This document shows positions 1-64,000 of a stretch of 64,000 bases of DNA, one piece after another (the first letter of the stretch is position 1; the number at the start of each line of letters is the position of its first letter). Both the position numbers and the translations under genes were made by a program. This DNA comes from Caenorhabditis elegans (lineage: Eukaryota > Nematoda > Chromadorea > Rhabditida > Rhabditidae). The notes below the pieces were generated by a model, which saw nothing but the letters and a program-made list of their open reading frames with translations, ran no database searches and was not told the origin of the DNA. The stretch is from positions 5,456,001 to 5,520,000 of the forward strand of contig NC_003279.8 in NCBI RefSeq assembly GCF_000002985.6. The letters run 5' to 3'.

Positions 1-3000
1 TTGTCAAGATCCTTGGGTTTCAGCTCGTCAGCGTAGCAATCCGTGTATTGAAAGTGTTTCCATGTTCCGGTTTCAGCTCTCTTCTGGATTTCAAAAGCTT
101 TGTCATGAGCCGTGTGTTGTCCAAGTTTCGGAACGAACGTCTGCCGAGTGTTCATCACAATCCAAGGACCAACAGCATTCCATTCATTTTCAAGAGGTGG
201 AACTTCTTTCGTCTTAACCCATTTTCCATCGTAAATATCAGATTCATCTTTCCATTTCAATGTGGGTTCCTTTGTCTGTACTTCATACAAAACAATGAAT
301 CTTTCGATGTCTGCTGGTTGTACGTGCTCCTTCCATTTTGTAAGCTGATCTGTACGTCCAAACCACATCTTTGCATGGAGTACTGCGACGTGCTGAAAGT
401 AATTTGTATTGTCATATGGAATTGGGCTAGTTTACTGAATTACCTCTCTTTTCCTGTTTCTCTGATCCACCAAAGTCGGCCATTGAATATTTATAGCACG
501 GGTCCTCCCACACCATTCTCCTGATTGAGCTTCATCATCTGATTGGAAAATCTCCGAAATCGGGATTTTGGCGAAACCGATTAACTTCCCATGGGACATC
601 ATTTTGATGAGAACGGGTGGAATGGTCATTTGAACATCTTCTGCCAACTCAAGAGTCATCGATCGAATTTGTAGAAGCATTCGAAGCAGCTTCGCATCGA
701 CTTCTCCATCGGAATAATCTATACTGAAGGCTTCCTTCTCGAAATGCTCTCGCAGCTTCAAGATCTTTTCCTTCCGGTAGTCAAGGATATGGCGATCCAG
801 TGCGTTGCTGTTAACATGGTTGATGCGTCTGAAATCATATTTTGAAATCGTGGAAAATCTAATTGACTCACCGCAAAAACTTGCTAGCCGACTCAATTTG
901 TTGCTCCAAGCACTCCAAAGATTCGATTCCAACAGAGGCGATTTGGTCAACAGCCCCACTTGAAATGTGCCGAATCTCACTTATCATTGAATCGAGCATA
1001 TTCGTCATTTTCATGAGAACATTGCTCATTTCAATCCTACGGTCAATAACTTCCCACGGAGCATTGACTTCGGCAACTGGACGGAGATTTCCCCATGCAA
1101 AACTGCAGCACTCGTGTTCATCACGTTCTGGGTAAGTTGGAACAGTTGAGCTATTGCATTTTTTGTCTTCGTTGCTCGTGCTTCCAAATGAACCGATTGA
1201 CATCATTATGCAGACTGGATCGGATGCGAATTGAGGATCGATCTTGTTGACGAGACTCATGGAACAAAAGCAGTTGTACCATTTGAGATTTTTCTGAAAT
1301 TCACAAAAAAGTTTAAGCAATGATCTACAGAAGTTCTCTTTCATGGCTTTGCAATTATGTTTCATAACCCTAATGTCTACAGTAATCAAACATCTATGGT
1401 AACTGTTACAGAATTTGAACACAAAATGCAATTTTAGAATACAGTAAGCCTTTAGTAACCGTATAACATAATCTACAGTACACTACACTTATAATTTAAT
1501 CACCAATAATTAAATGAAACATTCAATATTTTCTCAAATTTTCAATAACTTACACAAATCGATTCGGCTTCCATAATTTGGGAATAATCAAGATGCATGA
1601 TCTGAGCATTAGCCTTCTCCATATACTCTACACAATCGATCGCAATGAACAAACGTCCAACAAATCTGAAAATTAAACAAATTAATTTAGTATTCACTCT
1701 CCAAGTCTACCTGCTCCCATCCAGCTGGGATCCTCGCATTTTTCTTGAGAAGATGCTGAATCGAGACACGCGTTCGCAATCGAATACATTGAGGAACGCA
1801 GGTCCAAAAGTCGGGAGGTATCCAGCCACTCCTGGCTCGTAAATCATTTTCATTGGAAGAGTGGCTTTTCCGATGCACGTTTTGCCTCGTCCCTTTTTGT
1901 CGAACAATGAGAAAATAATCTGAAAATCAGTTATAAAATATCTTCGGAAATTGAAGAAAAAAGAGATAGGCAGGCACGTAGGCATAAAGACTGCCTACTA
2001 TGTCTCCGAGACGCGAAAAATACGGTCTTAAAATCCAAACTCATACCTCTGAGATGACAGTTGGCCATTGAATTGGAAGATAGATCTCTTACTCAAACTT
2101 CACTGACGCGATGTTTGCATCTTCATCAAGAAACGCAGATTCCATTGTTGTTTTGGTCTTGTGTGCTCCACACTGAACCATCACATAGAATCTTTGCTTT
2201 TTCTTGATCTTCCTCTCATTGATCATCTTTCGGATGAGCTGTTCCACGGAGAACACTCTGATCTGAAATGAAAAGTTATTAGTAATTAAGCATCTTAAGA
2301 GTATAATCAATGAGATGTGCCCCACTCCAGATTTGCTCCTTCCCACCGTCATCAATCAGCGTTGGTGGTGACTCGTCGATCCGGTACACAGAGAGCGTCA
2401 CCTTCAGGAATCCACAGTTCTCATAGGCGATATCGTCCGGTTCCTCGTCACTCATTCCAGGAAATCCCAGAGCAACCCATTTTGCAATGAGAGATCTGTC
2501 GGGAGAGCGGATTACTTCCGAGAGGTAGCAGCTGAACTCTCCGACGCTTGATTCTCCAAGTGCTGTAGGACGCACGAGCTGGAAAGTTAAATATTTGGAA
2601 ATTACAGAGAACATGCTTATTCACTGATAACGTTTCAAAGCAACCGAAGAAAAATATTCCAATGTTTAAAAGTTTACCCGAAAGGTCAAAACTTTGGCAG
2701 CAAGCTTCTCCAGTGGTTGGTTCTTCATTGTGTATAGAATATTTTGTCGCCACTTTGGAATTGCATGAGTCACTGTTCTAGTCATCTTTGATTTTCCGTC
2801 GAAGATCGTTCGAACTCTTGCGGATCCTGTGCTGACACCCTTCGCCTCAATAATCCGAACAAGAACATTCCAGGTGCATGATTTGTCAGTGTCTTGTAGT
2901 TTCCGTTTTTCAAAGTTTTTTCCATTATCTGGCAGCAGCTCGATGTCAGATCCACCATCGTTCAATAGCTCCTGAAATTTGTAAATTTAAAAAATAAGAT

Positions 3001-3523
3001 CACAAATATGCTCTCATTAATCTTTTTTTTATTTAAAAAGATTGTTGCAGCTCTAATAAATGGAATTATCAAACTCGAATAGAAGCTGAATATCAATAAT
3101 CCTAAAGAAATCTGAAATCGATAAATATTTTCGATAAAATATGCAAAATGTTATTGCCACGTAGATCTAACAATCGATACTAGCAAACTAATTCAACAAT
3201 CGATTGAATCACTGTGGAACCATCTCGCACTATGATACGACCATCTTTGTTCTGATTCTCAACTAATATTCCGAAACTAACAGTCATCTCCGATGTCCCC
3301 GTGCTCTTTCCAGATTTGCCATTTTTGCTGGATTTGCTCGTCTTGCTTGTATTCCTCGATTCGTTATCCGAATCGTCTTCATCCCGATCTCTCTCCGGGC
3401 CGGAATCCTGAAATATTGCAAAATTTAAAGGAATTTAATAAAAATAAGACATGCCACATCACTGGATGAATCCCCTCGCTTAAACTTTTGCTTCACTTTC
3501 AGTAGCTTTTCCTTGTCCGTCAT
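1..3523 (-). CDS. ferl-1: Ferlin family protein, 3' end cut by window edge
   Basis: Ferlins are tail-anchored multi-C2 proteins that act in calcium-linked membrane fusion and repair. The start is the ATG at 3523 (MTDKEKLLK), followed by an acidic Ser-rich exon (3408-3192) and about eight further exons running leftwards. Exons at 2974-2682 and 2579-2290 encode a C2-like beta domain. The exon near 1920-1710 carries YLPTFGPAFLNVFDCER, which aligns with the YLPTFGPCYINLYG stretch of dysferlin-type proteins. 1293-870 looks FerA-like helical, and 830-444 (IPPVLIKMMSHGK, FAKIPISEIF) matches the FerB domain. The leftmost exon has HAKMWFG and Trp-rich DysF-like repeats. The C-terminal C2 domains and membrane anchor lie outside the window. 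The family call is firm. The symbol comes from recalling the worm's second ferlin (T05E8.1) beside fer-1. Confidence 0.85.
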
Positions 3524-3637
3524 GTCGATTTGGTGGAAATTGAAAGAAATAACTTGGTTCCCGTGAAATTTTTGCAAGGGGTGTTGGATGACGTGGCAAT
3601 AAATGTGGCAAAGCTGTGAAGACAAGAGAAGCACAGG

Positions 3638-3678
3638 TCACGTGAGAAAAGATACGTGATTCAACTTTTTTCACGTGA
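3638..3678. promoter_or_regulatory. Two TCACGTGA E-box palindromes upstream of the ferlin gene
   Basis: TCACGTGA occurs at 3638-3645 and 3671-3678, 33 bp (about three helical turns) apart and 115-155 bp upstream of the ferlin start codon. The first copy is preceded by G (GTCACGTGA), close to the CLEAR/HLH-30 (TFEB) consensus. CACGTG is also bound by MXL/MML and other bHLH factors, so the factor is not decided. A further ACGTGA-like half site lies at 3654. Confidence 0.45.
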
Positions 3679-4134
3679 AACTTTTTTGTTTTTTTTTCTC
3701 ACGTATTTATTTTTGTTTCATTATTTTTCTGATTTTTAATTGTCAGCCAAATTGTAGTACGAAATTGGAATTCTCACTAGAAAAAGATGAAATTACCATG
3801 GTAGTGGACTAGTACGGTAGGAGTACTGTATTTTAGGCGAGCGCAAGTTCGGCGGGGAAAGAGGCCGTTTGCCAAATATCAATTTTCCAAATGTTTTCAA
3901 AAGGATTTTTGTTAGATAAAACTTTATTTTTGAATTTTTTATTCCTTTTCTTCAGATATTTTTATAGAATTTACTCACTCCTCATGATAGTCGTAAGAAC
4001 ATTTATAGGATGTACAATTTTGCAGTTTAATATTGAGATTTCAAAATTTCCAATAAAAATTGCAAAACCACAATTTGACGAAAATTTCAGTCATTGCCGT
4101 TTTTTTTCGGCAAATTGGGCAGTTCAAGATATGG

Positions 4135-4407
4135 AGCCGTATGCTCTTGGAGAAGAATAAACACTTACAGCCTCAGCGATATGGAGAAGTTTGCGATCAA
4201 GTGTGAAAAGGCGACTGCTGGAAAGAAAGTTCTTCTGATGGATTGTAATGTGATGAAAGGTGCAACGCAGATCAAAAACAGGCACGTTTGTGTTGTACTG
4301 GATCGGGCCAACGTCAAGGATCGAGTCAATTTCATTGTGATGAAACTTATCTGGAAGAATCTTTGGGATCTGAGACAGAATGACAGATCGCCAGATAGTC
4401 CTTGAAA
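4135..4407 (+). pseudogene. GC-richer open stretch, possible captured gene fragment
   Basis: An open frame of about 80 codons (LSDMEKFAIKCEKATAGK ... NLWDLRQNDRSPDSP, stop at 4403-4405) directly follows a dispersed repeat. Its base composition is clearly more exon-like than the AT-rich flanks. I do not recognise the family, and there is no convincing start or splice site. The opposite strand is also partly open, so the coding strand is unsure. It could be a gene fragment carried by a transposon, a decayed gene or a chance ORF. Confidence 0.3.
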
Positions 4408-4535
4408 ATTGTGAGCTCAAGTATTTATTAGAACCAAACTAGATAATAGTAACGTGGAACGGCTTCGTCATTTCATCGCCACCTGGAAATCGATAAAATT
4501 GTTTTGAGGAAAGCGATAATTAGTGGAATCTTAAC

Positions 4536-5380
4536 TACAAGGTGGCCCATAATTATGCGGATAGCATGTCGCGCTTATAAAATCTGATTGGAACAGTAAA
4601 AAATCTGATATCAACACATATTTAATTCCAAATTTTCTAAGGAACAAAATATGATGTCAAACTTTCAAAATATCCGCTTTTGCACATCTACAGGCCAGCT
4701 GACACTCCGAAAAAATTTTGAAGTTGGCACGCAACTCATAGGTGTTTTCCTTTTTATTGTCATTTCTAGGTACTGTTGCAAATATGAGCACTCGCGCAAT
4801 TATATTTGGATAAACTTTTCTCTGAAAATCCGTTTTTCAATATAATTCATAAAGGTTGGTATCCGACGTTCGACTTGACATGTCAGTTAAGTAAATGTTT
4901 CGATAAAAATCCATACCGATCTTTTTCTTTCCTTGTAGAAAAAATGTGCCTCATTTTATTTTTGAGCTATACCGAAATCTGCCATTAGCTAATGAACTCC
5001 TTTTAACATCGGCTTTGGTTACTGTCAAACACTCACCCATCAGATGCTGGAATTTTATAAAGAGATTTCATACGTCTAAATTTATGACAATATATTTTTT
5101 GCATCCAAAATTTATACATTACTGAAGAAAAAATCATTTTCAATAACTTCCAGACTCAAAAATCGTTGCGTGCCCAAAAGTCGTCAGTGTGAGAGACGAT
5201 GCTAGTTTGACGGCTCTGCCTAGATTGCGTGGTTTGAAAAATTAACATATTTTTTAAATTAACTGATAGGAACATATGTCAGCTATCAATAAACTAATGA
5301 AGCAATAACTTTGCATTTGTACAGCAAAAACATGTATTTGTGGAGCAACTCTGGTCCGCATAATTATGGGCCACCCTGTA
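4536..5380. mobile_element. Inverted-repeat DNA element, mariner/Tc-like ends
   Basis: The left end TACAAGGTGGCCCATAATTA and the reverse complement of the right end (TACAGGGTGGCCCATAATTA) match over about 26 bp. Both termini fall at TA dinucleotides, as expected for Tc1/mariner insertion. The roughly 845-bp interior has no transposase-like ORF, so it is a non-autonomous copy. Its ends resemble those of the element at 5732-6378. Confidence 0.75.
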
Positions 5381-5731
5381 TTTCGAAGTATTATCGCCAC
5401 TTACAATTAGAAATCAATATTTTCAAGTTAAAGCCTAGAAAAATCAATAATTTGTTAAAAATGATAGTCGATAACAGTAGTCATTGTGATGCTTTCCAAC
5501 ATCCATACTTTTCAATTTTTTTATTTGGGAGTGAGAGAAATTTTTGCTCAAAAATTGATATAAGCACTGTGGAACTGTTTCGCAATTTTTCGCCACATAA
5601 ACAAACAAGGAAAGGACCATTTTTGTTTTGATTCTCAAGAAATATTCACAAACTAGCAGTCATCTCCAATGTTCCCGTGCTCTTTCCCGATATTCCCGTC
5701 TTGCTAAAAAGAAATGCGATTCATGCGAAAT

Positions 5732-6378
5732 TACAGGGTGCGGCACAATTATGGTAATACGACCTTTTGTTAGAAATTCTTGTATACATATCTCGAATAT
5801 CGTTCGTTAAAAAAAGATTTGGTTAGTTTTTCTGAACACCGTGGTCGATATATTGAATCATGAAGTTCTTGCAAGCACTCAAACAACTAAATCAACTATA
5901 TCAAAACTCACTTTGGCGCCTCACATTTTTTGAGTTTCATTTGAACACATCGACGTTCTTTAAGTATGTTGATCGTTAAAATTATATTTTTATAGAAGAT
6001 TATTGGCAACTAACTTTATTTCTCCGACTTTCCGAGCTTTATCACTAGGTATCCTACACCTAAACTTTTTTGGGAAAATCAGCAATTTCAAGCTTCGGTG
6101 GTTTCAAAAACTATATTTTTCAGTTACAGTCATACCAAATATTCTTGAAACAGCTCAATTTATGTTTTCTCGCAACTACTCGCGTACCAACCTCTGCCGT
6201 GTTCCCAGATTCGGGAAGGCCTGTGAAAGCGCAGAGAATGATAAGTTTAAGGTTTAAACTGTTATCGTATTCAAAAATATCTGAAAAATTCAAAATATCA
6301 AGATAGAAGTGTCTACCATTTTTATAGCGACTGTCACGCTTCTGAATTTGAGTTACCATAATTGCGCCGTACCCTGTA
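5732..6378. mobile_element. Second inverted-repeat element with related ends
   Basis: The left end TACAGGGTGCGGCACAATTA and the reverse complement of the right end (TACAGGGTACGGCGCAATTA) agree with two mismatches over about 25 bp, and both ends are TA. About 647 bp, no transposase ORF. The terminal pattern TACAGGGTG..C.(C/T)AATTATG is shared with the neighbouring element at 4536-5380, which suggests one transposon lineage. A solo end of similar type (TACAGGGTGACAATTAATTA) lies near 38152. Confidence 0.75.
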
Positions 6379-6416
6379 CAATAACTGAATAATTTTACAC
6401 ATTTCACTAGTTGATC

Positions 6417-6419
<3 letters not shown>

Positions 6420-6495
<76 letters not shown>
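6420..6495. repeat. (TA)n microsatellite, about 37 units
   Basis: An uninterrupted alternating TA run of about 75 bp. On the minus strand it directly follows the 3' side of the LINE-like fragment at 6564-6863, so it may have grown from that element's simple-sequence tail. Confidence 0.95.
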
Positions 6496-6498
<3 letters not shown>

Positions 6499-6563
6499 TT
6501 CACCAAATTCAAAAAGAGAAATCGCAGGGTATTCAACGGGAAAATATATAGTAAACGATAAAG

Positions 6564-6863
6564 TCATCCTATAAACCAATAAATAGTTTGGGGGATCAAG
6601 TGGGGGGGAATTAATTTGTGTAGGGGAATTGTATTTAATCGTGCTGCAAAGGCAGATCGGCTAAGTTTTTCCGGTATAAGTTGAGCTACTCGGTTCCAAA
6701 GTATAATATTGCGATGTAAGAAGTTCTTATTGACAGGAATCAACATTGTGCACAATTTATTTTTATTCCAATAAAATATTCTCTGGCCAAGTTTTCTCGA
6801 TGCATAAAATAAACTCGGGAGATGATTTAAGAATGGGTTTCCCCTAGTTTGTGCATCAAACAT
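6564..6863 (-). pseudogene. LINE reverse-transcriptase C-terminal remnant
   Basis: A 99-codon frame carries R.GNPFLN.LPSLFYAS near its start, then FLHRNIILWNRVAQLIPEKL and SRSAFAARLN. The pattern 'nR.ilWN.lp..l...S...F...L' is typical of the last conserved block of jockey/CR1-type LINE polymerases. Upstream reverse-transcriptase motifs are missing, so this is a 5'-truncated copy. After the stop, about 65 bp of unique sequence leads into the (TA)n run. Family-level naming would need a repeat-library search. Confidence 0.6.
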
Positions 6864-7456
6864 TGTTTACATTTGACAAAGTAAGTACAATATCTCAGCA
6901 GAAATGGGGAAAATTGCGACGCAGTGAGACGAAGTGCAGTAAAGTGCTACAAAATGCTTCAAGGTGAGGACTAGTGTGAAGCAAGCCAGATATATGGGAT
7001 TGAAAGAAGGGGTGAAAGAAGTGGGTTGAAAGAAGGCAGAGCGCTGCAGAAAACCGTTTTCAATAAGTTTCGCCGACAATTTTCAGACACTTTTCGTATT
7101 TTTGTTGTGTTTTTCAGTTGTGTTTTTTAATCGTTTATTTATTACAATGTCCAGATTTCGATATTTATTTTTGGTGTTTGTCAAATTCGAGTACTTTTCT
7201 TTTGTTGGACTAAATTGAATACTTGTTACTTTCATATTGTCAAAACAAAATAAACATGAAAAGAATTGAAAGAGATGTGGATCAAATCAAGTATTTAAGG
7301 CTGTGAGGGAATGAGCAAAATAGCATAGAAATTCAGAAAAAAGAACCGACAGCAAACCGAGTCAAAATGCACTAGAATCTATCAAGAAATATGTGAATTG
7401 TAAGATTAAACGTTGAAATAAAAATTGTTTGATTAGCGAAATCGTCCTCTTTTATT
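6864..7456. other. Gene-free stretch
   Basis: 6900-7060 is rich in short GAAAGAAGG/GTGAAG-type purine motifs on the plus strand; the rest is ordinary AT-rich DNA. No coding, RNA or transposon feature was recognised. Confidence 0.5.
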
Positions 7457-7754
7457 TCATGAGCTCAGAATTCAGAAGTTGTGCGTCGTTATCTACTTTT
7501 CCTATCAATTCAAATTTCTTCTTTAGCTCCTGAATAATTCATTTTTTAACTATCAATTTAAAGTTTATATAAACCTGTTTCTCAGCAGTGACCGTTCTTG
7601 TCATTAGTTCGGCACCAATTCTCGGGAGTCCATACGATAGATCAGAAGTAGCAGTGTCCTCTGTAATTAAAAGTAATTTCATCGAACGAATAAAAACATG
7701 TGCAGTCGAAACAGAACGACCAACATGCAAATTTTGTATGCCATATTTTCAGAG
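7457..7754 (-). other. Possible 3' exons of the H15/haspin-like locus
   Basis: Two exon-like blocks can be read. 7754 downwards begins after TTTTTTTCAG and opens as LKIWHTKFA. Further down, EDTATSDLSYGLPR...TAEKQ ends at a GTTTATA donor near 7576, and 7528-7457 (after TTATTCAG) encodes ELKKKFELIGKVDNDAQ and ends in a TAA stop. The last two blocks join in one frame. The first does not join them in frame with any GT donor I can find. They may be real 3' exons of the kinase-like gene or decayed ones. Confidence 0.35.
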
Positions 7755-7921
7755 CTGAAAAAAAGCGTAGTATCCTTTCAAAAATTTTGATCAGCATACC
7801 GATTTACGCTAGGCTCCTCGTGGAAAAGTGTTAAATTATTTGCTGCAGGAATTTTAATTTTCTTGTTTTTTTTTAACTTTTTTTCTTAGCACATTTTCTT
7901 CTTAGTTTTGACAATTAAAAC

Positions 7922-8603
7922 TACAGTGCGCCCAACTGCTATGGGACACCCCCTAATTTTCAGGGTTTCAGACACATTCGAACTTTTTTTTAATGGAAAA
8001 CTAGATTCGGAATCGGATAAAGGTACTAAAATGTGAAAATTAGAAGAATGCATGTTTCCTCTTATAAAGAACAATATAAAGACGATATAAAAGACGATAT
8101 TTCCACGATATAAAGAACAAAAAATACACTGGCAAAACATGTGTTTGAACGTTATTTAACTTTTTAAAAATTTTACACTTTCGAAAAAATCGCACTTTTC
8201 GTGAAAAATTTCCAAAATCTCGGGGTGTCCCATAGCAGTTGGGCGGTCGATTTTTCAACTTTTCGCTCGTTTGCTCTCAATTTTTGAGCAATCAGAATAA
8301 AATTGTAGGTACAGCGGTTTTTTGGTATGCTGAATCCGATTCCAATACTAGTTTTCCATAAAAAAAATTCGAGAGTGTCTGAAACCCTGAAAGTTAGGGG
8401 GTGTCCCATAGCAGTTGGGCGGTCGATTTTTCAACTTTTCGCTCGTTTGCTCCCAATTTTTGAGCAATCAGAATAAAATTGTAGGTACAGAGGTTTTTTG
8501 GTATGCTGAATCCGATTCCAATACTAGTTTTCCATAAAAAAGTTCGAAAGTGTCTGAAACCGTGAAAGTTAGGGGGTGTCCCATAGCGGTTGGGCGCACT
8601 GTA
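7922..8603. mobile_element. Inverted-repeat DNA element with internal tandem copies
   Basis: The left end TACAGTGCGCCCAACTGCTA is mirrored by the right end (reverse complement TACAGTGCGCCCAACCGCTA). The matching arms extend through GGGACACCCCCTAA, the (C/A)GTTTCAGACAC run and TTTTCCATTAAAAA-type sequence, over 80 bp, and both ends are TA. There is no transposase ORF. It lies in the presumed intron between 8955 and 7754 of the haspin-like locus. Confidence 0.8.
8225..8578 (+). repeat. Two tandem direct copies, period about 176 bp
   Basis: GTGTCCCATAGC(A/G)GTTGGG starts at 8225, 8401 and 8576. The sequence between starts (GGTCGATTTTTCAAC, CTCGTTTGCTC, TTGAGCAATCAGAAT, TAGTTTTCCAT) is nearly identical in the two units. 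The unit is the right end of the host element, so the element grew by duplicating its own terminus. Confidence 0.85.
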
Positions 8604-8954
8604 TCTTTCAATATGTTATTCAGTGTTTCATATAAGAGCTAATAGATATAGGTATGTCGAAAACTGCAGAAAAAAAAGAAAAAATAATAAATTTTATACA
8701 ATGAATACATTGGTTTCTACCCAAGACACTAAACATATTGGCGGAAACATTTAGAAATCAATAGTTCTAATCAAAAACTACAGAATCCTGCGAAAAAAAC
8801 GTTTAACAATGCGGCCAAGTAAATCGACATATTGAAAAAAATTGCATAAAAAACAATTCTCACAATCAGTTTTCGGGTTTTTTGGAAGTTTTACAACTTC
8901 TTGAAAAACTCAAGTTCTTCGACCAATAGTTTACTTAAACGGAAATTAACTTAC

Positions 8955-9941
8955 GGCCAATTGCACTTTGTCCAAAATCAACAAGATACACAACATAGCC
9001 TTCCTCATCAGTGTAATCTTGACTCCATTATGCGTATAATGGAGGTTTGTTTTGCCAGTGACTTTAATTAGTACATTTCCACCAAATAAATCTCTATGGT
9101 TTAATAATATTCGATCCTTAGCGATGGCCAATGTGAGAACCAATTGTTGCATAATTGCCACAGACTCAGAACAAGTCAACGAGTTTCTTCTAATATTGTC
9201 CAGTCTTTTCTTGCATATCTCAGAGAATATTCCACAATACACTTTTCCAGCATGACGAAGAAGTTTTTCCACGTTGCCTTGGACTTCCTTAATAACGCAT
9301 GATCCATAAAAATCAGGAAAATTTGGAGTTGCCATTTGAATCGCTTTTATCGACTGCCAAATTTTTAGCTCTTTGTAGGCATTTTGAACGGTATCAGGAC
9401 CAGCTAATCTACACATCTTTAAAGCTTCCGATCTGCCAGATCGTTCGATTTGAAGCACGTCGCCGGTCTGTCCAAATCCCAGTTTTGATTTTGCCTCGAT
9501 GTTCAGCTCGGACCACAGAACTATGTGATCTTTGTCGGCTATCTGAAGTATGTTACCATACTTACGACGATCCTCCGTCGCAATGTCGTCTGCAGCTTTT
9601 GTAATATAATGTAGGTATATGTTTTTAAAAGTTTTCTCCGAATTGCAAAATTAGTTTGAAAATACGAGCAAATTTTAAAAATTATTAATTAAAGTTTTTT
9701 TGGCGAAAATATTGTTTTTTCAAAAGTACCAGTTGGGTTTCAATTTTATTTTGATTTTCTTGAAAACATCTAAAAATCGACCTCTTTACTTCCAATAAAT
9801 TTATTTTCGCAATAACAATAAAATACCTTTCTTCAGCTGTTGTTTGGCTTGGTGATATCGTCGAGCCTTGTCATTGTTGTTGAGTCTTACGGCCGTTCTG
9901 CCGGGCGAATCTCTACTCTGCTTCTGCTTTGCCCTTTTTCA
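8955..9941 (-). pseudogene. Haspin-like protein kinase domain, frame disrupted
   Basis: The exon 9595-8955 reads as a kinase: glycine loop LGFGQTGDV, a lysine in EALKMCRL, then catalytic loop LNHRDLFGGNVLI followed by LHYTHNG, the pattern of haspin and the expanded worm haspin-like family. After THNGVK (about 9020) the frame must shift by one base to continue into DEEGYVVYLVDFGQSAIG, which ends at a good GTAAGT donor at 8955. No intron can be fitted there. Upstream, 9941-9838 reads KRAKQKQSRDSPGRTAVR... and splices in frame into 9595. That frame has no ATG and is preceded by a stop. Either this is a decaying copy or splicing is unusual. I recall a haspin-like gene, T05E8.2, at this place. Confidence 0.6.
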
Positions 9942-9949
9942 AATGATCA

Positions 9950-12900
9950 TCAGTCATCATCCTCGCTACTTGAGCTCTCATTGTCTCCTTGAGCTTTCGA
10001 GTCACCTGAAAAACCTTGAAGTTAGAAGTGACGCACCTTTTCTTCTATATTAGTCTTGTACCCTCTAATAGTAAATGCCAAAGTCGCACTTTGTTGAAAC
10101 TCTAGTAATTTTTTTTTGGTAAATTAAGCTTAAAAGATTTAACTTCAAATAGCCCTTGAATATGAAAAAAAAACACAAAAACACAAAACCGGTTTTTTCA
10201 ATGTTCGATTATTTTTATATAACAAATCGGACAATTAAAGCCTCTATTAGTCTTGCACCACTGGGGACCGATTAAAAAATATTCATTCAATAGTAATTCC
10301 CTCTATTTTGCATGCAATAATAATAAAGTGAATACAGGAAACTAATTTAATAAGTCATGAGATAGAGGTTTTTCGATTACTATAGGGTTAATGTAGCCAC
10401 AGAAAATTTGTCTGGGAAATGCGTAGTAAGTTGGAGTGGATGAAATTGTTCGGGATACTGTAATGGTACGATGGAGACTAAAACCACACAGAGACACCCA
10501 TCGCTATGAGACCTTTTGGGCTGAGATCAGATTTAAAAATCGCCGTTTTTATAATGTAACATTTAAAATTAAAAAATTAACCTTTCCCTCCTGCTGCTGC
10601 ACGTGAAGGCGATTTTTTCAATGGGCTATTTTGAGGATCCTGAAAAAATTCAATTATCAGAGTTAAACTTGAACAAAAGGAAGTCAGTTTACTATCGAAT
10701 TTCTGAACAGAACCTGTTTGAAGTTATGCAAGAATATGTCGTAAATCACGCTTGGGTTATGATAACTTTGAGTCCCACCACAAAAAAGAAGATGTTACAA
10801 GTATTTATCCTTGCTCATCTTTGAAAGGTGGCGTAGCAAAATATGAGACTCTGCTTTAAGACCCAAAATTGCCCGGAACTACCGAATTTCTTATGAGAAT
10901 TTTATGGCGGCTCAAAATTCTGAAAAAAAACCCTAATTTCAGCTTAAGTCTTAAAGGGTGTAGCAGCATTTGAGGGATTTTTTATAAGACGGAAGCACTT
11001 AAAACTGTGCATTTTTGTCATATTTTCATAGAATTTGCTTACTTTTCAAAATAAATGTACGAACATTCATAGGATGCGTTAAATTTTGCCATTTAAGGTT
11101 GAAGTTCTGAAATTTCCAAAAAAAAAATAAGTGCAAAACCACAGTTTGCCGTTTTTCCGGCAAATGCGGCAAATCGGCATTTGCCGGGTTGCCGGTAATT
11201 TTCAATTCCGGCAATTTGCCGATTTGCCGATTTGACGGAAAAATCGTTTGCCGCCCAACCCTGATACATATGTTAGTAATTTATTACGTGTTTTCCCAAC
11301 GGAACTTACATTTCCGGTCGATGGGTGCACAGATCTGTAACATATTTGTGCGCCCATCGACCAAAGAAGCACATCAATTAACAAAATACCACGTAACCAA
11401 TTTCAAAGACATGCATTAAAAAACTACAATAACATAAATACTTACTTCCGCAAATTGTGATTTTATGAAGTTCAAATTTGAGAATTGAGCAGAAAATAGG
11501 TCATTTTTTCCAAAACTTTGACCCGTCATATCTTTTTTTTTGATTAATTTTCAGATCGTCACATCACGAAATTTGGTAGTTTTGGGCCATTTGGGGACTA
11601 AAAATCAGAGTCTTAAGTGTCGCAACTCCACCTTTAATTATCATATGTTCTCTATTAGAGCTGCGTATTTAGTTTTACGGCGTATCTATTAGTGCGGCAC
11701 CCTAGCTGACCTTCCGAAAATTAGTGTGGCAGTCTCTAATAGTACGGCAGTATCTAACACTCCTTCTTTCGGTTGAGAAATCCACCTCAAATATTCTATT
11801 ACTTCAATGGTATTCTTGTTCATTCTTCGATCATTTCTTATAGATTTTTGTTCAAACATTGAATTTTAGTGTCTTTGGGAGGCAAAGTTACACTATTCCC
11901 ATGAATTTTCACACAAAATTAAATTTTATAAGGAAATTTTGAGGTTCTCGGCATTTGGAGGCAACTTCCTGCTAAATTATGGCAACTTCCTGCCAACAAT
12001 TTAGCAACTTATTTTAGTGGCACTAAATAAGTTGCCAGGTTGTTGGCAGGAAGTTGCCAAAGTGTGGCAGGAATTTGCCTCTGAATGCCGAGTTATTACT
12101 CTCGGAAATAGTTACCTCGAAATGAAAATTAGTTATCGAAAATTGGTGCGACAGTCTCTAGTATTAGCAATAGTGTGCAAGTCGCGGAGATCCCGGTAAC
12201 GGTAATATCCCCAACATCATACAAAATTTGCAAAAATAGAACAATGAAATATAACACAAAATTTTTCAAAATTTTTGTGGTGGCCTAGTGAAACTTAAAC
12301 TTTGAAATAAAACTGTCTTATTTGAAATTCTGGGAGTAATAATGGCAGACTCTTTGTAAATTATGAGTTATTGTAAACCTGCGTTGTGAGTGCAAATGTT
12401 TCACGCGTTGTATATTGAATGACTCCATCTTTTCGAAGATCATAGATTGCTGTTCTGTAAAATGTCCGAATCGTTTTCTCAGCTCCTTTATCCTTTGGTT
12501 GATCTTTTGCTTTCGCTTTTGTTATGGTCTTCCATTTTTCATCGATATATTTGAGAATAGCAAACCGCGTTGCACCTTCTGGATCATTCAATACTTTTAT
12601 CTCAACTATCATATCTTTGTACGTCAACCGTTTCGCGTGACTTCTAAAATAGTTAATTTTAAAAAATAAGACATTTTAATAACTTTGAATAGCCTCGAAT
12701 CAAGATACAGTGTTGGTCAAAAATTATCCACTGAAGTGGACATTCTAGTTTTTTGTTAATTTCGCAAATTTTTCAAATAAGCATAACCCCTCATATCAAA
12801 ACATTTGCAACTAACAAAATATAGCCCATCATTAGGTTTATTTGTTTTTGTATGTTTAAACTATTTACTAAAATCATGACTAGAAATAAAACGACATCTC

Positions 12901-13630
12901 GTGAGTCTGTTTTTCATGGAGCGACTGTAACTCAACTGTAACTGAAAAAAACTGAAATTAATGTTTTTCAATGTCTTACAAGACACTGTTCAGACAAAAT
13001 GTTTAAAAATCAGGTTACTTGGATCGAAAATATTTTTTATAATTCATACATGTAAAAACCAATTGACCTAAACATTGTCTATATTTAGTTAGGTAAGTGT
13101 TTTTGAATTACATTTTTAATTTCGGAGTTATACTTATTGTAAAATTTGCCAAATTATCAAAAAACAAAAAGTAGATATATGTATTTTGGCCACTACTGTA
13201 CATGCCTACGTGGGGACTTAATGGAGACTTTATGATGTTCTATACCTCATTACTAACCATAAGCCTATCAGAGCTGAAATTGTTTCGGTTTTTGTTTTGA
13301 AATAAGTTTAGTATTCTCTTTTCTCTGAATAAGTGAGCGAAGAAAGCAAAAGTACTGTAAAAATTTAACCGAGAGTGCAAAAAAATTTATATTTTTCAAG
13401 GTTCCAAAGCAGAATCATCGAAACTACTTTGAAACTCAGATGTTCCTCTTATTAATCAAGATTTTTGACAGTTAAGTTCAGTATTCAGTATAAATTTCCT
13501 TTTTGTGCGAAAAACAACATGCGGGTTTTTCAATGAATAACAAAACTTACTTCGTGGAACGAAGGATTGGAGGAATCATTGCAAATATAAAAAACCAAGA
13601 AAGTATTGAACACTTTTCGCTCCCCATCAT
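9950..13630 (-). CDS. H15 (linker-histone-like winged helix) protein, 152 aa
   Basis: Four exons join in frame: 13630-13551, 12643-12379, 10639-10582 and 10005-9950 (459 nt, ending TGA TGA). The central exon (SHAKRLTYKDMIVEIKVL, TRFAILKYI, TFYRTAIYDLRKDGVI) has the spacing of an H15 winged-helix domain, as in histone H1. The tail has basic/Ser patches (SPLKKSPSRAAAGGK) and ends SSSSEDDD. TTTTCAG six bases before the first ATG suggests trans-splicing. The first 17 residues are oddly hydrophobic (CSILSWFFIFAMIPP), so the internal Met at residue 18 may be the true start. The last exon overlaps the upstream part of the haspin-like reading frame, so an H15-kinase fusion in an intact relative is possible. 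Intron 1 carries a Tc1-like element and intron 2 a repeat cluster. Confidence 0.55.
10824..11635. mobile_element. Inverted-repeat element, AAAGGTGG ends
   Basis: The left end AAAGGTGGCGTAGC with GAGACTCTG, GACCC.AAAT.GCCC and GAACTACC.AATTTC is matched in reverse complement at the right end (AAAGGTGGAGTTGC, AAGACTCTG, AACTACCAAATTTCG). Arms of about 80 bp are imperfect. There is no ORF of transposase type. Inside, 11316-11331 and 11347-11362 form a 16-bp hairpin stem (GGTCGATGGG(T/C)GCACA). Confidence 0.7.
11946..12092. repeat. Foldback (long hairpin) element, about 147 bp
   Basis: Arms pair CTCGGCATT..GAGGCAA, GGCAACTTCCTGCCAACAA and AGCAACTTATTTAGTG-type blocks with their reverse complements (TTGTTGGCAGGAAGTTGCC, TTGCCTCTGAATGCCGAG). 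The loop is short. It lies inside intron 2 of the H15 gene and could form a cruciform or a dsRNA stem. Confidence 0.8.
12706..13200. mobile_element. Tc1-related non-autonomous element in intron 1
   Basis: The left end TACAGTGTTGGTCAAAAATT is followed by ATCCACT; the right end, in reverse complement, is TACAGTAGTGGCCAAAA. This is the Tc1 terminal pattern TACAGTGCTGGCCAAAAAG..ATCCACT, with TA at both edges. About 495 bp, no transposase frame. It lies in intron 1 (13550-12644) of the H15 gene. Confidence 0.8.
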
Positions 13631-15020
13631 CGTTTCCTGAAAATTGAAATTGTTAGATTTAAAAAACAAAAGCCAATAAAGTTAAACTATTTTAAGTATA
13701 AAAACACAAGATAGTTTTTCGCTACAAAATATTTTGTTTCCGCCTTTTTTGAAGCATTTAAAATTGGAAAATGTTCGTTTTTTCAGAATATTTTTTTTAT
13801 TTCAAATAAAAATTTCTGAAAAACTCAAAAATGCATAGCTTCATAGGTATTTTTCAATTTTGTGGAAAAATTTTGTTCAAAAACCAATGTTTCCAGATTT
13901 TACCGTTCCTCTATAGGAGCTGATTGAGCCGAGATTTTGAAGGTATAGTCCGAAAATCGTAAATTTTCGTCATTTTCGGGTAGTTTTAATTGAATTAAAA
14001 TCCTTCAGTTTGAACTGAAACTCTCAGCATTTCCTCTTCCATATCATCATAGGCTCGCTTGTAATAGATTCGCTTTTTTTTCAATTTTTTTGGGGTACTG
14101 TAGCGCCAAAATTACGAAAACTTTACGGAGCTTAGCGCAGTTTAAATGGTCTCAAGCTCGATTCAGATGAAAAGTCAATTTGCTGTTAAATTTGCGAGTT
14201 TTCAAGTTTTCAAGTCGATTATCGAAATCTTCGCCATTCACTGGTAACCCATATTTCAGCTCTCCAGCATCAAGAATACCAAAGCTCCTCCACAGTAGGA
14301 CACTATTCCTTCGCCTGCCTTGTGCTCGGGTGCCTGCTTTCAATGTACACGAGAACCTTATTTTCTGCATTCAGACTTTCAACAAAACCAATCGAAAATT
14401 CAACATTTAGATCAGCAAACACTAGAGTTCATGAAGGCATTAGGTAGGCACGAAGGCATAAAGAAATGCCTACTACGGAAACCTCAAACCCGAATGAAAT
14501 ATGAATGAAACGTACGATTTAATGCTAATATTGTCGTTTTGCAATCGCAATAAAAATAGTTATAAGAAATGAATTGTTTTGTTTGTGAGCTATTATCTTA
14601 CACGTAATCTCTCTAGCCATGGATTTTTTTAAAAGAAAACAATTAATTTATATGATGGTCACGTATTAATATAAATTTTAACTTCAAAATTCCATAGATT
14701 TCTTGGGATTTTATTTAATTATTCCAATTTTATTACTCTAGAACAATAATTTTGTGTGACACATCGACGTTTCTAATTTGAATTTCCTTGGTTTTTATTA
14801 GAACTGTGTAATAGTATATACTATATATCGTTTTTGCTATTTTTAATTCTTACTTGTTCTCGTGATTTACTAATATTTTAGTCAGATTTTACAAAAGGAA
14901 GTTGCTACAAGGAGCTGAAGTCTCTGGGATTTGCACAGAGCTTGGTTATTGTTTTTTTCTTTAAAAATTAAAAATTTTTGGATTCTTTTCAAAAATAAAA
15001 GTAAAAAATAATAATCTCCC

Positions 15021-15295
15021 CCACACACTGAAGTGGCCTAAAAAGGCGAGGCAATTATTGTGTGGATTTACGGGCAACGATGCTCCGGAGTAACGCGAGT
15101 GTACAACGGAGCGCGCTTGCACACGTAAACACACATATTAGCGGTAATTCAAATGGGAATTATTAAGAGCAATCGTTAATGAACGAAATAGAGTTATTGA
15201 GTGAATGGAACAGGCTGATCATGATTGGTGGCGAGTGGGTGAGCCAGACCAATCATACATCAGCAAAGTTGGGACGAGCGGGCTCAAAGGAGCCC
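15021..15295. ncRNA. Cluster of perfect hairpins, candidate structured RNA
   Basis: In a GC-richer patch five short inverted repeats follow one another. CCACACA (15021) pairs with TGTGTGG (15059). GTGTACAA (15099) pairs with TTGCACAC (15117), one mismatch. CGTT-AATG-AACG spans 15174-15185. ATGATTGGT (15231) pairs with ACCAATCAT (15248). GGGCTC-AAAG-GAGCCC spans 15280-15295. This regularity is more than I would expect by chance in this AT-rich DNA. No known RNA family motif was recognised, and the strand is not decided. A transposon-derived structured segment is the main alternative. Confidence 0.3.
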
Positions 15296-15842
15296 AAGTC
15301 ACAACAAATTAAAATAGACCTAGAAGATCAATTTCAGTATTGCTTTATAAAATTGCTTTATTTTCAAAATCAAGAATCATATTGAGCTTTTTCCATATCT
15401 AAAATCGGGGGAACAATTTCATCCAGGTCCCATTACACTGGGCTGATTTGCTCCAAGAATGAAATTTGTGAATTGCTTTGTCATCTCAACTGACTTCTTG
15501 TAAAACCATTTGTTTGCTCGATGTTAACTTCTCATCTCCTTCTGCTGATTTTGTCACTTTCTTTTGTAATTTTGGACAGTAGTTACTCATTATGGAATTC
15601 AAAAACCTATACTTTGATAAAGTGCACCAATGACATGTACAGGGAACAGTACTGAACGAATAAATCAACTACTCTTGGTCTCTGGGCTCGAATCGATTTG
15701 ACAATATCTACAGTACATGGTTCGGCAACCTTTGTAAATATTGATTGTGTTGACAGTAACCATCATGAAATTTTTCCCGGATTTTTTTCAGAACGCTCTA
15801 ATTGTTTTTACCCAGACGCGACATTTTGCAGCTTTTTCTCCA

Positions 15843-16175
15843 AAAATACGGTCTCCGGTCTCGACCCGACAATACTTTTGTCAAATTGAAAATGGTGTGC
15901 GCCTTTAAAGAATACTGTAATTTTAAACTTTTGTTTCTGCGGAATTATCGTCGATAACGAATAAAATTTCAGAGCTTTTCTCTCAATTTCTTAAAAATTT
16001 AAGTTTTGTTGTTAAATTTCAGTTTTTCAGTTTTTTAATGAATAAATATATTTTTATCGAAAAATTATGGCAAATCGTTGAAAAATGTCGCCGTGACAAA
16101 TGTTTGAAGCTACAGTACTCTTTAAAGGGACACTCATGTTCACATTTAACAAAAATATTGTCGTTTCGAGACGAA
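15843..16175. repeat. Palindromic dispersed repeat (GGTCTCGAC / TTTAAAG..TACTGTA family)
   Basis: The left arm has CGGTCTCGACCCGACAA, GTGTGCGCCTTTAAAG and TACTGTAATTTTAAAC. The right arm has the mirrored GCTACAGTACTCTTTAAAG, TTTAACAAAAATATTGTCG and TTTCGAGACG. The same family occurs at 24388-24665 and as partial copies elsewhere in the window. Confidence 0.8.
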
Positions 16176-16636
16176 TGGAGAAATTTTTAATTTTTAATGT
16201 TTTTCCGCCAATGCCTAACGAGACCTAAATTAGTTTGCACTTCGATTTCAAACGGCTAATTTCCCGTCCCAATATTAACAACAAATGCTGTTCCAATTTC
16301 AGAAAGACTATATCTAAACATGAATCTTCTATTCTGTTCGTTTACTTATTTCAAAAGTTGAAAAAAAAACCATCGGTTGCAAAACATTATTTTTATGAAA
16401 AACCGAAAAATGGTAAGACGATGAGATTTTTGAAAGAGAATGGTTTCGAGACTGACAGAGATAATGTAAGAATTGGTGGATAAATATAGAGGTAGGGGGA
16501 AAAACAGAAAAATGGATAAAAATGAAAACAAATTGAGATGGGTAACAAAAACAAATAACTGGTTTCAAGGCGGAAAGAGAAGCGAGAAACACGAACAATT
16601 GAGAGGTTAAGAGGGAGAAAAACAAAGAGCAAAACG

Positions 16637-19600
16637 TTAAAATGTGACATTGAGTTTTGCTTTTTTGGCTTTTGGTTCTAAACGAGTGATTTGTTGTACT
16701 CGTTCTGTCGTTTCAGCCAAATGATTTGCACGCATTTTCTTGTGATCGCTGATCAATGGGCGAACCCAATCGCCGTCGATAAGGGTCACTTGTCTGGAAA
16801 ATAGAATATAATTGTATTTTTTTAGTTTTAAATTGCTTCTAGTTTTCAATCAACTTTTGAATTATGTAGTCTTGGTTTTTTCTTAATTTTCTTGTATTTT
16901 TGCAAGATTCCCCGAAAAAAATCACATTTTTTACAAATATTTTCAAAAATCAATCAAATCAAGTTTTTCTCAAAATATTTGAAATATAAACGCTTGAAAC
17001 TTGACTTTTTAAAGCTTTAAATGCTTGAAAATGTTTGAAGATTTTTGCTTAAAATTCGATTCAAACATTTGGTAAAAAAAAAACGCCAAAAATTTCCGAT
17101 TTTCCGTTTCAAAAATAGTTTTTAAGTACGACATTTTTCAACCTTATCTTTTTTTGAAGTTTATAGTTAAAAACAACTTTTAAACCACTTTGAAGTGTTT
17201 GAAGAAACTCCTTTTAATTTTTTTTCAAGTTTGTAACTCAAAGTTTGAATTGGGATGGATCACGGAGAAAAACATAGAAAACTGATTTTTTAAAGAAAAA
17301 AAAACTTACAGCGCAAAGAGATCATTAGTCTTCATTAATTCAGAAAACACAATGTATGCAGGTTTTGATCTTGAGAGGCAAGACGATGGATGAATTTTCA
17401 GAGTAATCGCAGGATTAATCATTAATCGATATCGATCTTCCTGACGATCATATTCACAACTATTCAAGAACATTCCGAGAGCCAACGCTTTTCTGTATTT
17501 AAAAGAGAAAACTTTTTGATTGTGATTCAAATGCACTTTTTTACCTCATTTTCATAAAATCAGCTCCACACGTTGAGAATGTAACTTTCTGTTCAATTGC
17601 AATTTGTTTTAATTGTTCCTCAATCATTGAAGCTGTTTTCAAATGTTGTTCGTTGATCATATTATCATTGCAGAATTTCTGTAAATTTCTATGGGTGGTC
17701 CCAGACAAAGGTGTCAAATTTTCTTTTTTGTTGAAAATCGAACAACTAAAATTTCGCTTTTTCGAAAAATTCAAAATCTCTCAATATTAAATAAAAATAT
17801 TATTTTCCTTATCAAAATTAACATATTCTCGATAAATTTAATTTATCGACCTTCTGTAAATGTTTCTACTCATTAAAAAAAATCAATTTTCCAATTAAAA
17901 AATCGAAAATCTTCGTTTTTGTAGCTAATTTTTTTTTGATTTTCTCTGAAATAAAAACCGAAAAATTTGTTGGCTCTAAGAATACTGAATTTTATTAGAT
18001 TTGTACTTACCCTGATAGTTTGATTATATTCACGTTCCAATGATTTATTGGCCTTCCCGTATCTCGCATCAGATTCTGTTTTCTTGTTCAACTGAAAATT
18101 TTGAAACTTTTGGTAGAAGTTAAATTCAAAAAAGACTACAATAAACTTTTTTTCCGCGCCGTCAAGAAGGCATGCTTAATCTTGTGAAATTGCGATATAG
18201 TAAAAACCGGGAAGTGTTTTTTTTTTCGATTTATTTAAAAGTTAACTTTATTTTTCGTATTTCTCATGTAGAATTTTCGAATTTCAATCTTTAATAAGAA
18301 ACATACTCTATTTTTGTACCTACCTGATCAAAAAACTGATTAGTAACTAAAACAAGCTTGAGTAGCGTGATATGATCACCCTCTCTCGTTTCAAATCGTC
18401 TTCTAATTCTATCAACATCTGCATCACTTTTCGAGTCACCAGCTCCAGAAAATAGAGCATCTGTCTGCATTGCTGCAACAATTTTAATCGCTTCCATAAT
18501 ACATCCCTCCTTTTGAGCTTGGAATAGAATTCTGAATATCATATAATTATGAAATTATGTGAATATTTTTTAAAAGTATACCTTGCATGATCTGGTGGCA
18601 ATGGATACATACAGAATGCATCTCCCATCTCAGTGAGTGCGAATTTACTTCGATCCGAATTCACGGGACGAATTGCGCCGAGTGACTGAAAATAAATATT
18701 TCGTGATATTTCATAAGAAAACGAAATTTTTTGAAATTATTCTTGAAAGAGGTTTTCGTGTTAAATGATAGAAAATGATTGTAAAAAAGTATAAGATGTT
18801 TCTAATTTTTTTTTGTGATCTCTTTTTTTAATTTCGCAAAAAATGCTGCTTAGGATGAACTCACATTTTTTGGAGTTTTCAGACCAAATTCAATGGCGTT
18901 TCTCGGATTTTTTTAAATGTTAACTATTTAATAGAATCTAATTTTTTTACAAAAAAAATCTCATAAATTTTTTGACATGAATTACATTACAGCCAATGTT
19001 CTTTAAAAATTCACCGTAAGCTCCAACAAAGCAGCATTGATATTATCAGTTTCAGGAGGATCAATAAGTTTCAATCGATGCGGATTCTTCATTCCAAGCT
19101 TCATTAGTTCGAGGAATGTCGCTGATAAATTGCAACGTAGAATTTCTGGCATATTTTCTGCTTCGAATTTGTGGAAGTCTTCTCGGGAATACAGTCTGAA
19201 AGTTTTAGTAAATTTTTTCGAGTGTACAGTATATTTTATACTTCACTTTATTTTTTTTTATTTAACAGAAATAATAGATCATCTATAGTACTTTAAGTTT
19301 ATATTTTTCAAGAAAGGTGAGCGAGAAATTCTGGGAAACTCATAAATTTTTAAACAGTACACTTTTTTTTCTGAAAAATCACATTTAACATTTTAACTAG
19401 CAATGTACGAGTCAATTCACATAACATTTATACTAAATTTAAGATCGATTTTCTAATTTTTCCCTACTTTTTTAACAGTTTTTTGACGCTGAATTTATTC
19501 AACATTTCAGAATATTAAACAAAGGCCGAGAAGCTTGATTTTTATCAGAACAACGACACTTTTTACTGATAAGAAACTATAACTACGACATAGCTTCGAA

Positions 19601-22600
19601 AATTTAAGACTTTTGGTTTTAAAAATTGTTTAAATACCTATAACATTTGCCAGGTGCATCTCTTCCAGCTCTTCCAGCTCTTTGTTTGGCTTGAGCCTTA
19701 CTCACATTGTGAACTTTTAGAACATCGATACGATTAAAAGCTTCGAAACGTCTGAAATTTAAAGATATTTCTATAAAACTATTGAAAATTAATCTTACTT
19801 TGTTTTAACTTTACCCGAATCGATTACTACTCTAATTCCAGGAATTGTTACAGATGTTTCAGCAATATTTGTCGAGATGATTACTTTTCGGGCGCCCTAA
19901 AAGCCAAAAAATATTTATTAAAATATACATATTTTTTTTGATTTTTTTTGACAACAATTGATTTTTTCGGTCAAAAAAACGAACAGATAGAAATGTGAAT
20001 TTTAGTAAAATTTTTTGTGACAGCCCTGAACAAGGGTGTCTACATCGTCTGGAAAAAAATCGAGCAACGAAAATTTTAGATTTTTCGTCTTTTTTTCTTA
20101 TTTTCGATTTTCCAATTTTCTGGAAAAAACTAATTTTTACAATAATTAACAATAAATTAATTTGAAAAAAAAAACAACACCCTTGACCCTGAACCATACT
20201 TGTGGAGTTTTCCTAAAAGCTTCTTTCTGTTTCTCCGGTCGTAAAGCTGCATAAAGTGGAACTGGCATAAGAACATCAGCAGAAGCTGGAAGTGATCCAT
20301 TGAGCTCGGCGAGTTGAGATGCTACGGCTTCAATTTCTTCACTTCCTGTTAGGAAAACCAGAATATCGCGTCTGAAATATTTAATTTAATTTTTAAAGCT
20401 TATTCTGAAAAATCCTCACCCCTTGGGTTCTGTTAAATGAACATATTTCACACAGATAACTGCATTATACACATAATCCGTTGAAGAAAATGATTTATTG
20501 ATCTTCGGATTCACGTGGAAAACTTCAATTGGGAAGGTACGACCAGCAACCAATACTACCTTGGCATTGTTGAAATATGATTGGAATTTTTCTGCCTGAA
20601 AAAAGTTTATTTCCCTGATATACCATGAAAAATGGATAATTTTTGTTTTTCGAATCAAGAATGTCGCCGATATTTTTTTTGGATTGTCGGTGTTTTTAAG
20701 AGTAAATTGATGAATCGAGAGACAAAAAATAGGGGGACATTTTAAATTAAAAATTATAGATTTATCAAAAAAATAGGATAGAGAAAATAATTGAAAATAT
20801 GTAACAAATAAAGTTTTTTTTTCGATTTTCAGATAATAAATTTTACAAAACCGAAATTTTTGTTCCGAATGAAGGGCTGAAATATATCAAAATATTTTCA
20901 AATTGAAAAACAAATTTTCAAAGAATTAACCATAAAATTCAATTTTAATCAAATTGTGTGTATTTCGATGAAAAATTAAGTAAACTTATAATTATCTTTT
21001 AAAAAGGAAAATTACTAACATTTTAGGTATTTTGTTGAAAAATGGGCAATTTTTCTCCGAATAATTATTACCTGTAATGTAGCTGACATAATAATCAATC
21101 TTAGCGGGTTATTTGTTTCCCTTCTTTGATCCTGACATTGTCTCAGAATACACATAAGAACATCTGAATGTAGACTCCGTTCGTGTGCTTCATCAATGAT
21201 TACGCAAGAGTATTTATCGAGAAGAGGAGAGACAAGAGCTTTTCTGAAAACTTTCCGATTATCTAGGTGCAATTAGGAAAACGTGTAAAAGTCGAATTTA
21301 TTGAATACTCAAAATTGTCTAAATTCAGAAATACGAAAAAATTGTTCAGTATTAATAAATATTCAACTTTTAAAAAGTTGGCTTCCAATTCAAAAATTCG
21401 GCTATTCGACAATCAACATTTTAGAAAAAAAAATAATTTTTTTCTAGAAACTTATAGAAACTAATAGAAACATTCTTATATTTCATTTTAGGAATTGGAT
21501 TTTTTTTAATAAGTCAACAATTTTGCAATTGCCAATTTTAAAACAATTCGGAGCAAGGGTGTCATTCTTCGATTTTCCGATTTTTTATAGAAAAAGATTC
21601 AGAAAATTGACCATAAAATATGATTTTTTGCCTAACTTTGTTTATATTGATGAGCAAAAACATAAAAACTTCTTCGAAAAAGAAGATGAATGGCCAAAAT
21701 GTTAGGCTAATTTTTGAAAAATCGGAAAAATCTAAAAAATTTAAAAAAAACGAAAATTTTCAATTTTTCGATTTTTCAAAATTCGGAAAAACGAAAAATG
21801 TTCGTTTCTCGATTTTCTGAAAAATCGAAAAACCGAAACTTTTTTATTCGGAGAGATCACTCAAAATTGAGAAACGCGATTTTTAAGTTTAATTTCTCAT
21901 TCTTTCTCGATTTTTTCCCTTTTTCTTTTGCTATTTCTCGGTAATTCAAACCATTTTGGATTATTTGAAACAAAATTTTTATTGAATACATGCTACTTCA
22001 AACAAACCTTAATACAATTCCATCAGTCATATACTCGATCTTTGTTTTATGACAAGTTGCATTCTCGAATCGTACATGATATCCGACGATTCCACCAATA
22101 TTTGTTCCCATTTCAGTTGCCACTCGTGATGCTAGGGAAATAGCAGCCACTCGACGAGGTTGAGTTACGGCAATAGATCCGCTGTTGGCAATTCCAGCAC
22201 GTACGCAAAGCTGAAAAGTTGTTGAATAATTTATTTTCACTTTAGGACCATTGGCGCTGAAGAAATTTTTTTTCTGATTTTTCGGTTTTCTTTTCTTTGA
22301 GCAATTGCTTCGATTTTTGGTGTTTTTTCAGCCAATCCAAAAAAGAATTTTAAAAAAACTAATTTTTCGGTTTTTCGGTTTTTCCGGAGCACGACTTTTC
22401 GAGAATCAATGTACAAACCTGAGGTACTTGTGTGGATTTTCCTGATCCAGTTTCTCCAATTACAATAAGCGTTTCTTGTGATGCCAACTCATACATCAAT
22501 TGTTGTTCAACAGCATCAATTGGAAGTTGGGGTCTTGAAAACTTTTCGTAATTTGCTTCGAAATGTGGAGGCGATTGTTGAGACGAAGAATGCTTTCGAG

Positions 22601-23438
22601 TAGACATTGGTGTGGCATTTTTCGAATTAGAAGGAGTCGATATTGGGGTCTTTGGTAGTTTTTTTGGAGTTTGTGTCTGAAATTTAATAATTATTGATTG
22701 ATAAAAGGAGCTCCTTTACATTCGGAACAAGGGTGTTCGGTTTTCGATTTTTTTTTAGAGAATCGAAAAATCGAAAAATTTCTTTGATCGTTTTTATTCG
22801 ATTTTTTAAACAAAATTTTCGAAAATTAGCTTAATATTTTGGCTATTATTCTTCTTTTTAGAAGAAATTTTTATGTTTTTTCTTATCAATATAAACAAAA
22901 TTAGATTTTAAAAAATCATATTTTATGATTAATTTTCTGAACATTTTTTATTCGATTTTTCGATTTTCCAGAGAATCGAAAAGTCGAAAAATCGAAATAA
23001 CACCGAAAAATCGTTTTAAAAAATTGAAAAAAATTATGTGTATGCTTACCGAAATCGTTGTGACCTCAATTTTCTTCTCCTTTTTTAAAATTCCATTTGT
23101 AATTCGAAAAGTAGATGACAGTAGTTCCTCTTCTTTTTGAAAATTATTCATTTGTTTTTTCTTTTTTTTCAGCAACATTGTTTTCTTTTTTAATGCTTCC
23201 AAATTTTGAAATTTTTGCTCCTGACCACCAGTTTGTCGTGAATTTCCATTGACTTTACCATTTTGAAGTATTTTTGATATTTGAGCACCGGGGTTTGGTT
23301 TGACTTAAAAATGGAGATTAAAATCAGATAAAAGTTTAATTTAAAATACGGATAAAACCTACTTTTCTTCCCATCTTTGTCAATTTGAAACTTTCGTTTT
23401 TTCTTCTTCCACGCCGGAAATTTGCTTTTGATTTCCAT
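16637..23438 (-). CDS. DEAH-box RNA helicase, DHX33-like
   Basis: Reads from ATG at 23438 (basic N-terminus [17 protein letters not shown]) through about 16 exons to TAA at 16637. Helicase motifs appear in order: GETGSGKST (exon 22678-22420), TQPRRVAA (22208-22011), DEAHERS and SATLQ (about 21244-21072), FLTGSEEIE (20373-20199), [13 protein letters not shown] (19896-19801) and QRAGRAGR (19752-19638). These are followed by winged-helix/ratchet exons (19195-18011) and an OB-fold region with [13 protein letters not shown] (17492-17310), the usual DEAH/RHA C-terminus. The short Lys-rich N-terminus and overall size fit DHX33, which acts in ribosomal RNA synthesis and translation. DHX8/15/16-type helicases are the alternative. 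It agrees with my memory of T05E8.3. Several introns are swollen by repeats. Confidence 0.93.
17690..22760. repeat. ACAAGGGTGT-type repeat in four introns of the helicase gene
   Basis: Related sequences containing (A)CAA(G)GGTGT followed by TCGATTTTTC / GAAAAATCG runs occur at about 17700, 20028, 21552 and 22729. A reverse-oriented partner (ACACCCTTGACCCTG) lies near 20178. Each lies inside a different intron. The AT-rich bodies form long TCGATTTTTC/GAAAAATCGA inverted repeats (for example 22740-23000). Confidence 0.65.
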
Positions 23439-23934
23439 CTGAACACTTTTTCCTATTGAAAATTTAAATTGAATATAATTATAAATATCTCAAGCTGGTT
23501 TCAATCCAAAATTATTTTCAGAACATAACGGAAGAAAGAAAAACTACTATTTCTTTTCATTATTACTATTGAACCAATAATATAAATTAGAATAAATAAA
23601 TTTAAAAGATCAAGAAATAATTAAAATAAATATTGAAAAAAGCTGAAATTGTCTGGATTCTGAAGCTAGATTTACACGTCATCGGAAAAAGAAAAATTGA
23701 ATTTTTGGAATGATGAATCGGGAAGGGCAACTGAAGAGAAAAAACGGGAAATTTGAAATAAAAAGTTGGAATGCAATAGCCTGAGAATGATGGAATGTGT
23801 GATAAGTAGTGATGGCGACATGATAAAAAAAAAAGAAGAGGTTGGACCAAAAAATGTGATTACTTATTGAATATTGATATTTTCTAGTGAATCTACTAAC
23901 ATCAAAAATTTAATTTACAATCAGAATACAAAAA

Positions 23935-26900
23935 TCATGATTCTATACAAAATAGCGGACGGCTGAAATATTGAAGAGCTTCTCTATGAATACCGAATCT
24001 TCCAGGGCGATGACGTGAGCTGCAAATTTTTAGATTATTGTCATTTTGTTAACGATTTTTCCGTAAATTTTCCAAAAAAAAAACTAATTTTTGGCAATCA
24101 ATTTTTCTTCTTTTTAAAATAAAAATATTATTTTCTGTTCTTTCAAATCACAAATTTTAATAAAATTTGGAACTTTCTTTTTAGTTTTTTAAAATAAACA
24201 TTTTCGATTATCACCAACCAGCTCTTCCAGTGATTTTTTGAGTGTTCGAGGATCCGAGTTGATGGAATGTAGTGTAACGGACGAGATTCTCACTTTTTTC
24301 ACTGTTTTGAATTGAACTCAGACAGGCTGTCATCATTTCTCTGAAATTTTTTGAATATTAATATGACATGAAATTTTATCTCGAAAATAGGGTTTCCGGT
24401 CTCGACATGACAAATTTTTGTTAAATGCAATAAAGTATGCGCCTTTAAAGAGTACTGTAATTTCAAACTCTCACTGCTGCGGAATTTTCATAGATTTTTC
24501 ATAACTTTTCACACAAAATTTATTTGTTCTTACTGTTTTATTTCAGTTTTTTGATAAATGAATATTTTTGCGGGAGTTTAAAATTACAGTAACCCTTCAA
24601 ATGCGCACAATCGGCAAATTAAACAAACTTTTGTCGTAGCCAATACGGAAACCGTATTTTTGACGCAAAATTTCGCGCCTGGCTAATATATCAGCTTTTC
24701 AAAAGCAAAACTGTTATACCTATAGGCCTCTCCAAATTGTGACTGATCTTCGGAAGAAATCTTTGAAGGAACCAACAGAGAAGACATGTAGGGAACAAGT
24801 TGATCATCTAAAATTTCCACATTTTTTTGGATAAACTAGAATAAAACCACTCACGAGGTGTTCCGACTAGCAGAATATTCTTAAACTTCCCACATGCATT
24901 GTTCAGAGAGGTTTTATAAACAAAAGACGATGCGAAATCAACAGAATCACGGAACGATAATTGTTCCATTGAACGAGACTTTTTCCACCTAAAATTTAAA
25001 AAAAAGTAGTTTTTTTTCAAGTGAATTAACGGTAATACTAACCACTTGACAAACTGTACACCCCAATGAATATGTTTCTGAACATAGGCTAGTCCAAGAT
25101 GTGGTGAATTGATAGTCATAAGTGTATAACATCTATCAATCATCCATTGCATCTCAACTTCTGGAGCCAAGCCAACAGCACTTCGGACGATCACTCCACC
25201 CAGAGAATGGGCCAAGAAACTGAAAATTTAGTTTCAATATTTAAAAATGGAGTAGCGTTTGTAAGTTTTTACTCCAAATGATTGTACTGCAAATTTAGAT
25301 AAATTTTTTGATTTCTCAATTTTACCAAAAAATCAATAAGGGATGCATTGTTTCGACATTTCGCGTTTTCAGTTTCCCACAAAAAACTGTTTCTCGAAAG
25401 AAAATCGATGAAACTCTAAAACAAAAAATCAATTAAAATAGCCGAAAAACTCAAAAATATCTCAGACTTTTCTGATTGTTTTGTAAAATCGAAATAAAAA
25501 TCATTTAACAAATTTAGAACATTTCCTCAAGTGTTTTAATTTCGATATATTGAGGCTGATTTCTGCCATTTAGTAAAAAACCCAGACTTAAAAAAAACTG
25601 TATAAATGTACCTAATTCGTTGAATATCATTTCTGGCCTCTTCAACATATTCTCGAACTTCTGACAACAAATTGTGAGCCATTGTGGTAATATCTGCCCA
25701 CGTTTGACTACGATTAGCACTGCTCATCAAGTATTCAAAAGCCCAAGGTTCTTCATCAAAATCTCGTCCTTCCATCTGAATACAATGATAATGAGCAGCA
25801 ATTGCTTGATCAAGACCACATCGGAATGGGACAAGATCTTCTTGTGATCCTATAAAATATAATTTATTTTCATTATTAAACACCGAAAATACCTTCGAGT
25901 CCGTGCACAAAAACGACCAAATGAGTTTTATTCTTTGATCTTACGACTGGATCTCCAATCACTAGCGACGACTTTATTGGTGTACATACTGGGCCGGCGG
26001 TTGACCTCCCGGATTGCTCACTGAAAAAAGATAAATATTAAAATATTGATTTTAATATCAACTCACCTGTAAAGATGTCCTTCGTAGTTCGTCTGTTGTC
26101 TGAGCATTTTCTTCGCAGCTTCTCGTTCACGGAGCAATTCAAATTCAGCCATTCTATCTTTTGGATGTTCTTCAGTCAATTTCATATCTGTTGAACTTGT
26201 GACTCTGCATGATAGAACATCGTCGGCGGATACGGATGTTCGAAGAGCATTTGCAATCTTAAAAGAAACACATTTAAAAATCTATAGAGATTTATGAATG
26301 AATTCTAGAAACCTCTTCAGAAGTAACACTCTCTTTTGAAATTAACGGAATGCCGTCATCTTGAAACAATTCACCCGCAGCAGAGCATCGACCGAATTCC
26401 GATGATGGAGACGGAGACGCTGTAATTTTTAAATTCTGTGAATTCAAATAGATAAATTAAAAAACCTATTGGTTCACTGCTACAGCTTGGGCTTTCCGTT
26501 GCTGTATCGCGAGACGGCCCAGGAAATTCCGGAGAGAAATTATTTTCCTGCGAATTTGGAATATTTTTCAACAGTAGACCACCACCTCCATCTGTCGACG
26601 TGGTTTCTTTCAGTGTCTTGGTGCGGCTTCGTGAAGTTACTCCTCCATCCTTCAACTTTCTTTCATAATTTGTCATTTTCTTAATAGAAAACATACCAGT
26701 TTCCGAGACAGAGACTGTGAGCAATCCAAACTTTTACGTCGAGGATGAATCAACTTTCTAGTCTCGTTACGTAGCTTTTCGCGGAATGATTTGTGTTTTT
26801 CATGGGCTTTCACAACCGGCATCGATGCACTATTTGGAATGGTAACCTGAATTTAAAATTTTTTAATAATATCGACTTTTGCAAAAAATTGTGTTGAACA

Positions 26901-28643
26901 CAGCAAAAACAAAATTTTTATAAGAAACAGACCTGCCTATTGGCATTATTCAAATCTAACAATCCAACAGAATTTCGAGTAAAAACATCTTCAAAGATAA
27001 TCGGGCTGAAATAATTTCTTGTTTTGTGAGAATATTTATAAAATCAATATTATTTACCAAAATTCTCCAGGACAATCAGTTTCTTCGCAGAAAATTGTGC
27101 AGCGTGGAAGCTTCCTCAAATAATCCACCTTGATAATAGATTTATAATGTTCGAGAACCGATACTGGTGTTCTTATTAAACATTTATCGATTGGTCGTTC
27201 ATTTATCCAAAATGCCTCACGAAATACTGCACGACGTTGTTTATCGAAAATGAGAAGCAGTTGTTGATTGAGCTCTGAAAAAATCGATTCCGATTCCGTT
27301 CAAGTTTAAAAAAAAAGACAATTTCGGATTAAATTCTTACAGGAATTACACAAACCTTTTGATTTTCGAAAAAGAATCAACATTTGTTGATATATTAGGG
27401 TAATTTTAGTGCTCCATTCGCATACATCGGTCTCAACACATCTTGTCGGATGATCTGAGCTATCGAATTGTTGAAGAGCCGCTTTCATCTCTGTTTGTAC
27501 ATCCAGAACAACTGTAAAATAATGCTTTCGAATTAATTAACTTTTTTTTGTTTCATACCAACTGAAACCGATGCATTAATGAGCCGTGAATTATTGACGA
27601 TGAACTGTTGAATAGATCGAGTTGCGAATAATAAAGCATGTGCAGATGAGTTATAAACTCGTCGGAGTTTTGTGCTTTTTGTAGATGATGCCTGTAATAA
27701 CTGACGCAACAGTTTGATCAGATTTTTAAACATCAAGCTATTTTTTATATTTATTCAAGCAAAATTTTAAGATTTGATCGTTTTCCGTATTTGAGAACTG
27801 CTCAAAATTCAAAAAACACAACGAAAAACCTAGGTGTTTCTTTTTTCAAAATTTTCCAAAACATTCAAATTTTTTCGCAAAAAGCTCGAATATTCTTACC
27901 GATTCTGATGCATTTGCCTTCCGTTGCCGCGTGGCTACCATAACTAAACTACTAAAAACACTCATAGTTATCGCAGATAGGTAGGTACTGTCAAAATATA
28001 AAGAACGAGCGGCGGCGACGAGTCGTGTTGGATCCAGAGGAATTTCGACAATTCTTTTTGTGATTTTCACGAAGGATTCATATTGTGGAGGATGATAACG
28101 GTCCATGTATCTATATTAATTCATGATTTTATGTTTAATCAATTGTTGGACTGTCTTACAATAATTCAATTTCAATTTCTAATTTTTGAGGCTCACACAA
28201 GTTCAATGTCGAATTGAATTGCACCGAAATATGGAACCAATCATCTGAAAGTAAGATAAAAAAAGGTGTTTCGATGATTTTATTACCTAAATTGAATTTT
28301 TCATGTTGATAAGTTACTTCAACTGTTTTACTGACAGCCGCTCCTTGATAGACATGTGCTAAAAGAATATTACTCGATGTTTTAGGCCTGAAATTAGAGA
28401 ATATTCCAGTGAACAAATCAATAATCGACGGACCCAGTATCCCGGTCCCCTTCCGTATCGTGTGATATGTCTACTGATCCAATTTCCGCTGTTTTTCGTG
28501 GCCTCAGTCGAATCTGAACTGAACGTAAGCGATGATTTGTGGTTTTTAAAAACCTGGTAATAACCCCGATCAGACAAGTCGACGTTGAAGAACTCGCATA
28601 ATTGAATACTCACATTGAATACCTGGTGAGCTTCAATTCGCAT
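23935..28643 (-). CDS. FAM135-like protein with DUF676 lipase-fold domain
   Basis: Start ATG at 28643 (MRIEAHQ); TTCTTCAG 16 bases upstream fits trans-splicing. The first exon (QLCEFFNVDLSDRGYYQ) joins IRLRPRKT and then PKTSSNILLAHVYQG, the N-terminal pattern of FAM135. The middle exons are Ser-rich and variable. The C-terminal DUF676 alpha/beta-hydrolase region contains HLVVFVHGLEG (26020-25893), FLAHSLGGVIVRS with the presumed nucleophile Ser (25219-25042), TINSPHLG, and a last exon RHRPGRFGIHREALQYF ending at 23935. FAM135 proteins are predicted serine-hydrolase-fold proteins of poorly known substrate. The gene lies 187 bp downstream of rpl-19 on the same strand, so the two may be an operon. 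Confidence 0.87.
24388..24665. repeat. Palindromic dispersed repeat inside an intron of the FAM135-like gene
   Basis: The left arm has TTTCCGGTCTCGACATGACAA, TTTTTGTTAAATGCA and TATGCGCCTTTAAAG. The right arm has the mirrored TACAGTAACCCTTCAAATGCG, GCAAATTAAACAAAC, TTTTGTCGTAGC and ACGGAAACCGTA. Same family as 15843-16175. It lies in the intron between 24720 and 24340. Confidence 0.8.
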
Positions 28644-28829
28644 TCTACTCGCTCCCGCCTGAAGAATTATTGATTCCAAGCTATTCAATCCCTAATTAGG
28701 GTTAACCCAAGTATCATGAGAGACTGAAAAATGTTACAGTGTTAGAAGGTTACCAAAACTGCAGAATAACAGATTATAAAGAGTTCAACAAATAACTTTA
28801 TTGACATTATAGAGGAAAACAACAAAGTT

Positions 28830-29712
28830 TTACTTTCCAGCGATAACCTTCTCGCTCTGGGAAATTTTTCTGAGAAGCTCAGCACGCTTGACGACTTGTC
28901 TCTCCTCACGGCGCTTGCGGCTCTCCTTGTTCTTGTCACGTCTGGCTTGAGCTTGGTCACTGAAATCATCAGGAATTTTAATATGAATAATTGATTGAAA
29001 GACTTCTCAATAATTTGGAAAAACAAATCATTTAAAAATAGTAAAACTTACGCAAGTTGCTTGGCTCTCTTGTTCTCAGTCTTCTTCTTGAAGATGTACT
29101 CGATGAGATTCTTCTTGTTCTTGAAGTTGTTTCCCTTTGCGCGAAGGTAGAGCTCGTGGTAAAGGTGCTTGTCCAACTTCTTGGCATCTCTGTATCTTCT
29201 CAGAAGGTTTCTGAGGACACGCATGCGTCGGATCCAGAGGGTCTTTTCTGGCATACGAGCATTGGCAGTACCACGACGCTTTCCGTAACCGGTGTGACGT
29301 CCCTAAATTCCAAATATTTTTTTTTAACTTAAAATGTAACTTTTAAAAAATCGACAGCATCAATTAAAAGAAAAATGTACCTTTCTGCGGGCCTCCTCGT
29401 ACTCGCGTGCGCGGAAGCGGGAGTGGACAGTGACTGGCTTGCGGATGATAAGTCCGTCATTGACGAGTCTGCGGATGCTTTGACGGGAGTTGGCTCCAGA
29501 AATCTCGCTGACCTCATTGGGGTCGAGCCAGACACGGTGCTTTCCGCACTTCAATACGGCCGAAGCCAAACGTTTCTGCAGACGGAGATTGCTGAAAAAT
29601 CAATAATTAAAAATGCAAATTTTGCACAATTCTCAATTAAACGAAAGTCATATCTTCAAAAGACGCTTGGACTGATCTTTCAATTGGAAATGATTTAAAA
29701 AACTCACCTCAT
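28830..29712 (-). CDS. rpl-19: 60S ribosomal protein L19 (eL19)
   Basis: Four exons: 29712-29708 (ATGAG), 29592-29381, 29302-29052 and 28959-28830. The product starts [18 protein letters not shown] and contains KVWLDPNE-type [49 protein letters not shown] and the long basic C-terminal helix ([18 protein letters not shown]), ending VIAGK. This is the full eL19 family length. It is a structural protein of the large cytosolic subunit whose C-terminal helix spans to the small subunit. The tiny first exon of five bases is typical of worm ribosomal protein genes. AATAAA lies about 30 bp after the stop, and the FAM135-like gene follows closely. Confidence 0.98.
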
Positions 29713-30457
29713 TTCGTCTTGCTACCCAGTATTTGGAGTTTCCTGTAAAAAATTAATATAAAGTACACAAATAAAGAAATTTTCACGAAAACAACAAAAA
29801 TTAGCGACACCCTTCAGAGAATCAAAATTTTTGCTTAATGGAAATTTGAAAGCTATCATTTTCTAATTTTGTACATCAAAAATTAGGCAAAAAAATCATT
29901 CCAAGGCTTGAAAAATCGAAAAGAAGTTTAGGAATTGAAGAGAAAAACTGCTATTTCCTCGTTTCACTACGAGACCTGAGCGCGTCAAAGGCGCATGACT
30001 ACGGTAACACTCGTTTCAGCTGTGTCGTTTTCTTTTCATCGCATCTTCAGCAAACAATTGTGTTGATATTTTGAATAAAATTTTCGGGGGTATTGCATAT
30101 TTTATTGTTTCATATTTTTTGGACATTTATTTAACACATGTATTTTAGAGATTTCTCTTACAAAATCTGAAAAATTTAGTTAGTGGTATTTATAAGTTGT
30201 TGGTTAAAGACAATTGTTGATAAGTTCTTCAGAATTTGTTAAAAATCATAGGTATTAGATAAAAAGAAACTCACAATTTTAGTTCAACGCGATAGTCAGA
30301 ACGAATGAAAGTATTCCGAATAGCACTATTTTGAGGTGTGTTTCAAAACATTGTGAAAAATTACGAAATTTTGAAACACAACAACTTTATTTTTCGATGC
30401 TTTATTTTATTGTGAGGAAGTTTCTCAAAATTTAGAATGATTAAGGTACGAGAGTTA
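29713..30457. other. Intergenic region upstream of rpl-19
   Basis: Holds the rpl-19 promoter on its left side and the 3' end of the membrane protein gene on its right. 29955-30040 has TTTCACTACGAGACC and CGTCAAAGGCGCATGACTAC, a partial copy of a dispersed repeat. No gene is seen. Confidence 0.5.
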
Positions 30458-31150
30458 TCAATCCATATGCAAATTATCCACATGATCAATCCTTGGTTCT
30501 TCTCCCGGATCATCTGGACCGAAAATTTCCCAATAGTGTGCCATTAAAATGACATCAAACATTATTAAACAACTTGATGCTATTGAATACCAGAAAAAAT
30601 CAAGGTGCGCCTGTGATAATATTTCAGACTACAGATTGTGAGGAAACCTACGAAACTGAAAGAGATACCACATAGCATAACTGTTTTGAAGGCTCTATCG
30701 TACGAAGGAGAAATTGCTCTATTCTGATTCCAGTAAAATGGGTCCGCCACCGAGAAAGTTGGGAATGTTCCTGGACCAATGTTTAAAAGATACCCGAAAA
30801 ATGCAAAAAGTAGAAACGATACGATTTGGGTGATCTGAAATAGTAAAATCTAGGAAAAGGATTGAAATATCACGTACAGTGCTAGGGGCGATCCATACAA
30901 TTCCAACAATTACAATAATGACAATTATCATTGAGAAATGTGTTAGAACCATTTGCAGAGCAAAACTTCTTGGACAAATTACATTTCCAAACGTTGATCT
31001 CGCGATTCGTTCAATATGTAAAAACATAAAAATTGTGAGAATTAAACTGAAAGTATACGACTCCATCGTCGAAATTCCAATATTTTTGAAAACTTTAAAT
31101 GACCCGAATATCAAGTACATATATCCAGTGGCAAATGAAATAATAGGCAT
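30458..31150 (-). CDS. Multi-pass membrane protein, family uncertain
   Basis: Three exons joined in frame: ATG at 31150 to about 30880 (MPIISFATGYMYLIFGSF...), 30838-30648 (ITQIVSFLLFAFFGYLL..., NIGPGTFPTFSVADPFYW) and 30610-30458 (AHLDFFWYSIASSCLIMF ... HVDNLHMD). About six hydrophobic stretches are visible, with a hydrophilic acidic C-terminus (EIFGPDDPGEEPR). The layout recalls the six-helix Frag1/DRAM/Sfk1 group, but no diagnostic motif was found. The start is taken as the first Met after the 5' flank. Confidence is good for a gene, low for a family. Confidence 0.7.
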
Positions 31151-31457
31151 CGTGTGAAATTTTTTTGTAGAATTCAGCCAGAAGTGTCAGAAATTTTTAG
31201 AAAAAAAGCCAATACATCTTGAAACCCTAAAATTAGAAAGACATACTTATCGCTCCCTCTCAACGGGCATCGGGTAGTCGTAGAGATTCAGAAAGTGTCC
31301 AAGGAGATGTCAGAAAATTCAAAACTTGTCGTTGATCATTAATCTCGAGTGAAAAAAAAATAGAAAAACAAATTTGACTTCAAAACTATTTATTGAAATT
31401 AAAAATAATTTTAAAAAGTCAATCGGACAAATGTACGAAAAGATCTTCATGTTGGTT

Positions 31458-32158
31458 TTAACCTTTGTAGCTGAGATTCTCATACACATTCTGAAAGTAA
31501 AACATTATATTCCTGCGGATGGGTCTCGCCACGCGAAGTGTAATTTTGTGGGTATGCACCTTTAAGATTACTGTAGACAGAAGATAGTTTTTTTAAAATA
31601 AGTAACTGGAAATTTCCTGGAAATTTCCTACAGTAATCTTAAAGGAGCATACACGAAACATTTTGAAACATATATAGCGTATCCTACTAGTGAATCACAG
31701 TAAAATAAGAACCTACATCTTCTTTAGGCTTCGGAGGGTCTGCCCGGTGACTATTACTGCTCGACGACGATGGCTTCATGTTCTGAAAATTAAAAGTATT
31801 TCGGAAGCATGCCATTATCAAAATTTTGATTAAAAAAACTTCATTGAACTTCTGTTACGTGGCAACATTAGGCAAAGGTTCATTAGTGACCGTGAAAATG
31901 AAAACTCGGCCACTATTGAGGGGAAGAGGATTTACCTTAGACTTTTCTTGGTCTTCTCTATCCGATTTCGGCGTTGATTTTAAAGATGGTGCCGACGAAG
32001 ATTTCTGAACAAAAATTGAGTTTTTTAGATATTTTTCTGAAACAAAACACATACAGAGACAGTTGGATTCGATGGTGTTTTCTGAAACAGAACAATAAAA
32101 TGAACATTTCCAATATTAAAATTCTTACCGAAACTGTTCCACTCCACTTTTGTCCCAT
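31458..32158 (-). CDS. 74-residue Ser/Lys-rich protein, predicted N-myristoylated
   Basis: Five tiny exons, all phase 0, with good splice sites: 32158-32129, 32081-32055, 32004-31936, 31782-31717 and 31490-31458 (225 nt with TAA). The product starts MGQKWSGTVS, fitting the N-myristoylation pattern (Gly2, Ser6). It continues as a disordered Ser/Pro/Lys-rich chain (SSAPSLKSTPKSDREDQEK, KPSSSSSNSHRADPPKPKED) and ends NVYENLSYKG. The YENL and SYKG pieces resemble Tyr-based SH2/endocytic motifs. No family was recognised. It starts 237 bp from the divergent kinase gene, so the two may share a promoter. None of its exons is long enough to stand out as an ORF. A palindromic repeat lies in the last intron. 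Confidence 0.65.
31517..31662. repeat. Palindromic repeat in the last intron of the 74-residue gene
   Basis: GTATGCACCTTTAAGATTAC-TGTAG near 31553 is mirrored by CTACAGTAATCTTAAAGGAG-CATAC near 31629, with a loop of about 50 bp. GGGTCTCGCCACG on the left marks it as the GGTCTCGAC/TTTAAAG family. Confidence 0.75.
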
Positions 32159-32395
32159 TATTTTCAGAAGAGAATCAATGCAAACAACAACGTCAAAAAT
32201 TGTTTTCTCGGTAACGGAGAATGAATTCTAGAAGACTTAAAATAATAACATCTCACGTTTTTGTTTGTGACCCGCCCCCGTGTCACACTTGTTGGAATTT
32301 TTTTGGGCAGATGAACTTTGAAGATTAGGAAAAAAAATCAATACTGAATTTATCACACTCAGTTTTCGAAGGATTAAAGTTCTACTGTGATCATC

Positions 32396-34409
32396 ATGGC
32401 GACTGGTAAGTCATTTTCAGCTGGAGATTTACGTTTTAGAAATCTCCTGGAATCTTCTAGAACTTTTGAGATGCGGATATTGGACTATTGTAAATATGAA
32501 TTGTACTTTAAAGCATTCAAAATAGTCTATAGATTTACATTGGACATTTTCTAATCAATTCTTCAAATACTTATTTTCAGCGTTGGATCAAACCGACATG
32601 GTTCAAATTCCCAACACTCCAACATTGGTTGCCGAGGAAAATGTACGATCAAGCTTCCGATCTCTCTTCATCTTTAGAATATCAAATCATTTCAGTTGAA
32701 CCACAAACGCTCTAAAGCAAATCTCGTGGTGGCTCAAGAGTCTGTCGCAATGGAGCACATCGCTGCTCATCAGCTTCCAGCTCCCGAGCCACGTCATCGT
32801 GGACCGGCGATTAAGGATAAGCCGGAGAGAAAGGATCGTCTTCCGACGGTTGGAGAATATTTTGAAAATGATAAAGGAGATCGTTTCATTTTGCGTCAGA
32901 AGCTGGGCGATGGTGCAATGGGACATGTTTTTCTGAGCATTTTTGGTGGCAGGTTTGTAGCTTATTTGGTTTTTTGCTCTTTCCAAATCGCGGCAACTTT
33001 AAAAGAAGTGCGTCACGCGAACTATTCCACGCAAAATTTATGTGGTTTTCTGAAAACTACCACATCGTACCATGGGTTCATAATGCCCTTTGAGGCATTA
33101 TGCGTACATCTCAAATAAATGTCCTATTACTTTTCCAGAATTGTAGATCATTTTCTAGTTTACTCACTTCATTAAATTTCAGAACAAACCAATAATAAAC
33201 TTTCTGAAAATTAGCTCCTCTGAATTGAATCTCTATGAAAAATGAACTATTTCAGAAGTGTTGCAATCAAAGCCGAAAAGTATTCAACAGGGATGCTTCC
33301 AATGGAAATTAAGGTTTTGTTGAGTATCAGACGCCACAATGGAGTTCATTTCTGTGATATCATTGATTATGTAAGTTATATCATAGACTATGAATTCATG
33401 GATTTTGGATTTTGGATTACAAAATCAAAAAAACGTATCAAACTTTAGGGAACCATCCGTCGTGAATACAACTACATGATAATCAGTATTCTTGGAAAAG
33501 ATCTCTACCGTCTTCGTGCCGAACAACCGACTCGTTCATTCACTCTCAATACGACTACAAAGATTGCTCTTGAAACTATTGAAGCTATTGAAGAGCTTCA
33601 CAATATTGGATACCTGAGCCGTGATGTCAAGCCAAGCAACTTTGCTCCAGGACAACGCGACAATGGACAGCATAAGACAATTTTCATGTTTGACTTTGGA
33701 CTTGCGAAGAAGTTTATTGATCGTGATAACAAGAAGCTGAAGTCTCGTGGAGAGGTTGGATGGAGAGGTACTGTAAGATATGGAAGTCTCCAAGCACACA
33801 AACGTATGGATCTTGGAAGACGTGATGATGTTGAATGCTGGTTCTACATGCTCATTGAGATGTTGGTTGGAGAGTTGCCATGGCGTCATATGTCTGATCG
33901 TACACTTGTTGGACAATCGAAGCTCTCAATTCGAAATGAATCTCGTCGTTTGTTCTTCAATCGAACTCCAAGACAGTTTGAGACGATCATGGATATGATC
34001 GATGGATACTCATTCGAAATCAGACCAGAGTACAGACATTTGAAGGCATTGATTAATGAGGTAACTAAAATTAGTCTAGATGGATATTTTTAGTTAGATC
34101 CAAGCACTTTACTAATCACCTTTCTAATAAATTAGATAGTACCTAACGTTCCATATTCCTTACAATTAAACAATAATATGTTCTTTACTTTTCCAGATTC
34201 GTATGGAAAATATGATTCCTGATCGTTGCAAGTGGGACTGGCAAGTGGAAGAATCTCAACATTCGGAGCTCACCGAAACAGCTTCTGTCATGTCTGATAT
34301 GGCAATTATGGCTGAACAAGGAGCTACTAACTACACTGATCGTGCCTGTGAGAGTATGTTTTATTGTTTTTATTTTCTATATCAAAATATACATTTTTCA
34401 GACCAATAG
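32396..34409 (+). CDS. CK1/TTBK-type Ser/Thr kinase (worm-expanded group), 406 aa
   Basis: Seven exons: 32396-32405, 32581-32642, 32696-32952, 33256-33370, 33449-34060, 34197-34353 and 34402-34409, giving 1221 nt in frame. The kinase domain follows a basic N-terminal tail of about 75 residues: glycine loop LGDGAMGHV, SVAIKAEKY (lysine), catalytic loop GYLSRDVKPSNFAPG, metal-binding FDFGLAKKF, and the CK1-type GTVRYGSLQAHKRMDLGRRD with DVECWFYMLIEML. SRD replaces HRD; the catalytic Asp and DFG are present, so activity is expected. This form is common in the worm TTBK-like expansion. The C-terminus ends RACENQ. I recall C09D4.3 as a kinase here. Confidence 0.92.
32444..32463. promoter_or_regulatory. 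Heat-shock element in kinase intron 1
   Basis: CTCCTGGAATCTTCTAGAAC contains GAA-TC-TTC-TA-GAA, three correctly spaced inverted HSF pentamers. It lies 40 bp inside the first intron. The same 19 bases recur at 34758-34776. Confidence 0.5.
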
Positions 34410-35499
34410 GCATATACTCGTCTCACAACTGTTCTTCATCACTACTCTTCTCATCAAATCTCGAATCGAATCGAGCACTTTCCAGTTCAATTTCCTCTTT
34501 CTCTCACTCTTTTCCAATCCAAAGTAAAGAACCGATTGCCTCTTTTTGTATTCATTATCATCATCGTCGTCGTTTGGTTTCAACTATACTACTAGATTTT
34601 TGTGCTGTGTAAATAAATGTATTTTTTTAAAAGTATTTTACATCTTATTGTAAGTTCCAACTATCACGGCGTTAGTTTCTTTCCCAAGTTTGGCAAATTG
34701 AATATTAACTTGGATTAGAAGTGGTTAAACCTGAGCCAAACTTTGGCAAAACATAGTCTCCTGGAATCTTCTAGAAGTGATATGTTGACGGAAAGTTGGA
34801 TCAAACTTTGATTACACTTGAGTGAAGCGTGAACCAAGTTTTCCAACTTTCAATCTGAATTAATATTCTTTAAAATTGTGGTAGAGGAATCCGGCCTTGA
34901 AGGCAAGAATATAGCATGTCACTTTTCCAACTTTTTTCTTATTTTCTCAATTATTGAAATTTTAAAATGAAATTATAGTTATAGATGTAATTTGATATGC
35001 TTAATCCAATTATTATACTGATTTTTTGGTTAACAAGTTTGAAAATGTCTGGAAATCCCAGAATGAATGGATATCTCATAGCAGATTGGCACTGTACTCT
35101 TCTGAACAAATTGAATTTGTACCGAAGTTTCTTTTCTGATATTTTTTTTCGAGTAAAACAGGGGCAAAAATTAAGTTTTTCCAAACTTTTCAAGGATTTT
35201 AAAGCACTGCTGGATATTTCGATTGCGTGGATCTTAATAATTTTACAACATGTCGTACTCCACCTTTCAGCATTGGAAACCTATTTATTCAAGGAAATTA
35301 ATAAACAAATTATTGTAATTTATGTTTACCGCATCAATCTTTACCATCGATTCAAGCTCATCATTCTAGCCAGTTGTCAAAAAAAACATATCCGCAGATG
35401 TTATCTTTGATTTATTTATTGGGAGAACATCTGGTTGTGTAACAGAGTCAACTGACCTTCTCCCTTTTCATTCGTCCAAATCTTCATTTCTTTTCCAAA
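34410..35499. other. Intergenic stretch after the kinase gene
   Basis: The kinase 3' UTR ends with AATAAA near 34612. An imperfect inverted repeat spans 34680-34870. A 137-codon frame at 34997-35410 has very AT-driven composition, no splice context and no recognisable domain, and I do not call it a gene. The promoter of the secreted protein gene should lie near 35400. Confidence 0.5.
34758..34777. promoter_or_regulatory. Identical heat-shock element 3' of the kinase gene
   Basis: CTCCTGGAATCTTCTAGAAG is identical over 19 bases to the intron 1 copy, while the surrounding sequence is unrelated. It lies inside an imperfect inverted repeat (34680-34870, AAGTTTGGC...AACCAAGTTTTCC). This suggests it arrived with, or is part of, a mobile repeat. 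Confidence 0.4.
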
Positions 35500-37184
35500 A
35501 TGCACCTCTTTCTTTCTGTTTTTCTTCTGCTTATCCTACCGTTAATTTCCACCTCAGCAGTTGAGAATAATCAAAATATTGTGGATTTTTCTGTGAAAGA
35601 TTTCAACAAAAATATTAATTCAATCGATATTCTCAACAAAAAATGGGATATTGTTTCGAAATATGTGAAATTTAATGGAAACTCATCGAAATTGAATGGA
35701 AGACTCCGATTATCGGAAAAAATTGACAAAATCATTTTTAAATTGGGAGACGATGGAGCTAATCAGAGTAAGTTTTTTGAAATTTAAAAGTGGATTAGCG
35801 CCCTATGGTATGACTCCTATGATTCTAAAATGATAAATTTTCACAGTAAAACTTTGCGAAACTGGTTTGATATTTTTAATAACATTTAAAAATGGTATTG
35901 ATTCAGTTCTCAACTGTTATAATTTTGGAATATTCGAATGTTCCAAAAAATTTATCTGAAAAAGTTCTGAAATCAAAAAAAAATTCTTCTACCAAATAGG
36001 CAAAATGTTTTCTACGACTTTTATATTTTAATCAAGTTAAGAAATATTTTTTGTTAAGAAAAATAGTGCAAGAACGTTCAAAATTTCCGAAAAAAAAACC
36101 GAGTTTATCGAAAATTTGGCAATTTGCCAAACTCTTACTGACTAGCAGCAATCCTCTTGTTTTCTAAAAATTTTAATTTTCAGATGAAATAATAGTTTCC
36201 TTGGGTAATAGAAATACAACTCATATGACTGTGCACACGGATTCATACAAAATGAAAGTATCCACTTCGAAGCAAGTTGTTCGGAAAGGTCTGTTGAAAA
36301 GGTTTTGAAAATTGTATTCTGTTTTACGTTGTTAACAAAGACAATTGCTCAAGCAGCCTCAAGCCAGCAAGCCAAAACAAAACTTTAAAAAACTGAAATT
36401 CGGAATGAGAAAAAAAAAATACATAAAGGCTAATTAAAATTGTAATAAACCTTTCCAGAACTGTCTCTGAGAACTGGTTCATCAAACGAGAACGGATGTG
36501 CTTGTGTACACGGAAATTGTGCTTGCTGCCTAGAAATTTCTGTTCCAGAATTCAGACATTCAGGTAATAGTTTTCCTTAAATTTTGTTTTCTTAATTTTC
36601 CAATACTTTTAATTCAGTTTGTGTCAATGCAACCTATAACCCAGTTTCCATTGGCTTGGATTTGTCGATTGGAGTTGATGGACATTATTTCAGTGAAGAA
36701 ATATCTTGTATGTAAAGAACTTTAAGATGGAATACGCGGTCAAATGGGTTCCATATGAATATGTTTAAATAATTCTCAAATTCAGATATCCCACAAAAGG
36801 AATTCAGAAAAAGCGAGTTGAAACTACTAATCCAACTTTCAAACTCGCGAATTTCTAACTCTGCTAATTTTTTGCTATTTAAATATAAATTTCACAGAAC
36901 TTTTGTTTCACATAAAAAAACAATTGTTAATAATTTTCAGTGAGAAACCCCCCACCAGTCTGTTTTTCTCTTCCGATTCCCGGCGCAGAGCACATTGCAG
37001 GAGTATGTGTGGCATTCACAAAGGTAAAATTGTTTCTGGTAACACGAAAATTCCAATTTTATTTATTCAGTTGGACTTGGACAAGAAGGAGAAAATTCTT
37101 TCCGGATGCATGGATTTCGAAGTGGAATTAATTCATTTAAGAGTTCTTACTTTCAAGCTTGGATGTTTTAGAATGCCAATCTGA
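35500..37184 (+). CDS. Secreted Cys-rich protein, DUF4773-like, 254 aa
   Basis: Six exons: 35500-35767, 36184-36288, 36459-36563, 36618-36707, 36941-37023 and 37071-37184 (765 nt in frame). The start MHLFLSVFLLLILPLISTSA is a clear signal peptide. The mature part holds NGCACVHGNCACCLEISVP, then VCVNATYNP, PPPVCFSLPIPGAEH and a C-terminal LGCFRMPI. The C.C....C.CC cluster followed by spaced single Cys residues is the pattern of DUF4773, a secreted domain of unknown function in invertebrates. N-linked sites are present (NNTT-type GNRNTT, VNATY). Export to the extracellular space is inferred. No partner is suggested by the neighbours. Confidence 0.8.
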
Positions 37185-37559
37185 AATTAAACAAATATGT
37201 TATGTTGTAACAGTTTGGTGCAAACTGTTATGTCAAATCAAACAGAAAAAGTTATGTTTTTTGGTTTTGCTCTTTGCTTGATTTTCAGAGACGAAGCTTC
37301 TCGTTCGTCTGCATTCGCTTATTTCATCGCCCATCTACACTCCCAATAGTGGTTTTTCATTTCTTCTACTGGAGATGATTCTGATAGACTTTATTTTGAG
37401 ATGATCAAGTTTTGGGTGACAATGTACTCAACGGGAACAATATATCCAGAGTGACACAGGATTCAGTAGATAAACTGGGGTGATATTATTTTATTTGCCA
37501 CGTTTGCGACGGATATTGACAAGATGAAAAATGTGTGAAATTTTTTTAAAACTTTTATT

Positions 37560-37890
37560 TTAAAAAAAGACTGTAGCAAAAGGGATATTGAGGAAATTGA
37601 GACCTTGAAGAGGATGTATGATCACATGTCGGTACTTGTAAAGCATGGTGACGACTGTCCAGAATCTGATGGGAAGGTTTGTGTGAATTGGATTTTCATA
37701 GTTAAAAACAACATTTCATATCTTTTCCGATGCTTTCAAAGCAGTTCTATCGGCAACAAAGATTGACGATCTCTATCCAAACTGCATGTATGACTCCATC
37801 CTCTGGAAATTATTCGCTGGGAAGTTAGCTTGTTCGCTGTTGGGTTGTGCTGAGGATTTGCGTGTCATCATTGGTCATCAGGATTTATGA
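37560..37890 (+). pseudogene. Remnant of a Cys-containing (secreted type) gene
   Basis: 37565-37677 reads DCSKRDIEEIETLKRMYDHM...HGDDCPESDGK up to a GTTTGTGTG donor. 37741-37890 reads AVLSATKIDDLYPNCMYDSI...LACSLLGCAEDLRVI and ends in TGA. The Cys spacing is like worm DUF19 (T20D4.11-type) proteins. No acceptor, start codon or signal-peptide exon can be found upstream, so this looks like the 3' part of a dead gene. Confidence 0.4.
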
Positions 37891-40800
37891 AAACTATTGT
37901 ATTTTATTGTAAAATTATTTTCTTTTTCTTCGATAAATATTAATTTTCAATCATTGTTTGTTTTCATATTACTTAGACGCGGAATTCTGAAATTTTTGCC
38001 TCAAAAAAAAAGATACCCGGTCTCGACACAACAATTTCCTGTAAAATACAAACGGATCTGAGCCTCTGAAGTTGATTTTTTTCTTCTTTTTTTTTGCCAC
38101 CTAGCGAAACTTAATTGAAGCATATACTAATATATGAGTCATAACTTACTACAGGGTGACAATTAATTATAGCAACACAGTTCTCTTTTGTACAGACTAC
38201 GGTAGTTAGATGTGTTCTGTGCCCTGTCGTAAAGAAATGTTCTTGTTCCACTCCTCCATAACCCTTGTGATTTGCTCTTTGCAATCAATCTTATTCCACT
38301 TTCATTGATGATATCTATTTTCTCTCTTTTGATATTTTCTTGCCAATCTTTTTGTCCATGAGATTTCTTTTTTCATTCATTCAAAAAATAATTTGAACAG
38401 CTGTCTCAAAGGTCCGTTTTCTTCCCCAAATGTTGTTTCAATATCACACCTCAAAGAGGCCAATTAAAATTTGTTGCTCTCATTCTCTTTCCGAATTTTC
38501 CCCTCTCATCTCGCAGTTTTTTGTTATTTTGTGGTTTTTTTTCGGTAGATTCATTTAGCTTTCTTTTACTGCAATTGTGAAAATAAAGGAACCAAGTTAC
38601 AACTTCATCTATTTTGAGTTAGGTATCTAAGTGCGCCTGAAATGGCGCCAAGAAGATAAGAATCTTTTTTTGTGTAGAAAAACAGTGTTTGCAGTGGGTA
38701 AACCTATCAAAATCAGAAAATAATCAATTTTATCGAGCTTATTACGGAAATTTCTACAGTAATTATAGCACCCAACCAAGTTATCATAAAAAGTGGTAGA
38801 AATGAGGCATTCTAACGAACTTTTCGCAGAAGAAGAACAAAATATTTACGAACAGGAAGTTACAAAAGACTTTTGATACCTGTAGCTACGCTGAAATTTT
38901 TGTTTTGGCTGCAAGGTTTTCGTCCGAAACTGCGGAATTGCATATTCAACAAAAACTAACTAAAACGGGGTTTTTTTAATATTTTTCTTTTATATGTAAC
39001 GTCAATAATCTTCTTCAAATTTCGCTCCAAAAACTTTACTTAAAAGTTTTTCGTATTCGATAAAATTACTGGAAGCCGGGATTTTGAATTTCAGAAAATC
39101 TGGCACGTGGAAAAAAAATACTTGGAAAATGGTTTTCAAAAAGTCGGAAAATAATCAGAATTTGTAGAATGAAAAAGTGTTAGTGAAGGCTCGGAATATA
39201 TTATGCTAGATTTCCTCATTATGTTCCATACCTTTGAAATAGAATCTCATAAAAAATCCACGTGACAAATGCGAGAGAAGGTATCAAATTCCACGAGGTG
39301 TTCATTCTCCTTTCCTTCCGGTTTCATGTTTTATGACTCATTTTATGACACCCACACTATGTGGATTTCATGACGACACGAAACTTTGCAATTTGATATT
39401 TTTGTCTACTTCTAGACTTTTTTCTTCCCAAGACTAAAAATCATATTTTACTGTAATTGTCGAAAAGATCTGGAACATATTGGAATGGAAAACAAACAAG
39501 AAACCGTGGCAAATAGGAAATCATTTTTGAAAATCATGTGTCACATTAATTTTTACGATTCATGTATTCAATTCTTCAATTTTGGAGAATGGAATTTTCA
39601 GGCAAATGCTTCGTTCCTTTTTCTGACATTTTGAGAAGATGCATGAGATTTTAAATTTTATATAGGTTTTCGTTAAAGAGCAAAAAAAAAATGAAATGTT
39701 CAATTTTGAAAGTATTATTTCATTTTAAAAACCCTGACATAAACTACATATTCAATGCTTACTTGCTTTAACATCTCTTACCGTACCCCCCCCCCCCCTT
39801 AAACTCTGGAGCTAGCAAAAAATTTCTAATTGCACCGTAGAGCTGTCCGAGCAAAAACTTCACACCACTAGGCCATATCCCAAAACTTCCATGTTCTCCG
39901 GCTAGTTTTCGTCCATTTTCCATACTCACACCTTTTCTCTTTCACACAACAACCTCACTGTTGTCCCATCAGACAGAAACTGTCACTTTGGATTACTGTA
40001 TGAGAGCCGATAATGATCCAATATACTCTGAAAAAAAAAGAAAGTTGTTTTCTGGGATGAAACACAATTGACAAATAATCATTCACTATTTTTTTCAGAA
40101 TCGTTTTTTTTCCTCATTTTCTTACATTTTCCTCGATTATTAATATAAATTTTTCGGTTTTCTGGCAAATGCATAGACGGGCGAAACAATTTTAAAAAAA
40201 ACTTTAAATAATTTCATAATGGCCCTCTATTTTTTCTTCCTGAGAAAATTTAAAATCAAAAAAAAATGTTCAACAGGCCAAAGAATTTCTTTTCATATAT
40301 ATCATAATATTGTAGTATTAAAAAGAAGTAAGCAGATTTGTTACAGTTCAATAAATTTTGGGAATTTTCAATTTGAAAGAGATTCCCATCCTTTGGTGAT
40401 TTCTCTCCGTCTCTTCTTCTCTAATAATCTTTTTTACTTCTTTCCACACAATTACTTTATGACTTTTCAAAGTTTGTGACTCTGACTTTCTCTCTTTGGA
40501 ATGGTTTAGTTTTGGTTCATACCGTACTTTAGAAAACAATTTATAACCCACCGTGAAATCACTAAGTTCTCAATCAAAGTCATAGCTTTAAAAATGTTTT
40601 TTTAAAATTTAAATATTTTTTGAAATATGTAGTGAAAACATAGAAAATCCTTAGCTGATAATATGAAAAATTGACTCCCATTTAACCGAGCAAAATTAGC
40701 ATTGAAAATGAGTACCGATTTTTTTTTTTGAAATATTTACAAAAAGCATCTAGCCACATCTAGCCGAAAAACTCAAATTTTTAACTTCATAGGTGGTATA

Positions 40801-41916
40801 TATTTGTTTCCATCATATGCTTCTTAAAGGGCTGTAAAACAATAAAATATCAAGCTTTAAAAAAAATTGTTTTTTGGAATTTTTTTAATATGAATTTTGC
40901 AAAAAACATGAGCGTCTTGACAGTAGTTTTCAATAATAGCCGCTTCGCGATTAAATTTTTTTTCAGAACTTATATTTCACTACTTTTATTTTCTGGATGT
41001 TTAACTTTTTCTTTCACATTTATAAATTCAAAATTTAATTTAGTTTTAATAATAAATAGATCCAAGTAAAAACTACAGTACTCCTTAAAGACGGAGACTC
41101 TTTTTGCAACATATGCTTAACATTTTTCGGTCGTGTCGAGACCGTATAACCTGGCTTTACATGAAACTGTTTGCGTCTGGGTAATATTAAAAAAAAAATA
41201 AATCTCCATTTCTGTAAATTGTACTCGACGTTAATTTTTGATTTATTGTTGTTTTTGTAATGTTTATATTTTGGAATGAACTTAAATTTGACAGTTGTTA
41301 AATTTTCTGTATTTTTTCTATACTCAATAATTGTTTTTTTTTTCATAGTAAAATTTGTAATACTTCCAGACGTTATTATGAACATTTTGTACTGAATCTA
41401 GTTTTTAAAAACTGATTTTCTGTCAAGTTTCCAAAAAATACATTTCCATAATTTTAGGAATCACAGTTAAGGCCCTATAAAGTTTTCTAAATGTAAGAAA
41501 TCATTTTAACTTCCAGATTCTTCCGAATTTCTGAAGTTTTAAATAGAGAAACCATAATACAGGTATTCTAGAACAAGTATCAAAAAGTGTTAGTCACAAT
41601 TTTCATTCATTGATAGAAAAGAAGACATAGACCGTTATACAAAAACAAAACCATGCGGTTTTTGTTTGAATTATTATTATTATTTCTATACTTTTCAAAA
41701 AGTTTTTACCATTAGTTTCCAATTTCATGTGACTTCTATCATTGTTTCAGAGTTCACATTCTGATCATTTTCAGTACATTTTGGAAACTGATGATAAACT
41801 GGTTGAATTACGCAGTCGACGATTTATTATCAGTTATTATTTTTTCCCTCGTGCTGCAATATTCTATACTATAGTTTATTTTTTGCTAAATTAATTTTTT
41901 AAAAACTCTGGAAAAA
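37891..41916. other. Four-kilobase gene-poor stretch
   Basis: Contains partial copies of the GGTCTCGAC repeat (about 37995-38075 and 41072-41150), a solo mariner-like end near 38152, a poly-C run at 39786-39798 and otherwise plain AT-rich DNA. Small open frames near 40219-40551 and 41035-41385 lack coding character. It may hold distal regulatory sequence for the transporter gene downstream. Confidence 0.5.
39786..39798 (+). repeat. Homopolymer C13 tract
   Basis: Thirteen consecutive C in otherwise AT-rich DNA, i.e. a G13 run on the minus strand. Such monoG tracts form G-quadruplexes and are the known deletion-prone sites in worms lacking DOG-1/FANCJ. Confidence 0.9.
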
Positions 41917-44900
41917 ATGGGCGGAAAAGCTCAATTTATCCGAGATTTTATTCTTAAAGGGGTAAGCTTTCATTTTTCAAATTTTTTATAAAATTACATT
42001 AATTTGATTAAAAAATTGGAGAACTCACAAAAAATCTGAGTATTTAAATTTAAACTGAAGCAGCTTCTCCCGGAAAATGTAACCGCACCGAAGCGGGCTA
42101 ATTTTGATCTGAAATTTTACAGTGTAGTTTTTTAATTATTTTCAATCAAATAATTTAGGAGTTTTGTAGTAGACAGGCATTCTGGATTTTTTATTGGATT
42201 TTTTCAAAGACTGAAATAATTTTTTGTAGGAATCTATATCGTCTTTTTTTTTTAATAATACAGTTTCATTTGTAAATACAAAAATTCGATAAAATGTTTT
42301 CTGTCAGACATCAGTGATTATCTAACTATCCTTTCTATAATTCAAAACTGATTGATAAATATATATAATAGATAAAATCTAATATTTGATAATTTGAAAC
42401 GTTGCGTGTGACTTTGCGGGCTTACCTTTCATTGGAATTGAACATTTTTCATTTACTCGGTATTCTCAATAGAAAAAACTATGATCGTATCTAGTAAAAG
42501 TTCATTTTAACTATCGAATATTTGAAAAATGTGGCGGAAAGATGCATTAAGACAGGTGAAGCTTTTGTATTTTGATTTTTTTTTTTTCATAACTGGCAAT
42601 TTTTAACATGAAAACAAAATGATTTTTTAATCTCATTTTCAAAATACTTTTCTTTTAGTTTTTGATGTTCTTGAAACTTTAAAATTTGCCTTGCAGTTTT
42701 AGAAACACACTTCATCTTATTAAAATTAATTTAATTCTGCAAAACGCAAACCAGCTTTAGCTAAAACATTCTAAATGTTTTGAAGTCAGTTTCCTTTCAG
42801 AACCCTTTGATTTTTCTTGTGAAAAAATATTCAATAAAGTATTTTTCAGCCTGTGAGAAGAACTGTACCAATAGAACCCGTTGAGCCTTCGACAAGTGGT
42901 TCAATTGCATGGACTAGCTCAGAGTCAGGCTCCGCCCATTCTTCGCGTGTTTCGTCTTCTCCCATTACTCCACGTAAAAGTGCTGAAACAGAAGAGGTCA
43001 GTCTATTGACTTTTGAACTATCAGACCACGCCCATTTTCTATTATGTAGGCTTCAACTTTAGTCTTAGCATCCAGTGCATTCAAATGTATTCAAATTTCA
43101 AACAAAAGCCATCAAAAAGAAAAAAATTATTGCAACACACATTTGTATTGTCCAAGAGGATAATTGTAGACCCTTCCCACCTGCTTAGTAAGAGCACGCG
43201 GCTCAAGCTCCGCCCACTCTTGCTCGGCGGCGACAACGAGCCAGCAGAGCAATCGTCAGAGCAAAGAGCATCGGATTGGTGGTATCAAAAAGGAGGAGAA
43301 GCCGATTGAAATGGGAGGTGGATCAAGTGAAAATGGTGGAGCCAATGGATGCTCCAATGGTGATAATCATCATGTCCTTTTAGTGAGTTTTTGTTTTCTT
43401 TCTAATTATTTAAATTTCAGAAATTATGTAAGTTCTATAAAATTCCAACAGAGTGATTAAAAAAACTTATTAACTGACACTTTTCTTTGTTTTCAAATAG
43501 AAAAAGTTTTCAAAAATTTTGCAAAAGATTTGAAAAACTCAAAAACAGTTTAGAATCTCCTTTTTGCTTCAAGCATTTCAAATAGGCATATAGTAGGCAG
43601 GCACTTTTTCTGCCTACCTGCTAGTTGATTTTTTAGAATTATTTTCTATGAATCTTGGCACAAACTCTGAGACTTTCTTTTTTCAGTTATTTGTTAAAAT
43701 TTCAGAAAAAAAAAATCAATGTGAGCCGGGAGTAGGCGCGAATTTAAGCCTTAAAAAAATTTCCAGTATCAAACTACATTTATTTGCATAAATTCGGGAG
43801 CTCATTAATCAAAAAAGTTCTTGAAAATTCACAAATGTCTCAAGTTATTCCAAATGACGTACATTGAATATTTATTTATTTTTAGATGGAAAAACAAGAG
43901 AAAATTGAACCAAAAGTGTTCAGGAAACGATGGGTGATTTTGGTGATATTCATGTTTTTGTCCGGTTCAAATGGAGCACAATGGATTCAATATTCAATTA
44001 TTGCAAACATTATTTCAGATTATTATAAAGTTTCGTAAGTTTATATTTTTCAGTTAAAATTTATTCTCAAAGTGGAATTTGTAGGTTTCAAGCAGTTGAT
44101 TGGACTTCAATGATTTATATGCTCACTTATATTTTATTCTTCATTCCAGCCGCGTAAGTTACTTTTTTGAAAAGTTTGACTCAAAAATAGGGGGAAAATA
44201 TGATTTGACTACGCTTTTCTTTTTTACTACATTGAAAAAATACTGAAAAAGAATTTCTAAAAATGTTTTATAATTAGAAAAATCTTAGTCTAAAAATGGA
44301 TTCATCTCAAAATATCGCAATTATCTTCTCTTACGACCGCTCTAGTCTCTAGCGAAAAAAGTTTCAGGCCTCTGGTCTTCCGCATATACATAACTCCCAC
44401 TCAATTTTTGGGATTTTTCGCATAAGAAATTTTCACTTAGAACGCTTTTCTCAAAAGGTTTTTAAAAATTTGCAACAAAAAATTACAAAAAAAAAATGGT
44501 TCAGTTCGAGTGTGTTCTTTTTCGGGATCGGGGGACAAAAATTTCTCAAGTGAATTTTCAGAGAAACCATTGTTATTTGTTAATATAATTAATTAATTAT
44601 TTGTTAATATAATCATTTGTTTCGTTAATACAAACCTGTTCAATTTTTCAATTTTTCTAGAGTTTTGGCTTAAATTTTCGCGATCAACACTTTTATACTG
44701 CGTTTCTTTGTTAGGCTTCAAGTGATCAAAATTTAACCAGAAAACCGTGGCGCCAGTCCATCGCTAGGCGTTCATAGTCATAGGCTATAAGGTCTAGACA
44801 CCTACCGCTGACCTCATTGTTCTCTCATTTCCATCTCGGAAGTGGATGTGTGTCGAAACGCGCGAAACAACCACGAAAAATACAGTTAACATATGTAACT

Positions 44901-47900
44901 TTTTGTCTCTACATGTCTACCTAGTCTCTTCATTCTTTCATACTATTTTCTACTGATGGCCTGTATTTACACGTATGGAGAGACAGAGAGCATCTTTGCA
45001 AAGTTGCCAGGAATAGAAGGAGGTGATCGGAAAAAGAGAGAGAGAGAGTATGCTTCGTCAACAATATATAAATACTTGAGAAAATGAGAGAAGAATACAA
45101 GAAACAGATAGATTGAGCAAGTACTGTGAGAGCCAATTCTGAGCTATCGAAGAACTAAGCACTAAAATGAACAAGTTGTTAAAAAAGATAAGACTCATAA
45201 GATCAAGGGCGTAAGTGATAACGAATTGTTTTAAAGTGGGGATATATTGGCTGGGGGCGTCAGAACTTGAGACTAAAGAATAATATATATCATGTACTCA
45301 GAGACAATAAAGTTTCCAAATCAAACAAGTTTTACCTAATATTTTTGTTTGCCTGGTGAGAGATAACGAAAGTTAACTTGTGTCTGACATCTGTGAAATG
45401 TCAAGTTATAGAGCAAAGAGTTGTAGAGCGAAAAACGAAGAACTGAAAAAAATTTAATCTTTAAAGGAAATTTGACAAGAATTCAAACTTAGGTTTTCTC
45501 TAGACTTCAAAAAAAAATTCCGATTTCAGATGGCTTCTTGACAAGTGGGGACTGCGGTTATCTGTTCTTCTTGGAGCACTTGGAAACTGTGTTGGAGCAT
45601 GGATCAAGCTCTTATCGACGCATCCAGGTATACCTGAATCTCTGATGAGGAAAAATAGATCACATTTTACAGACTCTTTCTGGGTGACATTTGTTGGCCA
45701 GACAATTGTTGGAGCATCTCAAATGTTCACATTAGGCATTCCACCTCGATTGGCTGCTGTATGGTTTGGACCCGATGAAGTTTCACGTGCGTGTGCTCTT
45801 GGAGTTTTTGGAAATCAATTGGGAATAGCTGTTGGATTTGTACTTCCACCATTGATTGTATCAAATGGAAGTGTTGAACATGTCACTTATGATTTGAACA
45901 CTTTATTCCTTGGATCAGCTGTATTGAATACGAGTATTCTGGCGTTGGTTATTTGTTGTAAGTCTTGAATTTGAGTTACTTTGAGGTATATTTTTATTTT
46001 CACATATTTTCAGTCTTTACTGCCCGTCCAGCAGTTCCACCAAGTCTCGCACAAGTCAATGCGTTGGAAGAAAAAACTTTTGACAACAACTTCTGGGGTA
46101 CCCTTAGAAAATTGATGACTTCGAGAGATTTCGTGATCCTTTTTATTACGTACGGTAAGTTTGAAGAGTTTCAAGTTTGAAATCATAAATTTGTAAAATT
46201 ATTGAAATTTTTTCACCCGGAGAAGGCCTCCGAAAAGGAGAGAATGAATCCCGCCGGAAAGAGAGGGTGAGCAAGAAGGCGGGGTGAGATGGCATTTTAG
46301 TAGGCAAGCATGTAGGCATAATGAAGTATTACATTTTTTGGAGGCGTTTCCGGGGAAAGAGATGGACGTAGAATGACTCTGTTTCAAACGATTTCAAAAA
46401 CCATTGAGGACTTTCTGATTTTACTGCATTTGTTCTGGATTTTCTCTGAATTTCCCAAAAATTTACCTGAAAAAACTCTCAATTGAGCTCAAACTTTTGT
46501 TTTTAAATGAGGTGTCAAAACACACTTGTATCAGTCAAAAAACCAGGGGATTCCTTGAGAGAGAAATTGAAAAAAGAGAATCAAGATCCAATTAAAAGTG
46601 TAATAACAAATGATGATCAACACGGCGGGGACCCAATTGAATGAGGTGACACGTCGACGATGATCGATTTGATTGCCGTTTGCTCACATTTCGTGTCGCG
46701 TAAAATCCATTCGAAATGACAGGAAATTGCATGTTTTTTGAGGAATTGGCGCGGCGGGAAGTTTTAATGAGATGAGGGATGAACAGGCAGTCGGAAAAAG
46801 TGAAAATGTTCAAAACAAAGAGATAAAATTAAAATGAAACTAGGTTACGGTAGTATGTGATATGCGAGCTACGATAGCTGGGAAGTTTCAATCGCGTCAA
46901 GACCAACTACCGTATCTTGGGACCTACGTGACAGGAGACTTGTTCTTCCATTAAAATAATTCTTGTAGCCTATTTTGAATATGAAAGTCTTGTATGGTTA
47001 CTGTAATAGATGTATATTAGAGGAAGATGAAGTAAGAGGATCTTGTTTATTTTACAGGAATCAACACCGGCGTATTCTATGCAATTTCAACACTTCTCTC
47101 ACAAATGGTCTTGAGCGTTTATCCGAATGTATTTTTTTGTCAAGACGAATTCCTACTTCATCAAACAATATATTATTTCAGGAAACAGAGACCGTTGGTT
47201 ATGTTGGTCTCTTGATTGTAGTTGCTGGAATGGCTGGATCCGTTGTTGGAGGTTTCATTTTGGACAAGTTTAAGAAATTCAAGCTTACCACAATCATGAT
47301 CTACTTGTTCTCATTTGTTGGAATGTTATCATTCACTCTCACAATTGATCTGGATTCTATGGTTCTTGTATTCATTAACGCAGCTCTTTTGGGGTAAGAT
47401 TTGAACAAGGCTCGAGCAGCAGTACTCGGTCTTTAGGCAGGCATCAGGCAGGCGGCTTTGTATAAAAACGTACAAATTGAGACCTTTGTTTCTTTTTTTC
47501 CAGATTCTTCATGACCGGCTATTTGCCAATCGGTTTTGAATTTGCCGCCGAAATTACGTATCCAGCAGCTGAAGGTACAACAAGTGGTCTACTGAATGCA
47601 AGTGCACAGGTAAACGAGAGTTTTCATTCAAAGGGAAATATGCACAAAGAGCAGGAAGTTGTTTGTGGAGGAGAAGAATATCGGTCAAAGGTGTTAGCTA
47701 CGTGTTTAGATCAAAAGAACATTGTTTTGTTGGGCAGGAAAGACCACCCGGAGAGGCATTTTGCAACATTTTAGAATTTAAACATTATGAGTAAACTGAG
47801 CAATCCTGGATTTTCAAACTACCTTATGTTTGTAAATAAATAGAAGAAGGGTTGTGAAACCTTCGTGTGTCGATTTACGCAGCTCGTGTAATCCCCGAGG

Positions 47901-49082
47901 AGAAGTTATTCGAGATTACAGAAAATGCGCACTATTAAACTATTTTCGCTAATTCTTATCATTTTAATTGTCTATTTATCAACTTTAAACCAAGACATTT
48001 TTTGCTGGAAAATTAAAAAATCCAGTAATTTTTCACTGTAAATGTATAGAATTTTATCTGATGCTACATGGATTCGCTTCTTTGTAATTGAACAATTAGC
48101 CCAAAAACGAGCGTTTATTACTTACACGAAAGCTGATAACCCTCTTCTCCTCGAGGAGTACACGAGCTGCGTAAATCGACACATGGCGGTATTAGAGGAT
48201 TAAGAGAACAAACCGGGTAGCAAAAACACTCTTAAAATCTAAATTTTTCCAGATTTTCGGAATCGCTCTCACTTGGCTCATGGGAATTGTAATGCACGGT
48301 TTTGGAACATTCACCAGCAATATTATAATGAGTAGTTGTTTGGTTGTTGGAACTATTCTTACTTGTGAGTTTTGTCATTTGCGATGATGTGGCCTTGAAA
48401 AAAGTGAAACTCGGCTGCTCATATCCGCTTTTCAGGGTCATGTCCCTCTAAATAGCTTACGATTGATAGCTACAGTAATCCGAGGGACAAACTTACTCTC
48501 GAAATTTATCAATCGATCCTTGGACTTTTTTGTTCCGCAGAGGCTGGCGGAGTTTACAAGCGTACGACATGGTTCAACTTTTGTTTAAAGCTTTATAAAT
48601 GGAACATAGATGAATATTTCGAATGCTAAATGCAAAAAGAATCAGCAAAAAAGCTCACAGCCCCGTCATTCTTTGCCGAAAAACGCCTTTTAAGGATCGA
48701 TTGTTAAATTTTGGCAGTATTTAAGATTACCAAAAAATAATTTTTTACCACAGATAATTCTGAAACCTGCCAAACATTGATAGAAAATCATTTTTGCACT
48801 TCCGTGGGTTCTAGATAATGTAATTTATTTTTAGTTTTTCGGTTTTTTAAACAGAAAAACCTAAAGCGAGAACGGCAATAAAGCTTCAAGATTTTTTTTT
48901 TCAATTTTCTGCTTTTCAGGTTTCATCCGAGAAGATCTGAAACGTCAGAAAGCGCATTCAGTTCAATGCACCATACCAGTAAGCTAATTTCTCTTCAAAC
49001 TCTTTTTGAAAAAAACAACTATTTTCAGACATCGGAAACCCAATTGACAAGCTGTACACTTCAGCAAAATGAGCACTTTTAA
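41917..49082 (+). CDS. Major facilitator transporter, FLVCR-like
   Basis: Core exons: 42850-42996, 43170-43382, 43886-44034, 44085-44153, 45530-45627, 45673-45957, 46014-46154, 47058-47128, 47182-47393, 47504-47609, 48253-48364, 48920-48978 and 49029-49082. Two alternative first exons join in phase 0: 41917-41961 ([15 protein letters not shown]) and 42529-42555 (MWRKDALRQ). The N-terminal part is Ser/Gly-rich and cytosolic. The transporter body starts [31 protein letters not shown], the FLVCR signature region. Further hallmarks are [42 protein letters not shown] and [19 protein letters not shown]. About twelve membrane segments are visible. FLVCR proteins move choline/ethanolamine (and were reported as heme exporters). 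Matches my memory of C09D4.1. Confidence 0.92.
47865..48186. repeat. Inverted-repeat element in a transporter intron
   Basis: The left arm TGTGTCGATTTACGCAGCTC-GTGTA, then CCGAGGAGAAG, is mirrored by CTTCTCCTCGAGGAG and TACACGAGCTGCGTAAATCG-ACACA on the right. Arms of about 45 bp with a loop of about 230 bp. A diverged half copy lies at 63125-63170. Confidence 0.85.
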
Positions 49083-49548
49083 TATTTGTATTTTGAAACA
49101 CACAAAAACTTGAATTTAAAAAAATAAAAACTCAGCAAATAGATGATCCCCTCATTCCTTGAAAATCTCTGAAATATATTGCGCGCTTTATTTGTTTTTT
49201 TTTTCCGAATTTCTCCTCAAAACTGCGTTTGTTGTGACATAATAATAATGAAATAGAGCACAATGTTCGGTGTTTTTTTCTATATTTTTATTCCTATTGT
49301 TTCTGTTTGAAAACTAGATTCCCATCTCATTTTCTGTGAAAGTATAATCCCGTTTGTTTAGTCTTTAGTTGTTTTTCTCACTCAATGAATTTTTATTTTC
49401 TTTAAATTTTATTTTTTTCCAAAACGAGATCGAATGATTATAATAAAAACAACATTGTATCTATTTAGATTTCTAAAAAAAAAACGAAAAATTAAACGAA
49501 GAGCCTATTCTAAAATAACAAAATACAGAAGAAAAAAAAAAGGAAAAA
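49083..49548. other. Convergent 3' UTR space
   Basis: Between the stops of the plus-strand transporter and the minus-strand mrpl-24 gene. AT-rich, with AATAAA-like signals (AAAATAAAAA near 49120). No gene. Confidence 0.6.
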
Positions 49549-51023
49549 TTAGTACCAGAAAGTAGGTTTTGGAGTTCTTTCCTCCTTGATTCCCATTTCT
49601 TCCATAATTTCCTGCTCGAAGCTCGCAACTTTTGGCATGTAGGTTCTTTCAAGTACAGCATCAGCTGGTGTATCTTTTCCTTCGACTTCTAAAATTGAAA
49701 TGAGTTAAACATTTTAAAAACTTTCAGAAACATACCAATATAATTTTCTGGCTGTAGATATTCATATGTAACTTTAGCTTGAGATGGAATTGGGATTTCA
49801 TATCCACTTCTTGTTGATACTCGAATATACTCATCACCAGGACCGTTTAATTGCCATCTGAAATTCATGAAATGTATCGTAAGGATTTTAGCTTCCTTTT
49901 TTCGAAAAATTCCATAAATTACCAATTTTGCTATTCAAACGAATAGATTAGACCAAGGATGCTAATTCCTTCATTTTTGATTTACTGCATTTTTCTTTGG
50001 AAAAATTTTTGATTTATGAAAAGACGAAGATGTTTAAAACTTTTGAGATGATTATGGGAAAAATTTTTTTTTAACTGAAAAGAGATATCATATCGTTGGA
50101 ACCTTTTTTTTGAGAATTGTTAATCCCTATAAATTTGGAAATTGCAACATTTTTTTTCTGAAAATTTTTGTGCCATCTAGATATAATTTTTCTTGTTTTT
50201 CTGCAAAAAATGTCTTCCGAATTTCTGGGTTAGACTACCTTGCTTCACATGGCTGTTCATCATTCGGATCGACCAGCATCACTTGTTTCTTCGACACTGA
50301 CAACGGTTGCTCTTGCCACCTGTATTAATTTGAAAATTAATTGCAAGTTCCCACGAGATTTCTTCCTAACCTGAGTGTTTTATCAACTCCTAACTTCTCA
50401 CTACCCTCCATGTCCTCACCGAGCTTTGTGTGCAAGCCATCAACGATCACCTATAACAAAAAATAAACTTTTGGGGTAACAAGACACAATTCTAACATCA
50501 CTGGAGTCTCTGCTAGTGGTTAGCACAAGTCCTTGCCGTCCTTTGTCTTTTCCGACCATCACTTGTACAAGATCTCCCGGGAAGAAAGTCCACTCTGTAT
50601 CGGCCATTCGTTCGGATTTTGGGCGACGAAGATTGAAGTATTGGTTGGAAAGTCTGCAAAAATACATAATTCAGAACGGAAAATAAACTTCCAAAACCGA
50701 TTTTTTCACTCACTGAGCCGAGAAATATTTGTCCGATCTATGTAGATGAGAAGAAATCTGTTTGTCTTCCCAAGGACGGCGATGTGATGGAACATAGTCA
50801 TCTGGATGAACATAGTACATTTTGATATCTGGAGCTCCGAACCTAAAAAGCTACAATTTGTAAGAGAATTGCTGGAAAAAAATTCAGCAACTTACCTATC
50901 TCCAAAAACTTTTCTCGGAACAGTTCGCTTTGTTCGTTCAACATAAGCAGAAGGCATATGCCTTGCGTAATCAAGATCCACAAATGGTTTACGTGGAATT
51001 CGAAGTGCACGAGAAGTAAGCAT
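49549..51023 (-). CDS. mrpl-24: Mitochondrial ribosomal protein L24 (uL24m)
   Basis: Seven exons from ATG 51023 (MLTSRALRIPRKPFVDLDYA, a basic mitochondrial-type presequence) through 50842-50716, 50655-50500, 50451-50371, 50320-50241 and 49858-49737 to a stop at 49549. The KOW motif is in FFPGDLVQVMVGKDKGRQG. The product continues with IVDGLHTKLGEDMEG, KKQVMLVDPNDEQPCEAR and ends TPKPTFWY. uL24m binds 16S rRNA early in large-subunit assembly in the mitochondrial matrix. The upstream neighbour on the same strand is the zinc transporter, 415 bp away, so shared transcription is possible but not shown. Confidence 0.92.
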
Positions 51024-51438
51024 CTGGAATTATGACTTGGAATATGACAAGAAAAACACTTGAAAGTATTCAAAAGTTGTTAAACTTTGAATTCCAAAAA
51101 AACATAAACTATCCGTTTCGAAAATCAAAATTCCGTTTTATGTACACATTTGGGAAAATATTGCATTTTGGTGGAGAGGGTGCAAAACAAAATAAGTTAA
51201 AAATTTCAGAAATGATGAATTATGCAGGGGCAAAAGAATACCGTTAATAAGAGTTATTATGAAGAGGGGAAAGGAATGCGTGGCACATTGAAGATTTCGA
51301 ATCCGGTAAAAAAATGCGTAATACGAAGAGAAATTATCACAGAAAATGGTAAAATTTTGGAATAAAAATGAAGTTTTTCACAGAAAACATTATGAACTCG
51401 CAAATTGTTGTAATGGGGTTGTGAACAAGTTTCCGAGT

Positions 51439-53169
51439 TTAACCCAATCCAACATCCATGCACATCATCACGAGGAATCCAATGATACATCCAAGGGATG
51501 CCAGCTTTCCATTTCCATTTCTTTGTGCTTCTGGGATAATATCATCGACAACCACGTAGATCATGGCTCCAGCCGCAAACGCCAGGGCATATGGAAGCAC
51601 AGGTTCCATAAAAATTACAGCAGCAGCTCCGAATAGAGCAGCAATCGGCTCAACCATTCCAGATAGTTGACCATACCAGAATGCCTAAAATTGATTAACT
51701 TGTTTTATTTCCAAAATTCGATATCTCACTTTCAGCTTAGAATGACCGAATGCTGCAAGTGGGAGTGAAACGGCAAGTCCTTCTGGGAAATTCTGAAGAC
51801 CAATTCCAATAGCTAAATTGAATGCCGATTCAAAAGTCGCTTGTTTTGTTTTTCCTGCTGATCCGAATCCGACACCAACGGCGAGACCCTGAAAATTAGA
51901 TATGATAAAAATTGTTTAAAAAGGTTGAAAAATACCTCAGGAATATTGTGAACGGTTACAGCTAAAATTAGCAAAAGAATCCGCCTCCATGATTGACGGT
52001 AATCTTCTTCTGGAATCACATCAGGACGCTTATCGGATCCCATATCAACAGATCGATCCCTTTCTCGATGTTCTTCATTTACTGATCTGAAATGTCACAA
52101 AATATAATTAAATTTCGAAGAAAACATAGGGTGAGGAGTTTGATCCGATTTCTTTGTTAAGTGTTAGTATAACCGAATATTTTTAAAAAAAGCGAAAAAA
52201 GAAGAAAATCAGAAAAATAGATTCGAAACGACGTGTTTGAAGTGATTTTTATTGAAATTTCCAAGACTTCTCGTGATGACATGCATCTTTCAGAGTGCAC
52301 AAGTACCCCAAGGTGCGATTAATAAAGTGAAACAGAAAATGGAACGGACAGTTTAACAATTAATTTAATTAATTGAACGTACACAGTTTGGATAGATTTC
52401 CGGTCTTACCACGAGAAGTCAGGAAAACAAGAACAAAAATAAAAGTTGACGCGTCATTTCTCACCTATTATTTTCTGATTTTCCGGCTGATTTCCGGTGT
52501 CGTTGTCGAAGTTCTCCTCCGGATTCACTGGTTGATCTAGAGTAGAACGATGGCTAATTTATGGCAAAACTATGAAAGGGTACACACGAATGAAAACCAC
52601 ACGTACAGTTACACAAATTTAGAAGTGGAAATTATTCCGAGCGTCTGTAGAAGAATTAGGACTTACCGCGCCAGAGCTGCAACATCAAGATCCTCGCGAG
52701 CCTGCATCAGTGACATCTCGGTTTCAGATCGACGTGTTGGTGGAGAGAGAAGTGATGTCATTCCAGCATCTCCGACACATCTTTAAAAATTTAGAAAGTG
52801 TAATTTAGTTCATTTAGTTTAGCTTACGATGGCAAAAGTGTGTCAGCCAAGTGAACAAATCCTGCTCCAACGGCGAAACCAATAGCAACAGGTACAAATG
52901 CCCATTTTTCAAAATCTGCTTCCGCGATTTCTATAGCTGGCGCGAGAAGGGACCAGAATGAGGCAGCAGTCATTACTCCTGCGGCAAATCCCAGGGAAAT
53001 GTCTACAGAAGTTTTGTTTCAAAAATCAGCTTCAATTTCAACTTTTACCTAACAACTTTTTACTCTGATGACGCATAATAAATACAAGAGATGCTCCAAG
53101 TGCCGTGACTCCCCATGTGAATGTGGCCGCAAGAAGCGCCTGATAAATTGGGTTAATACCCCGGATCAT
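51439..53169 (-). CDS. zipt-11: ZIP family zinc transporter, SLC39A11-like
   Basis: ATG at 53169 ([20 protein letters not shown]) right after TTTTTCAG. Seven exons: 53169-53051, about 53001-52830, about 52781-52670, about 52536-52465, 52087-51936, about 51890-51725 and 51688-51439. Helix 1-3 include [19 protein letters not shown]. The loop is Arg/Ser-rich ([19 protein letters not shown]). The metal-binding TM4/5 motifs [16 protein letters not shown] and [15 protein letters not shown] are intact. The C-terminus is [19 protein letters not shown] to [12 protein letters not shown]-type [15 protein letters not shown]39A11/gufA-like ZIPs import zinc into the cytosol from outside or from organelles. 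The symbol comes from matching the GufA subgroup and from memory of F59A3. Confidence 0.87.
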
Positions 53170-53486
53170 GCTGAAAAATATTAAAGTTTAGTCATAAAAA
53201 CTATAAGAAACTGAATACTGCAAAATAAATCTTTTAATATGACAGAAAACATACAATATAATAAAATAAATGCTTGCAGAATAAAAATGAAAAATGTGTT
53301 GGCAAATTTCCAAAGTACGCAATGTGTCGTAGATTTTACTGCTAGGTACGCAACCACTTAGTGTTAGAGAGTGTCTAGACGTTTATAGACGCAGACATCG
53401 GCTCGAGCGATTTCGAGCTGGAACACAATGATTCAGTGATTGATTTATGACTTTTCGAAAGAAAAATAAGATGGAAAACATATTTA

Positions 53487-55247
53487 TTATGAAAATATAA
53501 AAAGCATGCGTCATGCACTTTGTACTTGTATATTTTGTACAGAATAACATCAGTAAAGCTAAATATTTGACCGAATCAATTAAGCGACATGAACTCATTG
53601 TCTCTGGCCGAGTAAATCATTCCACTGTCTCCCATTTCTGTCAGAATGTCTCGAAGACGAGACTCTGGAATATCTTTTATGCGAGCCAAGATTCTTTCGA
53701 ATGGTACGCCTTCTTCGTCGCCGTATCCCTTACTGGCGGCTTCTGATCGGATAACTGCGCCAACCTGAATTGTCGTATTTTCTTTTTTGAAAATTTAAAA
53801 CATTATTTATTTACCTTCGCTTTCAATGCCGAAGAAGTTTTTGGTGAAATTGATTCGGACTGTGTTTTCGTGGTCGGTTTCACTTGTCTAGTGATAACTG
53901 GGCTCTGAAAAAAATGTTCAAGAGCTGAAATGATAAATGTTTGTTATTTATTTACCAAAATAGCCTGTGCGTCAATTTTATGATTTTGTCGTGACAACGG
54001 CGGAGCCAGCATTCCTTCCCATTTATAAGCTTTAGAAGTTCGCATTCGCTCGATCAAATTCTGAATAAATGGATTATTCTAAAAAAATAATATTGAAACA
54101 ACCTTTTTGAAGAATAAATAAGAAGCTTGTGTCTCCAACTTGAAAATTTCATACTCCTTGTTGTCAGCCAACTTTTGAAGGTAGTATATAAGAATCACTA
54201 AAAGTAAAACCGATATTTAGATATAATTAATTAATGAATTACTTTTATTTCCTGCGACATTCTTCAATTTTCCCATCAGACGGACTCGCGTGTCTTCCTC
54301 TAAACCCGGAGAGACGAACTTGGAGCCACCATCCTGAAAAAGTCAGTTAAACAAAACTATGATTTTATGAAAATATAAAAAGCATGCGTCATGCACTTTG
54401 TACTTGTATATTTTGTACAGAATAACATCAGTAAAGCTAAATATTTGACCGAATCAATTAAGCGACATGAACTCATTGTCTCTGGCCGAGTAAATCATTC
54501 CACTGTCTCCCATTTCTGTCAGAATGTCTCGAAGACGAGACTCTGGAATATCTTTTATGCGAGCCAAGATTCTTTCGAATGGTACGCCTTCTTCGTCGCC
54601 GTATCCCTTACTGGCGGCTTCTGATCGGATAACTGCGCCAACCTGAATTGTCGTATTTTCTTTTTTGAAAATTTAAAACATTATTTATTTACCTTCGCTT
54701 TCAATGCCGAAGAAGTTTTTGGTGAAATTGATTCGGACTGTGTTTTCGTGGTCGGTTTCACTTGTCTAGTGATAACTGGGCTCTGAAAAAAATGTTCAAG
54801 AGCTGAAATGATAAATGTTTGTTATTTATTTACCAAAATAGCCTGTGCGTCAATTTTATGATTTTGTCGTGACAACGGCGGAGCCAGCATTCCTTCCCAT
54901 TTATAAGCTTTAGAAGTTCGCATTCGCTCGATCAAATTCTGAATAAATGGATTATTCTAAAAAAATAATATTGAAACAACCTTTTTGAAGAATAAATAAG
55001 AAGCTTGTGTCTCCAACTTGAAAATTTCATACTCCTTGTTGTCAGCCAACTTTTGAAGGTAGTATATAAGAATCACTAAAAGTAAAACCGATATTTAGAT
55101 ATAATTAATTAATGAATTACTTTTATTTCCTGCGACATTCTTCAATTTTCCCATCAGACGGACTCGCGTGTCTTCCTCTAAACCCGGAGAGACGAACTTG
55201 GAGCCACCATCCTGAAAAAGTCAGTTAAACAAAACTATGATTTTATG
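53487..55247. repeat. 878-bp perfect tandem duplication
   Basis: Copy A (53487-54364) and copy B (54365-55242) appear identical at every base I compared. The boundary 5-mer TTATG occurs at 53487, 54365 and 55243, so the junction shows 5-bp microhomology. Each copy holds exons 4-8 of the RPA32-like gene with their introns. Confidence 0.97.
53576..54334 (-). pseudogene. 5'-truncated second copy of the RPA32-like gene (exons 4-8)
   Basis: Exact copy of exons 4-8 (starting [18 protein letters not shown], stop at 53578-53576), lacking promoter, start codon and exons 1-3. All splice sites are intact. It lies just downstream of the complete copy, after that copy's stop and 3' sequence. It could be transcribed by read-through and its exons could be used as alternative acceptors, but it would add nothing before the first stop unless exon 8 of the upstream copy were skipped. 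Confidence 0.85.
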
Positions 55248-55669
55248 TCTTCACATACGTTGTAATTTCCGAATTGAACTGCGTGAAATATCTTGGCAGT
55301 ATCTTCAGGATCATGAAGTGTATATGTTGTCTTCCCATCCTCGTACGATTTTTCCAAGATTACGCCAACTGTGTGAATCTAAAATTATAGTTTATTTTAT
55401 ATTAAATTTTATTTGTTAGAAATCGTACTGTTCGAAAACTATATTCTCCAATTTGATATGAATCATCGTCTGTATCTTCCAATTTTGTGCTCAAAGATGC
55501 AAGAGTCACTGGAAGCGGTAATTTGTCACCGAGAGATTGGAAACTTTGATTCTGAAAAATAATAAATCTAATTTTTGCTTTAAAATCAAACGATTTGTAC
55601 CTTTCTCTCTTGTGAAATATCATGCGATGACCATCCATCGCTAGTGTCAAAATTTCGATCGAACTCCAT
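54454..55669 (-). CDS. Replication protein A 32-kDa subunit-like (RPA2/RPA4 type)
   Basis: Eight exons from ATG 55669: 55669-55601 ([17 protein letters not shown], a short acidic/Ser N-terminus), 55552-55430, 55379-55258, 55212-55122, 55077-54980, 54957-54836, 54782-54693 and 54643-54454. The OB fold is in [31 protein letters not shown] and [10 protein letters not shown]. After a Ser/Thr linker ([16 protein letters not shown]) the C-terminus is the winged helix typical of RPA32 ([38 protein letters not shown]). It would pair with the large RPA subunit on single-stranded DNA in the nucleus. The worm has two such genes, rpa-2 and rpa-4. Location suggests rpa-4, but I cannot settle it. Exons 4-8 lie in the duplicated unit. 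Confidence 0.85.
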
Positions 55670-56062
55670 TGTTCGTGTTTTCTGTCGCGCTGAAATGATA
55701 CAAAATGGCAGAGAAAAGTTTCGGTTTCGGCCGCCAGGGCACTCTGGGTAAATAAAAAAAGAAAACAAATTCACAATTATCCGGCACATAAAAAACTGTA
55801 TTAAAACTTAAATTCGAAATTGTTCCGAAAAATCGTTGCAAAAATTCAAAGTGTTTCTACAGTATCCTATTTAAAGGCGCATACGGTCAATGCAACTAGC
55901 TGGTTTCGCTACGAAGTACCGTATTGGCTTTAAAAATCTTTTTCAGAGCTCTGAAAAAGATTTTTAAGCCACGATTTTACTCAAATTGCTCTCACTTTAA
56001 ATGTTTTGTTCATTTTTTCACCAATGAAACTAATTTTACATTTTCAGAGTAGTCTGCACAAT
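55670..56062. promoter_or_regulatory. Shared divergent promoter with a near-perfect palindrome
   Basis: 393 bp separate the RPA32-like start from the divergent plus-strand gene. 55859-55925 is a partial GGTCTCGAC/TTTAAAGGCGCATAC-family repeat. 55926-55970 is a palindrome: GGCTTTAAAAATCTTTTTC and its mirror GAAAAAGATTTTTAAGCC, joined by AGAGCTCT with no loop and one extra T. TTTTCAG at 56041-56047 lies 16 bp before the plus-strand ATG. Confidence 0.6.
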
Positions 56063-58462
56063 ATGAAATCGATCGGTCGGCTCAACAAGAGGAAAGTTTT
56101 TGCAGGTATTGTTTTGAATTTCAGCTTTTTAGTCTTTTCCATGTTTTCTAATTATCATAACTTTAATTAGTTCCTTCTATATAAATTTAATTATAGATTC
56201 TGACCCAGAAAAAGAAGAAGAAGCGAAATCTCCGCCGAAAAAGAAATCTAAGCGTTCATCACGATGCTTCAATCAAAATCGAACTCCCGATCAAAAAACT
56301 CGAGATTCTGCAGGATTTTCCAAGAATGTATTTGTAGCTTCTTTCCAATCATTCTTCAAAAGATCAAAAATCTGGCCACTTCTGACTATCCGTGGACCGT
56401 ATATTCATATTGTGACCAGGCTTAGCAATAGTTCGATCAAAAATCGTCCATTCTACTGTCTTATTCGCGAAATCTTAGAGAAAGTTCATGAAAGAACATT
56501 AGAATACAGGGACGTTGACATTCCAAAAATCACACAGCGATCCGATGTCTCAAATAAGCCCCGAGTTGAGAATGTGATGGCCATAACGGAAAAAATGTGT
56601 CAAAAAGTGTTCCGATTAAAAAATGAAAATGGATTATCGATTGATTTATACGAAGACGGAATGATTGCGCCACTTCGAAATGTTTTCTTCAAAAAAGTAA
56701 CTAGAATTCCATATGATTCAAGCACGGAAATTCGAGATCGCCTGTCTACTCTCTGCCAGAAAAGGAATATTTATGTGACAAGAGAAGAATTAGAAGATGG
56801 AAGAAATGCGTTCGTACAATATTGTTATAATCTTTCACTAGATTTATTTCTGTAGGTTTATTTCTTCAAATTGATCACACGAAATATATTATTTCATTTC
56901 AGACATATCCTTTCAACAAATGTTAATAAATTCACTGGCAGTGTGCAGATTCAGGCCTTTCGAACATCTGAAGTTCACTCAAATCTTCAAATTCACACCG
57001 ATACGACATGGTTCGGTGGATCGGCTAGGCTGAAGTCAATTACTTCGTCGACATTAGAACGTGGACGTCCGCCTGCTTCATTATGGCTCACAATCCCATG
57101 TGAAGAAAAAGAGCATCTTTTGGAGCATGTATTCGAGCATGGTCTCATTCAATTGATGCCAGACGGTGCTAAGACATTTTTTGACGCTTGGATGATTGGG
57201 GTTCGGAAAAGAATGAGAAAACGATTGACAAGTGGAGATTTGAGGTATCGTTTCACTCGAATAATCCTTAAAGTGAATAATTTTTCAGACAAGTAGTGGA
57301 GACCGTAATGTCAGAAAGTTCATACAACAGAGAAATGACACTCAACGATGATCGAATAGAGCAATTCGTTGTCAAAATGATTGACAATGTGCTTAACACA
57401 AAAAAACTTAAAATCTTTGATGGAAAATGGAAGGACTTTACTATTGATCTGATTAAAAATATGAAAGGAAACCCATTCGGAGAATTCCCTGATTGCCAGA
57501 AAATTATTGGAGATGTTTGTGAAAAGAGTAAGATTTTATACTTTTGTTTACATTTTAATCACCTTAATTTTTCAGTGAAACCATCATATCTTTCTCAGCT
57601 AACTACTCTGTTCTCCAGTTCACCATCCGATCAGTCAATGCTCGCCCACACTCTACTACAACTTCTTCGATTCGTGGTGTGTCTCTCTTTGAACACTATT
57701 CGACATGCTTTTCACTTCCATCGTGAAACGTTCACCGTCTCTTTCGACGGACAACTTGATGATGAAGTTACTGATTTTGATGATTTCGATCAGACAATTT
57801 TTTGTGAGGTAAACATACCCAATTGTTATTTAAAACCTTTTGTATAAATTATTTAATTTTTCAGTCATCATCTGCCAACTCGTCCTGCTACCCAACACCA
57901 CCAATTGAACGTCACATTTTGAGACCTCGCGTGACTCTACTACCAACTCCAACTCTTGTTTTTGTTCCAATTTCGCCTGTAAAGAATCTTCCGAGTGATT
58001 TTAATCCTCGAATTGTAAGATTGCATGTATCATAAAATATTCTAAAACCATAATTTCCAGCCTCCTCCTCAAATTTACTCGTCACCTGGGCAAGCCTTGT
58101 TCAATCCAACAAACCTCTACCCAACTCCACCATCGTCACTACCGAATACATATGTACCGAATCAGGAATCCTTCGATGAGAGCGTGAATCGAGATAAAAA
58201 ATCATTCATTTTCAACAATCACTCGAAAGCCAACTTCTCAAATCCAACGTTAACGGCAGAAGTGACAGAAGAAGAACTTCTAAGTGCCCGAGCACTCCGA
58301 ACACCGTCAGTTGTCAGTGGATCAATGCTTAATCAACTGGATGATGAGGATGGGGATTTACCGAAGAAATGGGTCAATGCTTATAAGCTAACGTTGGAAT
58401 GGAATCAAGATCTGAAGTCTGAACTGGAAAAAGTGAAAAATCGCTTGGATAAACTTTCATGA
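56063..58462 (+). CDS. Unrecognised 687-residue protein, probably nuclear
   Basis: Seven exons close exactly in frame: 56063-56105, 56197-56851, 56903-57244, 57289-57527, 57576-57808, 57865-58014 and 58061-58462 (2064 nt). The N-terminus is basic and NLS-like (LNKRKVFA, SPPKKKSKRSSRCF). A mostly helical body of about 400 residues follows (WPLLTIRGPYIHIVTRL, LCQKRNIYVTREELEDGR, LWLTIPCEEKEHLLEHVF). Then a Pro/Ser/Thr-rich part has repeated YPTPP motifs (CYPTPPIERH, LYPTPPSSLPNTY), and it ends in a short coiled coil (LTLEWNQDLKSELEKVKNRL). I do not recognise the family. The gene shares a promoter region with the RPA32-like gene and is followed 206 bp later by another unrecognised gene on the same strand. 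TPP sites could be proline-directed phosphorylation sites. Confidence 0.85.
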
Positions 58463-58668
58463 CATAACCTTGTTATTGAATTTGTTTTGTTATTTTCTTT
58501 GTTTGTTGTTAAATTGTCTGTTAATATCAGTTCTAGCGTTCATAAATTTTTTGTTTTACGAAGGTATCAATCTGAGTTTGAAAAATGGATTGACTCGATC
58601 ATTCATTGAAAATATTGTAATCTTATTGAAAAAACCCTAATTTTTCTCAGGTTTTGCAGAAAGAGAAA

Positions 58669-59827
58669 ATGAGTCAAGTTACATCAGAGGATCAAGACGA
58701 TCTATTCCTAAAGTTTGATTTTTCAAAAGAACAACAAAAGTACGTTTTTAATTATTCAGAGATCTACAAAACGGATGGGAATCGGTTCCCACTGGAAATT
58801 CATCTAATAACCATTGTTTTGACAAAATGTACGACTTGTATGGTGTTGGAGGTGTCAAAAACGTGCTTTGTCTTCGACTTTTCGCCTCATCCCTCTATGA
58901 AATTGTAAGAAATGCTCAGATATTTTGGAAAGAATATGAAATTTCAGTCCAATGGAAGTAAGGATGCCCAAAAATTGATGATAACTATCTTCGGTGATCG
59001 TCTAGTTCAGAAAATCGCCCATTCCGATTTGAAAATTTACGAATCCATCAGAGAGACTGTACAATATATCGCTTGGAAAATCCGAAAATGCCAAATTTTG
59101 TAGGCTTCTGAAAAAGTAGCACAATATTTTCAAACTAACTTTCAGAATTTTCCGCCGTACAAGTGAAAACCATGGATGGCAAAGTGTTCGAGACATTCTG
59201 ATCAAGATTCTTGGTAACGGAGATAGTGCTCGAGATGATTTGATTGCTGGAATGGTAGTTTTTAGAATCTTTTTATTTGTCTTAATTAAAATTTATTTTT
59301 CAGTCCTCCATGATTCTTCGCGACATTTATCACTGCCACGTTACGGAAACAAGCTTCTTGGAAGAAGGATCACTTTTATCAAAGAATTGCTTCAAATATG
59401 TCTTTCGTGTTGCTTTCCTTCTTTTCAATGACTCAATCGGCGAATATATTCTTGGTCGGAAGGAGAAGTTGTGCTATGAAATGCTCGCTTCTCGATTGGT
59501 TTACTTTTATACTCGACTGGCTGCTGACACTTGGAGGTTAGAAATCGATATTCGATTCTAAATTCATACGTTTCCCTTTTCAGAATTCTTGTTGTTCGCA
59601 ATGGACCGAAAGTAGAGACGGAGTGGTACATGATGCGTGGCGTACAGGTAACTTTATAAAAAATTGCCCATATTCCAAATTATTTCCAGTTGCGAGATGA
59701 GATCCCGGCAAGTTCGAATCAAGACTCCAAACTGACCCAGCTCCAAAAAAACAACAACAATGACCCAATCAGTCAACAGAGACCTCAACTCAGCTTTGGA
59801 ACTCAGAAAACTATTCAAAGAGCCTAA
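58669..59827 (+). CDS. Unrecognised 294-residue protein
   Basis: Seven exons close exactly in frame: 58669-58712, 58760-58904, 58948-59099, 59146-59254, 59304-59536, 59584-59647 and 59690-59827 (885 nt). The first intron is 47 bp. The start MSQVTSEDQDDLFLK is preceded by TTTTTCTCAG (58650), a likely trans-splice acceptor. The body is helical with no transmembrane segment (SLYEI, GDRLVQKIAHSDLKIYESI, VQYIAWKIRK, GWQSVRDILIKIL). The last exon is Gln/Asn-rich (LTQLQKNNNNDPISQQRPQ). No domain was recognised. The 206-bp distance from the preceding gene on the same strand fits a two-gene operon. Confidence 0.83.
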
Positions 59828-60101
59828 CTTTCATTTTATGTATTTGTTTCGTGTGTTCTACTAGTGTTCCTTCTTACATATCAGATGTTGTATTTATAAT
59901 CTATATCTGCACCATTCTATTTCCTATCCCATTCTACTTGTGTCCTGTTCTCTGGTCTCAAAATGATCACTATGAGATCTCTTTTCCATAAGTGTTAAAA
60001 GCGTGCCATAATGAACTGTTTTATTAAATCGACGTGAGAAAAACGCATATGATTTTCATTTAAAAAACATTTTAATAATGTGAAACACATAAACCTGAAG
60101 A
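59828..60101. other. Intergenic, no feature seen
   Basis: 3' UTR of the preceding gene and short promoter of the next. AT-rich, no gene or repeat recognised. Confidence 0.5.
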
Positions 60102-61338
60102 ATGCAAAAGACTAATCGAAAAAATGCGGGATTAGATTTATCAAATGTGTCAGTTCGTGTGTTTGGTCTCAAAGCAAAAGTAGGCTCCAATTTTTAAATT
60201 AAATTTATTAACTAAACATATTCAGTATTGGCTCATTTATTTTATTGTCGTTCAACTGGCTCTAGGAATCTCGAATTTATTGTTTCTCATCCTCAGGTAA
60301 ACATTCGCAAATTCAATACTTCGCTGTTTAATTTCAGCTTTTCCCACTGGTCGATTTTTATTACATGGCCGCAAAAATGGAATAGTAAAATTAAGCCACG
60401 GATTTTTTTCTCCGCGGCCATGTAGCAAAAGTCGATCTGTGGAAAAAATTAAAAGGTTGTGAAACTAGTCGTAAAGTGAATTATTGGTTTAGTTGTTCTT
60501 TATTTGCATTTATTCAATATATATTTCTCTGACAGTCTCAAAAAGATCTACAAAAGAGCCAGTTTTGTAGGAAATTTAATTTCGATTAATGTCTTAGCGT
60601 GGCCGAGTTTTATCTTTTTCGGATATGACAATAAAGTATCTTTTTGACCACCAAAATAAAATAAAATATATTGATTGTCTTTTCAGTGTAATCAACAATA
60701 ATAGGACAGACACATCGAGTGGGATATTGAATGTAATAAAACAATAAGTTAATCGAATCTTTTGAACATTTCAGCTTTTCTGCGTTCTTCTACTTTTATC
60801 ATCTCTGTGGTGTCAGTCGAGAACAGTTTTCACAATTATTTCCGTCTGTATTGTGAGGTTTTGTTTGTTTAAAGGCGTATGCAATTCCAACCGTCGGTCC
60901 TGCCACGATTGACACCATAAAATATTATTTGAAATTTTGCAGGGTGTCGATACTTGCATTGAATGTTATATACTATTCACAAGGGTCTTATTGGTTCTAG
61001 AAGTTAGTACTCCATTCTATTTTGGTATACACCACGATTAATATTTCAAATGGGATTAAAACTTCAATTTCAGATAATGTGATTCTCGTTTTATTTTCCA
61101 TAATTCGTGTTGGATTCAGTGCCATCTTTACAGTTGTTGTAATGCGTTTGAGTTGGTAAGAAGTTTCGAGATATCTGAACTTACCAAGAATCAACTTTCA
61201 GGTGTAATGGATTGGCAGATGATCATGATTTAGAAAAATTAAAAATCTATGAATGCATCCAAGAAGTGGGAATTTATAAATGTACAACTTGCTCAGAAAG
61301 TGAAGCAATCGACGAGGAATCTGAGAAAATTGATTGAA
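60102..61338 (+). CDS. Small polytopic membrane protein (four-helix type)
   Basis: ATG at 60102 (MQKTNRKNAGLDLSNVSVRV). Exon 1 ends at 60179. Exon 2 (60226-60296) is a membrane helix, YWLIYFIVVQLALGISN. Later exons carry FIISVVSVENSFHNYFRLYC (ending 60857), GVDTCIECYILFTRVLLVLEV (60943-61005), NVILVLFSIIRVGFSAIF (61076-61157) and a soluble tail with WCNGLADDHDLEKLKIY, YKCTTCSES, ending KID at 61338. The phase between exons 2 and 3 does not close, so a small exon or a different acceptor near 60770 is missing from my model. The N-terminal layout resembles the convergent gene at 61369-62563. Confidence 0.6.
60350..60436. repeat. Inverted repeat in intron 2
   Basis: GGTCGATTTTTATTACATGG-CCGC on the left mirrors GCGGCCATGTAGCAAAAGTC-GATC on the right, with an AT-rich loop. 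It belongs to the worm CGGCCATGT palindrome type. TGGCCGAGTTTT near 60601 is a further partial copy. Confidence 0.7.
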
Positions 61339-61368
61339 AATAACTTTTTGAGATTATAAAGTTCTTGT

Positions 61369-62563
61369 TTATTCAGAAAAGCTGGAACACTTTGAAACAT
61401 GACTTCTTTCCTCGTTTTCATCATTTTTAAAATACGGGCAACACCAGCAACACAGGACACAACAGTGACAACAGCAGCAACTTGCATCCATTTCCCTATA
61501 AAACATAACTTCTATAGAATCTGAAAGAAGGCAGACTAGACGTAGGCATTAGAAGGCAACGCACAGTTAGGCAGAAAAGCAGAAGGAAACTAAGTACATC
61601 GATAGGCGGACACAAGACGGCTTGTAGGCAAAAATAAGGTAGGTAGGGAGGCAATAAAGGAGGAGGCAGGGCATTCGATAAGTAGGTAGACATGTAGGCA
61701 GAGAGTTACTCAATTTGAAAAGTCACGTTGGCATGTCTTTAGGTAAGTTGTTAAGCATGAGGCAGGCTTGTAGGAAGGTAGGTAAGTAGGTAGGTATACA
61801 CTTGATGTATCGACAACTTTGGATTTTTGTAGCTCAAAGTGACAAATATGGGTTAATACAATCACATACCAAAAACTCATTCGAATTAATATAATTGAGA
61901 TGAAAAATTGGAAAATTGAATGCAATATTGTGATAATCGAATGAAAGGTCTCCACAGAACCCACTAAAATTGTTCTATAATTATTTTATTCAAAAACTTA
62001 ACCAACCAAAACATCTCTCCCACCAATCACCATCACTTAATCCAACACTCATTTTGAAAATTGTGTTCAAAAGCGAAATTATCTGAAATTAAAACAATGT
62101 TTGACAGAAAAAAAAACTATTGAATTTACCGTATAAACTGCTAAAACTCCAAAAATTTGTTTGGATTTCATTCTGAGCGAGAATATGAAAATGAAACAAG
62201 TGGAAACCTATAATTTGAAACTAAATTTAAAAATTCAAATCTTGACTTACAAAAGGAAGAGAAAATAATATACTGATCGATGATTCAATGCTGAAAAAAA
62301 TATGTATCAAAAATGGTTAATTCAAAATTCTTACCATAACTTCAAGACCAGAAATAAAGATGCTAGAATCATATTCCATAAAATGTAAATCAATAGGATA
62401 TTCTGAAAATAATTATTGACAATTCCAATCTGCCAAACTATTTTGTCATTCTAAATTTTTGTCTTACTGAAAATTCACCTACTTTTGCTGAAACAACTCT
62501 AAAAATAGTGTCATGAGTCTCAAAAGCATCTCCGCCAGCTGGAACACGTCGCTTGTTTGACAT
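61369..62563 (-). CDS. Small polytopic membrane protein with Cys-cluster tail
   Basis: ATG at 62563 (MSNKRRVPAGGDAFETHDTI). Exons: 62563-62483, 62402-62335, 62290-62251, 62207-62130, about 62082-62007, about 61968-61871 and 61495-61369; the phases close. Helices: ILLIYILWNMILASLFLVL, ISILFSLPFVSTCFIFIFSL, GVLAVYTIISLLN and ITILHSIFQFFISIILIRM. The cytosolic tail EMDASCCCCHCCVLCCWCC is an extreme Cys cluster, then an acidic/Ser end and TAA at 61369. Such clusters are usually palmitoylated, or could bind metal. The stop is 30 bp from that of the convergent plus-strand gene, so their 3' UTRs overlap. The last intron is filled with GTAGGC-type repeats. Family not recognised. Confidence 0.7.
61505..61800. 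repeat. Degenerate GTAGGC/AGGCAG repeat tract in an intron
   Basis: Many short units (GTAGGC, TTAGGC once near 61567, AGGCAG, GGTAGGTAGG) are spread over about 300 bp of the last intron of the minus-strand gene. Related short clusters occur near 1970, 14443, 43590, 46300 and 47435. Confidence 0.7.
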
Positions 62564-64000
62564 TAGTGTTAGAAATGATTTTTATTTTTAGTTTAGGAGA
62601 ATTTGGTTTTACGGAACTATATCTTTACGAACTATTACATTAAATTAACAAGTATTTATTTTAAACATGGAGTGTCGCAAAAAATTCAAAAATTAAGCTA
62701 GCTTTCCATCATCATCACCACATCATAATTAAAACAGATCTCTCAAAGATCATTTGACAGCATTTTTCCATTTGTGGTGAATCCCGAGTATCTCTCATTC
62801 CTCCCTATATGTCTACTAACCCAGAAATGCATTGACTTTTTAATGTCTGCGTCTCTTTGAATTCCCGCCTAGTTCCCGCATATTTACCATGCATATCTTT
62901 TCCATCGGATCGGCGAACTGTCAATTCCTCTTCGTTTTACATGATATCTACGGAAACTGCGCGGAAAATACGAGGACAATCGATCAGTGGCTACACTTGG
63001 TCAAAGGAGTTGGAAAATTTTCGGTTTTTTGTTGAATTTCAGATATTAGGAACTTGAATTTCTTTTTCTTTAATTTAAACTTTTTGAAATTCGACCACTT
63101 GTCCTTTCAACCTTTTGCACGGCCATGTGTTGATTTACTAAGCTCGTGTACAACTTGAGGAAAAGAGGATCTTACTGTTCTTGGCAAAAATCTACGAGAT
63201 TTTGAGAAATTTTCGCTAGTTCTTTTTTAAATCGTATATCTAAAATTCAAACTGAATTTGCAAAAATGTTCCAAAATACAGCGTTTTTAATAAAAATAAT
63301 CACCGAGTTTGCTCAATTTAATTGCTTCACATTGTTCTTAAAAATTGTATGACAGCACAACATGTGATACTTATGACGTCATTTTATGCATTTCAATAAT
63401 TTTGAAATCCCTTGTCTCACTTTTTATTTTTCTAAAGCTCTTAACTCTAACTCAAACCCCATTTTTTATAGAGGTGCTTTCAATAAGGGAATTATCAGAA
63501 ATCATATACCAGCGTTCCTTTTTTTCCAAATTTTTCCAAAATGTTTACATAATGCTGCCGTCAAAAGCAGCGTCCATAAGCATACACCTCATGATTTTCT
63601 CATTTTTTCTCCCGTATTCATATTTTCTGTGTTTTTTTCAGTTGAAATTTAATGTCTATGTTATCGGATAATGTGAATTGACAGCTTTGATTCTTTAATA
63701 CGTTTTATTTGGCAACTTTTTCTCTATAGCACACTCTCTTACTCCTGTAATATTTCTTACCTGTTCCCTTATTTGATTCACGTCTGTGTCTCTTTCAAAG
63801 TTTGTTCTCTTACTCTGAACTGTTTGAATAGTAGGGGATGAAAGAGAAGGAAAATTGGAAAAGAAAAGTTCATTCGGGCGGACTTCACAAAAATTTAAAA
63901 AGAAATTTAAAAATTGTTCATTATGAAAGTTTGATCTATTGAAAATTAATTATTTCATGCTTTAAAGTTTTGATTTTAGAAATTGTAAAACTGAACGACT
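62564..64000. other. Gene-free right end
   Basis: About 1.4 kb with no supportable gene. 63118-63170 (ATGTGTTGATTTACTAAGCT-CGTGTACAAC) is a diverged half copy of the inverted repeat at 47865-48186. The open frames at 63345-63671 are AT-driven and lack splice context. Confidence 0.5.

Follow-up and report, generated by a model that had tools for sequence, protein, structure and literature searches.

The window analysed here, a stretch of 64,000 nucleotides of Caenorhabditis elegans DNA (NC_003279.8, positions 5,456,001 to 5,520,000 of the forward strand; positions given below count from its first letter unless a contig is named), contains a gene that carries a perfect tandem duplication within its own boundaries. 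The duplicated gene is rpa-4, a paralogue of RPA32 on the minus strand at C1:5.51 Mb; we make this assignment because three printed rpa-4 guides, of which 18-20 nt were used, match the window exactly. Specifically, the published tagging guide matches exactly at 55638 on the minus strand in exon 1, one printed knockout guide (18 nt searched) has one match in the window at 55496 in exon 2, and the other knockout guide matches in exon 8 and again in exon 8' (the prime denotes the partial copy). Using splice sites and the open frame, we predicted from the sequence an exon model of rpa-4 with eight exons on the minus strand, which comprise 900 bases including the stop codon and encode 299 residues. 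Exons 1-3 (55259-55669) are single and exons 4-8 together with the 3'UTR are doubled. Because rpa-4 lies on the minus strand, the complete copy is the unit at the higher coordinates, and under the predicted exon model this copy holds an intact 299-residue frame. The right edge of the duplication lies inside intron 3 and the left edge lies in the 3' end of rpa-4. All features are collected in the table.

Positions of the features of the duplicated rpa-4 locus in the window
Feature	Position	Strand	Basis
AATAAA behind the partial copy; first two bases in the microhomology, last four outside the repeat	53483..53488	-	sequence
TTATG, outer left edge	53487..53491	.	lag-878 comparison
Downstream partial copy: intron 3 remnant, exons 4'-8' and 3'UTR, without exons 1-3	53487..54369	-	identity and exon model
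Exons 4'-8' with introns, partial copy	53576..54333	-	exon model
Published rpa-4 knockout guide (19 nt), match in exon 8'	53717..53735	+	exact match
TTTTTCAG, 3' splice site of exon 4', whose own intron 3 donor is missing from the partial copy	54334..54341	-	sequence and exon model
CATAAA behind the complete copy, replacing AATAAA	54364..54369	-	sequence
TTATG, junction microhomology	54365..54369	.	lag-878 comparison
Upstream copy (in gene direction), in the complete rpa-4: end of intron 3, exons 4-8 and 3'UTR	54365..55247	-	identity and exon model
Exons 4-8 with introns, complete copy	54454..55211	-	exon model
Same published rpa-4 knockout guide (19 nt), match in exon 8	54595..54613	+	exact match
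TTATG, outer right edge, within intron 3	55243..55247	.	lag-878 comparison and exon model
rpa-4 exon 3, single copy, ends in phase 0	55259..55378	-	exon model
rpa-4 exon 2, single copy	55429..55551	-	exon model
rpa-4 exon 1, coding part, single copy	55601..55669	-	translation; match of the published tagging guide

In Pfam, the predicted RPA-4 protein matched the C-terminal RPA_C domain (PF08784) with 23.2 bits against a cut-off of 22.6 (E 1.2e-4), and MCM_C was listed with a score under its cut-off; no OB family matched at E 0.1, and no sequence of a solved structure matched at E 0.001. A genome search with RPA-4 led to the paralogue rpa-2 at C1:4770444-4770770 (E 8.4e-15), and in an alignment of RPA-4 and RPA-2 94 of 305 columns were identical. 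Both rpa-4 and rpa-2 of C. elegans are described by Hefel et al. 2021 (PMC7913698), and M04F3.1 is RPA2 in one published listing. The published phenotypes of rpa-4 include sensitivity to hydroxyurea and to irradiation. Hefel et al. (PMC7913698) give isoform 'a' of RPA-4 as 30.56% identical to RPA-2; by this measure the 299-residue form (30.49-31.29%) and a conceivable 432-residue form considered below (19.19-32.38%) gave values that depend on the alignment settings and led to no decision as to which of them is isoform 'a'.

In an exact self-comparison at a lag of 878, window 53487-54369 and 54365-55247 were identical over 883 bases with 0 mismatches and a period of 878. The repeat consists of an 878-bp unit plus the 5 bp TTATG common to both outer edges and the junction; the copies are adjacent and head-to-tail with precise edges, and their identity reaches both edges without a mismatch. 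The coordinates, period and three-fold TTATG given in the preliminary description were right, as was its placement of exons 4-8 in both units, and its proposal that a complete copy was retained next to a promoterless copy of exons 4-8 is borne out by the lag-878 identity together with the exon model. A search of the worm's own genome (100,286,401 bases in 7 contigs) returned 2 matches, each of 100% and both at rpa-4. There was no third copy among the best candidates scored genome-wide, with very common words skipped; a search confined to best candidates could let a diverged or fragmentary third copy escape. At window 50000-60000 (seed 14, minimum length 25), the rpa-4 repeat was the sole direct-repeat family and no inverted pair was found, and the window held no other identical run of at least 150 bases at lags of 150-4999. 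Elsewhere, at window 8222, there is a direct repeat of 55 identical bases at a lag of 176.

What the preliminary description missed is that the complete copy lost its canonical poly(A) signal in the duplication. AATAAA straddles the edge of the repeat; the complete gene therefore has a non-canonical signal, and AATAAA follows after another 881 bases. On the minus strand, the sequence behind the partial copy is TTTTCATAATAAATATG, with AATAAA, and that behind the complete copy is TTTTCATAAAATCATAG, with CATAAA; the microhomology reads CATAA on this strand, and AATAAA begins with its final two bases. No AATAAA occurs on the minus strand from the stop codon of the complete copy to 54330. CAUAAA is a weaker but used variant of the poly(A) signal, and a literature search for its use in worms gave no title on worms. 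AATATA is present in both copies 41 nt past the stop codon and could be a further weak poly(A) signal. From these motifs, we infer that the displacement of AATAAA may affect where rpa-4 RNAs end.

To describe the messages that transcription across both copies could yield, we computed the possible exon joins. Joining exon 3 to exon 4' gives the same 299-residue protein as the normal message. Exons 3, 5, 6 and 7 each have a phase 0 end, so that a join from exon 7 to exon 4' preserves the frame; its product has 432 residues. Joining each of exons 3-7 to each of exons 4'-8' makes 25 combinations; the normal C-terminus is preserved in 17 of them and the frame is shifted in the other 8. A stretch of 36 nt leads from 54369, where CATAAA starts, to 54334, where TTTTTCAG ends. 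In SL2 operons, the distance from the upstream poly(A) signal to the downstream 3' splice site is ~100 nt, and we rejected an SL2-type operon on the grounds that the 36-nt spacing is too short by comparison. In worms, an acceptor without a donor can receive a spliced leader; in a message with a leader joined at exon 4', the first ATG would open a frame of only 10 codons. General accounts of leader trans-splicing are found in PMC9303266 and PMC5025045.

The next gene on the same strand (window 51501-53169, minus) codes for a zinc transporter of the ZIP family (PF02535, E 2.1e-19 with a fragment joined by hand). Its ATG at 53169 stands directly after TTTTTCAGC, ~310 nt past the AATAAA behind the partial rpa-4 copy, and this arrangement would allow for a shared transcript or for leader splicing at this site. 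On the other side, an apparent divergent gene (window 56064-57500, plus) starts ~400 bases from the rpa-4 start codon; the open stretch at 56196-56852 (plus) had no Pfam match at E 0.05.

We consider it quite probable that the locus records one tandem duplication within rpa-4, recent in origin and 878 bp long, with 5-bp microhomology. The five bases TTATG would have paired, and a DNA end at the 3' end of rpa-4 would then have been joined within intron 3. Among 200,000 random draws of breakpoint pairs from the window, a fraction of 0.010 shared at least 5 bases, so that the junction microhomology exceeds chance, although it represents one single event. The complete copy would still give the normal protein, with its transcripts ending at CATAAA, reading on to the distal AATAAA, or being spliced from exon 3 to exon 4', and the partial copy would contribute minor isoforms at most. 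We rejected an origin by unequal crossing-over between longer edge repeats because the edges share 5 bp alone and no further repeat was reported at 50000-60000.

The pathway was most likely polymerase-theta end-joining of an extended repair intermediate; a microhomology-guided template switch in replication would be the alternative. Tandem duplications in helq-1 worms range from ~100 bp to 10 kb with a median of ~1 kb, carry microhomology and depend on polq-1 (PMC8654963), and in a second helq-1 set they measure 457-8089 bp with a median of 1270 bp (PMC8078821), while those reported for brc-1 and brd-1 are mostly ~10-20 kb (PMC7368036). The rpa-4 duplication resembles these duplications in its head-to-tail arrangement and junction microhomology, and its 878 bp lie within the helq-1 range of ~100 bp-10 kb and near the two helq-1 medians. 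Because helq-1 duplications are similar in size and have microhomology, the size and the junction at rpa-4 fit polymerase-theta end-joining. The published duplications differ in that they arose in mutants within tens of generations, whereas the one in rpa-4 is part of the reference genome and its pathway is deduced from its structure. Inverted repeats were tied to 7 of 17 helq-1 duplications (PMC8078821); at rpa-4, where 300 bases were examined around every one of the three edges, the longest exact inverted arm was 8, equal to the median of 150 random places. This lack of inverted repeats beyond chance, together with the absence of inserted bases at the rpa-4 junction, counts against the explanation favoured here. 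The pathway cannot be proven from one event, and it also counts against it that tandem duplications are rare in the wild type: they are described as 'rarely found' in wild-type worms (PMC8654963), and 0 were reported in 240 generations (PMC7368036).

The rpa-4 duplication belongs to a kind already described in worms. Among 76 N2 samples, Vergara et al. 2009 (PMC2728738) found 29 with a tandem duplication of 108 kb; they concluded that it was laboratory-born, and it created a new gene, F56A4.3, where its copies meet. The resemblance to rpa-4 is that the polymorphic N2 segmental duplications in that report include a recent tandem duplication in laboratory N2; they are, however, treated at the level of whole genes (pairs >1,000 bp in its Table 2, the largest 108 kb), whereas the duplication described here lies inside a single gene. 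C05D2.3 is likewise a tandem duplicate directly downstream of its partner, bas-1, and a possible operon was considered for the pair, but it is ancient, with 59% amino-acid identity, and is a gene of its own; a leader-spliced transcript of C05D2.3 could not be isolated (PMC514703). Hefel et al. (PMC7913698) deal with the same gene as we do, and the parts of their paper on rpa-4 make no mention of an 878-bp duplication of exons 4-8. As a control, 20 of 160 randomly drawn 10-kb stretches were scanned for identical runs of at least 150 bases at lags of 150-4999; such runs were found in 2 of the 20. One stretch (L015:8252-9442; G000:C1:7536256-7537446) holds a perfect head-to-tail duplication with 595 identical bases at a lag of 596, and because the identity is one base shorter than the lag, this junction has one extra base. 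The other (L013:9159 onward; G000:C2:857093 onward) holds a 161-base identical run at a lag of 254. Because another perfect duplication was present in 1 of 20 random stretches, the rpa-4 duplication looks ordinary here, and the scan suggests that such duplications are not rare in the assembly, with one in 200 kb as a very loose estimate.

At mutation rates of 1.3-2.7e-9 per base and generation, 0 differences in 2 x 878 bases give a 95% upper bound on the age of the duplication of 0.63-1.31 million generations. A million generations take 10,000 years or less (PMC514703), and at this pace the upper figure of 1.31 million generations places the duplication at less than ~13,000 years of age. Because zero differences give only an upper bound, a laboratory origin and a wild origin are not separated. 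Identity also limits only the time since the copies were last homogenised, and adjacent direct copies are good partners for gene conversion, which speaks for an older duplication kept identical by conversion; conversion would, however, be expected to leave diverged margins, yet the identity runs free of mismatches to both edges, and we regard this history as rather unlikely. That the second unit is an artefact of assembly or cloning, with one unit present in the animal, we regard as very unlikely: exact tandem copies are a classic assembly error, but the two places that form the edges here are unrelated apart from 5 bp in common, as expected of a biological junction.

Two further readings concern what the duplicated gene makes rather than how it arose. 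Because the complete gene lost its AATAAA in the duplication and AATAAA now follows 881 bases later, this single step might have made rpa-4 a read-through unit in which most transcripts span both copies and give N2 an extra 432-residue or C-terminal product absent in wild relatives. Alternative cis-splicing, with exon 4' joined to either exon 3 or exon 7, or trans-splicing of a leader to the orphan acceptor of exon 4' would then resolve these transcripts. This reading overlaps with the single recent duplication favoured above, so that the chances we attach to the two are not mutually exclusive; taken by itself, we think it unlikely. Also compatible with a single recent duplication is the idea that the partial copy was kept for a useful product, either the 432-residue protein or a C-terminal fragment from a message trans-spliced to a leader. 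The phase 0 ends and the in-frame join of exon 7 to exon 4' speak for it, as do the 36 nt between the start of CATAAA and the end of TTTTTCAG and the presence of AATAAA only behind the distal of the two copies. An in-frame join has, however, a chance of about 1/3, the first ATG available to a leader-spliced message soon runs into a stop codon, and the repeated segment probably has only part of the OB fold, as judged from the family. We consider retention for such a product improbable.

Because one knockout guide matches both copies of exon 8, rpa-4 deletion alleles, such as rpa-4(iow21) and rpa-4(iow24), may retain differing lengths of the partial copy; the parts of PMC7913698 on the knockout do not state in which copy of exon 8 the deletion ends. 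Measures of rpa-4 exons 4-8 by short reads or qPCR count two places. More generally, the locus shows cleanly and to the base how a small repair accident can duplicate the exons of a gene, in this case a gene whose product is itself a repair protein. Of the consequences, the most interesting may be that the poly(A) signal has been displaced, which possibly permits read-through messages. Should only N2 carry the duplication, results on RPA-4 from this strain would describe the species incompletely.
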